Positions 1 to 64,000 of a stretch of 64,000 nucleotides of DNA are shown here, one piece after another. The stretch's first letter is position 1. Each line of letters begins with the position of its first letter. This DNA is from Sphingomonas sp. 67-36 (GTDB lineage Bacteria > Pseudomonadota > Alphaproteobacteria > Sphingomonadales > Sphingomonadaceae): assembly GCA_001897375.1 (NCBI GenBank), contig MKSU01000013.1, positions 62,001-126,000 of the forward strand, read 5' to 3'. Position numbers and translations under genes: made by a program. The notes below the pieces were generated by a model. It did no database searches. It saw only the letters and a program-made list of their open reading frames with translations, and had not been told where the DNA came from.

Positions 1-1197
1 GAGAGGCGACACGGCGTAAGCCAAACCCGTCACGATGCCGTAGAGCGCAAGGACCCTCGTACGCATGTGAGACGGTGCGATGTCTTGCAGCAGACTGGGC
101 ATCAGAGCACCGGAAGCGATGATGAACACGCCGGTCAGCGCGGCACAGGCATAAGCGTGAAACGGCGTCGCCGCGAACGGCAGGAACAACATCGGAAGAG
201 GTGTGAGCCAAACGATCAGGCTTGCAGCGCCTATTGTCGAGACGTCCCCACGCCGCCGAAAGAGTCCGAACACCGCGCCAGGAAGCAACAAACCCAGCAA
301 TGTCGCGCCGGTCACCGCAGCGCCCAGACCGACGCCTACGGTCGTGGGATCGACGCCGAACGCGCGCGGCAGGGCGAGCGGATACCAGGATGTGGTCGTG
401 GTGCTTGCCACCGCCTTCCCGAAGATCGCCCCGAAAATCAGAAAGAGCGTCCGCCAATGCCGCTTGGCGTAGGGCCAGATCTGCATCAGATCATCAGGCG
501 CCGGGTTTTCAACCAACGTCACCGTTCTCCCGCGGCGGCGGCGGGGCACGCTCATGATGAGCAGGATCAAAACCGGCCCGGGTGCGGCAAGGACGATCAA
601 CGCCGTGCGCCACATGGCTAGATCGGCGAAAAACGCGGGTAAGGTCGAGGCGGAGTTGCTGAGCCATTTGAGCATCGCGCCGCTCAGGGCAATTCCAATG
701 CCGGCGCCGAGCGTCGCACCGCCATAGAGGATAACGTTGGCGATGTGGCGTCTGCGTTCCGGAAACAGGTCGGGTATCATCGCGAAGACGATGGGAATGA
801 GACCCGCCTCGCCGACCGCGATGCCGACCGAACCGACGAACAGGCCTCCGAAGGTGTTTTGGAACGCGCAGAACAAGGTTCCGCACGACCAGATCCCCAC
901 CCCGAGCGCGAGCAAGAGTCGCCGCCCGAACCGATCGGCCAGCCCACCCATCGGGTAGCTGGCGAAACACGCGAAGATGGCAATGCCGAGACCCTGGAGC
1001 ATGCCGATCTGGAAATCGGAAAAGCCGAAGGACGCCTGCAACATCGGCGCGATCAGGCTCAGCATCTGACGCACGACCAGCGCGGTCAGGATCGTCAGAA
1101 TGAGAACGCTCAGGCCGTACCAGGCGAGCGCCTCGCGAAACGGCTTATCCGGTGCCAGGATATCATCGCCAGGCAATCGGCGGGGCTGATCCGTCAT
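1..1197 (-). CDS. MFS transporter, spinster-like (3' end beyond left edge)
   Basis: About 399 residues are visible, starting at ATG 1197 (MTDQPRRLPGDD). The chain is hydrophobic, with an early helix around residues 28-50 and the MFS loop 2-3 motif in the form GGLADRFGRR. A second half-domain follows a central RRRRG cytoplasmic loop. This is an inner-membrane secondary transporter resembling the spinster-type MFS proteins common beside TonB-dependent receptors in sphingomonads. It lies 127 bp downstream of the TBDR on the same strand, so co-transcription is likely and it may move the substrate taken up by that receptor. The C-terminus is missing only because the window ends. An upstream in-frame GTG exists, but the ATG fits the usual N-terminus. 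The substrate cannot be read from the sequence. Confidence 0.85.
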   Translation of the reverse strand, partial: MTDQPRRLPGDDILAPDKPFREALAWYGLSVLILTILTALVVRQMLSLIAPMLQASFGFSDFQIGMLQGLGIAIFACFASYPMGGLADRFGRRLLLALGVGIWSCGTLFCAFQNTFGGLFVGSVGIAVGEAGLIPIVFAMIPDLFPERRRHIANVILYGGATLGAGIGIALSGAMLKWLSNSASTLPAFFADLAMWRTALIVLAAPGPVLILLIMSVPRRRRGRTVTLVENPAPDDLMQIWPYAKRHWRTLFLIFGAIFGKAVASTTTTSWYPLALPRAFGVDPTTVGVGLGAAVTGATLLGLLLPGAVFGLFRRRGDVSTIGAASLIVWLTPLPMLFLPFAATPFHAYACAALTGVFIIASGALMPSLLQDIAPSHMRTRVLALYGIVTGLAYAVSPL

Positions 1198-1289
1198 TCC
1201 GGGCGACAAGGACACATCCGATACCTTTTGCACGTGCACGCGATCTTCGGGAGAGAGCAACCACCGTCGATCCAGACAGTCGGAGCATA

Positions 1290-1317
1290 GGCGGCCCGCC
1301 CCCGCGAGCGGGCCGCC
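1290..1317. other. GC-rich intercistronic hairpin
   Basis: A perfect 10-bp stem (1290-1299 pairing with 1308-1317) with an 8-nt loop lies between the TBDR stop and the MFS start. Neither strand has a T-run after it, so it is a weak terminator candidate. It could instead stabilise or process the TBDR-MFS message and lower MFS expression relative to the receptor. Confidence 0.5.
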
Positions 1318-1324
1318 GGAGGCA

Positions 1325-3631
1325 TCACCGGTCCTCGCTGCCGAAACGCGCGCGCAACGTCAGGCCGACCGTGCGAGGCCGCGTGCGGAACGCCAGGCGC
1401 GGTATCGCTACATATGGTCCGAAGGTCGTGGCATCCGACGCGCTTCGCTTGCCCTGACTGTCGAACGCATTGTCGACGAACGCCGCAACCTCAAATGTTC
1501 CGAGGTTCACACCCGCGCGGAAGTCAACGGTCGCAAACTCACCAAACTTCGTCCCCTGCTTGCCGAAGTCCGTATATTCGTCACCGATATATTGCACGGT
1601 GCCGCGAAGATATGCGTCGTGACCGCCTGGGTGGAATGACAGTTCGGCGTATCCATTGGCCTGCGTTTCGGGCGATGCGGGCAAGCGCTCGCCAGACGTG
1701 ACACCGATCTGACCGGTAACACGCACGATATTTGGCGAATTCGATGTAAGCTTGTTGCTGGATTGAGTGAAATTACCTCCCAGCTCCAAGAAGTCGGTCG
1801 GGCGGATCGCGCCTTCCAGCTCCAGCCCGTAAATACGCGCGGATCCGGCATTTCCGGTGTAGTTGACGCTATTCTGCTTCAGCGCGATCTGGATGTCGGA
1901 CCAGTCGATGTAGAAGAACGCACCGCTCAGACGGACCCTGCCGCCCGCAAACCGAGCCTTGACGCCGCCCTCGTAGTTCCAGAGGCTATCCGACTTGTAC
2001 GACGTCGGGACCGCTCCGCCGGCAAGGCCGGCCGACAGGTTTGGGCCGCCCACCCGGTATCCGCGCGCTGCTTGAACGTAGAAGGTCGTATCGTTATCCG
2101 GCCGATAGGCGATCGAGAACCGCGGATTGGCGGCTGTTTCCTTTTGCTCGATGTTGGTCTGGACGGTGGTTGCGGGGTTCGGGTTTCCCGTCAGCAAAAG
2201 ACCGCCGGACTGCGTTGTGAAATCGACCTTCGTTCGCGAGACGCGCACGCCGGCCGTGAAATCCAGCCGATTGGCAATGGTATAGGTCGCCTCGCCGAAC
2301 CCCGCCAATTCCTCCTGACCGCCGCTTGTCGCCAGAGCCGCGAGAATGTTTGTTCCGAGGATCGGCTTCACGGCGTCGGCTGTGATAACCTGACCGGAGT
2401 TCCCGAAGATTTTCGATTTCAGGTAATAACCGCCGACTGTCCAGTGGAATGGCCCCGTGCCGTTTGAACTGAGCCGGAGTTCTTGCGAGTATATGTTGAA
2501 GTTGCTGGTGGCCGGCCCCGGCGCCGCGCCCGACAAGGTCGGGATGCCGACCTGAGCCCCGATAACCGGCAGGAAGTAACCGTAATCGACGTCCTCGGTG
2601 GATTCACGACGCTGGTAGGTCGAGGACGAGGTGAGATTGACCGTATCAAACTCATAGGTGGTTACGAGATTGGCGATCGTGTTCTTGATTTCAGCCACAC
2701 GCGGCCGAGCCAGAGGCGATGTCGTTCGATAGTCCGGCACGCCGGGTGTCGGCGAGTAATAGCTGTCGCCCGCCCCAAGGTCCTTGCTGTCCTGATAGAT
2801 CCCGGTCAGCGCGAAGGATAAACGGTCGATCGGCTTGTACGTGACCGATACGCGGCCGCCATAGGTCTCGACCCGATTGGTGTTCTTCTGCCCGGTGTTC
2901 AGATTTTCGATCCAGCCGCCGTCGCGATAAGCATAGCCCACTCCGCGAATGGCCAGCTTGTCGTCAACAATCGGCGCGTTCACGACAAGATTGCCCGAAA
3001 AAGTCCCCTCGCCGCCCCGCGTCGTGGCGCCCGTCACCTCTCCGGACGCTCCAAAGCCCGAAAAGTCCGGCTTATTGGTAATGAAGCGCACGGCGCCGCT
3101 AAGCGACCCGGAACCGAACAAGGTGCCCTGCGGGCCGCGCAGCACCTCGACGCGCCCGATGTCCACGGTGCGAAGGTTGGTGGTGCCGATTGAAGCGGTC
3201 GCGGGATCGACCGGAATGTCGTCAAGCAGCAGCGCCACCGTGTTCTGCTGAAGGCTGCCGTAGCCCGTACCGGTCGACACGCCGCGGATGGTGATGACGG
3301 TGTTATTGCCCTGCCCCGCCCCGGCGTTGGAGATTCCCGGCGTGTTGCGGATCACGTCCTCGAGCTGGGTTGCGCCTCGCCTCTGCAGGGCGGCCTGCGT
3401 CTCGGCGGTGATGCTGGCGGGCACCGTGATCAGACGCTCCTCGCGGCGCTGCGCCGTTACGACGATATCGCCGTTCGTGTCCGAGGATTGCGCAGCGGAA
3501 GGCGCCGCCGACCCTTGTGCGGATGCCACGGACGATCGCGTCGAGGTCTGTGCCGATGCCGTACCGCACGAGGTGCCCAGAGCCAGCGCGGCCACGCCGA
3601 CGCCGACGATCAAATCATTTTTCGTCATCAT
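1325..3631 (-). CDS. TonB-dependent outer-membrane receptor
   Basis: 768 aa. A signal peptide (about residues 1-28, cleavage after ASAQ) is followed by a TonB box (DIVVTA, residues 55-60). The plug carries the hallmarks IRGV and EVLRGPQGTLFG, and a long beta-barrel follows. It imports a bulky or scarce substrate across the outer membrane using TonB-ExbBD energy. The plug pattern matches the large sphingomonad TBDR group associated with catabolic clusters rather than classic siderophore receptors. The ATG at 3631 is preceded by a strong Shine-Dalgarno (GGAGGGGAG). The C-terminus reads RARFGSEDR, so the usual terminal aromatic is followed by five extra residues. It is divergent from the CoA ligase and upstream of the MFS gene. 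The substrate is probably that of the neighbouring CoA-dependent enzymes (inference). Confidence 0.93.
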   Translation of the reverse strand: MMTKNDLIVGVGVAALALGTSCGTASAQTSTRSSVASAQGSAAPSAAQSSDTNGDIVVTAQRREERLITVPASITAETQAALQRRGATQLEDVIRNTPGISNAGAGQGNNTVITIRGVSTGTGYGSLQQNTVALLLDDIPVDPATASIGTTNLRTVDIGRVEVLRGPQGTLFGSGSLSGAVRFITNKPDFSGFGASGEVTGATTRGGEGTFSGNLVVNAPIVDDKLAIRGVGYAYRDGGWIENLNTGQKNTNRVETYGGRVSVTYKPIDRLSFALTGIYQDSKDLGAGDSYYSPTPGVPDYRTTSPLARPRVAEIKNTIANLVTTYEFDTVNLTSSSTYQRRESTEDVDYGYFLPVIGAQVGIPTLSGAAPGPATSNFNIYSQELRLSSNGTGPFHWTVGGYYLKSKIFGNSGQVITADAVKPILGTNILAALATSGGQEELAGFGEATYTIANRLDFTAGVRVSRTKVDFTTQSGGLLLTGNPNPATTVQTNIEQKETAANPRFSIAYRPDNDTTFYVQAARGYRVGGPNLSAGLAGGAVPTSYKSDSLWNYEGGVKARFAGGRVRLSGAFFYIDWSDIQIALKQNSVNYTGNAGSARIYGLELEGAIRPTDFLELGGNFTQSSNKLTSNSPNIVRVTGQIGVTSGERLPASPETQANGYAELSFHPGGHDAYLRGTVQYIGDEYTDFGKQGTKFGEFATVDFRAGVNLGTFEVAAFVDNAFDSQGKRSASDATTFGPYVAIPRLAFRTRPRTVGLTLRARFGSEDR

Positions 3632-3682
3632 ATGAATCTCCCCTCCCGCCCAATCTCATCGCCTTGCGTTGGTAGATAAGAT

Positions 3683-3698
3683 GTAATACGATCTGCTT
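3683..3698 (+). promoter_or_regulatory. Candidate operator in the TBDR/ligase divergent promoter
   Basis: This 16-nt sequence (GTAATACGATCTGCTT) lies in the AT-rich 138-bp gap between the divergent TBDR and CoA-ligase genes, about 70 bp before the ligase start. The same motif, 12 of 16 identical, occurs in the same relative orientation upstream of the thiolase gene (7622-7637). A shared regulator is plausible but no candidate regulator gene lies in the visible cluster. Confidence 0.35.
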
Positions 3699-3769
3699 GT
3701 ATCTGTAAAGAGCGTTTGTTGCTCGATGTCTGGCGGCAGAGGGGCCGGGACAATGCTCGGGAGGATTGA

Positions 3770-5260
3770 GTGACGAACGAAGGATTCGGCGCGGTTCTGA
3801 AACGGCTGGCGGCGCGACGGCCGGATGACATCGCGGTCCGATATGGTGAAAATCAAGTCACCTGGGAGGAATTTGACCGGCGGACCGATGCCCGCGCGGG
3901 TCAGCTTGTCAGCAGCGGCGTCGCTCAGGACGGTCGTGTCGCCATAGCCTTGCCGAACGGCGTCGGCCATCATGAGTGGGTCTTCGCCACATGGAAAGCC
4001 GGCGCCACGCCGTGCATCATCCCACACCGGCTGCCTGCCAATGAACTTTCCGAAATCATCGCGCTGGCAACCCCCGCGGCCATCATCGGCACCGAGGCCC
4101 GCCAGTCTGGGGACGCCGTCTTCATCGCTGGCGACAGCCCGCTTCCGGTCCGCCAGGCGACCCCGCCTCGTCAGCCGGCAAGCAGTTGGAAGATCGTGGC
4201 CAGCGGCGGCTCCACCGGCAGACCCAAGCTGATCGTCGATCGCGGCCCCGCAGAGCTTACGGCTGGCCTGGAAGGTATCATCGACTTGTTGGGCATTCCG
4301 CGTGACGGCACGGTGCTGAACGCGGGCCCGCTTTATCACAACGGCCCGTTCCTTTTCTCCAACTTGGCATTGATCGCCGGCAGTCGCGTGGTGGGCATGA
4401 ACCGCTTCGACCCGGAAGAGTGGCTTAAGCTTGTTGAGCGCGAGCGGGTCGAGTGGTGCTTCCTCGTGCCGACGATGATGCACCGGATCTGGTCGCTCCC
4501 TGCGGAGGTGCGGCTCGCCTACGACATCTCGTCATTGAAGCGCATCGTGCATATGGCGGCCGCGTGCCCGGTCTGGCTCAAGAGCGCGTGGATCGACTGG
4601 CTTGGGCCCGATCGCGTGTTTGAAGGCTATGCCGGCACTGAAACGCCCGGGACGACGATCAGCGGAGCGGAGTGGCTGAAGAAGCCGGGGTCGGTCGGTC
4701 GCGTCGCGCCGGACACGATCACTGTGCGGGGACCAGATGGTCTCGAATGCCAGCCCGGCGAAATTGGTGAAATCTTCTTCCCCCCCACTTCCGCTGACCG
4801 CTTCCACTACATCGGAAGCGCCCCGACCCTCGACGCAAGCGGGCGTGTGTCGCTCGGCGACATGGGTTACATAGACCCTGACGGATATCTCTATCTCGCG
4901 GATCGGCGCACGGACATGATCATCCGCGGCGGCGCGAACATCTATCCCGCCGAGATCGAGGCGGCCTTCGACGAGCATCCGGCGGTCGCCGGCGCGGCAG
5001 CGATCGGACTTCCCTGCGAGGAATTTGGGCATCGCGTGCACGTCATTTTGCAGGTCAGGGCCGGAAATGAGGTCCCGATCAAAAATGTCATAGCCTTCGC
5101 CGCTGACAGACTGGCCGCCTACAAGCGCCCGGAAACCTACGAGATTATCGACGGCCCGCTTCGCGACGACGCGGGGAAGATCCGGCGCTCCGCGCTGCGC
5201 GACGAGCGGATCGAATGGCTTCGGACCGGAAAGCCGTTTCAGCAGGCGATTGAAAGATGA
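3770..5260 (+). CDS. AMP-binding acyl-CoA ligase (bile-acid/steroid-acid CoA ligase-like)
   Basis: 496 aa member of the ANL (acyl/aryl-CoA synthetase) superfamily. Motifs are in order: the ATP-binding SGGSTGRPK (residues 145-153), YAGTETPG in the adenylate site, the hinge DRRTDMIIRGGANIYPAEIE, and a C-terminal DDAGKIRRS with the catalytic lysine. It should activate a carboxylic acid to its CoA thioester in the cytoplasm, with ATP going to AMP. The pattern around the ATP motif and the GGANIYPAEIE segment recalls bile-acid-CoA ligases, but the substrate is not determined. The GTG start is chosen because GGAGG lies 8 nt upstream. The gene is divergent from the TBDR and convergent with the SDR and thiolase genes, consistent with a CoA-dependent degradation route. 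Confidence 0.88.
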   Translation: MTNEGFGAVLKRLAARRPDDIAVRYGENQVTWEEFDRRTDARAGQLVSSGVAQDGRVAIALPNGVGHHEWVFATWKAGATPCIIPHRLPANELSEIIALATPAAIIGTEARQSGDAVFIAGDSPLPVRQATPPRQPASSWKIVASGGSTGRPKLIVDRGPAELTAGLEGIIDLLGIPRDGTVLNAGPLYHNGPFLFSNLALIAGSRVVGMNRFDPEEWLKLVERERVEWCFLVPTMMHRIWSLPAEVRLAYDISSLKRIVHMAAACPVWLKSAWIDWLGPDRVFEGYAGTETPGTTISGAEWLKKPGSVGRVAPDTITVRGPDGLECQPGEIGEIFFPPTSADRFHYIGSAPTLDASGRVSLGDMGYIDPDGYLYLADRRTDMIIRGGANIYPAEIEAAFDEHPAVAGAAAIGLPCEEFGHRVHVILQVRAGNEVPIKNVIAFAADRLAAYKRPETYEIIDGPLRDDAGKIRRSALRDERIEWLRTGKPFQQAIER

Positions 5261-5452
5261 TCGCTTTAACGCACCCGCGCCATGCTGGCCGCTCATGATG
5301 CCGCATCTGTCTGGGCGTCCTAACGGGCGGTGAATTCGATCACTCCGAGGCGCCGTCCGAGAGGCGACATGGACCACGCAAACGCGTTGGCCGTACGCAC
5401 TGCCGATGGGGGCGTTTGCCGCCTGATGGCGAGCGCGACTCTCTGACGCGAG

Positions 5453-6280
5453 TCAGAAGCTCGCACCGCCCGTCACCAAGAGCACTTGCCCGGAGACATA
5501 GTCGCTATCCGGGGAACATAAGAAATAGATGCTGCCGGCGGCCTCCTCGACGCTTCCGAGGCGACCGAGCGGGACAAGCGTTTGCAAAGAGTCCAGGATC
5601 GCGGGCGGCAGTCCCATCTTGATCTTCCGCCCTTCGATCTCGAATCTCGATTCGATCTCGGTATTCGGCTTGGTGAGACGCGTCTCGACCAGGCCGAACG
5701 CCACGCAGTTCACGCAGACCTTGAGCCGGCCCCACTCCTTGGAGAGCGTCTTGGTCATGCCGACGATGGCGGCCTTGGCCGAACTGTAGCTCACCTGCCC
5801 CGCATTGCCCTGAGTGCCCGCAACCGACGATACGTTGACGACCTTGCGAATGACCTCGCGACCTTCGGCCGCTTCCCGCTTGGCCATCACGCGCCAGTGC
5901 TCCGATGCGGCGCGAAGAATCCGGAACGGGGCGGTGACGTGAACGTCGATCATCTCCTGGAACTGGGCGTCGGTCTGATTCTGAATCATCCCGTCGTTGT
6001 TGTAGCCAGCGTTGTTGACGATGATGTCCAGCGCGCCGAAATTCGCCAGCGCTGCGCCGACGAAAACCTCTCCAAAGTCCGGCGCCGCGACGTTGCCCAC
6101 GCAGGCGATCGCATCGCCTCCCAGAGCCTTGATCGCAGCGACGGTTTCCTCCGCCGGCGCGTCGTCGAGATCGTTCACCACGACGCGGGCGCCCTCCCGG
6201 GCCAGCCTGATCGCCACCGCCTGACCAATGCCGCGGCCCGACCCCGAGATAATCGCAACCTTTCCTTCAAGCCGTGCCAT
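5453..6280 (-). CDS. SDR-family NAD(P)-dependent dehydrogenase
   Basis: 275 aa classical short-chain dehydrogenase. The nucleotide-binding motif is SGSGRGIG (residues 12-19), followed by NNAG (89-92), catalytic Ser about 151, and YSSAK with Tyr165 and Lys169. The sequence resembles FabG and 17-beta-hydroxysteroid/3-hydroxyacyl-CoA dehydrogenases. ATG 6280 is preferred over an upstream TTG because GGAAGGA lies 9 nt before it. It follows the thiolase by 55 bp on the same strand. A 3-hydroxyacyl-CoA or hydroxysteroid oxidation step fits the context, but the substrate is inferred. A 6-bp hairpin with a GCGA loop (5442-5457) overlaps the stop codon and has no T-run. Confidence 0.88.
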   Translation of the reverse strand: MARLEGKVAIISGSGRGIGQAVAIRLAREGARVVVNDLDDAPAEETVAAIKALGGDAIACVGNVAAPDFGEVFVGAALANFGALDIIVNNAGYNNDGMIQNQTDAQFQEMIDVHVTAPFRILRAASEHWRVMAKREAAEGREVIRKVVNVSSVAGTQGNAGQVSYSSAKAAIVGMTKTLSKEWGRLKVCVNCVAFGLVETRLTKPNTEIESRFEIEGRKIKMGLPPAILDSLQTLVPLGRLGSVEEAAGSIYFLCSPDSDYVSGQVLLVTGGASF

Positions 6281-6335
6281 TATCTGGGGTCCTTCCAAAT
6301 GGTCGGGGCGCGTCGCCGCCCGTCTTCCCCGGCCT

Positions 6336-7520
6336 TCACGCCGCGTTCCGGTAGAGCGTCACGACGCACGCGCCGCCAATGCCGAGATTATGTTGCAGGG
6401 CATGTCGGACATTCTCGACCTGCCTGTCCCCAGCCGTTCCGCGCAGCTGGTGGGTGAGTTCGTAGCACTGCGCGAGCCCGGTGGCGCCGAGCGGATGGCC
6501 TTTCGAAAGCAGTCCGCCAGACGGGTTGGTGACGTGATCGCCACCATAAGTGTTGCGACCGTCCCGGATGTAGGCCTCTGCGCCACCTTCCGCGCACAGC
6601 CCGAGGGCCTCGTAAGTGATGAGCTCGTTGGTCGCGAAGCAATCGTGCAGTTCGACCGCCTCGATGTCGTCGGGGCCGACGCCCGCCTGCTCATATACCT
6701 GGTGAGCGGCGGCCTTTGTCATATCGTACCCCACCACCGACATCATTGAGCGGCCGGTGAACGTGTCGGCATAGTCGGTGGTCATCGACTGCGCGACGAT
6801 CTCGACCGAGGCGCTGAGGCCATACCTCGTCGCAAAGGTCGAGGAGACGAGGACAGCCGCAGCGGCTCCACAGGTCGGGGGACAAGCCATGAAGCGGGTG
6901 AGCGGCCCGTAAAGAGGCGTCGACGACATCACTTCATCGAGCGTGATTGGCGCGCGGAGCATGGCCAGCGGGTTGCGGGCGGCGTGTCGACGGGCCTTCA
7001 CCGAGATCATACCGAAGACCTCGTCAGCGATCCCGTGGCGCGCCTGATAGTCCAGACCCGCGCCGCCGAACTGTTGCGCCACCAGGGGTACGGCGTCATC
7101 CCAGCCCTGGATTTCGATTTGTTTCGAGATGTGGAAATCCAGCGTTCTGCGGCGGTCGTTGAAGACCATGCCCAGAGCACCGGGCATCATCTGTTCAAAC
7201 CCGACCACGAGGACGCAATCCGCCATGCCGCTTTCGATTGCCTGGCGACCGAGGAACAGCGCACTCGAGCCGGTGGAGCAGTTGTTGTTCACATTGAAGA
7301 TCGGTATTCCGGTGCAGCCGATCCGGTAGAAGGATGACTGTCCTGCGGTCGAGTCCGCATAGACGTAGCCTGCATAGCCCTGTTGGACGCTGTCATATCC
7401 GAGGCCTGCGTCTTCCAACGCTTGCCGCATGGCCTTTTCGGCCATGACATCCCAATCTTCGCTCTGTCCGGGTTTGGCGAACGGGATCATCCCGACGCCG
7501 GCGACCATCGTCCTTACCAT
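6336..7520 (-). CDS. Thiolase, SCP2/lipid-transfer-protein type
   Basis: 394 aa. The nucleophilic cysteine sits in NNNCSTGSSA (Cys81), and the C-terminal half has the thiolase loop GHPLGATG. This pattern belongs to the sterol-carrier-protein-X/lipid-transfer-like thiolases rather than to the biosynthetic acetoacetyl-CoA type. Expected reaction: thiolytic cleavage of a 3-oxoacyl-CoA, for example of a steroid or terpenoid side chain. These thiolases often need a small DUF35 (OB-fold) partner, and none is visible here. It is the first gene of a thiolase-SDR pair. The start ATG 7520 has GGAGTG about 10 nt upstream; ATG 7508 is the alternative. Confidence 0.88.
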   Translation of the reverse strand: MVRTMVAGVGMIPFAKPGQSEDWDVMAEKAMRQALEDAGLGYDSVQQGYAGYVYADSTAGQSSFYRIGCTGIPIFNVNNNCSTGSSALFLGRQAIESGMADCVLVVGFEQMMPGALGMVFNDRRRTLDFHISKQIEIQGWDDAVPLVAQQFGGAGLDYQARHGIADEVFGMISVKARRHAARNPLAMLRAPITLDEVMSSTPLYGPLTRFMACPPTCGAAAAVLVSSTFATRYGLSASVEIVAQSMTTDYADTFTGRSMMSVVGYDMTKAAAHQVYEQAGVGPDDIEAVELHDCFATNELITYEALGLCAEGGAEAYIRDGRNTYGGDHVTNPSGGLLSKGHPLGATGLAQCYELTHQLRGTAGDRQVENVRHALQHNLGIGGACVVTLYRNAA

Positions 7521-7621
7521 CGCTTAATCACACTCCATCGCCGCCGACCCCGGTGCAACTTGGGGGCCGGTGAGAACAGCGAGCTCCGCTTCCACATCGT
7601 CGACCTATTACCCTTATTAGA

Positions 7622-7637
7622 AAGCAATACATATTAC
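7622..7637 (-). promoter_or_regulatory. Candidate operator upstream of the thiolase gene
   Basis: On the minus strand this reads GTAATATGTATTGCTT. The core is a near-palindrome (GTAATA, two bases, TATTGC). It lies about 100 bp before the thiolase start in an AT-rich gap and matches 12 of 16 bases of the site upstream of the CoA ligase (3683-3698), in the same orientation relative to its gene. A TetR- or GntR-type operator is possible. Confidence 0.35.
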
Positions 7638-7681
7638 TTTTTAATGCGGACGACAAGACTCGATGCGACGGACCGGCATAA

Positions 7682-8002
7682 TGCGCGACGTTGCTGACCG
7701 AGGCGGAGGCCGCTGCCGAGGCGCTCGGCGAGGGCAAATGGGCGCTCCTGAAGAACCATGGCGTGTTCGTGGTCGGCAAGGATATCCGCCAGGCGCATCT
7801 GCGCGCGATCACGCTGGAACATCGCTGCCGCCTCGCATGGCAGGTCGAGGTGCTGGGCGGCGGCCAGCCGATCACCGATCCCGCCACCCTGCGCACGGCG
7901 CAGATGGCCGACGAGCTCGGCTTCCCGTTCCTGTGGGAAGCGATGGCCCGCCGCGAAATCCGCCTCGATCCGACGGTGCTGGGCAAGGCGGATGCGGGCT
8001 GA
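7682..8002 (+). pseudogene. Class II aldolase/adducin family protein, 5'-truncated remnant
   Basis: The open frame from about 7682 encodes only the C-terminal third of a class II aldolase/adducin-type protein: TLLTEAEAA, then LKNHGVFVVG and AHLRAITLEHRC. The family is normally about 220-260 aa, while about 106 aa remain here, and the N-terminal metal-site region is absent. An in-frame TAA at 7679 closes the frame on the 5' side, no ribosome-binding site is visible, and the upstream sequence belongs to the unrelated thiolase promoter. This looks like a gene decapitated when the 1-7.6 kb block arrived or a deletion occurred. A short expressed protein from TTG 7691 is possible but unlikely to be active. 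Confidence 0.7.
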
Positions 8003-8113
8003 GCTTTTGGGTGAAGACCGAAGGTCTGGCCGCAACCCTTAGAGCAGGTGTTGCGCTAACGCATAAGCGGGGCCGCATGTAACGAATTCGGCTTCCGCGC
8101 GTTTGGCGAGGCG

Positions 8114-8548
8114 ATGGATTCGACACAGGGGAAAGTCGCGGCGGCGCAGGTCAAGCTCGCCGACAGCGCCGGTCGGCTGACCGAAAGCGCGGAGCAGCAG
8201 ACCGACAGCGCCGATCGGCGCACCGAGCTTGCAGCCGACCGCACCGTGCTCGCCGCCGAACGGACCTATGCCGCATGGGTGCGGACCGGGCTTGCCGCGC
8301 TCGCTTCCGGGATCGGCGCGCGGGCGCTGCTCGACAAGGTGGTCGCGCCATGGCTGATCGGGGCGACCGGATCGGTGCTGATCCTGTTCAGCGCGTTCTG
8401 CTTCGCCGCCGCGGTATGGCGACAGATGATCCGCATATCCCCGCCGCGGCCCGATACACGGCGCATCCCGGCATGGATGCTGGTGACGGTCAACGGCTTC
8501 CTCGTGCTGGTCAGCCTCGCCGCGCTCGTCGGGATCTGGCTCGGTTGA
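8114..8548 (+). CDS. DUF202 family small membrane protein
   Basis: 144 aa. The first 50 residues are polar and heptad-like (many Ala, Glu, Asp, Arg), suggesting a coiled coil. The DUF202 signature LAAERTYAAWVRTGLA follows, with three membrane helices at roughly residues 58-75, 84-102 and 117-142. The function of DUF202 (YidH-like) proteins is not established. Its stop overlaps the likely TTG start of the following transporter (TTGA overlap), so the two are probably translationally coupled. The start ATG 8114 is the only good one, and its ribosome-binding site is weak (GGCGAGGCG). Confidence 0.8.
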   Translation: MDSTQGKVAAAQVKLADSAGRLTESAEQQTDSADRRTELAADRTVLAAERTYAAWVRTGLAALASGIGARALLDKVVAPWLIGATGSVLILFSAFCFAAAVWRQMIRISPPRPDTRRIPAWMLVTVNGFLVLVSLAALVGIWLG

Positions 8549-10317
8549 CGGCGCATCAGGCGCTTTCCTTCGCGATCATCGGCGGCGCGATCCTGTGCTT
8601 CGCATCGGGGCGCTTTCGTTACGACGTGGTGTCGCTGACGGCGCTGCTGATCGGATTGGTGCTCGGCGTCGTTCCGGCGAAGCAGGCTTTCACCGGCTTC
8701 ACCAGTGACGTGGTGATCGTCATCGCCTCCGCATTGGTGATCAGCACCGCGATCGCGCGATCGGGGGTGATCGAACTGCTGATCCGCCCGCTCACCGCGC
8801 ATCTGCAACGACCGCGCAGCCAGGTCCCCGTGCTGGCGGGGGCGACGGCGCTGCTGTCGATGGTGACCAAGAACGTCGGCGCGCTCGCCATCCTGATGCC
8901 GGTCGCGCTGCGCATGGGGCGGGACAGGAATTCATCGCCGGCGGCGCTTCTGATGCCGATGTCCTTCCTCTCGCTGCTGGGCGGGCTGGTCACCTTGGTC
9001 GGCACCTCCACCAACATCATCGTATCGCAGGTGCGCGAGGAGATGCTGGGCAAGCCCTTCGCGATGTTCGATTTCGCGCCGGTCGGATTGGCGTTGACCG
9101 CCCTGGGGCTGCTCTTCGTCAGCTTCGGCTGGCGCCTGCTGCCGCGCGACCGGCAAGGGCGGGTCGATCTCGGCGAGATCATGTCGCGCGCGACCTACAG
9201 CACCGAGGCCCGGATCGCGGACGAACTGCCGGCGGGGATAGTCACCATCGCGGACCTCAAGCTGGGTGAGGACAAGGTCCAGGCGCGCGCGATGGTCCTG
9301 CCCGACGGCAGCCGTCGCAGGACGCTTGCCGACATGCAGCTCGTTCCCGCCGCCAGCCTGATCCTCGAAGGCGAGGATGGCGCGCTCGACCGGGTGTTCG
9401 CGCGCACGCCGCTCGATCCCGAACGCGACAGGAACGATGTCGAGAAGGAGAAGCCCGACGAGGAGATGCGCACGATCGAGGCGGTGGTCCAGCTCGACAG
9501 CCCCCTGATCGGCCAGACCGCCGAGCGCACCCGGATGGAAGACCGCTACGGCGTCCAGTTGCTCGGCGTCGGCCGCAACGGGGAGCGCATCGTCGATCGC
9601 CTGCGCGACATTCGCCTGCGCGGCGGGGACCTGCTGATCCTGCGCGCGGGCGAGAGCGCGCTTCCCGACATGATGGGGCTGCTCGGGCTGCTGCCGCTCG
9701 CCGAGCGCAGCGTGAAGATGGGCGAGCGGCGCGGGCGCTGGCTTCCAATGCTGATCCTCGCGGTGGCGATGGTCCTGGTGGCCACCGGCCGGATGCCGGT
9801 CGCGATCGCCTTCTTCGGCGCGGCGGTGATGATGGTGCTGATCGGCGCGCTGTCGATCCGCGAAGCCTATCAGTCGCTGGAGCCGGAGGTGCTGATACTG
9901 ATCGGCGCGCTGACGCCGCTGAGCGAGGCGGTGCGCGAATCCGGCGGCACCGAGCTGATCGCGCACCTGCTGGTGGGGCAGCTCCATATCCTGCCGGCGG
10001 TCTGGGCGCTGGGCGCGATGATGCTGGTGGCGATGGCCTGCTCACCGTTCCTCCACAACGCGCCGACGGTGCTGGTGCTCGGGCCGATCGCGGTATCGGT
10101 GGCGGCGGGGCTCGGGCTGCACCCCGATGCCTTTCTGATGGCGGTGGCAGTCGGCGCCGGTTGCGATTTCCTCACGCCGATCGGCCATCAGTGCAATACG
10201 CTGGTGATGGCGCCGGGTGGCTATCGGTTCGGGGATTACTGGCGGCTCGGGCTGCCCTTGTCCGTGCTGGTGCTGGCGGTAGGAACCCCGCTGATCGCCG
10301 CCGTCTGGCCGATGTGA
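8545..10317 (+). CDS. SLC13-family permease with paired TrkA-C (RCK_C) domains
   Basis: About 590 aa from TTG 8545. The order is: N-terminal membrane half of the citrate/sodium-sulfate symporter fold with TKNVGALAILMP and the conserved VGTSTNIIVS loop; a soluble middle (about residues 205-385) that looks like two TrkA-C/RCK_C regulatory domains; then a C-terminal membrane half ending in GCDFLTPIGHQCNTLV. Such proteins are dicarboxylate, sulfate or other anion transporters, and the soluble domains probably sense a ligand. The TTG start overlaps the DUF202 stop; the open frame extends further upstream but only through the DUF202 gene. The substrate is unknown. Downstream is another transporter on the same strand. 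Confidence 0.85.
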   Translation: MTAHQALSFAIIGGAILCFASGRFRYDVVSLTALLIGLVLGVVPAKQAFTGFTSDVVIVIASALVISTAIARSGVIELLIRPLTAHLQRPRSQVPVLAGATALLSMVTKNVGALAILMPVALRMGRDRNSSPAALLMPMSFLSLLGGLVTLVGTSTNIIVSQVREEMLGKPFAMFDFAPVGLALTALGLLFVSFGWRLLPRDRQGRVDLGEIMSRATYSTEARIADELPAGIVTIADLKLGEDKVQARAMVLPDGSRRRTLADMQLVPAASLILEGEDGALDRVFARTPLDPERDRNDVEKEKPDEEMRTIEAVVQLDSPLIGQTAERTRMEDRYGVQLLGVGRNGERIVDRLRDIRLRGGDLLILRAGESALPDMMGLLGLLPLAERSVKMGERRGRWLPMLILAVAMVLVATGRMPVAIAFFGAAVMMVLIGALSIREAYQSLEPEVLILIGALTPLSEAVRESGGTELIAHLLVGQLHILPAVWALGAMMLVAMACSPFLHNAPTVLVLGPIAVSVAAGLGLHPDAFLMAVAVGAGCDFLTPIGHQCNTLVMAPGGYRFGDYWRLGLPLSVLVLAVGTPLIAAVWPM

Positions 10318-10382
10318 TGGTTTGCTGATCCGGCGGCTGCCGTGCGATGCCGGTCCGACGGTTTCGAGAAAAGGACGCGCCG

Positions 10383-11678
10383 ATGAGCCACTCCCTTCCG
10401 GTCGACCGCCGCTCGCTCGTCCTTGCGGCGCTCTCAACGGTGGTGGAATGGTATGATTTCACGCTGTTCCTCTATCTCGCGACGGTGCTGGCGCGCGTGT
10501 TCTTCCGTGGCGAGGATTCCCTGCTGATAACGCTGGCGGGTTTCGCGGTCGCCTATCTGCTGCGTCCGGTCGGCGCGCTGGTGTTCGGGCATTTCGGCGA
10601 TCTGCACGGGCGGCGCGCAACCCTGCTCGCCTCGATGACGCTGATGACGGTCGCGATGGCGCTCACCGCGATCCTGCCGACCGCCGCGCAGGCCGGTCCC
10701 GTTGCCGGCATCCTGCTTCTGCTTTTACGTTGCGTGATGGGTTTCGCGGTGGGCGGCGAATATACCGGCGTCGTCGCCTATCTGCTGGAAGGCGCGGCAC
10801 CGGATCGACGCGGCCTCGTGACGTCGCTTGCCGCCGCGACCAGCGAGATCGGCGGCTTGCTCGCGGTGGCGATGGCCGCGCTCACCGCGAGCCTGCTGCC
10901 CAGGCCCGCGCTAGACGACTGGGGCTGGCGCCTGCCCTTCGCGTTCGGGGCGGCGCTCGCCGGGACGATCCTCATCGCACGGGCGGCGATGCGGGAATCG
11001 CCTGCGTTCGAGATGCGCCGGGAGGCGGGCGCGCTGGTGCGCCGGCCGCTCGTCCATGCGTTGCGGCGACATCGCGCCGGCGTGCTGCGCGGCTTCGCGA
11101 TCTCCGCGCTGGGATCGATCACTTATTATGTCGGCATCACCTATGTGCCGCTCTACCTCACCTCCATCGGCAGGCTGGACGAGGCGAAGGCGCTGCAACT
11201 GGCGACTGTCGCGGCGGTCGCGGTGGTCATCGTCACGCCGTTCTTCGGGCTGCTGGCGGACCGCTGGGGGCGCCGGCCGGTGCTGATCGGCCTCGCGCTG
11301 CTGTCCGCCGCCCTGCCCTATCCATTGTTCCGTTTCCTGGCGGGCGCGGCTGCGGGGACGACGCTGGCCGGCGCGGTATTGCTCGCGATGCTGGCCGGGG
11401 GGATCAGCGCGGTCGGTGCGGTGGCGACCGCCGAGCAGCTACCGGTCGAAGGGCGTTTGAGCGGCCTCGCGCTGGGCGCCACCATCGCGACCGCATTGTT
11501 CGGCGGGCTGACCCCATGGCTTGCGCAGGTGCTGACCCAGCGCACCGGCTCGCTCACCGCGCCGGGCGTGATGATCGCGCTGGTGGCGATCGCGGTGGTG
11601 CCGGTCCTGCTCGCCTTGCCGGAGACGCGGCCGGAGCGTGGCCAACGGCGTCAGCCCAATCCATCGCCGCGATCTTGA
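10383..11678 (+). CDS. MFS transporter, metabolite:H+ symporter (MHS/ProP-like)
   Basis: 431 aa from ATG 10383, which has AAAGGA 7 nt upstream. The family hallmarks VVEWYDFTLF near the N-terminus and GHFGDLHGRRATLL in loop 2-3 identify the metabolite:H+ symporter branch (ProP, citrate and shikimate transporters). About 12 membrane helices are evident, and the repeat motif in the second half is LLADRWGRRPVL. It acts in the inner membrane as a proton-coupled importer of a small polar solute or organic acid. It is 65 bp downstream of the SLC13 permease and may share its transcript. The tail is short and charged. Confidence 0.87.
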   Translation: MSHSLPVDRRSLVLAALSTVVEWYDFTLFLYLATVLARVFFRGEDSLLITLAGFAVAYLLRPVGALVFGHFGDLHGRRATLLASMTLMTVAMALTAILPTAAQAGPVAGILLLLLRCVMGFAVGGEYTGVVAYLLEGAAPDRRGLVTSLAAATSEIGGLLAVAMAALTASLLPRPALDDWGWRLPFAFGAALAGTILIARAAMRESPAFEMRREAGALVRRPLVHALRRHRAGVLRGFAISALGSITYYVGITYVPLYLTSIGRLDEAKALQLATVAAVAVVIVTPFFGLLADRWGRRPVLIGLALLSAALPYPLFRFLAGAAAGTTLAGAVLLAMLAGGISAVGAVATAEQLPVEGRLSGLALGATIATALFGGLTPWLAQVLTQRTGSLTAPGVMIALVAIAVVPVLLALPETRPERGQRRQPNPSPRS

Positions 11679-11744
11679 GATCCGGAAAATGACCCCGCGC
11701 GGAAAGGCGAGGGAGGCCCTTTCAAGCCATTTCGCCGAAGCGCG

Positions 11745-12446
11745 CTAGGCGTTCAGAACCTTGCGCAGCGAGGCCTCGATCTGGCCACCGCAATAGGCGT
11801 TGCCGTAATCCTGCCGGGCTTTGGCGGCGAGCTTGACCAGCGGTGGCAGGGCCGCAACTCGCCGCGTCAGCGCTGCCGTCCTGGGCGCGACCTGTTCCAG
11901 CATCGCTCCAATCGCGGGTAAACGGTCTGTCATGGTCGCCCACAAGATGGCCGTCACGATGTCCGCGATGCCCGGCGCCCCGCCGCCCAACAGGAATCCG
12001 GAGTCTTCTTTCAGGTCGTGGCGGCGGCCGGTTTCCTCCCAGAGCGACATCCATTTCTTCAAGCGGGGCACGAAATCTTGCCAGCTTTCCTCGTTCCACA
12101 TCAAACGGCCCCCATCCAGGGTGATGTCGTCGATCACGTCGTTGGCATCGTTGACGATCTTCATGGTAAGCGCGCGCAGTGCCGGGGTGGCGGGCAGAAG
12201 GTCGAGCGTTTCGCCCAGATAGAGAATGATGGCCGGCATCTCCGCGATCGCGAAGGCCGCCTTCCTGTCGACGAGCACGGGCGGCCCCATGAAGGGTATC
12301 GGCATTTGCGTCACCGATCCTTCCATCAGGCTTGCGATGGCGGCGTCGCCGCATTCGGTCCATGTCCTCCCGGCATAAGCCATGACCGCACGCACGAACT
12401 GGCCACGAAATGGCACGGACCAGTAATAGAATTCATAGTCGGACAT
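11745..12446 (-). CDS. Glutathione S-transferase family protein
   Basis: 233 aa. A thioredoxin-like N-terminal domain begins EFYYWSVPFRGQ and contains the cis-Pro region (MGPPVLVD) and the Glu-Met segment AEMPAIILYL, which stands where GSTs bind the glutathione gamma-glutamyl group (usually ES). An all-helical C-terminal domain follows. The cytosolic role is glutathione conjugation or transfer; the substrate is unknown. The start ATG 12446 has GGGGAAG upstream. The gene is convergent with the MFS gene and divergent from the large regulator, with no partner on its strand. The Met in place of the usual Ser of the ES motif makes it a non-canonical member. Confidence 0.82.
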   Translation of the reverse strand: MSDYEFYYWSVPFRGQFVRAVMAYAGRTWTECGDAAIASLMEGSVTQMPIPFMGPPVLVDRKAAFAIAEMPAIILYLGETLDLLPATPALRALTMKIVNDANDVIDDITLDGGRLMWNEESWQDFVPRLKKWMSLWEETGRRHDLKEDSGFLLGGGAPGIADIVTAILWATMTDRLPAIGAMLEQVAPRTAALTRRVAALPPLVKLAAKARQDYGNAYCGGQIEASLRKVLNA

Positions 12447-12689
12447 CGCGAGCTTCCCCGATGACGCGTTTGATATGTGACTACCGCTCTGTCGGGGAAT
12501 GGGTTCCTCTGGCGAGTATCTGTTCCCGAATAATTCGTAGCATAAGGTCTGGGCTTGCCCTCACCGGTCCACCCTTCCACTACCCTTTCTGGCACCCGCA
12601 CTTTCATCCGTGGGCTCTCCCATCTGAAAGTGCACAAGAACGAGGTCGTCGGGATAGTCGGCAGACGTCACCGGAAGTATGAAGGGCGG

Positions 12690-15380
12690 GTGAGCGCGCT
12701 TCGGGATAGCGTCGTCCGGGAACGGGCGTCCGGTTTGGCAGACGAGCTGCCGCATGTGACACTCGTCCTTGCCGGCCACGTGAGGCTGGTGGCCAACTCA
12801 ATTCCCATCCGTGTCCGTACACGCAAGGCGCGCGCATTGGCCGCTTTGGTCGCATACCATCCAAATGGGGCGTCGCGTCAGCGGCTGATCGGTTTGCTTT
12901 GGCCGGATCGCGCGGAGGATCAGGCACGCGCGAGCCTTCGGCAGGCGATCTATGAGCTTCGCGGTCATCTCGGCAGCGAGGCGTTCGCCCTTTCTGACGA
13001 CCGGATAGCCCTCGCACCCGGAAGCCTGACCAGCGATATCTCGGAAGCCGAGGCTGCGGCGGATCGCGGCGATCACGGCGGCCTGTACGAGGCCCTGGGC
13101 GGGATGGACACGCTCGTGCTGGGCGGTCTTGACGGTATTTCCGATGAGCTTGACGACTGGCTTCGAACGGAGCGGCCGAACCTCGCCGCGCGCATCGCCG
13201 GTCTCGGCAGGGCGGCTGCCGAAAGAATCTTCCCGTCGGACGCCGGCATGGCCCGCGCGCTGTGCGATCACGCGCTTCGCTTCGATCCGTTTGACGAGCG
13301 CTCGCTCCGCCTTGCGCTGCAAATCGATGCCGCGCTGGGCGATCAGGCGCAATTGCATCGCCGCTATCTGGCATTCGAGCAGCGGCTGGGATGCGAGATC
13401 CAGGCGGCACCCGCCGCCGAGACGAGGCGCCTTTTCGAAAGGCTGCGATCACCTTCCGGCGGCGGGGATCGACTAATCGAGGTGCCGGGCGGACACGCGC
13501 CGCACGCCGCGACCATGCAGCCCCACCCACGGCCGGAGCCGGCGACACGGCGGCTGCGCATCGGCTGGCCGGTACTGGCTGCCGGTTTCGGCCTGATCCT
13601 GCTGCTCGCGGGTGCTTACGCCGTCTTCCTTCACCAACGCGTGCGCCCGACGTCCATTCCAACCGTTGCGGTCGTGCCGTTCACGACGCTCTCGGGCAGC
13701 AATCAATATATCGCCACCGGCATTGCCGACGAGGTTCAGGACCGGCTTGCGCACCAACCCGGCGTGCAGGTGCTCGGCCGGTTCACGGCGCACCAGTTCC
13801 GTGCCGGAAGCGATTTGCTGGCCGATGCGCGGCGCGTGAACGCCACCTACGTGCTCGACGGCACCGTGCAGGCGGACGGGCCTCGCCTGCGCGTGATCGT
13901 GGGGCTGACGCGGGTGTCGGACGGCGTGCTGGTCTGGTCGAATCGCTTCGATCAGGGGACCGACGATCTCTTCAAGGTGCAGAGCAGCATCGCGGCGGCG
14001 GTCGCGGCGCGCTTCGGCGGCGGCGCGCGCAGGCCGGCCGCGCACGGAGTGTCCCCGCTTCCGGCGGTCTATGACCATTATCTTGCCGCGCGCGTCCTCA
14101 TGCGCGATCGCCGCGCGGTATCGCTCGCCGCCGCGGACCGCGCGTTGCGGCAGGTGATCGCCGCCCAGCCCGACTATGCGCCTGCCCATGCGCTGCTTGC
14201 CGAAGTGCTGTTGCTGGAAGCGGAACATCCGGTTTCCTATGGTACGCTGCCCTTCGCCAGCACGCGGCGCGAAGCGCGGGAGGAAGCGGAGCTTGCCGCC
14301 CGGCTCGATCCCCAGCTCGGCGAGGCGCAGGCCGCGCTCGGGCTGCTCACCTACAGCAATGCCGCGTCGCTGCCTTTCTATCGGCGCGCCGTGGAGCTCG
14401 ATCCGCAGCGCGCGGATTTCCACCGCTGGTTCGGCCAGTCGCTGATGGCGACCGGGCATATCGAGGAGGCTTTGGACGAGTTTCGCCGCGCGGTCGCGAT
14501 CGATCCCCTCTGGGGGCTGAGTTACGAGCATCTGATCGTGGCGCTCGATCGCGCCAACCGCGGCGCGGAGGTGGCGCCGCTCGTGCGCCGCTTCCTCGCG
14601 CTGTCGAACGACGAGCGCGCGCGGGTCCAACTGCTGTTCACCGATGCGACGGTGGGCAATCGCCTCGCCGATTCATTGCGCTACGCCCAACGCTTTGTCG
14701 AACTCGCGCCAGGAGATCGGCAAGCGAAATTCCGGTACGCGTCCGAGCTCGCCGCGCTTGGTGCGATCGACGTCGCGAGCAAGGTGATCGACCGCAATGA
14801 CTGGATCGGGCGCGCCGTACTGGCGAACAGATCGCAGGATCTCGTCAGCGGCATTCGCGCCCACGCCGATTCTTTCTGGGACGTGGGCTCAGGGTTCTGG
14901 GGGGTGGACGACTATTTAGTGGCGCATGGCCAGGGGCCGGTGCTGCTGGAAGTCTTCGATCGCCGCTTCGATGGCGTTGGCCATTTCCGGCCAGGCGAAC
15001 TGCTCGATCCATTCGAAACGGCCGCTCTGGTGGTGGCGATGCGGCAAGCGGGCCGACTGGCGCAGGCGGATGAATTGCGCGCGCGGCTCGCCCGGCAGGT
15101 CCGCGTCGAGAACGCGACCCGCCTCAAGCCCGAAATCATCCTGCTCGACCGGACGGTGCTGAACGCGCTCGATGGCGATCGGGCGGGCGCGTTCAACGGC
15201 CTCGAAACGCTCAGTCGCATCGCGCCGCAGATGCTGCTTGGCACCCCGTGGCGCCCGCTCGCGGAGATCGCGGCTTTCCACACGCTCGCCGGCGATCCGC
15301 GGCTGACGGCAATAGATGAGCGCCTTCGCGCGGCGCTGAATCGCGAGCGGCGCAAGCTCGGCTGGGCGCCGCTTCGGTAA
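12690..15380 (+). CDS. Membrane-anchored SARP/BTAD transcriptional regulator with TolB/FlgO-like and TPR domains
   Basis: About 896 aa from GTG 12690 (AAGGGCGG just upstream); the open frame extends to 12555. The N-terminal 100 residues are a SARP-type winged-helix domain (KARALAALVAYHP, LLWPDRAEDQARASLRQA). A bacterial transcriptional-activator (BTAD) helical domain runs to about residue 255. One transmembrane helix lies at about 292-312. A FlgO/TolB-N-like domain starting VAVVPFTTL and containing VLDGTVQ and VLVWSNRFDQ spans about 325-440, and TPR-like repeats continue to the C-terminus. This is a ToxR/CadC-style layout: DNA binding inside, sensing outside. It is 105 bp upstream of a TBDR-like gene whose promoter carries three 11-bp-spaced repeats, so it probably controls that gene. 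Confidence 0.82.
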   Translation: MSALRDSVVRERASGLADELPHVTLVLAGHVRLVANSIPIRVRTRKARALAALVAYHPNGASRQRLIGLLWPDRAEDQARASLRQAIYELRGHLGSEAFALSDDRIALAPGSLTSDISEAEAAADRGDHGGLYEALGGMDTLVLGGLDGISDELDDWLRTERPNLAARIAGLGRAAAERIFPSDAGMARALCDHALRFDPFDERSLRLALQIDAALGDQAQLHRRYLAFEQRLGCEIQAAPAAETRRLFERLRSPSGGGDRLIEVPGGHAPHAATMQPHPRPEPATRRLRIGWPVLAAGFGLILLLAGAYAVFLHQRVRPTSIPTVAVVPFTTLSGSNQYIATGIADEVQDRLAHQPGVQVLGRFTAHQFRAGSDLLADARRVNATYVLDGTVQADGPRLRVIVGLTRVSDGVLVWSNRFDQGTDDLFKVQSSIAAAVAARFGGGARRPAAHGVSPLPAVYDHYLAARVLMRDRRAVSLAAADRALRQVIAAQPDYAPAHALLAEVLLLEAEHPVSYGTLPFASTRREAREEAELAARLDPQLGEAQAALGLLTYSNAASLPFYRRAVELDPQRADFHRWFGQSLMATGHIEEALDEFRRAVAIDPLWGLSYEHLIVALDRANRGAEVAPLVRRFLALSNDERARVQLLFTDATVGNRLADSLRYAQRFVELAPGDRQAKFRYASELAALGAIDVASKVIDRNDWIGRAVLANRSQDLVSGIRAHADSFWDVGSGFWGVDDYLVAHGQGPVLLEVFDRRFDGVGHFRPGELLDPFETAALVVAMRQAGRLAQADELRARLARQVRVENATRLKPEIILLDRTVLNALDGDRAGAFNGLETLSRIAPQMLLGTPWRPLAEIAAFHTLAGDPRLTAIDERLRAALNRERRKLGWAPLR

Positions 15381-15401
15381 ACATGTGATGTCCGGGACGA
15401 T

Positions 15402-15434
15402 TTGACCCGGCGTTGACGCTGCGTTGACGCGACG
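15402..15434 (+). promoter_or_regulatory. Three tandem TTGAC repeats at 11-bp pitch (SARP-type operator)
   Basis: TTGAC begins at 15402, 15413 and 15424, and each 11-nt unit ends in CG. SARP regulators are known to bind heptameric direct repeats spaced one helical turn (11 bp) apart next to the -10 region. The array sits between the SARP/BTAD regulator and the TBDR-like gene, 52 bp before the latter's ATG. The layout fits direct activation of the receptor gene by its neighbour. Confidence 0.6.
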
Positions 15435-15485
15435 GACGGGCGATCAGGCGATGATGGCGCCTCGTTTGAACATCCGCGAGGCATC

Positions 15486-17426
15486 ATGCGCCCCCCACGC
15501 CCGACCCGGACCTGCTCCGCGTTCCCGCTCTTGCTGTTCGGCATGGCGCTGGCGCAGCCGGCGGCCGGGCAACGCACCGACGACAATGCCGTGCGCAGCG
15601 CCGAAGATGCTTTCGGCACCACTGTCGGCAATGAGAATATCGGCCTCTACACCGCATATGACGTTCGCGGTTTCAGCGCGATCGATGCGGGCAACGCGCG
15701 GATCGACGGCCTTTATTTCGATCAGCAGATCGACCCCGTCAGCCATCTCGTCAGCAAGACGAGTGTTCGCGTCGGCATTTCGGCGCAGGGCTATCCGTTG
15801 CCGGCTCCGACAGGAATCGTCGATTATTCGCTCGTCCGGGCCGGGACGAAGCCGATCAGGAGCTTGCTCATCAGCGTTGGGCCATTCGGGGGCGCCGATC
15901 TGGAGGCAGACCTGCAACTGCCGGTGCTTGCCGATCAGCTGAGCCTCGTTGCGGGAGGAACGCTGACCCGTACCGATGATGGTTACGGCGCTCGCGGAGG
16001 GTACGCGAACGCAGCGATCATGCCACGCTGGTCCCCGGCCTCCAATGTCGAACTGATCGCTTTCGCGAGCGGTAGCTGGGCGTGGGGCGAAGCCGCGCAG
16101 CCGGCGATCTTCGTGAACGGTCCTCACCTGCCGCCACCGGTGGAGCGGGATCGCTTCTACGGCCAGGATTGGGCGCGCAATCGAAACGCCGGCGCGAATT
16201 TCGGTGTGCTGGGCAGGATCGATATCGGTCGTATCGTCGCCCGCGTCGGCGTCTTCCGATCGAGCTTCGTCCAGTCCCGCAATTTCTCGGATCTCTTCCT
16301 CAATGTCGATCCCGACGGAAAGGGCGATCATCTGATGATCGTCGATCAGGGCTCCCGCTTCGCCTCGGTTTCGGGCGAAATGCGTGTGAGCTATAATTTC
16401 GGCAACGCCACCACGCCGCAGATACTCCACTTCGTGCTGCGCGCGCGCGACCAGCGGCGGCGCTACGGCGGCTCCGACCTGATCGATCTTGGCACCGCGA
16501 TGGTTGGCGTGCCTGATCCCCAGCCGGAACCCGTTCTGGCGTTCGGCCCACGCACGCGTGATCGCGTGCAGCAGGAAACGGCCGCGATCGCCTATGAAGG
16601 CAAGCTATTCGGGCGGCTGGAGCTTAGCGCCGGATTGCAGAAAGTTCGCTACAGGAAGGATACGATCTCGCCCGACGCGTCCGCGCCGATCGAGAGCCGC
16701 TCCGCCCCGTGGCTGGTGAACCTGGCGGCTGCTTTGCGGGCCACCCGGCGGCTCGCCGTCTATTCAAGCTTCACGCGAGGGCTCGAGGAGGGCGGCGTCG
16801 CACCGGCGAATGCGGCCAACAAGGACGCGGCGTCACCCGCGCTCAGGACGCGTCAGGTTGACGCCGGGATACGCTATGCATTCAGCGACTCCTTCCGCTT
16901 CGTCATCGGTGTGTTCGATGTGCGCAAACCCTACTTCAACGTCGACCGGAACGGCGTGTACCGGCAACTCGGCGATGTGACGCAAAGCGGTGTTGAAACC
17001 TCTCTGACGGGTACGCCTTTCAAGGGCCTGCACCTCGTCGCCGGAAGCCTTTTCCTGAAACCGCGAGTCACGGGAGAAGAGGTGGAGGCCGGCCTGATCG
17101 GTCGCAAGCCAATCGGGCAAACCGGGCGGCTCACCATCGTCAGCGCGGATTATGAGCTCGCTTGGCTCCCCGGGATTTCGCTCGACGCAACCGTAACCAG
17201 TGTTGCCTCCCGCATGGCGAGCGCGGACAACAGATTATCGATTCCGGCCCGTTCGCTTCTAGACCTCGCTGGACGATACCGTTTCTCGGTCGGACGCGCA
17301 TCCGCGACCTTAATCTTGCGAGCCGGCAACGTTTTTGACACGTTCGGTTGGCGAACGAACTCTTCGGCCGTTTTTGTGCCCACTACCCAGCGAAGGGCGA
17401 GCCTGACGTTGGTCAGTGATTTCTAG
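15486..17426 (+). CDS. TonB-dependent receptor-like outer-membrane protein
   Basis: 646 aa. A signal peptide of about 29 residues (ends PAAG) is followed by a short plug-like region (YDVRGFSAIDAGNARIDG) and a beta-barrel with alternating hydrophobic strands. The C-terminus ends LVSDF, the usual terminal aromatic of Omp85-assembled barrels. It is shorter than typical TBDRs (700-900 aa), and I see no clear TonB box or LRGPQG motif. It may therefore be a divergent receptor or a receptor-derived porin. It follows the SARP-like regulator and its tandem operator, so the two form a regulator-receptor module. No ribosome-binding site is strong (CGCGAGGC before ATG). The substrate is unknown. Confidence 0.78.
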   Translation: MRPPRPTRTCSAFPLLLFGMALAQPAAGQRTDDNAVRSAEDAFGTTVGNENIGLYTAYDVRGFSAIDAGNARIDGLYFDQQIDPVSHLVSKTSVRVGISAQGYPLPAPTGIVDYSLVRAGTKPIRSLLISVGPFGGADLEADLQLPVLADQLSLVAGGTLTRTDDGYGARGGYANAAIMPRWSPASNVELIAFASGSWAWGEAAQPAIFVNGPHLPPPVERDRFYGQDWARNRNAGANFGVLGRIDIGRIVARVGVFRSSFVQSRNFSDLFLNVDPDGKGDHLMIVDQGSRFASVSGEMRVSYNFGNATTPQILHFVLRARDQRRRYGGSDLIDLGTAMVGVPDPQPEPVLAFGPRTRDRVQQETAAIAYEGKLFGRLELSAGLQKVRYRKDTISPDASAPIESRSAPWLVNLAAALRATRRLAVYSSFTRGLEEGGVAPANAANKDAASPALRTRQVDAGIRYAFSDSFRFVIGVFDVRKPYFNVDRNGVYRQLGDVTQSGVETSLTGTPFKGLHLVAGSLFLKPRVTGEEVEAGLIGRKPIGQTGRLTIVSADYELAWLPGISLDATVTSVASRMASADNRLSIPARSLLDLAGRYRFSVGRASATLILRAGNVFDTFGWRTNSSAVFVPTTQRRASLTLVSDF

Positions 17427-17502
17427 TCGTTATGATTGCGGGTCAGTAAAAACCCCCGTGGCCTGCTCAGTTAGTGCGCTTTTGCGAAATCGTCGCGCGT
17501 CG

Positions 17503-18828
17503 TTACGTTGACGGAAGCCGCATCCGAACGAGCAGGCCGCCCATTGGGCTGACGTCGAAATTCAGGCTACCGCCGTACAAACCGGCCAGCTCGGCGGCGA
17601 TCGAAAGCCCGAAGCCGTGCCCATCGCTTCGCTCATCCAGCCGGGTGCCGGGCAAGGTAACGCGGGACCATTCGTCTGGTGGTATGCCCGGGCCGTCGTC
17701 CGCGATCTCCAGCCGGACCTGCCGGACCTCCGCGGTGTCACGACGCGCAGTGACGATGACACGGCGTTGGGCGTGTCGCGCGGCATTGTCGAGCAGGTTG
17801 CCGATCAGTTCGTCCAGATCGCGGGGATCGACCTGGACCGCGATGTCGCCGGCGACGTCGGTTTCGATCGACAGCCCCTTCGTCCCGTGGATGCGGCCGA
17901 CCGCGACCGCCAGATCGGCGACGGCTGGAGCCAGAGGGGTCGAGGTGCGGCGATTGACCGCTTCCACGCGGGCGCGGGCGAGATGGTGGCGGATCGTGGC
18001 GTCGATGCGCGCCACCTGCGCCGCGCGCGCCGGCTCGTCCCGCACGTCGAGCGCCAGGGTGGCAACGGGCGTCTTGAGGGCGTGGGCGAGATTGGCCGCC
18101 GATTGCCGCGCCGCCGCCAACGCCGCGGCATTGTCGCGCGCGAGCGCGTTGAGCTCCATCGCCAGCGGCTGCAATTCGGTCGGCTGGTCCTCGTCGATCC
18201 GCGATCGCGCGCCGCTGCGGATGGCGGCGACCTGATCGCGCATGAGCCGCAGCGGACGCAGGCCCAGCCGTAGCTGGAGGAGCGTCGCGAGGCCGAGCAG
18301 CGCGGCAAGCACGGCCAACGCGCCGAGCAGCGGCGCGATTGCCTCGCGGATCGGCTGGCGCACCACGTCACGCGGCGCGGCGGCGGTCAGCACCACGGGG
18401 CCGCGCCGCGTCGCGATCGTCAACTGGCGCGCATGGACCCGGACCCCGTCCTCGCTTCCCCCATCGAGCGGGTGCAGCCGGTTCGCGCCGCCGGGCGGAG
18501 GTGGAGGAGCCGGGGGACCGTCATCTAGGACCGGGAAATCGGCGGAGCCGACGGTCTGGCCGGGCGCAGCGATGCGCCAGCGCCAGCCCGGACCATTGTC
18601 GAACGCGCCCAGCCGCTGCTCAAGCCGCGTCCGGTCGATGCGGCCATCGGCGTCGACCGCGCTGGCGAGAAGCGCCACCTCGGCGTCCAGCCGCCGGTCG
18701 AGCCCCTGCATGACGAACCGTTCGAGCACGCCGGTGAGCGCCCAGCCTGCCAGCACCAGCGCCACCACGGTAGCCACGGCCGACAGCGCCAGCATGCGCG
18801 CGTGCAGGGAGCGGGGCAGCAGGCGCAT
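17503..18828 (-). CDS. Two-component sensor histidine kinase (PhoQ/QseC-like)
   Basis: 441 aa. Membrane helices at about 12-34 and 163-185 enclose a periplasmic sensor of about 125 residues that contains a Pro-rich stretch (PPAPPPPPGG). HAMP-like and dimerisation segments follow, with the H-box NLAHALKTPVA (His249), then the ATPase N, G1 (DDGPGIP) and G2 (GHGFGLSI) boxes. It autophosphorylates on His249 and passes phosphate to the adjacent response regulator. It starts 3 nt after that gene's stop, so they form one operon. HALKTP rather than HELRTP is typical of the PhoQ-like group. The signal is not evident; divalent cations, peptides or envelope stress are possible. Confidence 0.9.
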   Translation of the reverse strand: MRLLPRSLHARMLALSAVATVVALVLAGWALTGVLERFVMQGLDRRLDAEVALLASAVDADGRIDRTRLEQRLGAFDNGPGWRWRIAAPGQTVGSADFPVLDDGPPAPPPPPGGANRLHPLDGGSEDGVRVHARQLTIATRRGPVVLTAAAPRDVVRQPIREAIAPLLGALAVLAALLGLATLLQLRLGLRPLRLMRDQVAAIRSGARSRIDEDQPTELQPLAMELNALARDNAAALAAARQSAANLAHALKTPVATLALDVRDEPARAAQVARIDATIRHHLARARVEAVNRRTSTPLAPAVADLAVAVGRIHGTKGLSIETDVAGDIAVQVDPRDLDELIGNLLDNAARHAQRRVIVTARRDTAEVRQVRLEIADDGPGIPPDEWSRVTLPGTRLDERSDGHGFGLSIAAELAGLYGGSLNFDVSPMGGLLVRMRLPST

Positions 18829-18831
18829 CGC

Positions 18832-19500
18832 CTAGATCGCTTCCGCGCAATGGAGGCGGTAGCCGCGCCCGCGCACGGTCTCGATCAGCTGCGCGCCGAT
18901 CTTCTTGCGCAGCCGGCCGACGATGACTTCCAGACTGTTCGAATCGACATCGGCGTCACCCTCATAGACGTGCTCGAGCAGCTCCAGCCGCTCGATCACC
19001 GCCTCCTTGCGCAACATGAGCTGCGACAGCACGCGCCATTCGAAGGCGGTGAGGCGGAGCGGCAGCCCCTCCAGCTCGAACTGCCCGGTCTGCGTATCGA
19101 ACGTCAGCGGCCCGCATTCGAGGCGCGGCTGGCCGTGGCCGGCGGCCCGGCGCACGAGCGCGCGCAGCCGCATCACCAGTTCCTCGATGCGGAACGGCTT
19201 GACGAGGAAATCGTCCGCCCCGGCCTTGAAGCCCGCCACCTTGTCCGACCAGCCGTCGCGCGCGGTGAGGATCAGGACGGGAAGGTCACGCTTCGCGTCG
19301 CGCCACGCGCGCAGGACGGATATCCCGTCGCGCCCCGGCAGGCCCAGGTCGAGCACCGCCGCGTCATAGGCTTCGGTCTCGCCGAGATGGGCCGCGTCGA
19401 TACCGTTTCCGACCAGATCGACTGCGAAGCTCTCGCCGCGCAGCGCCCGCGCGATGGTCGGCCCGAGATCGGCGTCGTCTTCCACGAGCAGGATACGCAT
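18832..19500 (-). CDS. OmpR/PhoB-family response regulator (QseB/PhoP-like)
   Basis: 222 aa. The receiver domain has the acidic pair EDD (7-9), phosphoacceptor Asp51 (VLDLGLPG) and Lys in LVKPFR. The C-terminal winged helix is of the OmpR type (LTAFEWRVLSQLM, SNSLEVIVGRLRKK, TVRGRGYRL). It controls transcription when phosphorylated by the downstream kinase. The start ATG is at 19500. An 11-bp-pitch direct repeat (19523-19540) lies 23-40 bp upstream, so autoregulation and control of the divergent OB-fold gene are likely. Confidence 0.92.
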   Translation of the reverse strand: MRILLVEDDADLGPTIARALRGESFAVDLVGNGIDAAHLGETEAYDAAVLDLGLPGRDGISVLRAWRDAKRDLPVLILTARDGWSDKVAGFKAGADDFLVKPFRIEELVMRLRALVRRAAGHGQPRLECGPLTFDTQTGQFELEGLPLRLTAFEWRVLSQLMLRKEAVIERLELLEHVYEGDADVDSNSLEVIVGRLRKKIGAQLIETVRGRGYRLHCAEAI

Positions 19501-19522
19501 CGTTCATTCCTATGCCGCCGAC

Positions 19523-19551
19523 CTAAACCGAAACTGAACCGGCGGGTTCAG
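19523..19551. promoter_or_regulatory. Response-regulator operator: three half-sites at 11-bp pitch
   Basis: CTAAACC (19523), CTGAACC (19534) and the inverted GGTTCAG (19545) sit exactly 11 bp apart. The first two form a direct heptamer repeat with a 4-bp spacer, like PhoP/QseB boxes. The last two form a perfect 7-bp palindrome with a 4-bp centre. The site lies in the 110-bp gap between the divergent response-regulator and OB-fold genes. Confidence 0.6.
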
Positions 19552-19610
19552 CGGGCGTGGGGCGCGACTCGACTATTCCCCGGACCATCGAACGTAGCGA
19601 GGAGTAGATC

Positions 19611-20234
19611 ATGAACAATCGATGGGTTCCCCAGATCAGCCCGGGCGCGAAGCTCGGTCTGGGCGCCGCCGCGCTGCTCGTGCTGGGCGCGGCCGGCGGC
19701 GCGGGCGCGATGTCGCTCACCCGGCCGACGGTGGAGATGGCGCCGACCGTCCCCACCCCGGTGTCGCGGCTGGCCGATGCGAGCGGCGTCGTGACGGTGC
19801 GCGGCCGCGTCGCGGAAGTCTATGGCGACCGCTTCACGGTGCAGGACGCGACCGGCAGGGCGCTGGTCGATGCCGGTCGCGGCGGCGACGCCACGGTCCG
19901 GGCCGGCAGCCCGATCATGGTGCAGGGCCGGTTCGACAATGGCCAGCTTCACGCGCGCTATCTCGTGGATGCCGGCGGCACGGTTCAGGAGGTCGGTGCG
20001 CCACCCCCGCCGCCGCCCGGACCGCCGCCGCCTCCTCCACCCCCGCCGCCGGGTGGACCGGGCGCGGTTCCCCCGCCGCCTCCACCGCCACCGCCGGGGG
20101 CCGGAATGCCGGCCGGAGCGGGCGAGATCGCGCCGCCGCCGCCTCCGGCCGGTGCCCCGCCGCGCGGGAACCTTCAGCCCCCGCCGCCGCCCGCCGGTCA
20201 GGCGCCAGCGCCAGCGCCCGCGACGAACGGCTAG
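19611..20234 (+). CDS. Membrane-anchored OB-fold (YgiW/BOF-like) protein with proline-rich tail
   Basis: 207 aa. An N-terminal hydrophobic segment (about 13-35) could be a signal anchor. A small beta-rich domain at 59-128 (VVTVRGRVAEVYGDRFTVQD, ALVDAG) has the pattern of periplasmic bacterial OB-fold (BOF) proteins. The remaining 75 residues are almost all Pro, Gly and Ala, with poly-proline runs. In enterobacteria ygiW sits beside the qseBC two-component genes, and the same arrangement is seen here. A role in envelope ligand binding or stress under control of the adjacent system is inferred. The ribosome-binding site GAGGAG precedes ATG 19611. Confidence 0.7.
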   Translation: MNNRWVPQISPGAKLGLGAAALLVLGAAGGAGAMSLTRPTVEMAPTVPTPVSRLADASGVVTVRGRVAEVYGDRFTVQDATGRALVDAGRGGDATVRAGSPIMVQGRFDNGQLHARYLVDAGGTVQEVGAPPPPPPGPPPPPPPPPPGGPGAVPPPPPPPPPGAGMPAGAGEIAPPPPPAGAPPRGNLQPPPPPAGQAPAPAPATNG

Positions 20235-20243
20235 GCTGGACGA

Positions 20244-20267
20244 GGGAGGTCGCCGCGGCGGCCTCCC
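20244..20267. terminator. Terminator-like hairpin after the OB-fold gene
   Basis: A 10-bp stem with a CGCG loop (20244-20253 with 20258-20267, one G-T wobble) lies just after the OB-fold gene stop. There is no T-run, so intrinsic termination is uncertain; a second GC-rich repeat follows before the next gene. Confidence 0.4.
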
Positions 20268-20337
20268 GACGCGCTTCCGGGGCGGGGGAAACTTCCTCCC
20301 CGGCCGGGGTTAAACGCGCGATTGCGCTGGAGAGCTT

Positions 20338-21660
20338 ATGGTGATGACGGCGTTACCGGCGGCAGCCCGGCCGATCCCCGCACGCGATCGGGACCGCACG
20401 CGCGCCCGGCGCGCGCTTCAGTCGCTGAATTTCTTCATGGCCGACATGCAGGCCGGGATCGGCCCTTTCCTTGGCGTCTTCCTGCAGCAGCGCGGCTGGA
20501 CGACGGGGCCGATCGGCACGGTGATGACCGCGGGCGGCATCGCCGGCATGTTGATGACGGTCCCGGCGGGCGCGTTCATCGACCATACCAGCCGGAAGCG
20601 CTGGGTGGTCGTCATCACCGGCACCTGCACGGTGCTGGCGTCCTTCCTCATCCTGTGGTCGCAGTCATGGGCGGTGGTGACGGCGAGCCAGATCGCGACC
20701 GCCATCGCCGGCGCGGCGATCGGCCCCGCCGTCACCGGCATCACGCTCGGCATCTTCCGCCAGCGCGGCTTCAACGCGCAGAACGGGCGCAACCAGGCGT
20801 GCAACCATGCCGGCAACATGGTGGGGGCGGGGCTTGCTGGCTGGCTCGGCTGGAAGCTCGGCATCCCCGCGATCTTCTGGCTGGCCGCCGGCTTCGGCGT
20901 CGTGGCGATCGCGTCGGTGCTGTCCATCCCGGAGCGCGCGATCGACCATCAGGCGGCGCGGGGGCTGGAGCACGGCCGGGAAAGCGGCGAGGACGGCAAG
21001 GCGGAGGGCTTCAAGGCGCTCGCCCGCAACAAGCCGATGCTGATCCTGGCGGCGGCGCTCGCCTGCTTCCATCTCGGCAACGGCGCGATGCTGCCGCTCT
21101 ACGGGCTGGCGGTCGTCGGCGCGGGCAAGGGCGACGCGGCGATGTTCACCGCCACCACCGTGGTGGTGGCGCAGGCCGTGATGATCCTCGCGAGCCTCGC
21201 CGCTATGAGGGTCGCGGCGCGGCGCGGCTATTGGCTGGTGCTCCTGATCTCCTTCGCCGCGCTCCCGGTGCGCGGCTTTCTCGCCGGCACGTTCATCGAG
21301 CATTGGGGCGTGTGGCCGGTGCAGGCACTGGACGGGATCGGCGCGGGGCTTCAGAGCGTGGCTGTGCCGGGGCTGGTCGCCTGCCTGCTGGACGGCACGG
21401 GCCGGATCAACGTCGGACAGGGGGCGGTGATGACCGTGCAGGGAATCGGCGCCAGCCTGTCGCCCGCGATCGGCGGCTGGCTCGCGCAGGAACTGGGCTA
21501 TCCGGCGGCCTTCTATATCCTCGGCGGCTTCGCTATCGCCAGCGTGGCCCTGTGGGTGGGATTCGCGGGCACGTTGCGCCCCGCCTGCGCGGCGACGCCG
21601 GGCGACGCCATGGACGATAAGGGGAAAACGGCCGATGACCGACGCCTTGGTCCGGGTTGA
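20338..21660 (+). CDS. MFS transporter
   Basis: 440 aa with about 12 hydrophobic segments. The N-terminus is SLNFFMADMQAGIGPFLGVFL, and the loop 2-3 region is GAFIDHTSRKRWVVV. A charged central loop (EHGRESGEDGKAEGF) divides the two halves. The cytoplasmic tail is polar. It belongs to a group of MFS proteins often found near metal or arsenic resistance genes, and the next gene here is an ArsB-like pump. The substrate is not predictable. ATG 20338 follows GGAGAG at 4 nt. The spacing to the ArsB-like gene (39 bp) suggests one transcript. Confidence 0.82.
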   Translation: MVMTALPAAARPIPARDRDRTRARRALQSLNFFMADMQAGIGPFLGVFLQQRGWTTGPIGTVMTAGGIAGMLMTVPAGAFIDHTSRKRWVVVITGTCTVLASFLILWSQSWAVVTASQIATAIAGAAIGPAVTGITLGIFRQRGFNAQNGRNQACNHAGNMVGAGLAGWLGWKLGIPAIFWLAAGFGVVAIASVLSIPERAIDHQAARGLEHGRESGEDGKAEGFKALARNKPMLILAAALACFHLGNGAMLPLYGLAVVGAGKGDAAMFTATTVVVAQAVMILASLAAMRVAARRGYWLVLLISFAALPVRGFLAGTFIEHWGVWPVQALDGIGAGLQSVAVPGLVACLLDGTGRINVGQGAVMTVQGIGASLSPAIGGWLAQELGYPAAFYILGGFAIASVALWVGFAGTLRPACAATPGDAMDDKGKTADDRRLGPG

Positions 21661-21699
21661 TATCGGCGGCCCGCGTTCCGGCGGGAAGGGTCGCGGCCG

Positions 21700-22950
21700 G
21701 TGAGCGTCGCCGTCGGCGCCACCTGGGCGATCGCGGCGCTGTCGACGGCCGGGGTGATCGGCCGGCCGATGCGGTGGCCGGAGTGGATCTGGGCGGTCGC
21801 GGGCGCGGGGTTGCTGATCGGCCTCGGCCTGATGCCGATCCACGTCGCGGGCACGGCGATCGCCAAGGGGCTGGACGTCTATCTCTTCCTCATCGGCATG
21901 ATGCTGCTGAGCGAAACCGCGCGCGAGCATGGCGTGTTCGACTGGGTCGCGGCGACGGCGGTGAACAGCGCCCGCCGATCCACCGGGCGCTTGTTCCTGC
22001 TCGTCTATATGACCGGCATCGTCGTCACGACGTTCATGTCCAACGACGCGACCGCGGTGGTGCTGACGCCCGCGGTTTTCGCCGCCGCCCGCAAGGCGAA
22101 GGCCGAGCCGCTGCCGCTGCTACTCGCCTGCGCGATGATCGCCAACGCGGCGAGCTTCGTCCTGCCGATCTCGAATCCGGCGAACCTCGTGCTCTACGAT
22201 GGCCGGATGCCGCCGCTCGGCCAGTGGCTCGGCTCGTTCGCGCTGCCGTCGGTGGCCTCGATCGTAGTGACCTTCATCATGCTCCGGCTGGTCGAGCGTC
22301 GCCAGATCGCCGGAGAATGCGCGTGCGAGGTGGTGCGCGACCGGCTGTCGGCCGGCGGAAAGCTCGCCCTGGCGGGCATCCTGCTCACCGCTGTTGCGTT
22401 GCTCCTCGCATCCGGCTTCGACATGCAGCTCGGCCTGCCGACCGCCGCCGCCGGCATCGCGACGGGGTTGGGCGTAAGCCTGCTGCGTCGGCAGTCTCCC
22501 GTCCCGCTTGTCCGCGGCATATCCTGGGGCGTGCTGCCGCTCGTCGCGGGCCTGTTCGTCCTGGTCGAGGCGCTCGATCGCACCGGCGTGATCGCGATCG
22601 TCTCGAACCGGCTGCGCGAGATGGCGCGCGATCCCGTTCAGGCCGCCGCGATCGCGGGCACGATCCTCGCCTTCGTCTCCAACCTGATGAACAACCTCCC
22701 GGCCGGCCTGATCGCCAGCACCGCGGTCGCGCAGGCGCATCCGCCGCGTATCGTCACCGATTGCCTGCTGATCGGGGTCGACCTCGGCCCCAACCTGTCG
22801 GTCACCGGGTCGCTCGCGACGATATTGTGGCTACAGGCCATCCGCCGCGAGGGCGAGGATGTCGGCTTCTGGCGCTTCCTGAAGGTGGGCGTCGTCGTGA
22901 TGCCGACCGCGCTCGCCGCCGCGATCGGTGCGCGACTTCTTATGGGATGA
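21700..22950 (+). CDS. ArsB/NhaD-superfamily transporter, likely arsenite efflux-type
   Basis: 416 aa with about 11 membrane helices. Hallmarks of the ArsB/ion-transporter superfamily are TTFMSNDATAVVLTPAV (about 108-124) and LPISNPANLVLYDG. The C-terminal half repeats this with FVSNLMNNLPAG and LGPNLSVTGSLATI. ArsB exports arsenite or antimonite across the inner membrane, alone or with ArsA. No arsR, arsC or arsA lies nearby, so the substrate stays provisional. GTG 21700 is chosen because GGAAGG lies upstream and the membrane pattern begins immediately after it. A hairpin follows the stop at 22979-22999. Confidence 0.82.
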   Translation: MSVAVGATWAIAALSTAGVIGRPMRWPEWIWAVAGAGLLIGLGLMPIHVAGTAIAKGLDVYLFLIGMMLLSETAREHGVFDWVAATAVNSARRSTGRLFLLVYMTGIVVTTFMSNDATAVVLTPAVFAAARKAKAEPLPLLLACAMIANAASFVLPISNPANLVLYDGRMPPLGQWLGSFALPSVASIVVTFIMLRLVERRQIAGECACEVVRDRLSAGGKLALAGILLTAVALLLASGFDMQLGLPTAAAGIATGLGVSLLRRQSPVPLVRGISWGVLPLVAGLFVLVEALDRTGVIAIVSNRLREMARDPVQAAAIAGTILAFVSNLMNNLPAGLIASTAVAQAHPPRIVTDCLLIGVDLGPNLSVTGSLATILWLQAIRREGEDVGFWRFLKVGVVVMPTALAAAIGARLLMG

Positions 22951-22978
22951 GGAAAATCCCGGCCATCGGCGGAAAGAC

Positions 22979-22999
22979 GGGCCGGCATCGCGCCGGCCC
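22979..22999. terminator. Bidirectional terminator-like hairpin
   Basis: A perfect 8-bp GC stem (22979-22986 with 22992-22999) with a 5-nt loop sits between the convergent ArsB-like gene and the Ala-rich periplasmic protein gene. The tail on the minus strand reads GTCTTTCC, a weak T-rich stretch. Confidence 0.55.
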
Positions 23000-23007
23000 G
23001 AGTCCCT

Positions 23008-23661
23008 CTATCGCGGGGTGACGGTGGTGGTGGTCTTTTCGGTGACCGTCGCCGGATGCGTCGTCGCGCGATGGACGGTGCGGACGACGCGCTTCTTCCT
23101 GACCGGCGCGGACGCGGCGGTGGTGGTGTGCGTCGTCTCGGTCGTCACCGTGGTGGCCGGTGGCGGCGTGGTCGCCGCCGCGCGCGCGGCCGCTGCATCG
23201 GCGGCGGCGGAGGCGGCGGCCTGCTCGGCATTCGTCGCGCGGGCATTCGCCGCGTCGGCCTGCTGCTGCGCGGCGACCGCCTGATCCTGCGCGGCCGAGA
23301 CCTGCGCCTGCGCGGCCATCGCGGTGTCCGCCTGCTTCGCGGCGGCGGCCTCGCGGCGATCCCTTTCGGCTACACCTACCGCCGTATCGGCGAGGTGCGA
23401 CGCGCGATGCGCCGCCTCGATCGCTTCATCCTTGCGGCCGGCGCGCAACTCGTCCTGCGCGGACCGCAGCGCTGCCATCGCATCCGCCGTCATTCTCGGC
23501 ACATCGCCGCCCGCGCCCATCGCATTGAGCGCGTCGATCTTGCCTTGCGCCTCGGCGACCGCCACCTTCGCGCGATCGCCCTTGCTCTCGGCCGCGACCG
23601 GCGCCGCCGCCATCAGCGACAACGCCGTCAGCGCGGCGGCGTGGATCACAAACTTCCGCAT
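23008..23661 (-). CDS. Periplasmic Ala-rich coiled-coil protein (DUF4398-like)
   Basis: 217 aa. A clear signal peptide (residues 1-24, ends APVAA) is followed by helical repeats rich in Ala, Gln, Asp and Glu (about 28-165) that predict a long coiled coil. A Thr/Pro/Lys-rich tail (TTVTTETTHTTT, then basic KKRVVRTVHR) ends the chain. The helical part resembles DUF4398 periplasmic proteins, whose function is not settled. The cationic tail could bind LPS, peptidoglycan or nucleic acid (inference). ATG 23661 follows GGAG. It stands alone between a convergent transporter and the DNA-ligase gene upstream on the same strand, 67 bp away. Confidence 0.7.
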   Translation of the reverse strand: MRKFVIHAAALTALSLMAAAPVAAESKGDRAKVAVAEAQGKIDALNAMGAGGDVPRMTADAMAALRSAQDELRAGRKDEAIEAAHRASHLADTAVGVAERDRREAAAAKQADTAMAAQAQVSAAQDQAVAAQQQADAANARATNAEQAAASAAADAAAARAAATTPPPATTVTTETTHTTTAASAPVRKKRVVRTVHRATTHPATVTEKTTTTVTPR

Positions 23662-23728
23662 GATCTACTCCTCCAACGCCCCCCGGGCGGCAAGGCAACG
23701 AACGCCATGTCCGGCTTGTTCCTGCGCC

Positions 23729-25336
23729 TCAGTCCCGCGTCCGTTCGTCCGGCGCGATCAGGCCGCGCAGCGTGTCGATCCGGTCCGCCTCGCGCGCCGG
23801 CTTGTCGGCGCGGATGCGGTTGATCCGGGGGAAGCGCATCGCGAGGCCGGACTTGTGCCGACGGCTCTCGTGGATCGAATCGAACGCGATCTCCAGCACC
23901 AGCGCGCGATCCGTCTCCCGCACCGGACCGAAGCGGTTGACGGTATGCGTGCGGACATAATGGTCGAGCCATTTCAGCTCGGCATCGGTGAAGCCCGAAT
24001 AGGATTTGCCCACCGGCAGCAGTTCCGCCCCCGCTTCGGGATCGCCGTTCCAGCAGCCGAAGGTGTAATCGGAATAATAGGACGAGCGCCGCCCGTTGCC
24101 GCGCTGCGCATACATCAGCACGCAATCGACCAGCAAAGGATCGCGCTTCCATTTGTACCACAGCCCCATCGGGCGCCCGGCGACATAGGGGCTGTCGCGG
24201 CGCTTGAGCATCAGCCCCTCGATCGCCTGGTCGCGCGCGCCGTCGCGGATCGCCGCCAGCGCGTCCAGCGAGGTGGCGGGGACGATCGCGCTCAGATCGA
24301 ACCGCGCCGGATCGAGGCCGGCCGCGAACTCTTCCAGCCGGGCGCGCCGCGCGTTCCACGGCAGCGGGCGCAAATCCTCCCCACCAACCAGCAACAGGTC
24401 GAACAGGCGGACGAAGGCGGTATATTCCTCCAGCATCCGTCGCGAGACGGCCTTGCGGTTGAGCCGTTGCTGCAAGGCATTGAAGCTGGCCGCCCCGCCC
24501 TGCTCACCGCCCTGATAGACGCCGCGCACCAGCAATTCGCCGTCGAGCACCACCGGCGCGCGCAACACGTCGAGCAGTTCCGGGAAGCTCCGCGAGATAT
24601 CGTCGCCGGAGCGCGAATAGATGCGCGTCTCCTCGCCGTGGACGATCTGCACGCGGATACCGTCCCACTTCCACTCCACCGCATAATGATCGAGGTCCGG
24701 GATCGTCTCGCCGAGCGGCTGGGCGAGCATGAACGGACGGAACAACGGAGCGCCGGCCGCGACCGGCGGCGGTCCGCTGCCGGTCGCCCAGTCGAACAGC
24801 GCGGCATAGGGCGGGCTTTGGCCGTGCCAATATTCCTCGACATCGGCGACCGGCACGTCGAACGCCTGCGCGAAGGCGATCTTCGCCAGCCGCGCCGACA
24901 CGCCGTTGCGCATCGCGCCGGTCGCCATCTTCAGCAACGCATAACGGCCGTTCGCGTCCAGCCGGTCGAGCAACGCGGGCAGATCGCGTCGCACCGTGCC
25001 GCGCGTCATCGCGGAGAGCAATTCCACCGCTTGGCTGACGGTCGGCGGCGGCGCGGAGACCTCCGGTTCCGGCCATAGCAGGCTCACGGTTTCGGCGGTG
25101 TCGCCGACGTAATCGCGCGACAGGGCGAACAGCACCGGGTCCACCCGCTCCGCAATCAACTGCCGCACGATCGCGGACTTGACCGCCGGGAAATCGAGCG
25201 CATTGGTCAACGCCGCCAACGCCCAGCCGCGATCCGGATCGGGCGTATGCCGGAGGTAGGCCGCGATCAGCGCCAGCTTGCCGTTGCGCGAGCGGGTGTA
25301 GGTGAGCGCGTCGAGCAGTTCGGCGAACGCCTCCAC
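23729..25336 (-). CDS. ATP-dependent DNA ligase (PP_1105/exonuclease-associated family)
   Basis: 535 aa. The N-terminal helical domain resembles the DNA-binding domain of LigB/eukaryotic-type ligases. The nucleotidyltransferase motif I is VEWKWDGIR (Lys223), followed by motif III VLDGELLV, motif IV EGLMLKRRDSPY and motif V WYKWKRD. It seals nicks using ATP via a ligase-AMP intermediate and is separate from the essential NAD-dependent LigA. It starts (GTG) 1 nt after the stop of the metallo-beta-lactamase exonuclease, so the two are one operon. In many proteobacteria this pair comes with a Lhr-type helicase and a phosphoesterase, which are not seen here. A DNA-repair role is inferred from that association. 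Confidence 0.9.
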   Translation of the reverse strand: MEAFAELLDALTYTRSRNGKLALIAAYLRHTPDPDRGWALAALTNALDFPAVKSAIVRQLIAERVDPVLFALSRDYVGDTAETVSLLWPEPEVSAPPPTVSQAVELLSAMTRGTVRRDLPALLDRLDANGRYALLKMATGAMRNGVSARLAKIAFAQAFDVPVADVEEYWHGQSPPYAALFDWATGSGPPPVAAGAPLFRPFMLAQPLGETIPDLDHYAVEWKWDGIRVQIVHGEETRIYSRSGDDISRSFPELLDVLRAPVVLDGELLVRGVYQGGEQGGAASFNALQQRLNRKAVSRRMLEEYTAFVRLFDLLLVGGEDLRPLPWNARRARLEEFAAGLDPARFDLSAIVPATSLDALAAIRDGARDQAIEGLMLKRRDSPYVAGRPMGLWYKWKRDPLLVDCVLMYAQRGNGRRSSYYSDYTFGCWNGDPEAGAELLPVGKSYSGFTDAELKWLDHYVRTHTVNRFGPVRETDRALVLEIAFDSIHESRRHKSGLAMRFPRINRIRADKPAREADRIDTLRGLIAPDERTRD

Positions 25337-25337
25337 C

Positions 25338-26339
25338 TCAATCGTCCTCGTCGTAGAGGCCGACCACCGAAAGCGCGCGCGCCGGGCGCTGGTGAAGCTC
25401 GCACCAGCGCAGCAGCCCGTCCTCGCGGCCGTGGGTGATCCATGTCTCCGCCGGGTCCACCTCGGCGATCGTCCGCGTCAGCTCGTTCCAGTCGGCGTGG
25501 TCGGAAATCACCAGCGGCAGCTCGACGTTGCGCTGGCGCGCGCGCTGCCGCACGCGCATCCACCCCGACGCCATCGCCGTCACCGGATCGGGCAGCCGCC
25601 GCGCCCAGCGATCGTTGAGCGCGCCCGGCGGGCACAGCACGATACTCCCCCTGAGCGCCTCCTTCGTCGTCTCCATCACCAGGCCCAGCGAGCCGAGCGG
25701 CACGCCGTGCTCCTCGTAGAGGCGGCACATCTGCGCCAATGCGCCGTGGAGCCAGATCGTCTCGTCATGGCCCGCGCGCCGCAGCTCCGCGATGACGCGC
25801 TGCGCCTTGCCGAGCGCATAGGCGCCGACGAGGATGCAGCGATCCGGGTGCAGCGCCCGCGCGTGGAGCAGCCGCGCGATCTCCTCCTCGATCGGCGGGT
25901 GGACGAACACCGGCAGTCCGAAGGTCGCCTCGGTGACGAGCACATCGCACGGCACGGGTGCGAAGGGCGCGCAGGTCGGATCGGGGCGGCGCTTGTAATC
26001 GCCGGTGACGACGATGCGCTCCCCGGCATGTTGCAGCAATATCTGCGCCGATCCGAGCACATGACCCGCCGGTGCGAAGGTCGCGGTGACGCCGCCCGCC
26101 AGCTCCACCGTCGCGCCATAGGGCACCGGCACGGATTCGCCCGCCTCGCCGTAGCGCAGCGCCATGATCGCCAGCGTCTCCGCCGTCGCGAACACCCGGC
26201 CGTGCCCGCCCCGCGCGTGATCGCCATGCCCGTGCGTGACGAGCGCGCGCTCGACCGGCGCGCCGGGATCGATCCAGCAATCGGCCGGCGCCACATACAG
26301 CCCCGCATCGCCCGGCCGTACCCACGAGAAATCGCGCAA
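25338..26339 (-). CDS. Ligase-associated metallo-beta-lactamase exonuclease
   Basis: 333 aa from TTG 26339, chosen because GGAGAG lies 6 nt upstream and the preceding in-frame residues match nothing. The metallo-beta-lactamase motif is THGHGDH (His36, His38, Asp40, His41), later histidines lie in APAGHVLGSA and ISDHADW, and TGDYKRRPD supplies the bridging Asp. This matches the DNA-ligase-associated exonuclease family related to the Artemis/SNM1/CPSF group. It is expected to process DNA ends with two metal ions before the downstream ligase acts. The cytosolic pair forms an end-processing and sealing operon. Confidence 0.88.
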   Translation of the reverse strand: MRDFSWVRPGDAGLYVAPADCWIDPGAPVERALVTHGHGDHARGGHGRVFATAETLAIMALRYGEAGESVPVPYGATVELAGGVTATFAPAGHVLGSAQILLQHAGERIVVTGDYKRRPDPTCAPFAPVPCDVLVTEATFGLPVFVHPPIEEEIARLLHARALHPDRCILVGAYALGKAQRVIAELRRAGHDETIWLHGALAQMCRLYEEHGVPLGSLGLVMETTKEALRGSIVLCPPGALNDRWARRLPDPVTAMASGWMRVRQRARQRNVELPLVISDHADWNELTRTIAEVDPAETWITHGREDGLLRWCELHQRPARALSVVGLYDEDD

Positions 26340-26612
26340 GCATCTCTCCGTCCTCGCCCTTGATGCGCAACCGACGGTGGTGCGGCCCGGTTCCGGCGAC
26401 CTTACGCCGTGATAGATCACACAAACGTCATCCACCGTGCGGAAGAGGTGGAAAGGCCGATGCCGCTGCTGGTAAGGGCAAGCGATCGGAGGCTTCGCCG
26501 CCGCCGGATCAAGACCCGGATCTTCACGAACGATGAGGTGCCCAGCGAGACCTGCCAGCCACTCGTCTTTTCTTCCTCGCGCCCTCCCGTTCGCCCCTAG
26601 CCAACCCCATCT
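26340..26612. other. Intergenic gap between the divergent exonuclease and membrane-protein genes
   Basis: 273 bp separate the two divergent genes. Short frames inside it (for example 26409-26600, plus strand) lack a ribosome-binding site and any recognisable motif, so none is called. CCCTAG 12 nt before ATG 26613 could be a -10 element for a leaderless or short-leader transcript. Nothing else stands out. Confidence 0.4.
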
Positions 26613-27695
26613 ATGCGGATGCCAGCCCGGCCTCCGCGCCAGCCCGATACGGATAAAGATGTGAATTCACGCCGCTTTCCCCTTCCGCGCTGGATCAAGG
26701 ACGACGAGGCCCGACGCCGGCTCGGCCGCTGGCTGATGGGGCTGCTGATGCTGGCGGTGGTGGCGGTCGCCGTGGGGGCGCTGCGCCACATCCTCAACGA
26801 TACGAGCTGGGACGACATCCGCGCGGCGGTGCGGCGAATCGGGCCGGCGCGGCTGCTGCTGTCGCTGGGGATCACCGCGATCAGCTATTTCGTGCTGACG
26901 GGATATGACGTGATCGCGCAGCGCATCATCGGGCGGCGGACGCGATATCCGGTCGCCGCGCTCGCCTCGTTCACCAGCTATATCTTCAGCCACAATTTCG
27001 GCTTCGCGGTGCTGACCGGCGGAACGGCGCGCTGGCGCGTCTATCGCCATGCCGGGCTGACGCTGGGCGAGGTGGCGCAGATCATGGTGCTGGCCGGCGT
27101 GACCTTCTGGTGCGGCGTGTTCCTGCTGCTCGGCATCGGGCTGGTGCTGCGTCCCGGCGCGCTGACGATCGGCACGCTGGAGATCAGCGCCGCGACCCGC
27201 GTGACGACCGGGCTGATGCTGCTCGCCGCCATCGCCGTGACGCTGTTCGTGCTCCACCGCGCCGCCGGCCGCTCGCTGAAGCTGTTCGGCTGGACATTGG
27301 TGCTGCCGACCGTCTCGCTGGCGCTCGGTCAGCTCGCGCTGGCGGCGATCGATATCGCGCTCGCCACCGCCGCGCTGTTCGTGCTGGTGCCCGATCTGTC
27401 GCTGGCGGCCTTCCCGGAACTGATCCTGGGCTATGTGGTGGCGTTCGTGTCCGGGCTGCTCGCCCATGCGCCGGGCGGCGTCGGCGTGTTCGAGGCGGTC
27501 ATGCTGGTCGCATTGCCGCGCATCGACCGGGCGACGCTGTTCGCCGCCCTGCTGGTCTATCGCTGCGTCTATTATCTCGTGCCGCTGGCGGTGGGGCTGG
27601 TGCTGTTCCTGCTGCACGAGACCGGCTGGCTACGGCCGCATACCGGGCCACGCGAGCAGGAGGGGCTGCTGCCGGCGGCTCCTCCGGCCGCCTAA
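26613..27695 (+). CDS. Lysylphosphatidylglycerol-synthase TM-region / UPF0104 family membrane protein
   Basis: 360 aa with eight or more membrane helices from about residue 43 to 340. Conserved elements are FTSYIFSHNFGFAVLTGGTARWRVY, within the flippase domain of MprF-type proteins, and LLAHAPGGVGVFEAV near the end. MprF proteins flip aminoacylated or other lipids, but this protein lacks the C-terminal aminoacyl transferase domain. A lipid-translocating role is therefore inferred. ATG 26613, ATG 26619 and GTG 26660 are all possible starts; none has a strong ribosome-binding site. The stop overlaps that of the convergent amidohydrolase by 4 nt. Confidence 0.82.
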   Translation: MRMPARPPRQPDTDKDVNSRRFPLPRWIKDDEARRRLGRWLMGLLMLAVVAVAVGALRHILNDTSWDDIRAAVRRIGPARLLLSLGITAISYFVLTGYDVIAQRIIGRRTRYPVAALASFTSYIFSHNFGFAVLTGGTARWRVYRHAGLTLGEVAQIMVLAGVTFWCGVFLLLGIGLVLRPGALTIGTLEISAATRVTTGLMLLAAIAVTLFVLHRAAGRSLKLFGWTLVLPTVSLALGQLALAAIDIALATAALFVLVPDLSLAAFPELILGYVVAFVSGLLAHAPGGVGVFEAVMLVALPRIDRATLFAALLVYRCVYYLVPLAVGLVLFLLHETGWLRPHTGPREQEGLLPAAPPAA

Positions 27696-30652
27696 CGGCC
27701 TGCGAACGGCTTCAGCAGTTCCTCCGCGGTGAAATAGCGCCCGGCCTTCATCACGCCGCGCACCTTCATCAGATCGCGCACGTCGGCGTCGGGCCGCCCC
27801 TCGACCAGCACGAGGTCGGCGAGCTTGCCCGGCTCGATGCTGCCGAGATCGGCCTCCACGCCCTGCGCCCGCGCCGGCACGATCGTCGCCGCGCGCAACG
27901 CCTCGAACGGGCCGAGGCCGAATTTCTGCAAGGTGTAGAGGTTCTGGAAGGTGCTGATCGTGAAGCTGTCGAGCGGCGCGTCGGAGCCGATCATCACCTT
28001 GCCCCCACCCCGGATCACGCGGATCAGGTCCTGCGCGGTGAGGCGCGACTGCTCCTCGTTCGGGGTGAGGAAGAAATCGCACGGCCCGGTCTTTGCCGCG
28101 CAGCCCATGAACTCCTTGAGCGAGGCCTGCTCCCATGCCGGATAGAGCGCCGCGATGCGCGGATCGTCCGGCAGGCCGGGCAGCTCCAGCAGCTCCTGCC
28201 GCCCGGCGAAATTGGTCGTCGTCAGCTCGACCCCCGATTTCTCCAGCGCCTGGAACACGTCGTCATAGACGTTGCCGCGAAACAGGTGCGGGAAACCGTA
28301 GCTCCAGCGCGTCGGGCCGACGAAATGCTCCTCCCCGTCCACGCCATGCGCGATGCCGGGATAAGCGAAATGCGACGTGACCGAGACGCCCATCCGCCGA
28401 TGCGCCTCCACTGCCACCTCGGCCTGCCAGTCCGAGCGGAAGCGCATATAGGTCTTGATCACGTCATAGCCGAGCGCCTCCGCGCGCGACAATTCGAGCC
28501 GGAGCTGCGCCTCGTCCTCGATCGGGCGCGAGAAGGACCACATCGGGCGCGAGCCTTCGAACATCTCGCCGGTCATGAAATGGCGCGGGCCGATCCGCGC
28601 CCCGGCGGCGAGCGATTCCCTGTCCTCCAGCGCGCGATAGGCCGGGTCGCCGGTCGAGCGCGTCGAGGTGATGCCATAGGCGAGCCACATCCGCCCCTGC
28701 CGGTCGCCGAGATATTTCGAGCGGAGCTGCTGGTGGTTGTGCATCTCGAACAGGCCGGGCGTGACGGTGAGGTTCGATGCGTCGATCACCCGCGCCACCC
28801 CGTCATGCGCGCCGTGCGGCACGATCTTCGCGATGCGGTTGCCGTTGATCAGGATATCGACATTCCGCCGCACCTCGGGATGCACGCCGTCCCACAGCCG
28901 TCCGGCGTGGACCAGCACGCGCCCCGTCGCGCGCTCCGGCCGCCAGTCGAGCCTGAGCGGCACCGTGCGCGCCCGCCCCGTATCGCGATCGACCAGCTTC
29001 AGCGTGCCGTTCGCGAGATAGAGGATCGTGCGCGAATCCCCCGCCCAGCTCGGCGCGTCGCTCGCCTCGTCGGTCAGCGCCTTCGCCGCCCCGGTCGGCG
29101 TACCGTCCGGCGCGACGGGCAGCGCCCAGATGCGGCTCATCATGCTGAAGGCGAGCCATTTGCCGTCCGGCGACCAGACCGGGCCGTCATCGCCGCGCGT
29201 CGAGATCGAGCGGTTCGGCGCCGGGTCGATCCAGCGTTGCCTGCCGCTCGCGACATCGACCAGCAGGATGCGGTTGCGGCTTTCGTTGAGCGCGGTGAAC
29301 GCGATCGTGCGGCCGTCCGCAGACCAGCTGGGACGGCTCGGGAAATCGAGCGCGGGGACCAATGCGCGATCGCCGTCGCCGGAGACCTCGACGATGCGCG
29401 TCTCGCCGGTCTCGGTCTGATAGGCGAGCCGCCGCCCGTCCGGCGACCATGACGGCGCGACATTGGCGTGGGCCGAACGGCTCACCCGCCGCTTCACCCC
29501 GCTCGCAACCTCCATCGTCCAGAGCTGCGCGATCCCCGACGCGTCGGTGACATAAGCGATCGAGCGGCCGTCGGGCGACCAGACCGGATCGTTCTCGTAG
29601 CAGGCGTCGTCGGTCAGCCGCCGCGCCTTGCCGTCGAGATCGGCGAGCCACAGGTCGTTCAGCGCCTTGAACACGATATGCCGGCCGTCCGGCGACAGCG
29701 CGGGCGCGACGATGCCCTTCACCGGGCGCGCGGCGGTGTCGTCGAAATCGTAAAGCTTGCGCCGATAGCCGGCGCGCTGGAGGCTGAACGCCGCGCGGAA
29801 CGGCACGATCGCGTCCGCGCCGGTCGCGACGTCAAGCGCGTGGATCTTGCCGCTGCCGCTGTAGAGCAGGCGGTCGTCGGATCGCCAGGCCGGCGCGACC
29901 GGGAAGACGTCGGTCGCCGCGCCGATCACCCGTGCCGCGCCGCCCTCCGCCAGCATCAGCCGGCCGTATTGCGGCCCCGCGCAGACATAAGCGAGACGCC
30001 TGCCGGAGGGTGACAGCGCCGGGGCGGTCGCCGCGCCCTGCTCGCATGTCGCGTCGAGCGGCGCGACCTTGCCGTCGAGCGACACGCGCTTCAGCCGCCC
30101 CATGTCGGACAGCAACAGCGACGCCCCGTCCGCCGCCCAGTTGAGCGCCTGCGGCATGGCGAGGCCGCTCGCGGGGACTTCGCTCAGCGCGCCGCTGCGC
30201 GGATCGGCGAGCCATATTCCCGGCTTGCCGCCACGCGCCGATAGGAAGGCGATCCGCCTGCCGTCCGGCGACCAGCGCGGGAAGGTATCGTCGAACGCGC
30301 CGGCGGTGAGCTGGCGGCGCTGCTTCCCGTCCGCCGAGACGATCCACACATGCCACATGCCGTCGGCATAGGATTGCACCGCCACCTGCCGCCCGTCCGG
30401 CGACCAGCTCGGATGCATCGCCTCGAACAGGTCGGGGGTGAGCCGCCGCGCCGCGCCGCCCTTGCCGGGGATGCTCCACAGGCTGCCCTGAAGGTCGATC
30501 AGCAGCGCGCCGTCGGCGGGCGACGGGTTGACCGAGAAATCGGTCCCCTCCCCGGTGACGAAGGAGACGGTGCGCGCCTCCCGCACCTGCGTGGGGGCCG
30601 CAAGGCTGCCCGATCCGAGCAGCACCGCCGTCAGCAGCCACGCGCGCATCAT
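27692..30652 (-). CDS. Exported TolB-type beta-propeller / amidohydrolase fusion protein
   Basis: 986 aa. A signal peptide (1-19) is followed by two blocks of WD40-like beta-propeller repeats of the TolB type (repeats of WSPDGR) up to about residue 590. A C-terminal amidohydrolase domain completes the chain: HNH metal ligands His638 and His640, the likely carboxylated Lys in VIKTYMR, further ligands in TSHFAYP and GEEHF, and Asp in MIGSDAP. It should hydrolyse amide bonds (cyclic imide, dipeptide or N-acyl type) in the periplasm, with the propeller presenting substrate. Substrate unknown. ATG 30652 or 30649 follows GGAGGGGA. It lies just downstream of a TBDR and is a paralogue of the divergent fusion at 33415-36405. 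Confidence 0.87.
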   Translation of the reverse strand: MMRAWLLTAVLLGSGSLAAPTQVREARTVSFVTGEGTDFSVNPSPADGALLIDLQGSLWSIPGKGGAARRLTPDLFEAMHPSWSPDGRQVAVQSYADGMWHVWIVSADGKQRRQLTAGAFDDTFPRWSPDGRRIAFLSARGGKPGIWLADPRSGALSEVPASGLAMPQALNWAADGASLLLSDMGRLKRVSLDGKVAPLDATCEQGAATAPALSPSGRRLAYVCAGPQYGRLMLAEGGAARVIGAATDVFPVAPAWRSDDRLLYSGSGKIHALDVATGADAIVPFRAAFSLQRAGYRRKLYDFDDTAARPVKGIVAPALSPDGRHIVFKALNDLWLADLDGKARRLTDDACYENDPVWSPDGRSIAYVTDASGIAQLWTMEVASGVKRRVSRSAHANVAPSWSPDGRRLAYQTETGETRIVEVSGDGDRALVPALDFPSRPSWSADGRTIAFTALNESRNRILLVDVASGRQRWIDPAPNRSISTRGDDGPVWSPDGKWLAFSMMSRIWALPVAPDGTPTGAAKALTDEASDAPSWAGDSRTILYLANGTLKLVDRDTGRARTVPLRLDWRPERATGRVLVHAGRLWDGVHPEVRRNVDILINGNRIAKIVPHGAHDGVARVIDASNLTVTPGLFEMHNHQQLRSKYLGDRQGRMWLAYGITSTRSTGDPAYRALEDRESLAAGARIGPRHFMTGEMFEGSRPMWSFSRPIEDEAQLRLELSRAEALGYDVIKTYMRFRSDWQAEVAVEAHRRMGVSVTSHFAYPGIAHGVDGEEHFVGPTRWSYGFPHLFRGNVYDDVFQALEKSGVELTTTNFAGRQELLELPGLPDDPRIAALYPAWEQASLKEFMGCAAKTGPCDFFLTPNEEQSRLTAQDLIRVIRGGGKVMIGSDAPLDSFTISTFQNLYTLQKFGLGPFEALRAATIVPARAQGVEADLGSIEPGKLADLVLVEGRPDADVRDLMKVRGVMKAGRYFTAEELLKPFAGR

Positions 30653-30663
30653 TCCCCTCCACC

Positions 30664-30699
30664 GGAAAAAGCAGGGGCCGCGCGGGCGGGCGCGGCCCC
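30664..30699 (-). terminator. Intrinsic terminator after the TBDR gene, ahead of the amidohydrolase
   Basis: On the minus strand a perfect 10-bp GC stem (30699-30690 with 30683-30674) with a 6-nt loop is followed by TGCTTTTT. It sits after the TBDR stop and ends about 12 nt before the amidohydrolase start, leaving no space for a separate promoter. It probably acts as a partial terminator so that the amidohydrolase is made by read-through. Confidence 0.75.
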
Positions 30700-30718
30700 G
30701 TCAGGGTTCATGTCACGA

Positions 30719-33088
30719 TCAGTAGCGATAGACGCCGGTGATGCCGAAGGTGACCGGCCGCACCGTGACCGCGCGGTAATTGTAGGTGGTCAGCGAGTCC
30801 CGGTAGATGCCGTATTCCGGATGCTGGTTCAGGATGTTCTGCCCGAAGATCGAGACGTCGAGCCGGTCGAACTTCATGCCGACGCGGAAATCGACATTGT
30901 TCGATGCCGGCGCGCGCGGAATGGTCGGGTCCACGCTTGGCACGTTGGGCAGCGGCGTATTGTTGTGCGACAGATACTGATAGTCGGCATGGAGATAGGC
31001 GTCACGGCCGAACGCCTGGAAATCATACTGCCCGTTGAGCGACACCTGCCACGGCGCGATCGGCAGCGGCTCGCCCTTCGGGCGGACGACGATGCCGCCG
31101 GCACCGACCGTGCTGGTGGTGTAATGCGCGTCGGAATAGCCGACCGATGCGCCCAGCGTGAAGCCATCACCCACCTTGGCGTTGACCTGGAGATCGAAGC
31201 CCTGGCTGCGCGCGTTGCCGAAATTGGCGGCGAACGGCGTGTTGCAGTTCGGCAGCGTGACGCCGGACTGGATATCGGTCCAGTCGATCCGATAGACGCT
31301 GCCGTCCATCACCAGCCGGCCGCCGAACATCTTGGTCTTGGCGCCGGCCTCATAGCTCCACACCGAGTCCGGCTTGATCTGGCGCGGCGCCGATGTGAAG
31401 CCGAGCGCGGCGAGGTCGGCGTCGCACTGGGCCGAAACCTGACCGGTCGAGGAGCCGGGACGGAAGCCCTTCGAGGCGGAGGCGTAGAACATCGTGTCCG
31501 GCGTTGCCTGCCACGATACGCCGAACTTCGGCGTCACCGGGCTGGCCGAGGCGTGGGAGGTATTGTGGGTGCCCGCGCCGCCCGCGACGGGACCGGCGGA
31601 GAAAGTGTTGCTGTTATAGGTGAGCTTCGAGGCGCGCGCCCCGGCGGTCAGCGTCAGCGTATCGGTCAGCTTGAAATTGACCTGACCGAACCCGGCAAAC
31701 TCCTCATCGACCAGAGAACCCTGCGAATAGAGCAGGTACCGCCCGTTATAGAGATTGGTGCCGAAAATCTGCCCGATCGTCAGCGGAGTGCCGGCCGCGA
31801 AGCTAAGGATGTCGTTGATGAACGTGCTTTGCACGTCATATGAACTCGTCTGCTTGGCGTGCTGGTAATAGAGGCCGAGTACCCAGGTGATGCGCGAATC
31901 CGGGTTGTTGCTTTGCAACCGGACTTCCTGCGTGAAGGTCCGCTGCCCCGCGGTCAGAAAGGCCGGGGAATAGACGTTGCGCAGCGCTTCGGGCGGCGGG
32001 ATCGTATCCACCGGATGGCCGAAGATCGACGTGAAGGACGAAATGTCCAGCGTGGTCGAATCATAGATATTGTTGTTGTCGCGGTGCAGGAACGAGGTGT
32101 CGGACACGAACGTCACCGCGCCGACATCGACATTTACCTTCAGCGACGGCAGCCAGAAGGTGTCGTCGTTGGGCGCGCGCACCTGATTGGCGGTGACGAA
32201 CTGGTTCTGGCCCGGATTCGAATAGGCCTTCCAGAACACCGACGAATCGTTGGCGTGCGATTTCTGGTAGAAGATCGACGGCGTGATCGTGACGTTCGGC
32301 GCGGGCTGCCATTTCAGCGCGGCGCGCGCAACCAGCGCGTTGTTCCAATCGACGTTCTTCGCCACGTCCTTCCGGTCGAACCAGTCGACCTTGTCGACAT
32401 AGCCGCCGTCATGCCGCGCCCACACGCTGACGCGGAAGCCCAATTTGTCCTCGATGATCGGCCCGCCGACCGCGACGCCCGCCTCGTAGCTGGGATCGCC
32501 GCCCTTGGTCATCGCCATCTCGCTGCGGCCATAGACGCTGTATTGCGTGAGGCTCGGCTCGGGGGTGATGAAGCGGATCGTGCCGCCTTCCGATCCCGCG
32601 CCGAACAGCGTGCCCTGCGGCCCGCGCAGAATCTCTACGCGGTCGAGGTCGAAGATGCGCGGATAGGGATTGCTCGAATCGTAATTGCCGCTGGGGCGCA
32701 CCTGCACCGGCGTCTCGTCGATATAGACGCCGACCGTCGCGGTGCCCGAGCCGGACGAGATGCCGCGGATCGACACGTCGCTCGCCGCGCCGTTGCCGTG
32801 CGTGCCCGGCGTGAAGGTGACGCCCGGCGTCAGCGTCGCGATATCGCGGAAGGTGCGGACCGATTGCTGGTCGAGCTGCTCCTGCGACAGCGCCGAGATG
32901 CTGATCGGCACCTTGCTGAGCGCCTCCGCCTGCTTGGTGGCGGTGACGATGATGTCCGGGATGCCGCTGTTCTGTGTCGATGTATTCTGTGACTGGGTAT
33001 TGTTGTCCGATTGCGCGAAGGCCGGAACGGCCGAGACGAGCGCGATGGCCGATGCCGTGGCCCGGAGCGTGGAATGGATGCGCCGCAT
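30719..33088 (-). CDS. TonB-dependent outer-membrane receptor
   Basis: 789 aa. A signal peptide (about 1-25, ends PAFAQ) is followed by a Gln/Asn/Ser-rich linker and a TonB box (DIIVTATK). The plug contains VSIRGIS and VEILRGPQGTLFGAGSEGG, and the barrel ends in the aromatic VYRY. It belongs to the same large catabolic TBDR group as the receptor at 1325-3631. It is flanked by two amidohydrolase fusions, one downstream in the same orientation and one divergent. Import of the compound those enzymes cleave is the simplest reading. The start ATG 33088 follows GGAGG, but a short AT-rich leader precedes it. Confidence 0.92.
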   Translation of the reverse strand: MRRIHSTLRATASAIALVSAVPAFAQSDNNTQSQNTSTQNSGIPDIIVTATKQAEALSKVPISISALSQEQLDQQSVRTFRDIATLTPGVTFTPGTHGNGAASDVSIRGISSGSGTATVGVYIDETPVQVRPSGNYDSSNPYPRIFDLDRVEILRGPQGTLFGAGSEGGTIRFITPEPSLTQYSVYGRSEMAMTKGGDPSYEAGVAVGGPIIEDKLGFRVSVWARHDGGYVDKVDWFDRKDVAKNVDWNNALVARAALKWQPAPNVTITPSIFYQKSHANDSSVFWKAYSNPGQNQFVTANQVRAPNDDTFWLPSLKVNVDVGAVTFVSDTSFLHRDNNNIYDSTTLDISSFTSIFGHPVDTIPPPEALRNVYSPAFLTAGQRTFTQEVRLQSNNPDSRITWVLGLYYQHAKQTSSYDVQSTFINDILSFAAGTPLTIGQIFGTNLYNGRYLLYSQGSLVDEEFAGFGQVNFKLTDTLTLTAGARASKLTYNSNTFSAGPVAGGAGTHNTSHASASPVTPKFGVSWQATPDTMFYASASKGFRPGSSTGQVSAQCDADLAALGFTSAPRQIKPDSVWSYEAGAKTKMFGGRLVMDGSVYRIDWTDIQSGVTLPNCNTPFAANFGNARSQGFDLQVNAKVGDGFTLGASVGYSDAHYTTSTVGAGGIVVRPKGEPLPIAPWQVSLNGQYDFQAFGRDAYLHADYQYLSHNNTPLPNVPSVDPTIPRAPASNNVDFRVGMKFDRLDVSIFGQNILNQHPEYGIYRDSLTTYNYRAVTVRPVTFGITGVYRY

Positions 33089-33414
33089 AGTTTTTCCTCC
33101 CCATTCTGACGGCGCCCGATCGGGTCGCCGACGTCGTGTTCCCGCTCATGATGCTATGCGCGGCGCAAATCACCGTCAATAAAAAACCGTTTGGAGACCA
33201 ACTTGTTTTAGGCAAGATTTTTGCGTTAAAAATAAGCACGCAAAATCAATGTGTTGTATTATAGCCTTGCAGCCGCTCGACGCACGTTATCATGAAACAT
33301 GAGCGATGATCTCCCGCAAGGTTATGATTTGACAGCAAACGATATCCATGCTGTCAAACACCCGAGTCCCCGGCGCGCCGGCGGATGGAGAAAGATGGCG
33401 AAGGGGCGGATTCG
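33089..33414. promoter_or_regulatory. Divergent promoter region with inverted repeat
   Basis: This 326-bp AT-rich gap separates the TBDR and the second amidohydrolase. An inverted repeat lies at 33216-33226 and 33238-33247 (left arm gatttttgcgt, right arm acgcaaaatc, one extra T in the left arm, 11-nt spacer). TATAAT occurs on the minus strand at 33256-33261, toward the TBDR, and a matching -35 is not obvious. It is plausibly the control site for both genes. I see no RNA gene or small ORF with support. Confidence 0.45.
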
Positions 33415-36405
33415 ATGAAGGCACATGCGATGATCGGGGCGAGCCTGCTCGCGCTGGCGCAACTGGCCACGGGCAGTCTCGTGCCGGCGGCGCAGGCGGC
33501 GGCGCCGATATCGATCACGGTCACCGAGGGCACCCACCTCGCCTTCGCGCTCTCGCCGGACGGCAGCCGCATCGTGTTCGATCTGCAGGGCGTGCTCTAT
33601 GTCATGCCCGCGAGCGGCGGCGCGGCGACCGCGATCACCGACGCGCTCTACGACGGGCGGCAGCCGAGTTGGTCGCCGGACGGCAAGTGGATCGCCTTCC
33701 AGTCGAACCGCGACGGCCATTACCGCATCTGGCTGATCGCCCCTGACGGCACGCAGGCGCACCCGGTCGCGAAGGAGCCGTATGAGGAGCGCGAGCCGGC
33801 ATGGTCGCCGGACGGCAAGTGGCTCGCCTTCACCTCCAGCCGCGACGGCAAGTTCGATATCTGGGCGCGCAACATCGCCGACGGCAGCGTCAGGAAGCTC
33901 AGCAACGGCCCCGGCGGCAACAGCCGCGCGAGCTGGTCGCCGGACGGCACGCGCATCGCCTATGTCTCGGACCGGATGGGCGCGACCGGCATCTATGTCG
34001 CGGACATGGAGGGGCATGAGACGCTCGCCGCCAAGGCGAACGTGATGGCGTTCGGCATGAACGTGCCGATGGGCACCCCGACCTGGACGGCGGATGGCAA
34101 GCATGTGCTGTGGGCGCGCATCGCCGATGGCAAGGCGGTGCTGATGAAGGACGATCAGCCCTTCATCGAGGGGCAGGATATCCACCCGTTCCGCGCTGCC
34201 TGGCTGCCGGGCGGCGACCTGCTCTACGCCGCCAACGGCAAGCTCAACCGGCGCAGGGCGGACGGCAGCGAGGCGGTCGTGCCCTTCACCGCCGACCTGA
34301 AGGTACGCCGGCCCGATTACGCCAAGCGCCATGTCGTGCTCGATTCGCCCGCCGCGCGCCCGGTGATCGGCGTGCAGCGCGCCGTGCTGTCGCCGGATGG
34401 CCGGCAGGTGGCGTTCACCGCGCTCGGCGATCTCTACGTCATGCCGATCGGCGGCAAGCCCCGCCGGCTCACCGATGGCGGCCCCTATGTGGTGGTCGAC
34501 CCCGCTTGGTCCCCCAAGGGCGACAGGCTGGTCTATTCCAGCGACCGCGAAGGCTCGCTCGACCTGTGGACGGTCGATCTCGCCACCGGCAGGCACGAGC
34601 GGCTGACCGACGCGCCGGGCGCGGAGATGCGCCCGGCATGGTCGCCGGACGGCAAGAGCATCGTCTATGTCGACGCGAACGGCGCCTATACCGAATACAC
34701 CCATGTCCTCGATCTCGCGACGAAGCAGGATCGCCAGATCAAGGAGGCCGGCTCCAGCCCCGGCTATCCGGCCTTCACGCCGGACGGGAAATCGCTGATC
34801 GTCTCGACGCTGCGCAATGCGTCGGATTCGCAATCCTATGTCGTCGGCGGCTACAACGAGCTGTCGATCGTCCCGGCGGACGGCAGCGGCAAGGCGCGCG
34901 AGGTGTCGCTGGTGCCGGGCCGCTCGGTCGGCAACCGCTCGGGCGACGGGCCGGTTCTGTCGCCCGACGGCAAGCTCTACGCCTATCAGATGGACAGCGC
35001 GCTCTATGTCCAGCCCGCCGCGCCGGACGGCGGGCCGGCGGGCGCGCCGCGCAAGCTTTCCGACACGATCCCGACCGGGCTTAGCTGGAGCGCGGATTCG
35101 CGGACGCTGCTGGTCAGCACCGGCGGCTATCTGCAACTGTTCCCGGCGGCGGGTGGCGCGGCGCGCAAGGTGGCGCTGCCGCTGCAATGGACGGCCGCGC
35201 GCGGCGAGGGCGTGACGACGATCCGCGCCGGGATGCTGGTCGACGGCGTGACCGACAAGGTGCGCCGCGATGTCGATATCGTGATCGACGGCAGCCGCAT
35301 CCGCTCCATCACGCCGCACGGCGAGAAGCCGGTGCAGGGCCGCTTCATCGACGCGTCGAACCTGACGGTCATGCCCGGCCTGATGGACATGCACGTTCAC
35401 CTCATCAAGGAATATGGATCGAGTTTCGGGCGGCTCTACCTTGCCTATGGCATCACTACGGTCCGCAGCCCAGGCAATGTGCCCGGCGACGTCATCGAAG
35501 AAAAGGAGGCGATCGCCGCGGGCCGCAGGCCCGGCCCGAACATGTTCGTGACCGGCTATATCCTCGACGGCGAACGCACCGTCTGGGAAATGGGCACGCC
35601 GGTCGCCAATCGCGCGGAAGTGGACCGGCAGATCGGGCTGGCGAAGCTGCTCGATTACGACATGATCAAAAGCTACGTTCACACCGCCGAGCCGGTGCGG
35701 CAGGAGATCGTCGCCGCCGCGCATGCCGCCGGCCTGCTGGTCACCAGCCACGAGATCTACCCCGCCGCGCTGTTCGGCAGCGACAGCGTCGAGCATCTCG
35801 ACGGCAACGGCGCCGGGCGCGGCTATTCGGCGAAGGCGAGCCAGCTCAACATCGCCTATCAGGATTCGGTCAGCATCATCGCGAAATCCGGGATGACGGT
35901 GACGCCGACGATCTCGCTGTTCACCCCCACCGCCGAACTGGTCGATCACGACCCGACGATCGCCAAGGCGCGCCGGGCGCTCCAGCCGGTATGGGTGCGC
36001 GAGGGACCGATCATGAGCTTCGCCAACGGGCCGGGCGCGGAGGTGCTGGCGAACAACATCCGCCAGTCGATCGCGAAGATCTTCCACGCCGGCGGCAAGA
36101 TCGTGGTGGGGACGGATTCGCCCTTCACTCCGATCGGCATCAACACCCACAACGAGCTGGTGCAGGAGGTGAAGGCCGGCCTCACCCCGTTCGAGGCGCT
36201 GCGCAGCGCGACCGCCGTGCCCGCCGAGTTGCTTGGCGAGGGCCAGGATCTCGGCACGGTCGAGCCGGGCAAGATCGCCGATCTCGTCTTCGTCGAGGGC
36301 AACCCGCTGGAGGACATCCGCGACGCCAGCAAGGTGCGCAAGGTGATGAAGACCGGGAAGCTCTACACGATCGAGCAGTTGCTGACGCGCGACGGGGCGA
36401 AATAA
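33415..36405 (+). CDS. Exported TolB-type beta-propeller / amidohydrolase fusion protein
   Basis: About 996 aa from ATG 33415, which has AAGGGG 8 nt upstream; an in-frame ATG at 33385 is less likely. A signal peptide (ends AAQAA) precedes WSPDGK-type propeller repeats to about residue 600. The C-terminal amidohydrolase has HVH (His660, His662), probable carboxylated Lys752 (MIKSYVH), ligands in TSHEIYP and VEHLDG, and Asp in VGTDSPF. It is a paralogue of the fusion at 27692-30652 in the same order and length. The two differ most around the catalytic loops (HNH versus HVH), so they may attack different bonds. Periplasmic hydrolysis of an amide-linked substrate is inferred. Confidence 0.87.
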   Translation: MKAHAMIGASLLALAQLATGSLVPAAQAAAPISITVTEGTHLAFALSPDGSRIVFDLQGVLYVMPASGGAATAITDALYDGRQPSWSPDGKWIAFQSNRDGHYRIWLIAPDGTQAHPVAKEPYEEREPAWSPDGKWLAFTSSRDGKFDIWARNIADGSVRKLSNGPGGNSRASWSPDGTRIAYVSDRMGATGIYVADMEGHETLAAKANVMAFGMNVPMGTPTWTADGKHVLWARIADGKAVLMKDDQPFIEGQDIHPFRAAWLPGGDLLYAANGKLNRRRADGSEAVVPFTADLKVRRPDYAKRHVVLDSPAARPVIGVQRAVLSPDGRQVAFTALGDLYVMPIGGKPRRLTDGGPYVVVDPAWSPKGDRLVYSSDREGSLDLWTVDLATGRHERLTDAPGAEMRPAWSPDGKSIVYVDANGAYTEYTHVLDLATKQDRQIKEAGSSPGYPAFTPDGKSLIVSTLRNASDSQSYVVGGYNELSIVPADGSGKAREVSLVPGRSVGNRSGDGPVLSPDGKLYAYQMDSALYVQPAAPDGGPAGAPRKLSDTIPTGLSWSADSRTLLVSTGGYLQLFPAAGGAARKVALPLQWTAARGEGVTTIRAGMLVDGVTDKVRRDVDIVIDGSRIRSITPHGEKPVQGRFIDASNLTVMPGLMDMHVHLIKEYGSSFGRLYLAYGITTVRSPGNVPGDVIEEKEAIAAGRRPGPNMFVTGYILDGERTVWEMGTPVANRAEVDRQIGLAKLLDYDMIKSYVHTAEPVRQEIVAAAHAAGLLVTSHEIYPAALFGSDSVEHLDGNGAGRGYSAKASQLNIAYQDSVSIIAKSGMTVTPTISLFTPTAELVDHDPTIAKARRALQPVWVREGPIMSFANGPGAEVLANNIRQSIAKIFHAGGKIVVGTDSPFTPIGINTHNELVQEVKAGLTPFEALRSATAVPAELLGEGQDLGTVEPGKIADLVFVEGNPLEDIRDASKVRKVMKTGKLYTIEQLLTRDGAK

Positions 36406-36428
36406 CCGCCGCGCCGCGCGCCGCCCGC

Positions 36429-38414
36429 TCATTCGCCGCCGCAGCAGCCCCCTTCCCGCCCGTGGCGAACGCTCGCCGCATCGCGATCGGAGGGCACGTC
36501 GATCCCCGCATTGGCGGCGAAGAAGCCGTTCGGCTTGAGCATGAAGCCGGCATATTCGACCGGCATCACCGGAAAGTCCTCCGGCTTGCAGACATGCGTG
36601 TGGCCGAAGCTGTGCCACAGCACGATGTCCGCATTGTCTATGCCCCGGTTGGCCTGGACGTAGCGCGGCAGGCCGTCGCCGCCCTGATGCTGGTTGGGAT
36701 AGTCGCCGCTGGCATAGCGTTCCGCCGGATCATAAGGCGTGACCCAGATGTGCTTCGTCGCGAAGCCGCCGCGCGCATGGACGTAGCTGCCCGGTTGCGC
36801 CAGCATCACCGGCGTCGGCTGGACGACCACCTTGTAGGCCGACGCGCCACCGACCGAATTGACGCGATTGGGGTTGGACACCTTCCAGTAGCGGCCGGTG
36901 CGCCCATCCGCCTCGCGCGCCGCGTCGCGCTCGCGCAGCAGCGGCCGGCTGACGAGATCGAAGACGTTGCCGTGCGGGTTGTCCGTCCCCCAGGGGCGTG
37001 GGTGGAATTCGTGCTCGGAGACGCTGTTGCCTTCGTCCCCATCGACCATCATGTGCATCCGCACGTTGAAGAAATGCTGGTGCGTCGGCCCGCCCAGCCC
37101 CTCGTCGACCATCCCGCCCCACGGATAGGGTTTGCCCGGCGCGACCGCAGCCGTCTGGATGATCCCGGTCAGCTTCGCCTCGAGCTGGATCGTGCCGTCC
37201 TGATAGAGATACCAGTAGAAGCCGTAATCGTAATTGCCGACCGTCGCGAAGAAGCTGATCACCAGCCGCCGCGAGCGCCGCGTCTCGTGGACGCCGGTGC
37301 GGAACTCGTTGTGCTTCCACAGGATGCCGTAATCCTCCTCATGCATGCAGATGGCGTTCTTCATCACCATCGACCGCCCGAGATCGTCCACCGCCGGCAC
37401 GTCGAAATAATGGATGTAGCCGAGGCAGTCGCAGCCCAGCTCCAGCGCGTTGGCGAGCCGCCCCAGGCCGTATTCGCCAGCGTCGAACGCGCTCTTCCAA
37501 TAATGGTTGGCGGTGGGATCGGCATAGGGCACGACCATCTCGGTGACGCTGGCGCGATAGACGATCGGCCGCACCCGCCCGCCGTCCTCATAGCCGAGCT
37601 GGTGCAGCACCAGCCCCTCGCGCGGGGTGAAGCCGACGCGGAACGACCATTTCTGCCATTCGACCTTCCAGCCGTCGACGGTGAAGCTCGGCCCCTCCGG
37701 CTGGACGATGTGCAGCGGCTTCAGCCCGGTGCGCGGTGGCGGCAGGTCCTTCGCCTCGTAATTGCGCTTCTTCTTCGGGATCGGCACGATCTCCGGTTCG
37801 TCGACCAGAGTGACGATCTCCTCGCGGTTGAGATCGACCACCGCGACCAGCCCCTCGATCGGATGGGCATAGCCGTTGTCGTTGAGCTGCTCGCGATAAT
37901 AGCAGACCGCGCGGACGCAGCGTCGGCCCGCCTCCTCCGCATAGCCGAAATGGCCGGCGGAGAACGGATCGACCTGCACCAGATCGATCTCCGCTTCGCT
38001 CAGCCCGCGCCGCGCGACCGCCGCGCGCCACGCAAGGTTCTTCTTCACCGCGCGCTCGACCGCCTGGAACTCCTCCAGCATCACCGCCGGCTGGCCGAAC
38101 GGCGCGGCGTCCTGCGCCAGCGCGCGCCAATCGGTGACCGCCCCGCTCGCGAGATCGACCCGCGCCTCGAACGCCGCGCCGGTGTCGCGGCGCAGCACCA
38201 CGACGAAGGCGACGCGCGGGATCGGCTCGCCGGGGCGCCACGCCATCACGTTGTCCTTGTGCGGCTCGTCCAGCTCGACGTTGACGAAGCGCAGGTGCGG
38301 CCCGGCATCGCCGTGCGCGCGCACCACCGCGCAGGCCGCCGCTATCTCGCGCGCGTCGAGCGGATCGAGCGGGTGGCGCACGCCGGACGGATTGGACGCG
38401 GATTCGGTCATCAT
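36429..38414 (-). CDS. Copper-containing primary-amine oxidase (TPQ enzyme)
   Basis: 661 aa. The TPQ-forming tyrosine is Tyr395 in GNYDYG, the catalytic base is Asp311 in FDAGEYG, and copper ligands are His445 and His447 (HQH) and His607 (GHTH). It oxidises a primary amine to the aldehyde, releasing ammonia and hydrogen peroxide. The N-terminus has no signal peptide, so it is probably cytoplasmic like the Arthrobacter enzymes rather than periplasmic. An odd C-terminal GREGGCCGGE tail carries a Cys pair. ATG 38414 or 38411 follows GGAGAG. It is divergent from the cupin/HDAC operon and convergent with the amidohydrolase fusion. The amine substrate is unknown. Confidence 0.9.
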   Translation of the reverse strand: MMTESASNPSGVRHPLDPLDAREIAAACAVVRAHGDAGPHLRFVNVELDEPHKDNVMAWRPGEPIPRVAFVVVLRRDTGAAFEARVDLASGAVTDWRALAQDAAPFGQPAVMLEEFQAVERAVKKNLAWRAAVARRGLSEAEIDLVQVDPFSAGHFGYAEEAGRRCVRAVCYYREQLNDNGYAHPIEGLVAVVDLNREEIVTLVDEPEIVPIPKKKRNYEAKDLPPPRTGLKPLHIVQPEGPSFTVDGWKVEWQKWSFRVGFTPREGLVLHQLGYEDGGRVRPIVYRASVTEMVVPYADPTANHYWKSAFDAGEYGLGRLANALELGCDCLGYIHYFDVPAVDDLGRSMVMKNAICMHEEDYGILWKHNEFRTGVHETRRSRRLVISFFATVGNYDYGFYWYLYQDGTIQLEAKLTGIIQTAAVAPGKPYPWGGMVDEGLGGPTHQHFFNVRMHMMVDGDEGNSVSEHEFHPRPWGTDNPHGNVFDLVSRPLLRERDAAREADGRTGRYWKVSNPNRVNSVGGASAYKVVVQPTPVMLAQPGSYVHARGGFATKHIWVTPYDPAERYASGDYPNQHQGGDGLPRYVQANRGIDNADIVLWHSFGHTHVCKPEDFPVMPVEYAGFMLKPNGFFAANAGIDVPSDRDAASVRHGREGGCCGGE

Positions 38415-38484
38415 TCTCTCCAGCCCCCCGCGCTGAATCGCGATCGCGCGGCAATTTAGATTGATGCAAAACTATTATTACTTC

Positions 38485-38530
38485 GGCGCAAGCGCAATAT
38501 GCTCTATAATCCGCTATTGCCGCTTGCGCC
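38485..38530. promoter_or_regulatory. Long inverted repeat enclosing a TATAAT box
   Basis: Arms 38485-38499 (GGCGCAAGCGCAATA) and 38515-38530 (TATTGCCGCTTGCGCC) match over 15 positions with a single-base bulge. They flank a 15-nt centre holding CTATAAT at 38504-38510. The site lies in the 166-bp gap between the divergent amine oxidase and cupin genes. It could be an operator covering the -10 element or a cruciform/hairpin in the leader. Confidence 0.5.
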
Positions 38531-38580
38531 CTATTAAATTTGTCGTCAAACTTTATCGCGACTCAAAAGGGGAGGGTGCG

Positions 38581-39162
38581 ATGCCGCATGGCATGAAGGG
38601 CAGGCTGGCCGCCGCCGCGATCGTGGCGCTCGGCGTGGCGGGCCTCGCCGCCGGATACGGGCAGGCGCAGGACGAGAAGCCGCGCGCGACCGTCAACGCC
38701 GGCCGCCCGCACGGCTATTATTTTTCGCTGGGCGGCAAGCGCCGCACCTTTCAGGAGGACGGGGTGGCGAACGTCGAGGTCGTCGTGCCGAACAATGTCA
38801 GCGAGGGGCGCTACAACGTCATCACTTCCGACTGGAACGCCGATTTCAAGGTGCCGCCGCATTTCCACCGGCATCATTCGGAGACCTTCTACGTGCTCGG
38901 CGGCGAGGTGGAATGGACGGTCGAGGGCGAGACGCACGTGCTGCATCAGGGCGAGGCGATCTTCATCCCGCCCAACACGGTGCACAGCGTCCGCGTCGTC
39001 GGCGGCAAGTCGATGAAGAACCTGCTGATCTACGAGCCGGGCGGCTATGAGGATCAGGCCGATTTCAAGATGAACTACAGCGCGGCGGAGCTGAAGGACC
39101 CCAAGATCGTCGCGCGCATCCGCGCGGCCGGCGACTTCAATCTCGCGACCGACAAGAAATAG
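38581..39162 (+). CDS. Exported cupin-domain protein
   Basis: 193 aa from ATG 38581 (GGGGAGGG upstream). A signal peptide of about 28 residues (ends YGQAQ) is followed by a single cupin fold: HFHRHHSETFYVLGGEVE is the first motif with two metal histidines, and PNTVHSVRV is the second. The metal site and the exported location suggest a periplasmic sensor-binding or dioxygenase/isomerase-type protein, but single-domain cupins are too varied to name a reaction. It is the first gene of the cupin - HDAC - MFS - NTF2 operon (gaps of 9, 12 and 1 bp). The upstream frame extending to 38461 is not preferred because it has no ribosome-binding site. Confidence 0.82.
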   Translation: MPHGMKGRLAAAAIVALGVAGLAAGYGQAQDEKPRATVNAGRPHGYYFSLGGKRRTFQEDGVANVEVVVPNNVSEGRYNVITSDWNADFKVPPHFHRHHSETFYVLGGEVEWTVEGETHVLHQGEAIFIPPNTVHSVRVVGGKSMKNLLIYEPGGYEDQADFKMNYSAAELKDPKIVARIRAAGDFNLATDKK

Positions 39163-39171
39163 CGGCGAGCG

Positions 39172-40290
39172 ATGGCAACCGGCTTCTTCCACGACGAGCG
39201 CACGCTGTGGCATTTCGGCGCGATCCACACCGGGAACATCCCGGCGGGCGGCTGGGTGCAGCCCTCCAACGGCAATTTCATGGCCGAGGCGCCCGATCCC
39301 AAGCGGCGCATCGTCTCGCTGCTCGAAGTGTCGGGCGTGATGGCGAAGCTCGACCGGCGCAGCGCCGATCCCGCCGACGAGGAGGCGCTGCGCCGCGTCC
39401 ACCCGCGCGACTATCTCGAGCGTTTCGCGGCGATGAGCGCGGGCGGCGGCGGCAGCGTCGGGCCGGACGGCAGCTTCGGCCCCGGCGGCTATGACATCGC
39501 CCGGCTCTCCGCCGGCCTTGCCATCGCGGCGGTGGATGCGGTGCTGAGCGGCGCGCTCGACAACGCCTATGCGATGACGCGCCCGCCGGGGCATCATTGC
39601 CTGCCCGATCAGGGCTATGGCTTCTGCCTGCTCGCCAATGGCGCGGTCGCGGTGGAAGCGGCGATCGCGCGCCACCAGTTGACGCGCGTCGCGATCCTCG
39701 ACTGGGACGTGCATCACGGCAACGGCACGGAAGCGATCTTCCGCGACCGGCCCGACGTGCTGACGATCTCGATCCATCAGGACAATTGCTATCCGATCAA
39801 CTCCGGCGCGGCGTCGGAACGCGGCAGCGGACGCGGCGAGGGATATAATCTCAACGTGCCGCTGCTGCCCGGCGGCGGCGACCAGGCCTATCTCGACGCG
39901 CTCGACCTGATCGTCGCGCCCGCGCTGCGCCGCTACCGCCCCGAGCTGATCGTGATCGCGAGCGGGGTGGACGCCAACGCGCTCGACCCGCTCGCCCGGA
40001 TGCTGGCGCACAGCGAGACGTTCCGCGCGATGATGGCGCGGGCGAAGGCGCTGGCCGACGAATTGTGCGGCGGCCGGCTCGTCGCGATCCACGAGGGCGG
40101 CTATTCGGAGGTCTATGTTCCGTTCTGCGCCCATGCGCTGATCGAGGAACTGGCCGACGTGCGTTCCGCCGTGGCCGATCCGATCCTCGATTTCGTCCGC
40201 GCGCAGCAGCCCAATGACGCGATGCGCGCGCTCCAGCGCCGCCTGCTCGTCGAGCAGGCCGAGGCGCTGGACTTCGCCGCGCGGGCCTGA
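39172..40290 (+). CDS. Class II histone-deacetylase-like amidohydrolase (acetylpolyamine deacetylase type)
   Basis: 372 aa. The arginase/deacetylase fold is marked by TRPPGHHCLPDQGYGF (His141, His142), the zinc ligands in LDWDVHHGNGT (Asp179, His181) and the later SGVDANALDP. Bacterial members remove acetyl groups from small amines, especially acetylated polyamines, in the cytoplasm. It lies next to a copper amine oxidase, which would accept the freed primary amine. This pairing supports an amine-catabolism role for the cluster. ATG 39172 is 9 bp after the cupin gene; the ribosome-binding site (GGCGAG) is weak. The exact substrate, N-acetylated or otherwise acylated, is inferred. Confidence 0.87.
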   Translation: MATGFFHDERTLWHFGAIHTGNIPAGGWVQPSNGNFMAEAPDPKRRIVSLLEVSGVMAKLDRRSADPADEEALRRVHPRDYLERFAAMSAGGGGSVGPDGSFGPGGYDIARLSAGLAIAAVDAVLSGALDNAYAMTRPPGHHCLPDQGYGFCLLANGAVAVEAAIARHQLTRVAILDWDVHHGNGTEAIFRDRPDVLTISIHQDNCYPINSGAASERGSGRGEGYNLNVPLLPGGGDQAYLDALDLIVAPALRRYRPELIVIASGVDANALDPLARMLAHSETFRAMMARAKALADELCGGRLVAIHEGGYSEVYVPFCAHALIEELADVRSAVADPILDFVRAQQPNDAMRALQRRLLVEQAEALDFAARA

Positions 40291-40302
40291 GGGGGAGCAT
40301 CC

Positions 40303-41490
40303 ATGTCGACCGCGATCGATTCCGTGCTGCCGCCGTTCCCCGCCGATGCCGGGCCGGCGCCGGAAAGCTGGGGCAAGGTGGCGCGCATCGTGATCTTCAG
40401 CGCGATCGTGCCGCTTGCGCTGCTCGTCGCGCCGGTGCTGACGACACAGCTCATCGCCGAGCGCGGGCTGACGCCGGCCAATGTCGGCAATTACTTCCTG
40501 TTCGAGCTGGGCGGCATCAGCCTCGCCTCGCTGCCCGCCTTATGGTGGATGCGCCGCTTCACCTCGCGCCGGATCGCGACCGTCGCGGCGGCGGTGTTCG
40601 TCGCCGGCAATCTGCTGTCGACCGTGGCGCCGGACATCGCCGTGCTGTTCGCGACGCGGCTGGTGACGGCGATGGCGGGCGGCGCGCTGATGCTGCTCTG
40701 CCTCAACGCCGCCGGGGCGTCGGGCAATCGTGACCGGCTGTTCGGCTGGTGGATCGCGGGACAGCTCGTGCTCGGCGCGATCGGCCTGTCGCTGCTGCCG
40801 CGCCTGTTCGCCGGTTTCGGGCTGAACGCCTTCTACCTGCTGATGGCGGCGATGATGGCCGCCGCCTTCCCGCTCGCCTTCCGCTTCGACGCGCCGACGA
40901 TCGAGCCGGCGCGCGGCGGGGAGCGCCGGGGCGGGATGCTGCTCCCCGCCGTGGCGATGATCGCGGTGTTCGCCTTCTATATCGGGCTGGGCGGAAGCTG
41001 GGCGTTCATGTCGGTGATCGCCGGGCGCTCCGGGCTGAAGCCGCTGCCGGTGGCGGACACGATCGCGATCGCCTCGCTGCTCGGCATCGCGGGGGCGCTG
41101 CTGGCGACCTTCCTCGGCGGACGGGCGAAGCGCTGGATGGCTTTGTCGGCCGGCTATGCCCTGCTGTTCGGCGCGGTGCTGATGCTGCTCGGTCGCCTCG
41201 ACATGACCGCCTTCGCCGGCGCGGCCTATGCGTTCAAATTCTCGTGGACCTTCACCCTGCCCTTCATCCTCGCCGCGATCGCCGGACGCGACACGAGCGG
41301 CGGGATCATGGCGTGGATCAATATGGTGATCGGCTTCGGCACCTCGATCGGGCCGGTCATCACCGGGCGGATATTGGGCGGAGCGGGCGCGGAGACGATG
41401 CTCATCTTCTGCGCGGCGATGATCGCGGCCAGCTTCGTCCTGCTGCTGCTGATCGAAGGCGGCGCGGTGACGCGCGCGGAAAGGACATGA
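40303..41490 (+). CDS. MFS transporter
   Basis: 395 aa with about 12 hydrophobic segments and no extra domains. The N-terminus is polar and is followed by VARIVIFSAIVPLALLVAPVL. Conserved loops such as WWMRRFTSRRIAT separate the helices. It resembles permeases found in catabolic operons and probably moves the amine or acid product across the inner membrane. The ribosome-binding site GGGGGAG is good. It lies 12 bp after the deacetylase and 1 bp before the NTF2-like gene. Confidence 0.82.
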   Translation: MSTAIDSVLPPFPADAGPAPESWGKVARIVIFSAIVPLALLVAPVLTTQLIAERGLTPANVGNYFLFELGGISLASLPALWWMRRFTSRRIATVAAAVFVAGNLLSTVAPDIAVLFATRLVTAMAGGALMLLCLNAAGASGNRDRLFGWWIAGQLVLGAIGLSLLPRLFAGFGLNAFYLLMAAMMAAAFPLAFRFDAPTIEPARGGERRGGMLLPAVAMIAVFAFYIGLGGSWAFMSVIAGRSGLKPLPVADTIAIASLLGIAGALLATFLGGRAKRWMALSAGYALLFGAVLMLLGRLDMTAFAGAAYAFKFSWTFTLPFILAAIAGRDTSGGIMAWINMVIGFGTSIGPVITGRILGGAGAETMLIFCAAMIAASFVLLLLIEGGAVTRAERT

Positions 41491-41491
41491 G

Positions 41492-41854
41492 ATGAGCTTC
41501 ACCACCGCGCGCGACGTGCTCGACGCCTATGCCGAGGGTTGCAGGCGGCTCGACCGCGACCTGCTCGCGCGCTGCTTCCACCCGCGTGCGGTGATGGCGG
41601 GCGATCTCGACGGCAAGCTGCTGGTCGGCGGGCCGGAGCCGTTCCTGGACGACGTGGCCGGGATCGCCGCCGCCGGGATCGACCATGCCGGCTTCGCCGC
41701 GCAGGTGATCGAGCTGACGGTCAACGGCCGTGTCGCCGCCGGGGCGGTGCATTCGACCGGGTTCGCCGGCCGCTTCGCCTTCCTCGACCGTTTCCATCTG
41801 ATCGAGGAGGAAAGCGGCTGGCTCATCACCAGCAAGAGCTTCACGACGCTGTAG
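41492..41854 (+). CDS. NTF2-like protein, putative lumazine-binding type
   Basis: 120 aa. The chain has an alpha+beta NTF2-like pattern: an N-terminal helix (ARDVLDAYAEGCRRLDRDLLARCF), a central sheet and a C-terminal strand (GWLITSKSFTTL). SnoaL/NTF2-like proteins bind small hydrophobic ligands or act as isomerases and hydrolases; this one resembles the putative lumazine-binding family. No diagnostic catalytic residues are visible. AAGGA lies 6 nt before ATG 41492. It ends the operon begun by the cupin; the M14 peptidase follows after an 86-bp structured gap. Confidence 0.72.
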   Translation: MSFTTARDVLDAYAEGCRRLDRDLLARCFHPRAVMAGDLDGKLLVGGPEPFLDDVAGIAAAGIDHAGFAAQVIELTVNGRVAAGAVHSTGFAGRFAFLDRFHLIEEESGWLITSKSFTTL

Positions 41855-41863
41855 CACCGGACA

Positions 41864-41930
41864 TTTTTCGCTCGCCGGGGTAGGGTTCCCCGCTACTTCT
41901 CCGTCTAGAGAGACGAACGAGAGCGAAAAA
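41864..41930 (+). promoter_or_regulatory. Possible structured RNA leader (three-way junction) of the M14 peptidase
   Basis: A perfect 10-bp closing helix (TTTTTCGCTC 41864-41873 with GAGCGAAAAA 41921-41930) encloses two further hairpins. The first is a 9-bp helix from 41877 to 41899 with one bulge. The second is CGTCT-AGAG-AGACG (41902-41915). The closing helix ends directly at the Shine-Dalgarno GGGG. The layout suggests a regulatory leader, but a bidirectional terminator-like inverted repeat is an alternative. Confidence 0.4.
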
Positions 41931-41940
41931 GGGGCTGGAG

Positions 41941-44727
41941 ATGAAGACGAGCTATCTGATCGGCGCGGCGCTGATCGCGGTCGCGCCGCCGCAGGCGGGT
42001 GCGGCGCCGGCGGAGCCGATCACGGCAAAAGCGGGCGCCCTCCCCTCGCCGGCGGAGGCATTCCCGACCGAGCCGGGCAGCGACTATTATCTCGCCAATT
42101 ACGACGCCTATGAGAAATATCTGAAGACGCTCGCCGCGCGGTCCGACCGGATGAAGCTGATCGACATCGGCAAATCCGCCGAGGGGCGTACGATGTGGGT
42201 GGCGATCGTCTCCTCCCCCGCCAACCTCGCGAAGCTCGACCATTATCGCGAGATCGCGCGCAAGCTCGCCAAGGCGGAAGGGGTGGACGAGGCGCAGGCG
42301 AAGGCGCTCGCCGCCGAGGGCCGCGCGGTGGTGTGGATCGACGCCGGCCTCCACGCCACCGAGACGGTAACGACCCAGAGCCAGATCCATGTGCTCTATC
42401 GGATGCTCACCGGGCAGGACGCCGAGACGAAGCGCCTGCTGGACGACACGATCATCCTGTTCGGCCACGACAATCCCGACGGGCTGCAATTGGTCGCCGA
42501 CTGGTACATGCGCAACGCCGATCCGGCGAAGCGCGAGTTCAAATCGCTCCCGCGTCTCTACCAGAAATACGTCGGCCACGATAACAACCGCGACAGCTTC
42601 ATGGCGCAGATGCCGGAGACGGTGGCGGTCAACCGGATGCTGTTCCGCGAATGGTTCCCGCAGATCATCTTCAACCAGCACCAGACCGGCCCCGCCGGCA
42701 TGGTGGTGTTCGTCCCGCCGTTCCGCGATCCGTTCAACTATAATTACTCCCCGATCATCATGACCGAGCTTCAGGAGCTTGGCGCGACGATGCACAGCCG
42801 GCTCGTCTCGGAGGAGAAGGCGGGATCGGGGATGCGCAGCGCGGCGCCTTATTCCACCTGGCACAACGGGATGGAGCGATCTGTCGCCTATTTCCACAAT
42901 TCGATCGGCCTGCTGACCGAGATCATCGGCGGGCCGACGCCGGAGAAGATCCCGCTCGTCCCCGACACGCAGCTCGCGCGCAACGACGAGCCGATGCCGA
43001 TCGGCCCGCGCGACTGGCACCTCCGCGACAGCCTCGAATATCAATGGTCGCTCGATCGCGCGGTGCTCGACTATGCCTCGCGCAACCGCGAGCGGCTGCT
43101 GATGAACTTCTGGCGGATGGGCCATCAGGCGATCGAGCGCGGCAACCGCGACAGCTGGACGATCACCCCGAAGGATGTGGATGCGGTGAAGGCCGCCGCC
43201 GGGGACAAGACGCATGAAGCGGACGAATATGTGCGCGGCGCCAAGGCGGTCGATCCCGGCCTCTACAAGACGATCCTAAACGATCCGGCGAAGCGCGATC
43301 CGCGCGGCTACATCCTCGCGCCGGACCAGCAGCGCGACCTGCCGACGACGATCGCCTTCCTCAACGCGCTGCTGAAGAACGGCGTCGATATCGAGCGCGC
43401 CACCGCGCCGTTCACCGCAGGGGGCAAGAGCTATCCTGCCGGCTCCTATGTGGTGAAGACGGCGCAGGCCTATCGCCCGCACGTCCTCGACATGTTCGAG
43501 CCGCAGGATCATCCGCACGACGCCGAATATCCCGGCGGCCCGCCCAAGGCGCCCTATGACATCACCGGCTATACGCTGGCGTGGCAGATGGGCGTGCAGT
43601 TCGATCGCGTGCTGGACGGCTTCGACGGGCCGTTCGCGCGCGTCACCGCCGATCTGCTGACGCCGCCGCCGGGCAAGGTGATCGGCTCGGGCAATGCCGG
43701 CTGGATCGTCGGGCATGAAGCGAACAACAGCTTTATCCTCACCAACCGGCTGCTCAAGGCGGGCGTGAAGGTGCGGTGGCTGACCGGCGCGACGAAGGTG
43801 GCGGGCAGGACGCTCGCCCCCGGCGCGATCTGGATCCCCGCCTCGCCCGAGGCCGCGCGGATCGTGGCGGATTCGGCCCCGCTCGGCATCGACGCATGGC
43901 GCATGGCGAAGGCCCCGTCCGGCGCGACGATCGCGCTCAAACCGGTCCGCCTCGGGCTGGTCGATCGCTATGGCGGGGTGATCCCGGCGGGCTGGACCCG
44001 CTGGCTGCTCGAGCAATATGAATTCCCGTTCACCGTCGTCTATCCGAAGGAGCTGGACGCCGGGAACCTCAACGCGAAATATGACGTGCTGCTGTTCGCC
44101 GACGGCACCTTCGCCGGCCCGCGCGGCGGCCCCTATAAAGCAGGCTATTCCAGCGCCCAGCCGAAACCGGAGGATATCCCGGCCGAATATCGCGGCTGGC
44201 TGGGCAATGCGACGGCGGACAAGACCGCGCCGCAGGTCGATGCCTTCGCCAAGGCCGGCGGCACCGTCATCACCGTGGGCGGCGCCAACGCGCTCGCCAC
44301 CCTGCTCGCGCCGACGATCCAGCCCGCGCTGGTAAAGAAGAAGGCGGACGGCTCGACCGGCGCGCTCGACAGCCGCGAATTCTATATCCCCGGCTCGCTC
44401 GTGCAGGCGAGCGTCGACCCGACCAGGCCGCTCGCCTTCGGCATGACGCCGAAGGTCGACATGTTCTTCGACAAGAACCAGCCCTTCACGCTCGGCGCCG
44501 GCGCGACCTCGATCGCATGGTTCGATTCGGCGACGCCGCTGCGCAGCGGCTGGGCGGTCGGGCAGGACAAGCTCAAGGGAACGGTCGCGATCGCCGACGC
44601 CGATCTCGGGCGCGGCAAGCTGTTCGCAATGGGCACGGAAGTGACGCAGCGCGCGCAGCCCTATGCGACGTTCAAGCTGCTGTTCAACGGCATCCTCTAC
44701 GGCCCGGCGGTCGCGGCGGAACGGTAA
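41941..44727 (+). CDS. Exported M14-family zinc carboxypeptidase
   Basis: 928 aa. A signal peptide (about 1-23) is followed by the M14 zinc carboxypeptidase domain. Ligands are His138 and Glu141 in GLHATET and His247 in FNQHQTG, and the substrate-binding Asn-Arg pair is in HDNNRDSF (about 216-217). The C-terminal 400 residues form further domains without recognised motifs. It should trim C-terminal residues from peptides or peptide-like conjugates in the periplasm. It lies behind the cupin/deacetylase/MFS/NTF2 genes and ends in a strong terminator. GGGG lies 6 nt before ATG. The length is about twice that of a minimal M14 domain, so the tail may bind substrate. Confidence 0.88.
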   Translation: MKTSYLIGAALIAVAPPQAGAAPAEPITAKAGALPSPAEAFPTEPGSDYYLANYDAYEKYLKTLAARSDRMKLIDIGKSAEGRTMWVAIVSSPANLAKLDHYREIARKLAKAEGVDEAQAKALAAEGRAVVWIDAGLHATETVTTQSQIHVLYRMLTGQDAETKRLLDDTIILFGHDNPDGLQLVADWYMRNADPAKREFKSLPRLYQKYVGHDNNRDSFMAQMPETVAVNRMLFREWFPQIIFNQHQTGPAGMVVFVPPFRDPFNYNYSPIIMTELQELGATMHSRLVSEEKAGSGMRSAAPYSTWHNGMERSVAYFHNSIGLLTEIIGGPTPEKIPLVPDTQLARNDEPMPIGPRDWHLRDSLEYQWSLDRAVLDYASRNRERLLMNFWRMGHQAIERGNRDSWTITPKDVDAVKAAAGDKTHEADEYVRGAKAVDPGLYKTILNDPAKRDPRGYILAPDQQRDLPTTIAFLNALLKNGVDIERATAPFTAGGKSYPAGSYVVKTAQAYRPHVLDMFEPQDHPHDAEYPGGPPKAPYDITGYTLAWQMGVQFDRVLDGFDGPFARVTADLLTPPPGKVIGSGNAGWIVGHEANNSFILTNRLLKAGVKVRWLTGATKVAGRTLAPGAIWIPASPEAARIVADSAPLGIDAWRMAKAPSGATIALKPVRLGLVDRYGGVIPAGWTRWLLEQYEFPFTVVYPKELDAGNLNAKYDVLLFADGTFAGPRGGPYKAGYSSAQPKPEDIPAEYRGWLGNATADKTAPQVDAFAKAGGTVITVGGANALATLLAPTIQPALVKKKADGSTGALDSREFYIPGSLVQASVDPTRPLAFGMTPKVDMFFDKNQPFTLGAGATSIAWFDSATPLRSGWAVGQDKLKGTVAIADADLGRGKLFAMGTEVTQRAQPYATFKLLFNGILYGPAVAAER

Positions 44728-44735
44728 ATCAGGGC

Positions 44736-44766
44736 AAGGCCCTTCCCCGGCGGGGAGGGGCTTTTT
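44736..44766 (+). terminator. Intrinsic terminator after the M14 peptidase
   Basis: A 10-bp stem (44739-44748 with 44752-44761, one T-G wobble, loop GGC) is followed by five T (44762-44766). It marks the end of the operon ahead of the PLP enzyme. Confidence 0.88.
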
Positions 44767-44798
44767 ACCCGTCGCGCTTCCCGCTACGACCTGCGCCC

Positions 44799-45794
44799 AT
44801 GCAATTCTTCTCCGACAATGTGGCGCCGGTGCATCCGGCGGTGTTCGCGGCGATGCAGGCTGCCGATGCGGTCGATTCCGGCTATGACGGGGACCGGCTG
44901 AGCAAGGCGCTCGACGCGCGCTTCTCCGCATTGTTCGGGCGCGAGGCGGTGGCGCTGTGGGTGCCGACGGGCACCGTCGCCAATTCGATCGCGCTGGCGG
45001 CGATCTGCCCGCCCTATGGCGGCGTGATCTGCCATCATGAGGCGCATATCCAGAACGACGAATGCGGCGCGCCGGAATTCTACACCCACGGCGCGAAGCT
45101 GCTGCTCGCCGGCGGCGCGGATGCGAAGATGACGCCGGAGACGGCGGCGGCGGTTGCGGACGCGATCCCGAACGACGTGCATCGCGTGCAGCCGCGCGCC
45201 CTGTCGCTGACCAATGCGACCGAACTGGGCACGGTCTATACGCCCGACGAGGTGCGGGCGCTGGCCGCGCTGGCCGAAACGCGCGGCTGGCGCGTGCACA
45301 TGGACGGCGCGCGGCTCGCCAACGCCATCGTCCATCTCGGCTGCTCCCCGGCCGATCTGATGCACGGCGTGGACGTGCTGAGCTTCGGCTTCGTCAAGAA
45401 CGGCGGACTGTCGGCGGAGGCGCTGGTGTTCTTCGATCCCGCGCTGGCCGACGACGCGCGGCGGCGGCGCAAGCGCGGCGGGCACCTGCTGTCGAAGGGG
45501 CGCTATCTCGCCGCGCAGATCCACGCGATGCTGGACGGCGACCTGTGGCTCGCCAATGCGCGAGCGGCCAACGCCGCGGCGGCGCGGCTGGCGCAAGCGG
45601 CGGCGGGGCGGCTGGTCCATCCGGTCGAGGCGAACGAGCTGTTCCTGCGGATGACGCCCGATGAGGCGGCCGCGCTGCGCGCGAGGGGTTTCGGCTTCTA
45701 CGACTGGAGCGAGGGCGTGATCCGCCTCGTCACCCATTGGGCCAGTTCGATGGACGAGGTGGACGCGCTGGCGGCGGCGATCGCCGCGCTCTGA
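44799..45794 (+). CDS. Low-specificity L-threonine aldolase / beta-eliminating lyase
   Basis: 331 aa from ATG 44799. This is a fold-type I PLP enzyme: the N-terminal segment FSDNVAPVHPAVFAAM, the PLP-binding Lys in FVKNGGL, and HMDGARLANA with the aspartate that contacts the cofactor ring nitrogen. It cleaves beta-hydroxy amino acids such as threonine to glycine and aldehyde, or the reverse. No ribosome-binding site is seen. GCTACG 10 nt before the ATG looks like a -10 element, so the mRNA may be leaderless. It stands between a strong terminator and the flavin enzyme. Its place in the amine cluster is possible but not shown. Confidence 0.86.
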   Translation: MQFFSDNVAPVHPAVFAAMQAADAVDSGYDGDRLSKALDARFSALFGREAVALWVPTGTVANSIALAAICPPYGGVICHHEAHIQNDECGAPEFYTHGAKLLLAGGADAKMTPETAAAVADAIPNDVHRVQPRALSLTNATELGTVYTPDEVRALAALAETRGWRVHMDGARLANAIVHLGCSPADLMHGVDVLSFGFVKNGGLSAEALVFFDPALADDARRRRKRGGHLLSKGRYLAAQIHAMLDGDLWLANARAANAAAARLAQAAAGRLVHPVEANELFLRMTPDEAAALRARGFGFYDWSEGVIRLVTHWASSMDEVDALAAAIAAL

Positions 45795-45841
45795 TCGCGA
45801 CGGCTTGCCCGAAACCCCGCCTCGACGCTAGGGCACGGCCC

Positions 45842-46870
45842 ATGACGACGAACTCCACCGGCGCCGGGCGCCTCGAACGGCGCATGGCGCGCGGCGCCGC
45901 TTTCCTCGGATCGGAGGTCGCGGTCCTCGGCGGCGCGATGTCCTGGGTGTCGGAGCGCCATCTGGTCGCGGCGATCTCCAATGCCGGCGGCTTCGGCGTG
46001 ATCGCCTGCGGCGCGATGACGCCCGAACTGCTCGACGCGGAAATCGCCGGCACGAAAACGCTGACCGGCAAGCCGTTCGGCGTGAACCTTATCACCATGC
46101 ACCCGCAACTGACCGAGCTGATCGAGGTCTGCGCGAAGCACAAGGTGAGCCATGTCGTGCTCGCCGGCGGCCTGCCGCCCAAGGGCAGCCTCGAGGCGAT
46201 CAAGGCGTCCGGCGCGAAGTGCATCTGCTTCGCCCCCACGCTGGCGCTGGCGAAGAAACTGATCCGCTCCGGCGTCGACGCGCTGGTGATCGAGGGAATG
46301 GAAGCCGGCGGCCATATCGGCCCGGTCTCGACCAGCGTGCTGGCGCAGGAGATGCTGCCGGAGATCGCGAACGATGTCCCCGTGTTCGTCGCCGGCGGGA
46401 TCGGGCGCGGGCAGGCGATCGCCGGCTATCTCGACATGGGCGCGGCGGGCGTGCAGCTCGGCACGCGCTTCGTCTGCGCGACCGAGAGCATCGCGCACCC
46501 GAACTTCAAGAAAGCATTCATCCGCGCCAGCGCGCGCGACGCGGTCGCCTCGGTGCAGATCGACGCGCGCCTTCCGGTGATCCCGGTCCGCGCGCTGAAG
46601 AATGCCGGCGGCGAATTGTTCACCCAGAAGCAGCGCGAGGTGGCGCAGGCGCTGGACGAGGGCCGCTTGGCGATGGCCGAGGCGCAGCTCCAGATCGAGC
46701 ATTACTGGGCCGGCGCGCTGCGCCGCGCGGTGATCGACGGCGATGTCGAGCATGGCAGCGTGATGGCCGGCCAGTCGGTCGGCATGGTGACGAAGGAGGA
46801 GCCGGTCGCCGACATCATCGCCACATTGATGGCGGAGGCGGCGCAGGCGCTGGAGAAGAAGGCGGCCTGA
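45842..46870 (+). CDS. Nitronate monooxygenase / NAD(P)H-dependent flavin oxidoreductase family
   Basis: 342 aa from ATG 45842. The TIM-barrel FMN protein shows the family motif EGMEAGGHIGP, then VFVAGGIGRGQAIAGYLDMGAAGVQLGTRFV (phosphate-binding loop). Related enzymes oxidise nitronates or act as enoyl-ACP reductase II (FabK). The second half resembles the nitronate-monooxygenase class. The substrate is not known; many such proteins are general flavin oxidoreductases. TTGCCC-N16-GCTAGG with 9 nt to the ATG suggests a promoter for a leaderless transcript. It is 47 bp downstream of the PLP enzyme. Confidence 0.83.
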   Translation: MTTNSTGAGRLERRMARGAAFLGSEVAVLGGAMSWVSERHLVAAISNAGGFGVIACGAMTPELLDAEIAGTKTLTGKPFGVNLITMHPQLTELIEVCAKHKVSHVVLAGGLPPKGSLEAIKASGAKCICFAPTLALAKKLIRSGVDALVIEGMEAGGHIGPVSTSVLAQEMLPEIANDVPVFVAGGIGRGQAIAGYLDMGAAGVQLGTRFVCATESIAHPNFKKAFIRASARDAVASVQIDARLPVIPVRALKNAGGELFTQKQREVAQALDEGRLAMAEAQLQIEHYWAGALRRAVIDGDVEHGSVMAGQSVGMVTKEEPVADIIATLMAEAAQALEKKAA

Positions 46871-46903
46871 TTCCCGTTCCCTGTCGATCGCTTCGCCGCT
46901 CCG

Positions 46904-46920
46904 GTAACCTTTTGTTAACC
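46904..46920 (+). promoter_or_regulatory. CtrA-type box upstream of the lipoprotein gene
   Basis: GTAA-N7-TTAACC (46904-46907 and 46915-46920) fits the CtrA consensus TTAA-N7-TTAAC except for one base. It lies 41 bp before the lipoprotein start. CtrA is a cell-cycle regulator in this class of bacteria, and a DivK-like gene occurs at 62379. Confidence 0.5.
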
Positions 46921-46960
46921 ATTTGAGCGCCGAATCCCTCGCACAGAGGGAGAAAGCGCC

Positions 46961-47707
46961 ATGAAAAGGGCAGCCATATCCATTGCCACCGCCGCGCTGG
47001 CGGTGTCGCTCGCGGGATGCGCCTCGCATCCGAAGTCGAAGCAGGTGGCGGCCACCCCGCCGCCGCCCGTCAGGATCGCACCGTCCGCGCCGATGCCGGC
47101 GGGGGCACGGCCCGGCATGACCATCCCGACGCGACTATCGGACGGCAGCTACCTCACCCCCAACCGCAATCTCAGCGCCGCCGCCGCCGTCTGGCACCTG
47201 CGCGCCGCGCTGAACGTGGCGGCGCTTGCCTGTCGCGGCACGCAGCAGGCAACGATTGTCCAAGGCTACAACGACCTGCTCACCCGGCAGAAGGCGGCGT
47301 TCGCGCAGGCGCAGGCGACGCTCGCGGCGGAATATCGCGCGACCGGCGGCGACTGGCAGGCGCGCGAGGACGATGCGATGACGCGGCTCTACAATTATTT
47401 CTCGCAGGATTTCGCGCGCGACGCCTTCTGCGCCCGCGCCGGGCAGGTGCTGGGCCAGGCGGACGGCATCGCTCCCGCCGCGTTCGAGACGTTCGCGGGC
47501 GAGCAATTGCCGGCGCTCGATCGGCCCTTCGTCGATTTCTTCCGCGCCTATGACGCATGGCGCACCGGAGAGGCGGCGCGGCCGGTGATCGCTTATGCCG
47601 CCCCCGCCCCGATGCCGGTCGCGGCGAGGCCGGCGAAGGCCGCCAGGGCGCCCCGTCTGCGCGTCGACATGAGCGCATTGCAGGATCAATCGCTCGCCGG
47701 CGGCTGA
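46961..47707 (+). CDS. Lipoprotein of unknown function
   Basis: 248 aa. A lipobox LAGC (Cys20) predicts export and lipid anchoring. A Pro/Ala linker (to about 55) is followed by a mostly helical domain of about 150 residues with RLYNYFSQDFARDAFCARAG, then another Ala/Pro tail. I recognise no family with certainty. It lies directly upstream of the ybgC-tolQRAB-pal genes (55 bp) on the same strand and has a CtrA-type box in its promoter, so a cell-envelope or division role is inferred. GGGAG lies upstream of ATG. Confidence 0.75.
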   Translation: MKRAAISIATAALAVSLAGCASHPKSKQVAATPPPPVRIAPSAPMPAGARPGMTIPTRLSDGSYLTPNRNLSAAAAVWHLRAALNVAALACRGTQQATIVQGYNDLLTRQKAAFAQAQATLAAEYRATGGDWQAREDDAMTRLYNYFSQDFARDAFCARAGQVLGQADGIAPAAFETFAGEQLPALDRPFVDFFRAYDAWRTGEAARPVIAYAAPAPMPVAARPAKAARAPRLRVDMSALQDQSLAGG

Positions 47708-47761
47708 TCCGGCCAGCGCGGGGGTTACGCAAGCCGCGCGCTTCGGTTAACAGCCTTGGGC

Positions 47762-48226
47762 ATGACGACCGGCCGGGACCAACCCGTCGAGGGGCGCTTC
47801 GACGGGTCGACACATCGCTTCCCCGTGCGGGTCTATTTCGAGGACACCGACCTGTCGGGCGTCGTCTATCACGCCAATTACCTGCGCTTCATGGAGCGCG
47901 CGCGATCGGACATGCTGCGGCTCGCCGGAGTCGACCAGCGCGCCGCGCACGAGGCGGGCGAAGGCGCCTATGCCGTCGCCAGCCTCGCGATCCGCTACGC
48001 CGCGCCCGCGCGGCTCGACGATGCGCTCGTCGTGGAGACGAAAGTCACCGAAGTACGCGCCGCATCGGTATCCATTCATCAGAGAGTCATGCGCGGCGAT
48101 ATCTTGCTGGCCGAGGCAGATGTCGTCGCGGCGCTGGTCGCTCCTTCGGGGCGGCCGCGGCGGCAGCCGGGTGCGTGGATCGATCGTTTCAACTCCTTAC
48201 TGGCCAAGAGGGACCAGACGCCTTGA
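47762..48226 (+). CDS. ybgC: Tol-Pal-associated acyl-CoA thioesterase YbgC
   Basis: 154 aa hotdog-fold protein. The active-site pattern is YFEDTDLSGVVYHANYLRFMERAR (catalytic Asp in EDTD). It hydrolyses short- or medium-chain acyl-CoA in the cytoplasm and is classically the first gene of the tol-pal operon. ATG 47762 is preferred over TTG 47756. Its stop overlaps the TTG start of tolQ (TTGA), so the two are coupled. Confidence 0.9.
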   Translation: MTTGRDQPVEGRFDGSTHRFPVRVYFEDTDLSGVVYHANYLRFMERARSDMLRLAGVDQRAAHEAGEGAYAVASLAIRYAAPARLDDALVVETKVTEVRAASVSIHQRVMRGDILLAEADVVAALVAPSGRPRRQPGAWIDRFNSLLAKRDQTP

Positions 48227-48915
48227 ACCTGTTCTTCAATTCCGACGCCGCCACGCTTTCGCCGGTCGCGCTGTTCATCCAGGCCGATTGGGTGGTGAAG
48301 CTGGTGATGCTGGGGCTGCTCGCCGCGAGCATCTGGACCTGGGCGATCGTCTTCATGTTCTGGCGCCGCATCGGCCGCACCCGGCGCGAGGCCGAGGTCT
48401 TCGAGCGCGATTTCTGGAAGGCGGACGATATCGACGCCTTCTACAAGGCGCACGTCGATGACGACCAGCCCGCCGCGCGGGTGTTCATCGCCGGGGTCGC
48501 CGAATGGCGCCGCTCGACGCAGGGCGCCGCGATCGACCGCGCCGGCACGCGCGAACGGCTGGCGACCGCGATGGGCGCGGCGGTGGCGAACGAGATCGAC
48601 CGCCTGTCCGACCGGCTCAACATCCTCGCCACGGTCGGCTCGGTCGCGCCGTTCGTCGGGCTGTTCGGCACGGTGTGGGGCATCATGCGCAGCTTCACCT
48701 CGATCGCCAGCCAGCAGAACACCAGCCTCGCGGTGGTCGCGCCGGGCATCGCGGAGGCGCTGTTCGCCACCGCGATCGGCCTGTTCGCGGCGATCCCGGC
48801 GGTGATCGCGTACAATCGCTTCAGCCACGGCATCAACCGGATCGAGGCGCGGCTGAACCGCTTCGCCGACGGCTTCCACGCCACGCTGAGCCGCCAGCTC
48901 GATCGCGAGCGCTGA
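48223..48915 (+). CDS. tolQ: TolQ, MotA/TolQ/ExbB proton-channel protein
   Basis: 230 aa from TTG 48223, overlapping the ybgC stop. Three membrane helices (about 18-42, 139-161, 175-197) with LATVGSVAPFVGLFGTVWGI in the second region match TolQ/ExbB. With TolR it forms the inner-membrane proton-driven motor that energises TolA. The gene order tolQ-tolR-tolA-tolB-pal confirms the call. Confidence 0.95.
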   Translation: MNLFFNSDAATLSPVALFIQADWVVKLVMLGLLAASIWTWAIVFMFWRRIGRTRREAEVFERDFWKADDIDAFYKAHVDDDQPAARVFIAGVAEWRRSTQGAAIDRAGTRERLATAMGAAVANEIDRLSDRLNILATVGSVAPFVGLFGTVWGIMRSFTSIASQQNTSLAVVAPGIAEALFATAIGLFAAIPAVIAYNRFSHGINRIEARLNRFADGFHATLSRQLDRER

Positions 48916-48919
48916 GCCG

Positions 48920-49354
48920 ATGTCGATGCAACTCCCCTCGCAGCGCAGCGGCCGGCGGCGGGCGCCGATGGCGGACATCAACGTCACGCCGCTGGTGGAC
49001 GTGATGCTGGTGCTGCTGATCATCTTCATGGTGACAGCGCCGCTGCTGACGGCGGGCGTGCCGGTCAACCTGCCGGACAGCCGCGCCAAGCCGCTCGATC
49101 ACGATCAGCAGCCGACCGAGATATCGATCGACGCGATGGGCCGCATCTTCATCGCCAAGGAGGAAGTGAGCGAGCAGCAGCTTCCGCAGCGGCTGGAAGC
49201 GATCGCCGCGCACGCGCCCGCCGGCGGCCAGCCGCCGCAGGTGTTCCTGCGCGCGGACAAGGCGCTGGATTACGGCCGGGTGATGCGCGTGATGGGCGAG
49301 CTGAACCGGGCGGGGCTGAACCGCGTTGCGCTGGTGACGGTCGGCGAGGATTGA
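48920..49354 (+). CDS. tolR: TolR, ExbD/TolR-type motor subunit
   Basis: 144 aa. One N-terminal membrane helix contains the conserved Asp (DINVTPLVDVMLVLLIIFM) and is followed by a periplasmic domain. It works with TolQ to convert proton flow into TolA movement. The ATG is 4 bp after tolQ, and an internal ATG 6 nt later is an alternative start. Confidence 0.95.
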   Translation: MSMQLPSQRSGRRRAPMADINVTPLVDVMLVLLIIFMVTAPLLTAGVPVNLPDSRAKPLDHDQQPTEISIDAMGRIFIAKEEVSEQQLPQRLEAIAAHAPAGGQPPQVFLRADKALDYGRVMRVMGELNRAGLNRVALVTVGED

Positions 49355-49358
49355 CCTG

Positions 49359-50303
49359 GTGGATCGGGCGGAGAAAATCGGGCTGGGGCTGGCCGTCGCC
49401 GGGCACATCGTGCTGTTCGGCCTGCTGTCGGTCGGCTTCCTCGCCACGCCCAATCCGCTCAAGCTGAAGCAGGAGCCGGTCGAGGTCAGCCTCGTCAAGG
49501 ATGTCGGGCTGGAGGCCGCCGCGCCGCAGGCGAAGACTCCGCCCGCCCAGTCGGTCGCCCCCGATCAGGGCGAGCCGGAGGACGCCGCTCCTCCCGCCCC
49601 GGTCGAGGCCGCGCCCGAGCCGAAGCCCGAACCCAGGCCGCAACCGGCGCCCAGGCCGGAGCCGAAACCTGCCCCGGCGAAACCCGCGCCCAAGCCGGCT
49701 CCCGCGCCGAAGCCGGAACCAAAGCCCCAGCCGAAGCCGAGGAAGGAGCCGCCGGCCGTCGAAAGGACCGCCGCGAAACCCGAACCGAAGAAGCATGAGA
49801 CTGCCGCCGCCGCCAGGCCGGAGAAAACCCCGCCGGCCAAGGCGCAGGGCACCGGCAAGACGGCCGAATCCAAGGCGGCGCGCCCGCGCGGCAGCCGGCT
49901 CGGCCCCGATTTCCTCAAGGGGCTGACCAGCGACGCGACCAGATCGACCAGCCAGACGCCGCAGGCCGAGAAGATCGATTCCGCCGCGCTCGCCTCGATC
50001 GTGCAGGCGATCGCGCGACAGATCCAGCCGTGCGCCGACCGGCAGGTCGATCCCGGCCCCGGCGCGAACGAGATCGTGACGACGCTGAACCTCAGGCTCA
50101 ATCCGGACGGCACGCTCGCCGCCACGCCCACCGTGGTGCGCCAGACGGGGATCAATGACGAGAACCGCCGCTACGCGCAGCGCGTCCACGATCTGGGCGT
50201 CGCCGCGTTCAAGGGCTGTTCGCCGCTGAAGCTGCCGCCGCAATTCTATTCCACGCCCAACGGGGGGTGGAACAACATCAACTATCAGTGGAAGCTCCGG
50301 TGA
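49359..50303 (+). CDS. tolA: TolA, Pro/Lys-rich type
   Basis: 314 aa from GTG 49359. One membrane helix (about 9-30) is followed by a long linker (about 70-165) very rich in Pro, Lys, Glu and Ala (PKPAPAPKPEPKPQPKP). The C-terminal domain of about 115 residues carries two conserved cysteines (PCADRQ, KGCSPL). TolA bridges inner and outer membranes, contacting TolB/Pal. The linker replaces the long alpha-helical domain of the E. coli protein (421 aa), so this is a shorter, probably extended version. It follows tolR by 4 bp. Confidence 0.88.
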   Translation: MDRAEKIGLGLAVAGHIVLFGLLSVGFLATPNPLKLKQEPVEVSLVKDVGLEAAAPQAKTPPAQSVAPDQGEPEDAAPPAPVEAAPEPKPEPRPQPAPRPEPKPAPAKPAPKPAPAPKPEPKPQPKPRKEPPAVERTAAKPEPKKHETAAAARPEKTPPAKAQGTGKTAESKAARPRGSRLGPDFLKGLTSDATRSTSQTPQAEKIDSAALASIVQAIARQIQPCADRQVDPGPGANEIVTTLNLRLNPDGTLAATPTVVRQTGINDENRRYAQRVHDLGVAAFKGCSPLKLPPQFYSTPNGGWNNINYQWKLR

Positions 50304-50349
50304 TCACGCCGTCGCTTACGCGAACCAGCCGCGCCGGGAGAAGCGGGGC

Positions 50350-51765
50350 ATGAAACTGAAAGGAAAGGCCCTGTCCATGCGTAGCATCGCCCTTCTCTCC
50401 GCTCTGTTGCTGGCCAGCGCCGCACCGGCGCAGGACGTGCCGCCCACGCCGCTCAGGCCGCCCGCGCAGCCGCCCGCGGCGCAAGCGCCGGGCGGCGCGC
50501 CGCCGCCGCTCGAGGTGTCGGTGACCGGCGGCATCTCCGCGCCGATGCCGATCGCCATACCGGCGATGCCGACGACGCAGGTGATGAACACCCCGGCCGG
50601 ATCGACCGATGCGCTCGGTCGCCAGCTCGCCGATATCGTCACCAACGATCTCAAGAGTTCCGGCCTGTTCACCCCGCTGCCGCCCGCGCAGCTTCGCACC
50701 GTGATGTATCCGGAGGTGACTGCACCCGCTTTCTCCTATTGGGGCGGATCGGGCGCGCAGGCGCTGGTGCAGGGCTTCATCCGCGCCAACGGCGACGGCA
50801 CGCTGACGGTCGGCTGCTATCTCTACGACGTGTCGGCGCAGACCGAGCTGATGCGGCAGGGCTTCGTCGTGCCGCCGTCCGAATGGCGGCGCGCGGGGCA
50901 CAAATGCGCCGACATGGTCTATACCCGCCTCACCGGCGAGGGGCCGTATTTCGACAGCCGCGTCGTCTATGTCTCCGAAACCGGTCCGAAGGCGCATCGC
51001 ACCAAGCGGCTGGCGATCATGGATCAGGACGGGGCCAACCACCGCTTCCTCACCAACGGCCAGTCGATCGTGCTGACGCCGCGCTTCGCGCCGAACCAGC
51101 AGTCGATCGTCTATATGAGCTTCATCAACGACAAGCCGGCGATCTACGTCTATAATATCGGCTCCGGCACGCAGCATCTGGTGACCAGCCCCGAGCGGCT
51201 GACCTTCGCCCCGCGCTTCTCGCCGGACGGGCGATGGATCATCTTCTCGATGTCGACCGGCGCGAACACCAACATCTATCGCGTGCCGACAAGCGGCGGC
51301 ACGCCGCAGCGGCTGACCAATTCGCCCGGCATCAGCACCGGCGGCAGCTATTCGCCCGACGGATCGAAGATCGTGTTCGAGAGCGACCGTTCGGGCACGC
51401 AGCAGCTTTATGTGATGAACGCCGACGGATCGAACCAGCAGCGCATCAGCTTCGGCGGCGGCCGCTATGCGACGCCGGTGTGGAGCCCGCGCGGCGACCT
51501 GATCGCCTTCACCAAGATCGGCGGCGCCTTCCGTATCGGCATCATGAGCCCCAACGGATCGGGCGAGAAATTGCTGACCAATTCGTGGCAGGACGAGGGG
51601 CCGAGCTGGTCGCCCAACGGCCGCGTGCTGATGTTCTTCCGTCAGGGCCGGGGCAATGCCGGCAAGGCCGATCTGTGGTCGGTCGACCTGACCGGAGTGA
51701 ACGAGCGGCGCATTCCGACCCCGCTCGACGGATCGGACCCGGGTTGGGGACCGTTGCGCCCTTGA
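50350..51765 (+). CDS. tolB: TolB, periplasmic beta-propeller
   Basis: 471 aa. A signal peptide (about residues 11-27 if started at 50350, ending APAQ) is followed by an N-terminal alpha/beta domain and a six-bladed propeller with repeated FSPDG-type blades (RFSPDGRWIIFSM, YSPDGSKIVFES). It binds Pal and interacts with TolA in the periplasm. The start at 50350 (GGAG upstream) and ATG 50380 (GGAAAGG 8 nt upstream) are both possible. The gene sits between tolA and pal. Confidence 0.95.
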   Translation: MKLKGKALSMRSIALLSALLLASAAPAQDVPPTPLRPPAQPPAAQAPGGAPPPLEVSVTGGISAPMPIAIPAMPTTQVMNTPAGSTDALGRQLADIVTNDLKSSGLFTPLPPAQLRTVMYPEVTAPAFSYWGGSGAQALVQGFIRANGDGTLTVGCYLYDVSAQTELMRQGFVVPPSEWRRAGHKCADMVYTRLTGEGPYFDSRVVYVSETGPKAHRTKRLAIMDQDGANHRFLTNGQSIVLTPRFAPNQQSIVYMSFINDKPAIYVYNIGSGTQHLVTSPERLTFAPRFSPDGRWIIFSMSTGANTNIYRVPTSGGTPQRLTNSPGISTGGSYSPDGSKIVFESDRSGTQQLYVMNADGSNQQRISFGGGRYATPVWSPRGDLIAFTKIGGAFRIGIMSPNGSGEKLLTNSWQDEGPSWSPNGRVLMFFRQGRGNAGKADLWSVDLTGVNERRIPTPLDGSDPGWGPLRP

Positions 51766-51814
51766 AGGTTGCCGGGGGAAGCAGAGCGAAGATGGATTTG
51801 ATGGAGAAGAACTC

Positions 51815-52339
51815 ATGGCAAGACTGACGACCACGCTGCTGATGGCGACCGCGCTGGTGGCGACCGCCGCCTGCTCGAAGAAGCATCCCGAGGTGCTGCC
51901 CCCCGCCCCCGGCGCGGCGCCGGAGCAGACCCAGCCGACCGGCCCGCAGGGCCCGGTGGGCGATGCCGTGGTTCCGGGCTCGTCGGCCGATTTCAAGCGC
52001 TCCGTGACCAGCGACACGGTGCATTTCGGGCTCGACCAGTCCGACATCGACGACACCGCGCGCGGCATCCTCGATACGCAGGTGGCGTGGCTCGCTCGCT
52101 ATCCCAACGTGCGCATCACGATCGAGGGCCATTGCGACGAGCGCGGCACGCGCGAATACAACCTCGCGCTCGGCGACCGGCGCGCCAATGCGGCGAAGAA
52201 CTATCTCGCCAGCCGTGGCGTGGACGCTTCGCGCATCACCACCATCAGCTACGGCAAGGAACGCCCGATCGCGCTCGGCTCCGACGAGGAAGCCTGGGCG
52301 CAGAACCGTCGCGCAGTGACGGTGGTGCTCAGCCAGTAA
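51815..52339 (+). CDS. pal: Pal, peptidoglycan-associated lipoprotein
   Basis: 174 aa. Lipobox ATAAC (Cys20), a Pro-rich linker, and an OmpA-like domain (FGLDQSDIDDTA, then IEGHCDERGTREYNLALGDRRA) that binds peptidoglycan. It is anchored in the outer membrane and interacts with TolB and TolA to keep the envelope tethered at division. The strong ribosome-binding site GGAGAAGAACTC precedes ATG 51815. It ends the tol-pal operon; the usual cpoB gene is not adjacent. Confidence 0.95.
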   Translation: MARLTTTLLMATALVATAACSKKHPEVLPPAPGAAPEQTQPTGPQGPVGDAVVPGSSADFKRSVTSDTVHFGLDQSDIDDTARGILDTQVAWLARYPNVRITIEGHCDERGTREYNLALGDRRANAAKNYLASRGVDASRITTISYGKERPIALGSDEEAWAQNRRAVTVVLSQ

Positions 52340-52436
52340 CGCCGATGCCCGCTCCGCTGTCATCCCGGCCCGTGTCGGGGTGACGGCGGCGGAAAGACCG
52401 CTTACTCTCCCCAGCCGGATCAGGGGGGAGAGGGGC

Positions 52437-53225
52437 ATGAAGGCGATTTTCATCACCGGCGGCGCATCGGGAATCGGCCGCGCCGTGGCGATCCTGTTCT
52501 CCGCGCGCGGCTGGCGCGTCGGGCTGGCCGATATCGACGCCGCCGGGCTGGCCGCCACCGCCGCGATGCTGCCGGCGGAGCGCACCTCCACCCACCATCT
52601 CGACGTGCGCGACATGGCCGCGTGGGAGGAGGCGCTCGCCGCCTTCACCGCGACCAGCGGCGGGCTGCTGGACGTGATGTTCAACAATGCCGGCATCGGT
52701 CAGGGCGGGCCGTTCGGCGCGCTCGACCGCGCCACGCTGGACCGGGTGATCGACATCAACTTCCGCGGCGTCGCCTACGGCGCGCGCGCAGCTTATCCCT
52801 GGCTGAAGGCGACGCCGGGATCGTGCCTGCTCAACACCGCCTCGGCCTCCGCGATCTACGGCTCGCCGGGCCTGTCGCTCTATTCCGCCACCAAATTCGC
52901 GGTGCGGGGGCTGACGGAGGCGCTGGACGGCGAATGGGCCGCCGACGGCATCAGGGCGCGCGACCTGATGCCCGGCTTCATCGACACCGCGATCCTCAGC
53001 ACGCCGATCCCCGATTCGAACCGCACCGCGCGCGACGCGGTGGTCGACGCGGGGTTCGAGTTCACGCCGGTCGAGACGGTCGCCGAGGCGGCGTGGAACG
53101 CGGTGCATGGCGACACGGTCCATGCGGTGATCGGCAAGACCGCCCGCCGCCTCGCCTTCGCCGCGCGCTGGATGCCCGGCCGCCTGCGCAGGATGATGCG
53201 CACGGGGGCGTTGGGCGGGGGATGA
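52437..53225 (+). CDS. SDR-family oxidoreductase
   Basis: 262 aa. TGGASGIGRA (residues 7-16) binds NAD(P), NNAG appears in MFNNAGIGQGG, and the catalytic residues are in the Ser region (NTASAS) and YSATK. It is a classical SDR of unknown substrate with a basic C-terminal tail. The strong GGGGGGAGAGGGGC precedes ATG 52437. It is not part of the tol-pal operon by spacing (97 bp), though it is on the same strand. Confidence 0.88.
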   Translation: MKAIFITGGASGIGRAVAILFSARGWRVGLADIDAAGLAATAAMLPAERTSTHHLDVRDMAAWEEALAAFTATSGGLLDVMFNNAGIGQGGPFGALDRATLDRVIDINFRGVAYGARAAYPWLKATPGSCLLNTASASAIYGSPGLSLYSATKFAVRGLTEALDGEWAADGIRARDLMPGFIDTAILSTPIPDSNRTARDAVVDAGFEFTPVETVAEAAWNAVHGDTVHAVIGKTARRLAFAARWMPGRLRRMMRTGALGGG

Positions 53226-53260
53226 CGCCCCTCGCCCGTCGGTTCACCCGCCCCGTTGGA

Positions 53261-53304
53261 GCGATTTCGAGGCAGGTGGAATCATCTGCCGGCTCGGAAA
53301 TCGC
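53261..53304. repeat. Palindromic element A (44 nt)
   Basis: GCGATTTC (53261-53268) and GAAATCGC (53297-53304) form the outer arms. The inner arms GGCAGGTG (53271-53278) and CATCTGCC (53283-53290) pair with one wobble. It looks like a REP-type imperfect palindrome of the kind dispersed in alphaproteobacterial intergenic regions. A second palindrome follows within 18 bp. Confidence 0.6.
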
Positions 53305-53321
53305 GGCAAACAAAGGAAAAT

Positions 53322-53360
53322 AGAGCGGTGATCCGATGCAATCGGATCGACAACCGCTCT
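53322..53360. repeat. Palindromic element B (39 nt)
   Basis: AGAGCGGT (53322-53329) pairs with ACCGCTCT (53353-53360), and the inner arms GATCCGAT (53330-53337) pair with ATCGGATC (53341-53348) around a GCA loop. It resembles the common alphaproteobacterial intergenic palindrome with an AGAGCGG end. It lies between convergent genes. Confidence 0.6.
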
Positions 53361-53443
53361 AGCGCCGCGCCGGTCGACGCGCTGTCCTTCCTGCGGAAGA
53401 AAAGCGCAGCCCTTCGACAAGCCCGCGGCGAACGGGAATAGCG

Positions 53444-53740
53444 TCAGCCGTCGAGGATCGAATCGATCGCCTCGGCCAGTTCGATATCGCGCGAGGAAAG
53501 CCCGCCCGCGTCATGCGTGGTGAGCAATATCTCCACCCGGTTCCACACATTCTTCCATTCGGGATGGTGATCCATCTTCTCCGCGATCAGCGCGACCTGC
53601 GTCATGAAGCCGAACGCCTCGGCGAAATCGGTGAACACGATCGAGCGGGTGATCGCGTCGCGCGAATCCTCATAGTCCCAGTCCGGCAGGCCATCGAGCG
53701 CATCCGCCCGCTCCGCCTCGCTCAGCGCCTCGATCATCAT
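53444..53740 (-). CDS. Pterin-4a-carbinolamine dehydratase (4a-hydroxytetrahydrobiopterin dehydratase)
   Basis: 98 aa, full length for the family. The active-site motif EKMDHHPEW contains the catalytic histidine pair. It dehydrates 4a-hydroxytetrahydropterin to help recycle the cofactor of aromatic amino-acid hydroxylases, and some homologues act as pterin chaperones. ATG 53740 follows AAGGAGGGC. No phenylalanine hydroxylase gene is nearby. It lies alone on the minus strand. Confidence 0.92.
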
Positions 53741-53772
53741 GCCCTCCTTGCCGCCCTGCCCGCCACACGGGT

Positions 53773-54195
53773 ATGGCGAACCGGATGGACGGGCAAGAGG
53801 CGATGGGGGAAGCGCCCTCGGCGGACGCGATCGAGGCGCATGCGCGAGGCGTGATCGCGCGCCTGCCGGCGGCGTTCCGCGCGCATCTCGGCGATATCGT
53901 GCTCGCGGTCGAGGAATATGCCGACGACGAGACGCTCGCCGCGATGGGCATCGAGCATCCGCTCGACCTGACCGGCCTCTATCACGGCCGCCCGCTGGGG
54001 GAGAAATCCTCGCTCGATTCGGGGATGCTGCCCGATCGCATCTTCCTCTATCGCCAGGCGATCCTCGCCGAATGGTGCGAGACGGGGGTGCGGCTCGACG
54101 ACCTCGTCGCGCATGTCACGATCCACGAGATCGGGCACCATTTCGGGCTCTCCGACGACGACATGCACGCGTTGGAAGACGCGGTGACGGATTGA
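53773..54195 (+). CDS. Metallopeptidase family protein, minimal zincin
   Basis: 140 aa. The zinc motif is [14 protein letters not shown], giving the HExxH of a zincin with a downstream Asp, and [11 protein letters not shown] lies before it. It matches the small predicted Zn-dependent protease family (DUF1025-like). Its substrate is unknown, and homologues are usually cytosolic. Start choices at 53773, 53785 and 53803 are not settled by a strong ribosome-binding site. Its stop overlaps the ccmA start (TTGA). Confidence 0.85.
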
Positions 54196-54770
54196 GCGCG
54201 CGGCTGGCATTCGACGGCGTGGCCTGCGCGCGGCGCGGGCGGACGCTGTTCGAGGGCTTGTCCTCCACGCTGGAGGCGGGCGAGGCGCTGCTCGTCACCG
54301 GCCCGAACGGCGTCGGCAAGTCCAGCCTGATCCGTGTCGCCGCCGGCCTGCTCCCGCCCGCCGCCGGAATCGTGAGGCATGAGGGGGCGCGCGCCTTGCT
54401 CGCCGAGGCCGTCGCGCTGGACGGAGAGCGGAGCGTCGCCGCCGCGCTCGGCTTCTGGGCGCGGCTTGACGACCGCCCCGCGCCCGAAGCGCGCGTCGCC
54501 GCCGCGCTGGACGCGCTCGACCTCGTCGCACTGGCCGACGTGCCGGTGCGCCTGCTCTCGACCGGCCAGCGCCGCCGCGTCGGCTTCGCGCGGGTGCTGG
54601 CGAGCGAAGCGCCGATCTGGCTGCTTGACGAGCCGGCCAACGGCCTCGACGCCGCCGCCGTCGCGCGGCTGGAGGCGCTGGTCGCCGACCATCGCGCGCG
54701 CGGCGGCATCGCGCTGGTCGCGACGCATCAGCCGCTCGCGCTGGCCGACGCATGGGAGATACGGCTGTGA
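54192..54770 (+). CDS. ccmA: CcmA, heme-exporter ABC ATP-binding protein
   Basis: 192 aa from TTG 54192, which overlaps the previous stop. Walker A is GPNGVGKS (about 36-43), the signature segment is STGQRRR, and Walker B is IWLLDEP. It powers CcmABCD-dependent handling of heme for c-type cytochrome maturation. It overlaps ccmB by 4 nt (GTGA). ccmC is not adjacent. Confidence 0.92.
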   Translation: MSARLAFDGVACARRGRTLFEGLSSTLEAGEALLVTGPNGVGKSSLIRVAAGLLPPAAGIVRHEGARALLAEAVALDGERSVAAALGFWARLDDRPAPEARVAAALDALDLVALADVPVRLLSTGQRRRVGFARVLASEAPIWLLDEPANGLDAAAVARLEALVADHRARGGIALVATHQPLALADAWEIRL

Positions 54771-55402
54771 TCGCGCTGGTCCTGCGCGACCTGCGCCGCG
54801 CCTATGCCTCGGGCGGGGCGACGCTGATCGTCGCCTTCTTCCTGCTCGTCGCGATCCTGTTCCCCTTCGCGGTGGGGCCGGACCAGAAGCTGCTCGCGCG
54901 GATCGGGGGCGGCGTGATCTGGGCGGCGGCATTGCTCGCCGCGCTGCTGCCGGTCGAGCGGCTGGTCGCGCCCGATCTCGATTCGGGGACGCTCGACCAA
55001 CTCGCGCTGCGCGGCTTCTCCGCCACCACGGTCGCCGCCGCCAAGATCGCCGCGCACTGGCTCGCCTTCGCGCCGCCGCTGATGGCCGCCACGATCGCCG
55101 CCGCCGGGCTGCTCGACCTGCCGGGCGAGGCGCTGCTGACGGTCGAGATCGGGCTGGCGCTGGGCACGCCGGGCCTCGCCGCGCTGGCGGTCGCGACCGG
55201 CGCGCTGGTCGCCGGGCTGCGCGGCGCGGGCGCGATCGCGGGCCTCGTCATGCTGCCGCTCGCCATCCCGCTGCTGATCTTCGGCGCTGGCGCGATCGAG
55301 GGCGGCGCGGGCGGGCTCAAGCTGCTCGCGGCGACCAGCCTGCTGCTGGTGGCCGGCGCGCCGTTCATCGCGGGCGCGGCGATCCGCGCGGGAACGGAAT
55401 GA
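54767..55402 (+). CDS. ccmB: CcmB, heme-exporter permease
   Basis: 211 aa from GTG 54767, overlapping the ccmA stop. Six hydrophobic segments span the chain, and the family segment LLPVERLVAPDLDSGTLDQL is present. It is the membrane partner of CcmA in cytochrome c biogenesis. The coupled start and the gene order support the call. Confidence 0.9.
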   Translation: MIALVLRDLRRAYASGGATLIVAFFLLVAILFPFAVGPDQKLLARIGGGVIWAAALLAALLPVERLVAPDLDSGTLDQLALRGFSATTVAAAKIAAHWLAFAPPLMAATIAAAGLLDLPGEALLTVEIGLALGTPGLAALAVATGALVAGLRGAGAIAGLVMLPLAIPLLIFGAGAIEGGAGGLKLLAATSLLLVAGAPFIAGAAIRAGTE

Positions 55403-55475
55403 CGTCGATCGCCAGCGCGCTTCTCCGGGCGATCGCGGCGTTGTCCTGATCGAGTTTTGACCCTAGTCTGCCGCC

Positions 55476-56717
55476 ATGTCCCTCATTGATATGTTTCTTT
55501 CGCGCGCGGTGAAGCGCGGCCGCCTGACCCTCCTGCGCCCCGGCGCGCAGCCGGCCACGTTCGGCACGCCTGAGCCGGGCTATCCCGAGGTGACGATCCG
55601 CTTCGCCGACAAGCGCGTGGCGATGGCGATCGCGCGCAACCCGGCGCTGGGCGCGGGCGAGTGCTTCATGCACGGCCGGCTGATCGTCGAGCAGGGCGAT
55701 ATCCGCGACCTCGTCAACCTGCTGACCGCCAACGACAAGTGGGAATCCGGGCAGGACAATCTCGATCCGAGCTGGTTCTCCCGCGCAGCGGGGGCGGTGA
55801 AGCACCGTCTCGACCGCGTCAACATGGAGCGCCGATCGAAGAGGAACGTCGCGCATCATTACGATCTGTCGGGCCGGCTCTACGATCTGTTCCTCGATCG
55901 CGACAAGCAATATAGCTGCGCCTATTTCACCGATCCCGCCAACAGTCTGGAGCAGGCGCAGCTCGACAAGCTGGCGCATATCGCCGCCAAGCTGGCGCTG
56001 CGACCGGGGATGCGCGTGCTCGACATCGGCTGCGGCTGGGGCGGAATGGCGCTGTATCTCAACCGCCATTTCGGCGTCGAGGTGCTGGGCGTCACCCTGT
56101 CCGAGGAGCAGTTGAAGGTCGCGCGCGAGCGGGCCGAGGCGGCGGGCGTCGCGGACAAGGTGCGGTTCGAGCTGATAGACTATCGCCGCGTCACCGGCAG
56201 CTTCGACCGCATCGTCTCGGTCGGCATGTTCGAGCATGTCGGCCCGCCGCAATATCGCACCTTCTTCAGGAAATGCCGCGACCTGCTGGCCGACGACGGG
56301 GTGATGCTGCTGCATTCGATCGGCCGGATGGGCGCGCCGGGCGTCACCGACGACTGGACGGTGAAATATATCTTCCCCGGCGGCTACAATCCCGCGCTGT
56401 CGGAGATCGTGCGTGCCTATGAGGGGCTGCGGCTGTTCCCCACCGATGTGGAGGTGCTGCGGCTGCATTATTCGTGGACGCTCGACAACTGGTACGACCG
56501 CACCGTCGCGGCGAAGGACGAGATCGTCGCGCTGTACGACGAGAATTTCTATCGCATGTGGACCTTCTACCTCGCCGGGGCGGCGGCGGCGTTCCGCAAC
56601 GGCGGGCTGTGCAACTATCAGGTGCAGCTCTGCAAGAGCCGCACCGCCGTGCCGGTGACGCGCGATTACATGTTCGACGGCGAACGGGCCTTGCGCGAAT
56701 CCGCTCCCTCCGCATAG
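55476..56717 (+). CDS. cfa: Cyclopropane-fatty-acyl-phospholipid synthase family methyltransferase
   Basis: 413 aa. SAM-binding LDIGCGWGG (about 191-199), the substrate and bicarbonate-site elements VAHHYDLS (about 125-132) and EHVGPPQY, and YSCAYF are all present. It methylenates double bonds of unsaturated phospholipid acyl chains at the inner membrane, protecting them against stress. No ribosome-binding site is visible; CCCTAG lies 9 nt before the ATG, so a leaderless transcript is possible. It lies 9 bp upstream of argG. Confidence 0.93.
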   Translation: MSLIDMFLSRAVKRGRLTLLRPGAQPATFGTPEPGYPEVTIRFADKRVAMAIARNPALGAGECFMHGRLIVEQGDIRDLVNLLTANDKWESGQDNLDPSWFSRAAGAVKHRLDRVNMERRSKRNVAHHYDLSGRLYDLFLDRDKQYSCAYFTDPANSLEQAQLDKLAHIAAKLALRPGMRVLDIGCGWGGMALYLNRHFGVEVLGVTLSEEQLKVARERAEAAGVADKVRFELIDYRRVTGSFDRIVSVGMFEHVGPPQYRTFFRKCRDLLADDGVMLLHSIGRMGAPGVTDDWTVKYIFPGGYNPALSEIVRAYEGLRLFPTDVEVLRLHYSWTLDNWYDRTVAAKDEIVALYDENFYRMWTFYLAGAAAAFRNGGLCNYQVQLCKSRTAVPVTRDYMFDGERALRESAPSA

Positions 56718-56726
56718 GGGCGGCGC

Positions 56727-57950
56727 ATGAGCGAGAAGATCAACCGCGTCGTATTGGCCTACTCCGGCGGGCTGGACACCAGCGTCATCCTGAAATGGCT
56801 GCAGCAGACCTATGGCTGCGAGGTCGTCACCTTCACCGCCGATCTCGGCCAGGGCGAGGAGCTGGAGCCGGCGCGCAAGAAGGCGCTGGATGCGGGCGTG
56901 AAGCCGGAACACATCTTCATCGACGATCTGCGCGAGGAGTTCGTCAGGGACTACGTCTTCCCGATGATGCGCGCCAATGCGCTGTACGAGGGGCTGTACC
57001 TGCTCGGCACCTCGATCGCGCGGCCGCTGATCGCCAAGCGCCAGATCGAGATCGCGAAAGCGGTCGGCGCGGACGCGGTCAGCCACGGCGCGACCGGCAA
57101 GGGCAACGATCAGGTCCGCTTCGAACTGGGCTATTACGCGCTCGCGCCCGATATCAAGGTGATCGCGCCGTGGCGCGAGTGGGATCTCACCAGCCGCACG
57201 AAGCTGATCGAATTCGCCGAGGCGCACCAGATTCAGGTCGCCAAGGACAAGCGCGGCGAGGCGCCCTTCTCCACCGACGCCAACCTGCTGCACACTTCGT
57301 CCGAGGGCAAGGTGCTGGAGGACCCGTGGCAGGAGGTGCCGGATTACGTCTATTCGCGCACGGTGAACCCGGAGGACGCGCCGGACGCTCCCGAATATAT
57401 CACGATCGATTTCGAGCGTGGCGACGGCGTGGCGCTGAACGGCGAGGCATGCTCGCCCGCGACGCTGCTGACCAAGCTCAACGAGCTGGGCCGCAAGCAC
57501 GGCATCGGGCGGCTCGATCTGGTCGAGAACCGCTTCGTCGGCATGAAGTCGCGCGGCATGTACGAGACGCCGGGCGGCACGATCTACCACCTCGCGCATC
57601 GCGGGATCGAGCAACTGACGCTCGATCGCGGCGCGGCGCACCTCAAGGACGAGCTGGCGGTCCGCTATGCCGAGCTGATCTACAACGGCTTCTGGTTCGC
57701 GCCGGAGCGCGAGATGCTGCAGGCGGCGATCGACTTCAGCCAGGAGAAGGTCTCGGGCACCGTCCGGCTGAAGCTCTACAAGGGCAGCGTCATCGTGGTC
57801 GGCCGCAAGTCGCCCAACTCGCTCTACAGCGAGAAGGTGGTGACGTTCGAGGACGATCAGGGCGCCTACGACCAGCGCGACGCGGCGGGCTTCATCAAGC
57901 TCAACGCGCTGCGCCTGCGCCTGCTGGGCCGCCGCGACCGCGAGTTCTGA
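56727..57950 (+). CDS. argG: ArgG, argininosuccinate synthase
   Basis: 407 aa, a full-length family member. The ATP-binding PP-loop is [13 protein letters not shown] (residues 9-21), and later motifs include [11 protein letters not shown] and the C-terminal synthetase domain. It condenses citrulline and aspartate with ATP in arginine synthesis. The ATG is 9 bp after the cyclopropane synthase stop (GGGGCGGCGC upstream). Confidence 0.97.
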
Positions 57951-58049
57951 GTCTAGCCGGCGGCGAACCCCTCGAACGCCCGCTAACCACAGCCGCGCCT
58001 GCCCCTTCGCCCCTTGCGGAGCGGGAGAGGCAGCCGGTAAGGACATCGC

Positions 58050-59732
58050 ATGGAAGGTCCGGGAGCCCCCCTGCGCTGGTGGCAGACACGCTGGTTCGTG
58101 GTGGCGGCGACCCTGGTCGCGCTCGTGCCGCTCATCTGGCCGACGATTCCGCCGCTGGTCGACCTGCCCGGCCATATGGGGCGCTATCGCGTCCAGCTCT
58201 CGCTCGATTCCGCGCCATGGCTGAGCCAATGGTATGATTTTCGCTGGTCGCTGATCGGCAATCTAGGCATCGACCTGCTCATCATCCCCTTCGCCAAGGT
58301 CTTCGGGCTGGAGCTGGGGGTGAAGCTGATCGTGATGGCGATCCCCGCGCTCACCGTCGCGGGCCTGCTGTGGATCGCGCGCGAGGTGCATGGGCGCATC
58401 CCGCCGACCGCGCTGTTCGCCTTGCCGCTGGCCTATTGCTATCCCTTCCAGTTCGGCTTCGCCAACTTCGCGCTGTCGATGGCGCTGGCGCTCAACCTGT
58501 TCGCGCTGTGGCTGCGGCTGGGGCGGCAGCGTCGCTTCACGCTGCGCGCCGCGCTGTTCGTGCCGCTCTCCTGCCTGCTGTGGCTGTGCCACACCTTCGG
58601 CTGGGGCGTGCTGGGCGTGCTGGCCTTCTCCGCCGAGATGGTCCGCGAGCATGACCGGCGCAAGGACGCCGGCTCCGGCCATTGGGTCGCGAGCTGGTTC
58701 CGCGCGGGGCTGCACTGCGCGCCGCTGGCGCTGCCGATGCTGCTGATGGTGTTCTGGCGCACCGGCGACCATGTCACCGGGCAGACGACCGACTGGTTCA
58801 ACTGGCAGGCCAAGGTCGCCTGGATGCTGATGGTGGTGCGCGACCGCTGGCAATGGTGGGACATAGCGGCGATGGCGACGTTCTACGCCATCATCCTCAA
58901 GGCACTGCACGATCCGGCGATCGGATATTCGCGCAACCTCGGCCTTTCCGCGCTGTTCCTCACCGCCGTCTATCTACTGCTGCCGCGCATCGTGTTCGGC
59001 TCGGCTTATGCCGACATGCGGCTGGCTCCGTTTGTGATCGCGATCGCGATCATCGCGATCCGCCCGCGAGCGAATATGACGGCGCGCCATGCGACCGTGC
59101 TCGCGGCGCTGGGCCTCGTATTTTTCCTCGCTCGGATCGGCGGTACGACGATCAGCTACTGGATGTTCGCGCGCGACTATCGCACCGAGCTTGCCGCGCT
59201 GGATCATGTGCCGGTTGGCGCCCGGCTGGTGAGCTTCGTCGGCTATGGCTGCGACAATAAGTGGAAGATGTCGCGGCTGGAGCATCTGCCCGCGCTCGCG
59301 CTGGAACGGCGGCTGGCCTATACCAACGATCAATGGTCGATGGCGGGCGCGCAGCTTCTCACCGCGCGCTATTTCGCCGCCGGCGGGTTCGCGCACGATT
59401 CGTCGCAGATCGTCACGGACAGATGGTGCATGCGCGAATGGTGGCGGCCGATCGGCTTCTCGATCGCGCGCTTCCCGCGCGGCGCGTTCGATTACGTCTG
59501 GCAGATCCGCACGCCGCCGTATGACCCGCGCTATGCCAGCGATCTCGTGCCGATCTGGCGCTCGCCCGACGGGACCAGCACGCTGTTCAAGGTCGATCAC
59601 ACGCGGCCGGTGCCGCAGATCGAGGATTCGGAGCTGATCCCGCCGCTGCTGCTCGAACTGCGCGATCGCATCCGTCGTCGCCGCGCCGCCGAGGCGGAAG
59701 CGCGGGCGAGGGCGGAGGCTACCCCTTCCTGA
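58050..59732 (+). CDS. Polytopic membrane protein of unknown function
   Basis: 560 aa. About ten membrane helices fill residues 15-350, with PPLVDLPGHMGRYRVQ in the first outer loop, HTFGWGVLGV and PRIVFGSAYADMRLAPF. A hydrophilic C-terminal domain of about 190 residues contains FVGYGCDNKW. The layout resembles membrane glycosyltransferase-like proteins, but I see no diagnostic motif and do not assign one. A ribosome-binding site (GTAAGGACA) precedes ATG. It overlaps the convergent FemAB-like gene by 14 bp. Confidence 0.7.
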   Translation: MEGPGAPLRWWQTRWFVVAATLVALVPLIWPTIPPLVDLPGHMGRYRVQLSLDSAPWLSQWYDFRWSLIGNLGIDLLIIPFAKVFGLELGVKLIVMAIPALTVAGLLWIAREVHGRIPPTALFALPLAYCYPFQFGFANFALSMALALNLFALWLRLGRQRRFTLRAALFVPLSCLLWLCHTFGWGVLGVLAFSAEMVREHDRRKDAGSGHWVASWFRAGLHCAPLALPMLLMVFWRTGDHVTGQTTDWFNWQAKVAWMLMVVRDRWQWWDIAAMATFYAIILKALHDPAIGYSRNLGLSALFLTAVYLLLPRIVFGSAYADMRLAPFVIAIAIIAIRPRANMTARHATVLAALGLVFFLARIGGTTISYWMFARDYRTELAALDHVPVGARLVSFVGYGCDNKWKMSRLEHLPALALERRLAYTNDQWSMAGAQLLTARYFAAGGFAHDSSQIVTDRWCMREWWRPIGFSIARFPRGAFDYVWQIRTPPYDPRYASDLVPIWRSPDGTSTLFKVDHTRPVPQIEDSELIPPLLLELRDRIRRRRAAEAEARARAEATPS

Positions 59733-60828
59733 ACGGGGTAAGCTGGTCGAGGAAGGCGCGGTCCTCCTCGATCGCGGCGCGCTCCCGCACGAGGAAATCG
59801 GCCACCGCACGGCGGAAGCCGGCGTCGGGAAGGTAATGCGCGGAGAAGGTCGGCACCGGCACATAGCCGCGCGCCAGCTTGTGCTCGCCCTGCGCGCCCG
59901 CCTCGACCGTCGAGAGGCCGCGCGCGATGGCGGCGTCGATCGCCTGATAATAGCACAGCTCGAAATGAAGGAACGGCACCTCCTCCACGCAGCCCCAGTA
60001 GCGGCCGTAGAGCGTTTCCGCGCCGATCAGGTTGAGCGCGCCGGCGATCGGCTGCCCGTCGCGCTCGGCGAGGATCAGCAGCACCTTGTCCCCCATCCGC
60101 TCGCCGAGCAGCGGGAAGAAGCCGTGCGTAAGGTACGGACGGCCCCATTTGCGGCTGCCGGTGTCCTGATAGAAGGCCCAGAACGCCTCCCATTCACGCG
60201 GGCCGATCTCCGCCCCGGTCAGGTGGCGGATCGTCAACCCCGCCACCGCCGCCGCGCGCTCCTTGCGGATCGCCTTGCGCTTGCGGCTGGAGAGGCGGGC
60301 GAGGAAATCGTCGAAGTCGCGATAGCCCTCGTTGCGCCAGTGATATTGCGTGCCCTGCCGGATCAGCCAGCCGGCGGCATCGAACAGCGGCATCTGATCG
60401 GGGGCGATGAAGGTGGCGTGGGCCGAGGAAAGCTGGTGCCGGTCGGTCACCGCTTCCAGCGCGGCGATCAGCGCCGGGGCGACGGCGGCGTCGCGCAGCA
60501 GCAGGCGCGGCCCCGGCACGGGCGTGACCGGCACGGCGATCTGAAGCTTGGGATAATAAGCGCCGCCCGCCCGCTGCCACGCGTCGGCCCAGGCATGGTC
60601 GAAGACGTACTCGCCCTGGCTGTGGCTCTTGGCGTAGCTCGGCGCGATCCCGGCGGGGCGGCCGTCCGCGCCGTCCACCACCACCGGCAGCGGTTGCCAC
60701 CCGCTCCGCCCGCCGACGCTGCCCGATTCCTCCAGCGCGGAGAGGAAGGCGTGGCTGACGAAGGGATTGACGCTGCCGGCGCAGGCGTCCCAATCCTCGC
60801 GCGCGATCGCGGAGACGCCCTCCACCAT
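59719..60828 (-). CDS. GNAT/FemAB-like family protein (DUF482)
   Basis: 369 aa from ATG 60828; GTG 60849 is an alternative. Acyltransferase-like segments include SSRKRKAIRKERAAAV and ETLYGRYWGCVEEVPFLHFELCYYQ, typical of the DUF482/FemAB-like proteins sometimes annotated as peptidoglycan biosynthesis proteins. It probably transfers an acyl or aminoacyl group, but the substrate is unproven. It stands alone on the minus strand and overlaps its convergent neighbour. Confidence 0.8.
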   Translation of the reverse strand: MVEGVSAIAREDWDACAGSVNPFVSHAFLSALEESGSVGGRSGWQPLPVVVDGADGRPAGIAPSYAKSHSQGEYVFDHAWADAWQRAGGAYYPKLQIAVPVTPVPGPRLLLRDAAVAPALIAALEAVTDRHQLSSAHATFIAPDQMPLFDAAGWLIRQGTQYHWRNEGYRDFDDFLARLSSRKRKAIRKERAAAVAGLTIRHLTGAEIGPREWEAFWAFYQDTGSRKWGRPYLTHGFFPLLGERMGDKVLLILAERDGQPIAGALNLIGAETLYGRYWGCVEEVPFLHFELCYYQAIDAAIARGLSTVEAGAQGEHKLARGYVPVPTFSAHYLPDAGFRRAVADFLVRERAAIEEDRAFLDQLTPFRKG

Positions 60829-60941
60829 GCGCGCCGTGACGGCCGTCACCGGCGCGACCCCGGACAGGCGATATCGGGAAACATCGGGGGAAGCGCCATC
60901 ACCCCCAATTTAGGGCGCCCGGCGCTCCACTCAAGCGGCGA

Positions 60942-61412
60942 TCAGAGCGGTTCGCCGACCTCGACGATCGCATCGACCTCCACCGCCGCGCCGAGCGGCA
61001 GCACCGGCACGCCGACCGCCGAGCGGGCGTGCTTGCCGGCATCGCCGAACAGCGTGACCATCAGCTCGCTCGCGCCGTTGGCGACCTTCGGCTGGTCGGT
61101 GAAATCGCCGTGCGAGTTGACGAACACGCCGAGCTTCACGATCCGCTTCACGCGCGCGAGATCGCCGAGCGCCGCCTTCACCTGCGCGATCAGCATCAGC
61201 GCGCAACGCCGCGCGGCGTCCTGCCCGTCCTCGACGCTGACATTCTCGCCGAGCCGGCCGGTGACGAGCTTGCCGTCCCGGAACGGAAGCTGCCCGGAGA
61301 CGTGGAGCAGATTGCCCGCCAGCACCGTCGGCACATAAGCGGCGACGGGCGCGGCGGCTTCGGGGAGGGAAAGGCCAAGCTCGGCCAGCTTGCGATCGAT
61401 CATTTCGGTCAT
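60942..61412 (-). CDS. RidA/YjgF-family protein
   Basis: 156 aa, with the fold's SGQLPFRDG and RCALMLIAQVKAALGDL segments. This longer RidA subfamily resembles the YjgH/Rid groups. The family deaminates reactive enamine/imine intermediates, but the usual arginine pattern at the active site is not clearly conserved here, so activity is uncertain. ATG 61412 has no strong ribosome-binding site. It is 33 bp downstream of the HAD gene. Confidence 0.84.
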   Translation of the reverse strand: MTEMIDRKLAELGLSLPEAAAPVAAYVPTVLAGNLLHVSGQLPFRDGKLVTGRLGENVSVEDGQDAARRCALMLIAQVKAALGDLARVKRIVKLGVFVNSHGDFTDQPKVANGASELMVTLFGDAGKHARSAVGVPVLPLGAAVEVDAIVEVGEPL

Positions 61413-61445
61413 GGCGGCAGCTTCAACACTCCCGCGCCGCGTCGG

Positions 61446-62075
61446 TCAATCCTCTGCGTGCCGGCCGGCGTCGAAACGCGCCGCGATCCACCTTTCCGCC
61501 TCGCGCCAGTCGTCGATCCGGGCATGGGCCTGCGGCGCGGCAGGAACGCCGGAGGCGAGCACCGGCTCCGCCACCATGTGCAGCCGGTGGACGCGCGGGG
61601 CATGTTCGGCGACCGAGGCGTGGTGGTGCGGCATGTCGTCGACGAACACGGTGACAGGATCGCCATGCTCCGCCACCAGCCGCGCGACCGGGCCGCCCTT
61701 CCCGCCCTGGTTGCACTCGACGCGATGGGCGATGCCGTGGACGGCGAGCTGTTCGATGCGCGAATCGCGGCAGTCATCGGCAAGGTTGGTGAGGATCACG
61801 ATATCGGCGCGCGCCGCCAGCCCGGCCAATGCCTCGCGCGCATGGGGAACGAGCGTCTGCCGATGCATCTGCGACGGGAAGAAGCCGCCGAGGAAGCCCG
61901 CGAATTCCTCCCGCCCCGGCGGCTCGCCGGTGGAGCGGCGGCGCATGTTGCGGGCGAGATCCCACGACAGCGGATCGAACTCGATATCGTGCGCCTCGCC
62001 GAGCCAGTCGCCGAAATGGCGCAGCATGTGGAGCAGCACCTCGTCGCAGTCGCAGATCAGCAGCGGCCGGGTCAT
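61446..62075 (-). CDS. HAD-family hydrolase
   Basis: 209 aa. Motif I is ICDCDEVLL (nucleophile Asp with the second Asp two residues on), motif II is ILTNLADD and the acidic motif IV is VFVDDMPHH. A phosphatase of small metabolites is expected, substrate unknown. It begins (ATG 62075) overlapping the stop of the DUF3572 gene (ATGA). A HAD - RidA pair follows in the same direction. Confidence 0.82.
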   Translation of the reverse strand: MTRPLLICDCDEVLLHMLRHFGDWLGEAHDIEFDPLSWDLARNMRRRSTGEPPGREEFAGFLGGFFPSQMHRQTLVPHAREALAGLAARADIVILTNLADDCRDSRIEQLAVHGIAHRVECNQGGKGGPVARLVAEHGDPVTVFVDDMPHHHASVAEHAPRVHRLHMVAEPVLASGVPAAPQAHARIDDWREAERWIAARFDAGRHAED

Positions 62076-62344
62076 GCCGCCTCCAGCGCGCGGCGCGCGG
62101 CGACCAGCCGCCCGGGCGCGACGCCGACCGCATCGGCGCAGGCGATCAGGTCCGGCTCATGCCCTTCGAGGAACGCCAGGCACGCCGCCAGCACCGCCGG
62201 ATCGCCGAGCCGCGCCCGCAGGTCGTCCGGCGCGAGCCCAGTCAGCGCGATCAGCCGCTCCGCCCTGCGCGGCTCCGCCAGCGCCCAGGCGAGCGCCTGA
62301 AGCGCAAGCGCATGAATGTCTTCGTTTGTATCGGCTTCGCGCAT
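62072..62344 (-). CDS. DUF3572 family protein
   Basis: 90 aa, helical. LALQALAWALAEPRRAERLIALTGL and ACLAFLEGHEPDLIACADAVGV match the alphaproteobacterial DUF3572 family. No function is known. It is divergent from the DivK-like gene (34 bp between starts) and overlaps the HAD gene by 4 nt, so these two are co-transcribed. Confidence 0.88.
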   Translation of the reverse strand: MREADTNEDIHALALQALAWALAEPRRAERLIALTGLAPDDLRARLGDPAVLAACLAFLEGHEPDLIACADAVGVAPGRLVAARRALEAA

Positions 62345-62378
62345 TGCCTATCCTGCGATCAGTCAGGGGATATGGGGC

Positions 62379-62741
62379 GTGACAAAAAGGGTGCTCGTTG
62401 TCGAGGATAACGAACTCAATCTGAAGCTGTTCTGCGATCTGCTGCGTGCGCACGAATATGCCGCGGAGCCGGTGCGCGACGGGCGCGAGGCGCTGGAGCG
62501 CGCGCGCGCGTTCGCGCCGGACCTGATCGTGATGGACATCCAGATGCCGCACGTCACCGGCCACGAGCTGATCCTCGAGCTGAAGGCCGACGAGGAATTG
62601 CGCGAGATCCCGGTGATGGCCGTCACCGCTTATGCCGGCCGCGACGACGAGGACCGCATCCGCGCGGCTGGCGCGGCGGCCTATGTTTCCAAGCCGATCA
62701 GCTTGGCGCGATTCATGGACGCGGTGGGCGCGCTGGTGTGA
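62379..62741 (+). CDS. divK: DivK-like single-domain response regulator
   Basis: 120 aa from GTG 62379. A stand-alone receiver: acidic pair ED (9-10), phosphoacceptor Asp53 (IVMDIQMPH), Thr in MAVTAYAG and Lys in VSKPIS. In Caulobacter DivK feeds the DivJ/PleC-CckA pathway that controls CtrA and asymmetric division. The neighbouring DUF3572 and rpmG genes reproduce the alphaproteobacterial context. The upstream frame to 62316 overlaps the divergent gene and is not used. Confidence 0.88.
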   Translation: MTKRVLVVEDNELNLKLFCDLLRAHEYAAEPVRDGREALERARAFAPDLIVMDIQMPHVTGHELILELKADEELREIPVMAVTAYAGRDDEDRIRAAGAAAYVSKPISLARFMDAVGALV

Positions 62742-62750
62742 AGACGCAAC

Positions 62751-62785
62751 AAAAGAGCCGCCGGCATATCGCCCGCGGCTCCTGG
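62751..62785 (-). terminator. Intrinsic terminator of rpmG
   Basis: On the minus strand GAGCCGC (62781-62775) pairs with GCGGCTC (62761-62755) around a partly paired loop. It is followed by TTTTG (62754-62750), downstream of the rpmG stop at 62829. It would also fold in divK transcripts, without a T-run. Confidence 0.65.
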
Positions 62786-62828
62786 CGCCACAAGGAACGC
62801 GGGCGGCGCGATCACGCCGCCAGCGGCG

Positions 62829-62996
62829 TCACTTGATCTTGGCTTCCTTGAACTCGACGTGCTTGCGCACGACGGGATCGTACTTGTTGAACGACAGCTT
62901 CTCGGTCTTGGTGCGCGGATTCTTCTTGGTGACATAGAAGAAGCCGGTGTCGGCCGAGCTGACGAGCTTGATCTTGACGGTGGTCGGCTTGGCCAT
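62829..62996 (-). CDS. rpmG: 50S ribosomal protein L33
   Basis: 55 aa, full length for L33. It starts [20 protein letters not shown] and contains TKKNPRTK and [12 protein letters not shown]. It is a small protein of the large ribosomal subunit. No zinc-binding cysteines are present, so this is the cysteine-free type. AGGAA lies 6 nt before ATG 62996. A terminator follows at 62751-62785. Confidence 0.96.
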
Positions 62997-63159
62997 GACC
63001 AATTCCTGTGCTTGCGAAATAGAAAAGAGCGGCGAGCTGGCGCGCGCCGCTGACAGGGGTGGGCGAATGACGCACGGCGCGCCATATGTCAAGCCGGTGG
63101 CGGTTAACGCGGCCTTTATCCCTTGCGCGCATCCTCGCTTCCGCTGGGGGAGTCATGTC

Positions 63160-63465
63160 ATGCAAGAGGGTGATTTCACGGAAATCCGCGCCGAGCTGAT
63201 GCGGCGGATCGTCGCTATCGAGTCGCGGCGCGGCACCGGCGGCATCGCGCGTGAGGTCGACGCGATTCGCCGCATCGCGCACCGCAACGGCATGTTGCCG
63301 GCGGTGACGTTGGCGCATCTGCTCGAATCGGCGCTGGCGCGCGGGGAACATGGCACGCTGGTTCAGGACTGGCTCGCGATGCTCGGCGAGGCAGTGCATA
63401 GCGAGCGACAGGATGACGCCACCTCCGATGCCTTCGCCGCCGCCTGTCAGGTGCGCTTCGCCTGA
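63160..63465 (+). CDS. Conserved hypothetical protein
   Basis: 101 aa from ATG 63160 (GGGGGAG upstream). Mostly helical and charged, with RRIVAIESRRGTGGIAREVDAIRRIAHRNGMLPA. No motif is recognised. The clear ribosome-binding site and typical codon use support a real gene. The larger frame starting at 62947 overlaps rpmG and is not used. Confidence 0.65.
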   Translation: MQEGDFTEIRAELMRRIVAIESRRGTGGIAREVDAIRRIAHRNGMLPAVTLAHLLESALARGEHGTLVQDWLAMLGEAVHSERQDDATSDAFAAACQVRFA

Positions 63466-63486
63466 GGTCCGGACGCCCGGGTCTTC

Positions 63487-64000
63487 ATGGACGCGCTGAT
63501 GGCCGCGCTGGTGCTGGGTGCGCTGTGCCAGATCGGCGACCGCACGCCGTGGCTCGCCGCGATCCTTGCCGACCGCTATCGCGCGCGCGGCGTGGTGATC
63601 GTGGCGACGGTGCTGGCGCTCGCCGCGAACTACGCGCTGGGGGCGCTGGGCGGCATCCTGATCGGCCCGCTGCTCGCGCCGGAAGCGCAGGGCCTGCTGC
63701 TCGGGCTGGCGCTGGTCCTCGCCGGGATCGGCACGTCGTGGCGCGACAAGGCGCCTGACCGGCTGGCCGGCTGGCGGCTGGGCGCGGTGGCGACGAGCTT
63801 CCTCGGCCTCGCGATCATGGTGCTCGGCGACCGGATGCAGTTCATCGCCGCCGCGCTCGCCATGCGATCGCCGCTGCCGTGGCTCGCGGCGGTGGGCGCG
63901 ACGCTCGGCGCGCTGGCGGTGACGGTGCCCGCGATCGTGATCGGCGAGGCGCGCTGGATCGCGCTGCCGCGCCGCGCGGCCGGCATCGCGATCGGCGCGG
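63487..64000 (+). CDS. TMEM165/GDT1-type membrane transporter, 3' end beyond right edge
   Basis: 171 residues are visible from ATG 63487. Two homologous halves each contain a G-D-R motif at the start of a helix: ALCQIGDRTPWLA (about 14-26) and MVLGDRMQFIAAALA (about 111-125). The GDT1/TMEM165/MneA family transports Mn2+ or Ca2+ in exchange for protons, using E-phi-G-D-(K/R)-(T/S). Here the first acidic residue is Gln in one half and Leu in the other, so the metal site departs from the canonical form. A metal-export role is therefore provisional. Confidence 0.68.
   Translation, partial: MDALMAALVLGALCQIGDRTPWLAAILADRYRARGVVIVATVLALAANYALGALGGILIGPLLAPEAQGLLLGLALVLAGIGTSWRDKAPDRLAGWRLGAVATSFLGLAIMVLGDRMQFIAAALAMRSPLPWLAAVGATLGALAVTVPAIVIGEARWIALPRRAAGIAIGA

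Follow-up and report, generated by a model that had tools for sequence, protein, structure and literature searches.

Why should the short gap between a gene for a regulator with a predicted membrane anchor and a gene for a receptor-like outer-membrane protein contain the same pentamer three times, at exactly one helical turn? We addressed this question for a locus in a 64-kb stretch of Sphingomonas DNA (here called the window), and the answer that we think likely is that the regulator is a one-component membrane receptor, with a SARP-type head that would bind the repeat array and activate the adjacent receptor gene on a periplasmic signal. Table 1 gives the positions of the features discussed.

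Table 1. Features of the regulator/receptor locus, in window coordinates (aa, residues of the regulator)
Feature	Position	Strand	Basis
Gene of the 896-aa regulator (SARP head, one membrane helix, CadC-like alpha/beta domain and TPRs)	12690-15380	+	GTG start assumed, TAA stop
SARP DNA-binding head, aa 23-253: OmpR-type winged helix and BTAD-type helices	12756-13448	+	Profile, AF2, Foldseek
Predicted DNA-recognition helix, aa 76-94	12915-12971	+	Model helix; aligned to AfsR recognition helix
Single membrane helix, about aa 295-315	13572-13634	+	Kyte-Doolittle hydropathy; model helix 301-315, low confidence
Presumed periplasmic alpha/beta sensor domain, aa 325-441	13662-14012	+	Model secondary structure; CadC 3ly8 match
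TPR-type helical array, aa 458-889	14061-15356	+	Pfam TPR_11 and TPR_17 above cut-off; model
Putative operator array, three heptamers at 11-bp pitch	15401-15429	+	Window counts, matrix score, L201, family-wide tests
Putative target, TonB-dependent-receptor-like outer-membrane protein, 646 aa	15486-17426	+	TIGR01783; L201 homologue

The gap between the two genes (15381-15485, 105 bp) contains ATTTGACCCGGCG TTGACGCTGCG TTGACGCGACG. As the sequence-only reading had described, TTGAC occurs in it at 15402, 15413 and 15424, with a pitch of exactly 11 bp and with every 11-mer ending in CG. A heptamer describes the unit better: TTTGACC (15401-15407), GTTGACG (15412-15418) and GTTGACG (15423-15429), with CGGC and then CTGC as separators; a fourth unit, frequent in related arrays, is poor here by unit score. 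The array lies 85 bp before the receptor start at 15486. Within the window, TTGAC-N6-TTGAC is found just at these two overlapping places, against 0.01 expected from 100 shuffles, and an identical 5-mer triple at pitch 11 appeared in 0.065% of 20,000 random 105-bp draws from a first-order model of the window. There is one other pitch-11 triple in the window, at 41367, and many 5-mer triples at pitches of 15, 18, 21 and 24. The 4.0-Mb genome has the TTGAC triple at this one place; two other loci in it (L279, L280) hold looser two-unit matches without a good third unit. Of 295 genomes of the genus, 5 have the triple, this one included.

TTGAC is also the core of the sigma-70 -35 element, and the repeats could thus be a chance feature, or a tandem duplication made by slippage, around a -35 box that has no dedicated regulator. 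Perfect tandem TTGAC 11-mers do occur elsewhere in the genus: they make up the triple in three of the four other genomes (G150, G070 and G325, not G088), and in the short stretches around them (L105, L107, L109) no SARP gene was spotted by eye. The units of the window array, however, differ pairwise at 2 of 11 positions, which argues against slippage or chance duplication, and similar arrays recur beside diverged SARP genes, with spacers and neighbours that differ. We therefore regard an origin by chance or slippage as extremely unlikely. In the usual SARP layout the 3' repeat lies 8 bp upstream of the -10 element; read by eye, no convincing -10 stands 8 bp past 15429.

The head of the regulator was compared with known proteins by sequence and by fold. 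A profile of 52 heads (the window protein and 51 relatives) matches EmbR (1.5e-21) and AfsR (5.6e-21) among PDB proteins, along their heads. Pfam BTAD is matched by 49 of the 52 rows, the window row being among those without a match, and Trans_reg_C by 24. Taken alone, the window regulator reaches neither Pfam cut-off (18.7 bits where 22.1 are required, and 18.4 where 26.2 are); its sub-threshold Trans_reg_C match covers aa 40-97, and its best BTAD stretch falls in the TPR region. The AF2 model of the head has a mean pLDDT of 91, and the top solved structures in a Foldseek search with it are AfsR (8k60, 2.6e-10) and EmbR (2ff4). The OmpR-type winged helix continues into a BTAD domain and is not a plain OmpR-type head; because the BTAD domain is present, the regulator is not a plain ToxR-like receptor. 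Judged by domain and by site, the head is clearly classed as SARP. At E ≤ 0.001 the same genome holds no second match to the regulator, and a Pfam BTAD search of it returns this protein alone, in its TPR part, a result that is uninformative on other SARPs.

The remainder of the protein looks like a membrane-anchored sensor. The hydrophobic segment at about 295-315 reaches a Kyte-Doolittle value of 2.3 over 19 residues, compared with 1.2 for the next separate segment. In the full model (mean pLDDT 85, pTM 0.68, with pLDDT below 50 for 256-321, membrane helix included) an alpha/beta domain at 325-441 is followed by TPR-type helices up to 889. Among the best 50 PDB fold matches, the periplasmic domain of CadC (3ly8) ranks 44th with a TMt of 0.66, the others being the AfsR head and large proteins of TPR or helical-repeat type; with moderate confidence, the model thus suggests that the sensor half resembles the CadC periplasmic domain. 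The SARP head, single hydrophobic helix and TPRs of the sequence-only reading are backed by these results, but its TolB/FlgO-like domain has no counterpart among the Pfam matches at E up to 1, and the resemblance is to CadC instead. This layout would place the C-terminal half in the periplasm and the head in the cytoplasm. Four relatives of the sensor half (L148, L150, L152, L153) carry heads that look TIR-like by eye and have no SARP head; the CadC-like/TPR half therefore seems common to different signalling heads.

The putative target lies on the same strand as the regulator. TIGR01783 matches it at E 8e-20 and 71 bits, below the cut-off of 223.5, and no Pfam match appears at E up to 1. Its homologue at locus L201, which is 52% identical, matches PF00593 at 89.5 bits (cut-off 27); a Pfam Plug match is absent in the window receptor and in its L201 and L034 homologues. 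Behind the receptor gene, a histidine kinase (17503-18828, minus strand) and an OmpR-family response regulator (18832-19500, minus strand) were recognized by eye as a convergent pair, and an ORF at 19611-20234 (plus strand) encodes a protein that terminates in long polyproline runs. Homologues of the receptor (E ≤ 1e-30) occupy 21 places in 18 other genomes among the 150 nearest. In the stretches fetched around these 21 places (one of them, L045, a 5.6-kb contig) the regulator is found beside none, and the array lies upstream of none, the best score being 6.3 against 19.5 for the window. The absence of the array at receptor homologues without the regulator nearby argues further against a chance duplication.

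To what extent is the arrangement conserved? A search of the 294 other genomes of the genus, with the top three candidates of each scored, turned up no full-length relative of the regulator, and a scan of genome contigs with the lone protein found nothing. This genus-level absence was first read as a refutation, a reading overturned by order-wide relatives. In 396 genomes drawn from a larger group, with two candidates per genome scored, near-full-length relatives with 31-40% identity were found, the four listed all belonging to one other genus of the family; a further search of that genus added three more. The same heptamer at 11-bp pitch adjoins the other full-length relatives examined, and many arrays have four units, at positions 1, 12, 23 and 34 or 35. 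Taking as target the longest ORF that follows the array in the same orientation, so that its strand holds by definition, we find arrays before TonB-plug or outer-membrane-barrel genes (L144 and L145 by Pfam; L161, L187 and L190 by eye), before PAP2 genes (L149 and L155 by Pfam; L191 by eye) and before convergent genes for secreted proteins (L146, L147, L188, L189 and L193, with a Pfam PD40 match for L147 and low array scores of 13.5 and 11.6 for L189 and L193). Two head-only SARPs (L194, L195) have arrays before a small exported-looking gene, UrcA in L195; L254, where the SARP has a membrane helix, likewise has an array before an UrcA gene. No array was seen at L196, nor at L197, a contig-end fragment. 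In L190 the regulator is split into two overlapping frames, by a frameshift or a sequencing error, and the array before the neighbour gene is present.

The closest parallel comes from a Phenylobacterium metagenome-assembled genome (sp. GW715_bin.37, locus L201), the sole homologous regulator/receptor pair found. Its regulator relative is nearly full-length (35-37% identity), its receptor is 51.7% identical to the window receptor over 619 aa and has that protein as its best match among 22 compared, and the gap between the genes carries TTTGACGCGGCTTTGACG / TTTTGACGCGGCTTTGACGATCGTTTGCG, 90 bp before the receptor start. The two pairs are homologous, but the head tree speaks against strict orthology: it puts L201 with the L144 set, which has a different outer-membrane family as neighbour, and not with the window head, whose own place is unsettled. 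The check proposed with the sequence-only reading, whether the repeats are conserved at related pairs, thus did not refute it: L201 has the array in the same gap, and arrays stand beside the other full-length relatives examined. The arrays are neither specific to sphingomonads nor bound to TonB-dependent receptors, as their PAP2, PD40-type and UrcA partners show.

To assess the array across the family, we built a TTTNACG matrix from 29 heptamers of 11 arrays, all from other genomes and none from the window, chosen by eye after TTGAC had already been seen. With this matrix the window array has the highest score over both strands, 19.5 against 9.4 for the runner-up and 11.5 for the best of 30 resampled windows (resamples here and in the locus, motif-free and unit-score tests are first-order). 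For a wider test we scanned named genomes with the regulator alignment and kept the best 80 of 136 loci; removing 20 at more than 60% identity left 60 non-redundant SARP loci. These were fetched by protein similarity, and three of them (L188, L189, L193) come from the genus of most training loci. In 31 of the 60 (29 upstream, 2 downstream) the best two-unit array at pitch 11 is no more than 200 bp away from the SARP gene, where 2.5 would be expected by length; in the other 29 it is not at the SARP gene, and at several loci, for example L154, L213 and L225, no array exceeds resampled sequence. At pitches of 7-10 and 12-18, between 4 and 17 of the 60 loci have their two-unit array near the SARP gene; these other pitches are lifted too because of the position bias of AT-rich flanks. 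Three-unit arrays near the SARP gene number 26 loci at pitch 11 versus 2-15 at other pitches.

A count that uses no motif gives the same spacing. Counted over the 60 upstream flanks, pairs of identical 5-mers are most frequent at 11 bp (84 vs 25.9 expected, z 9.4) and next at 22 bp (75 vs 22.3, z 8.1), with 21 bp raised as well (z 5.1), a periodicity that again speaks against chance duplication. The flanks downstream of the SARP genes have no 11-bp peak; unexplained excesses occur there at 18 bp (z 5.2) and at 12 bp (z 3.7). These tests support the view that an operator-like array recurs next to SARP heads of this family, and the repeated motif is very probably the docking site of the regulator. 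In a head tree whose bootstrap is not settled, and with membrane-helix labels set by a hydropathy threshold, the anchored form clusters in the sphingomonad/Caulobacter group (18 of 29 rows, versus 7 of 44 others). Because most heads outside that clade belong to proteins in which no clear membrane helix is seen, the array appears to go with the head and not with the anchor.

Direct repeats of about 11 bp are also usual for the OmpR/PhoB family, and the array might instead serve another member of it, most obviously the response regulator encoded with its kinase just downstream, 1.4-2.1 kb behind the receptor gene. Against this, the array type tracks SARP genes across 60 loci picked by the SARP protein alone, no response regulator was spotted by eye in the gene lists of L144 and L201, and no exact TTGAC-N6-TTGAC lies near the response-regulator promoter. 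We consider this assignment very unlikely.

Two further sets of loci were noted. Head-only SARPs of 370 and 362 aa occur in two genomes of the genus (L093, L094), in loci of 8 and 14 kb with three and two TTTGAC-N5-TTGAC pairs, one of them upstream of a 743-aa TonB-dependent-receptor-like gene; by its best three-unit score neither locus rises above resampled sequence (2 and 3 of 40), and a multi-site regulon is possible. Five gammaproteobacterial SARP heads (L208, L212, L219, L271, L275) have a TTTAATG variant repeated 13-72 bp upstream of the gene. These proteins are long (1475, 1489 and 2293 aa, with L271 and L275 running off their contigs), and with the TTTNACG matrix L212 is the one locus of the five that singly beats all 40 resamples.

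The available text on AfsR describes two 11-bp direct repeats bound side by side by one protomer each, with the upstream repeat overlapping the -35 sequence TTCAGC and sigma region 4 engaged (PMC10936776). The TTnAC core of the family would fit the TTCA of that site. AfsR residues W74, Q81, R87, T88, S91, R92 and R94 align to W71, Q78, R84, Q85, Y88, E89 and R91 of the window regulator. We looked for covariation between the recognition helix and the variable fourth base of the heptamer in the 36 loci with two well-scoring units, dropping the others. The counterparts of the AfsR base contacts, the near-invariant Q85 and E89, do not covary with it (p 0.90 and 0.98). An association with the variable base is seen at residue 88 (p 0.003, uncorrected for the 15 positions tested) and at positions 76 and 77 (p 0.03 and 0.02), and the five loci with tyrosine at 88 have G in 9 of 10 units. 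This is suggestive only of a role for residue 88 in tuning the fourth base, because its AfsR counterpart, S91, is described as contacting the backbone (PMC10936776).

Together these observations outline a mechanism. A flexible linker and a single membrane helix would connect a cytoplasmic SARP head of winged helix and BTAD domain to a periplasmic sensor of CadC-like alpha/beta and TPR parts. The head may bind the heptamers of the array one helical turn apart, probably with one protomer per unit, beside the receptor gene's -35 region or on top of it, and contact RNA polymerase as in AfsR, so that the adjacent outer-membrane receptor gene is switched on. The trigger would be the periplasmic half meeting its signal, perhaps the receptor's own ligand. 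Binding of the head, its activating effect, the membrane orientation and the periplasmic signal are all things we infer. The head might instead bind the array and repress, or activate constitutively, the C-terminal half then serving for assembly and not as a sensor. The array starts just 20 bp past the regulator stop, so that a bound head could act as a roadblock, and no ligand is known; but AfsR and SARPs generally are described as activators in the available text (PMC10936776), and the CadC-like fold suggests sensing. Repression or constitutive activation is thus unlikely, and a signal-responsive activator is the reading we prefer.

Beyond this locus, we lean slightly towards the idea that proteobacterial CadC-like sensors with SARP heads form a portable switch, in which each would have its own array beside it, a fourth base tuned by residue 88, and different exported targets in each lineage: TonB-dependent receptors, PEP-CTERM PAP2 proteins, PD40 proteins and UrcA. 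What the data predict for proteobacterial SARP heads is a DNA code of TTTNACG units at 11-bp pitch, with which a regulator and its target could be paired from the sequence alone. The membrane-anchored form of SARP that they describe would pass an outside signal straight to one envelope gene. Among the literature matches listed, in a search mostly outside the subscription literature, no title or abstract describes such a membrane-anchored SARP system.

The system combines traits of known families. To our knowledge, HilA has no membrane helix; the HilA/EilA-type family (NCBIfam PRK12370) shares with the regulator a weak match over aa 325-606, the alpha/beta and TPR region, at 27.8 bits against a cut-off of 589. 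With the SARPs AfsR (Streptomyces coelicolor) and EmbR (Mycobacterium) it shares the head of winged helix and BTAD domain, the 11-bp direct repeats and the TTnA core. SARPs are described as activators of antibiotic biosynthesis (PMC10936776); SARPs of the AfsR/EmbR type stand beside antibiotic clusters, whereas the window system is proteobacterial and stands beside envelope genes, has a membrane helix and a CadC-like/TPR half where AfsR and EmbR have NOD or FHA domains, and places Q85 and E89 at the base-contacting T88 and R92 of AfsR. In ToxR-like receptors, as the available text presents them, one membrane helix lies between a periplasmic sensor and an OmpR-type head, which in CadC is a winged helix preferring AT-rich DNA (PMC5430869). 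With CadC of Escherichia coli, the nearest of these receptors, the regulator has in common a DNA-binding head, a single membrane helix, a CadC-like C-terminal domain and a one-component design, and by analogy it may work like CadC. In contrast to CadC, its head is a full SARP head of winged helix and BTAD domain, with regular heptamer arrays nearby.
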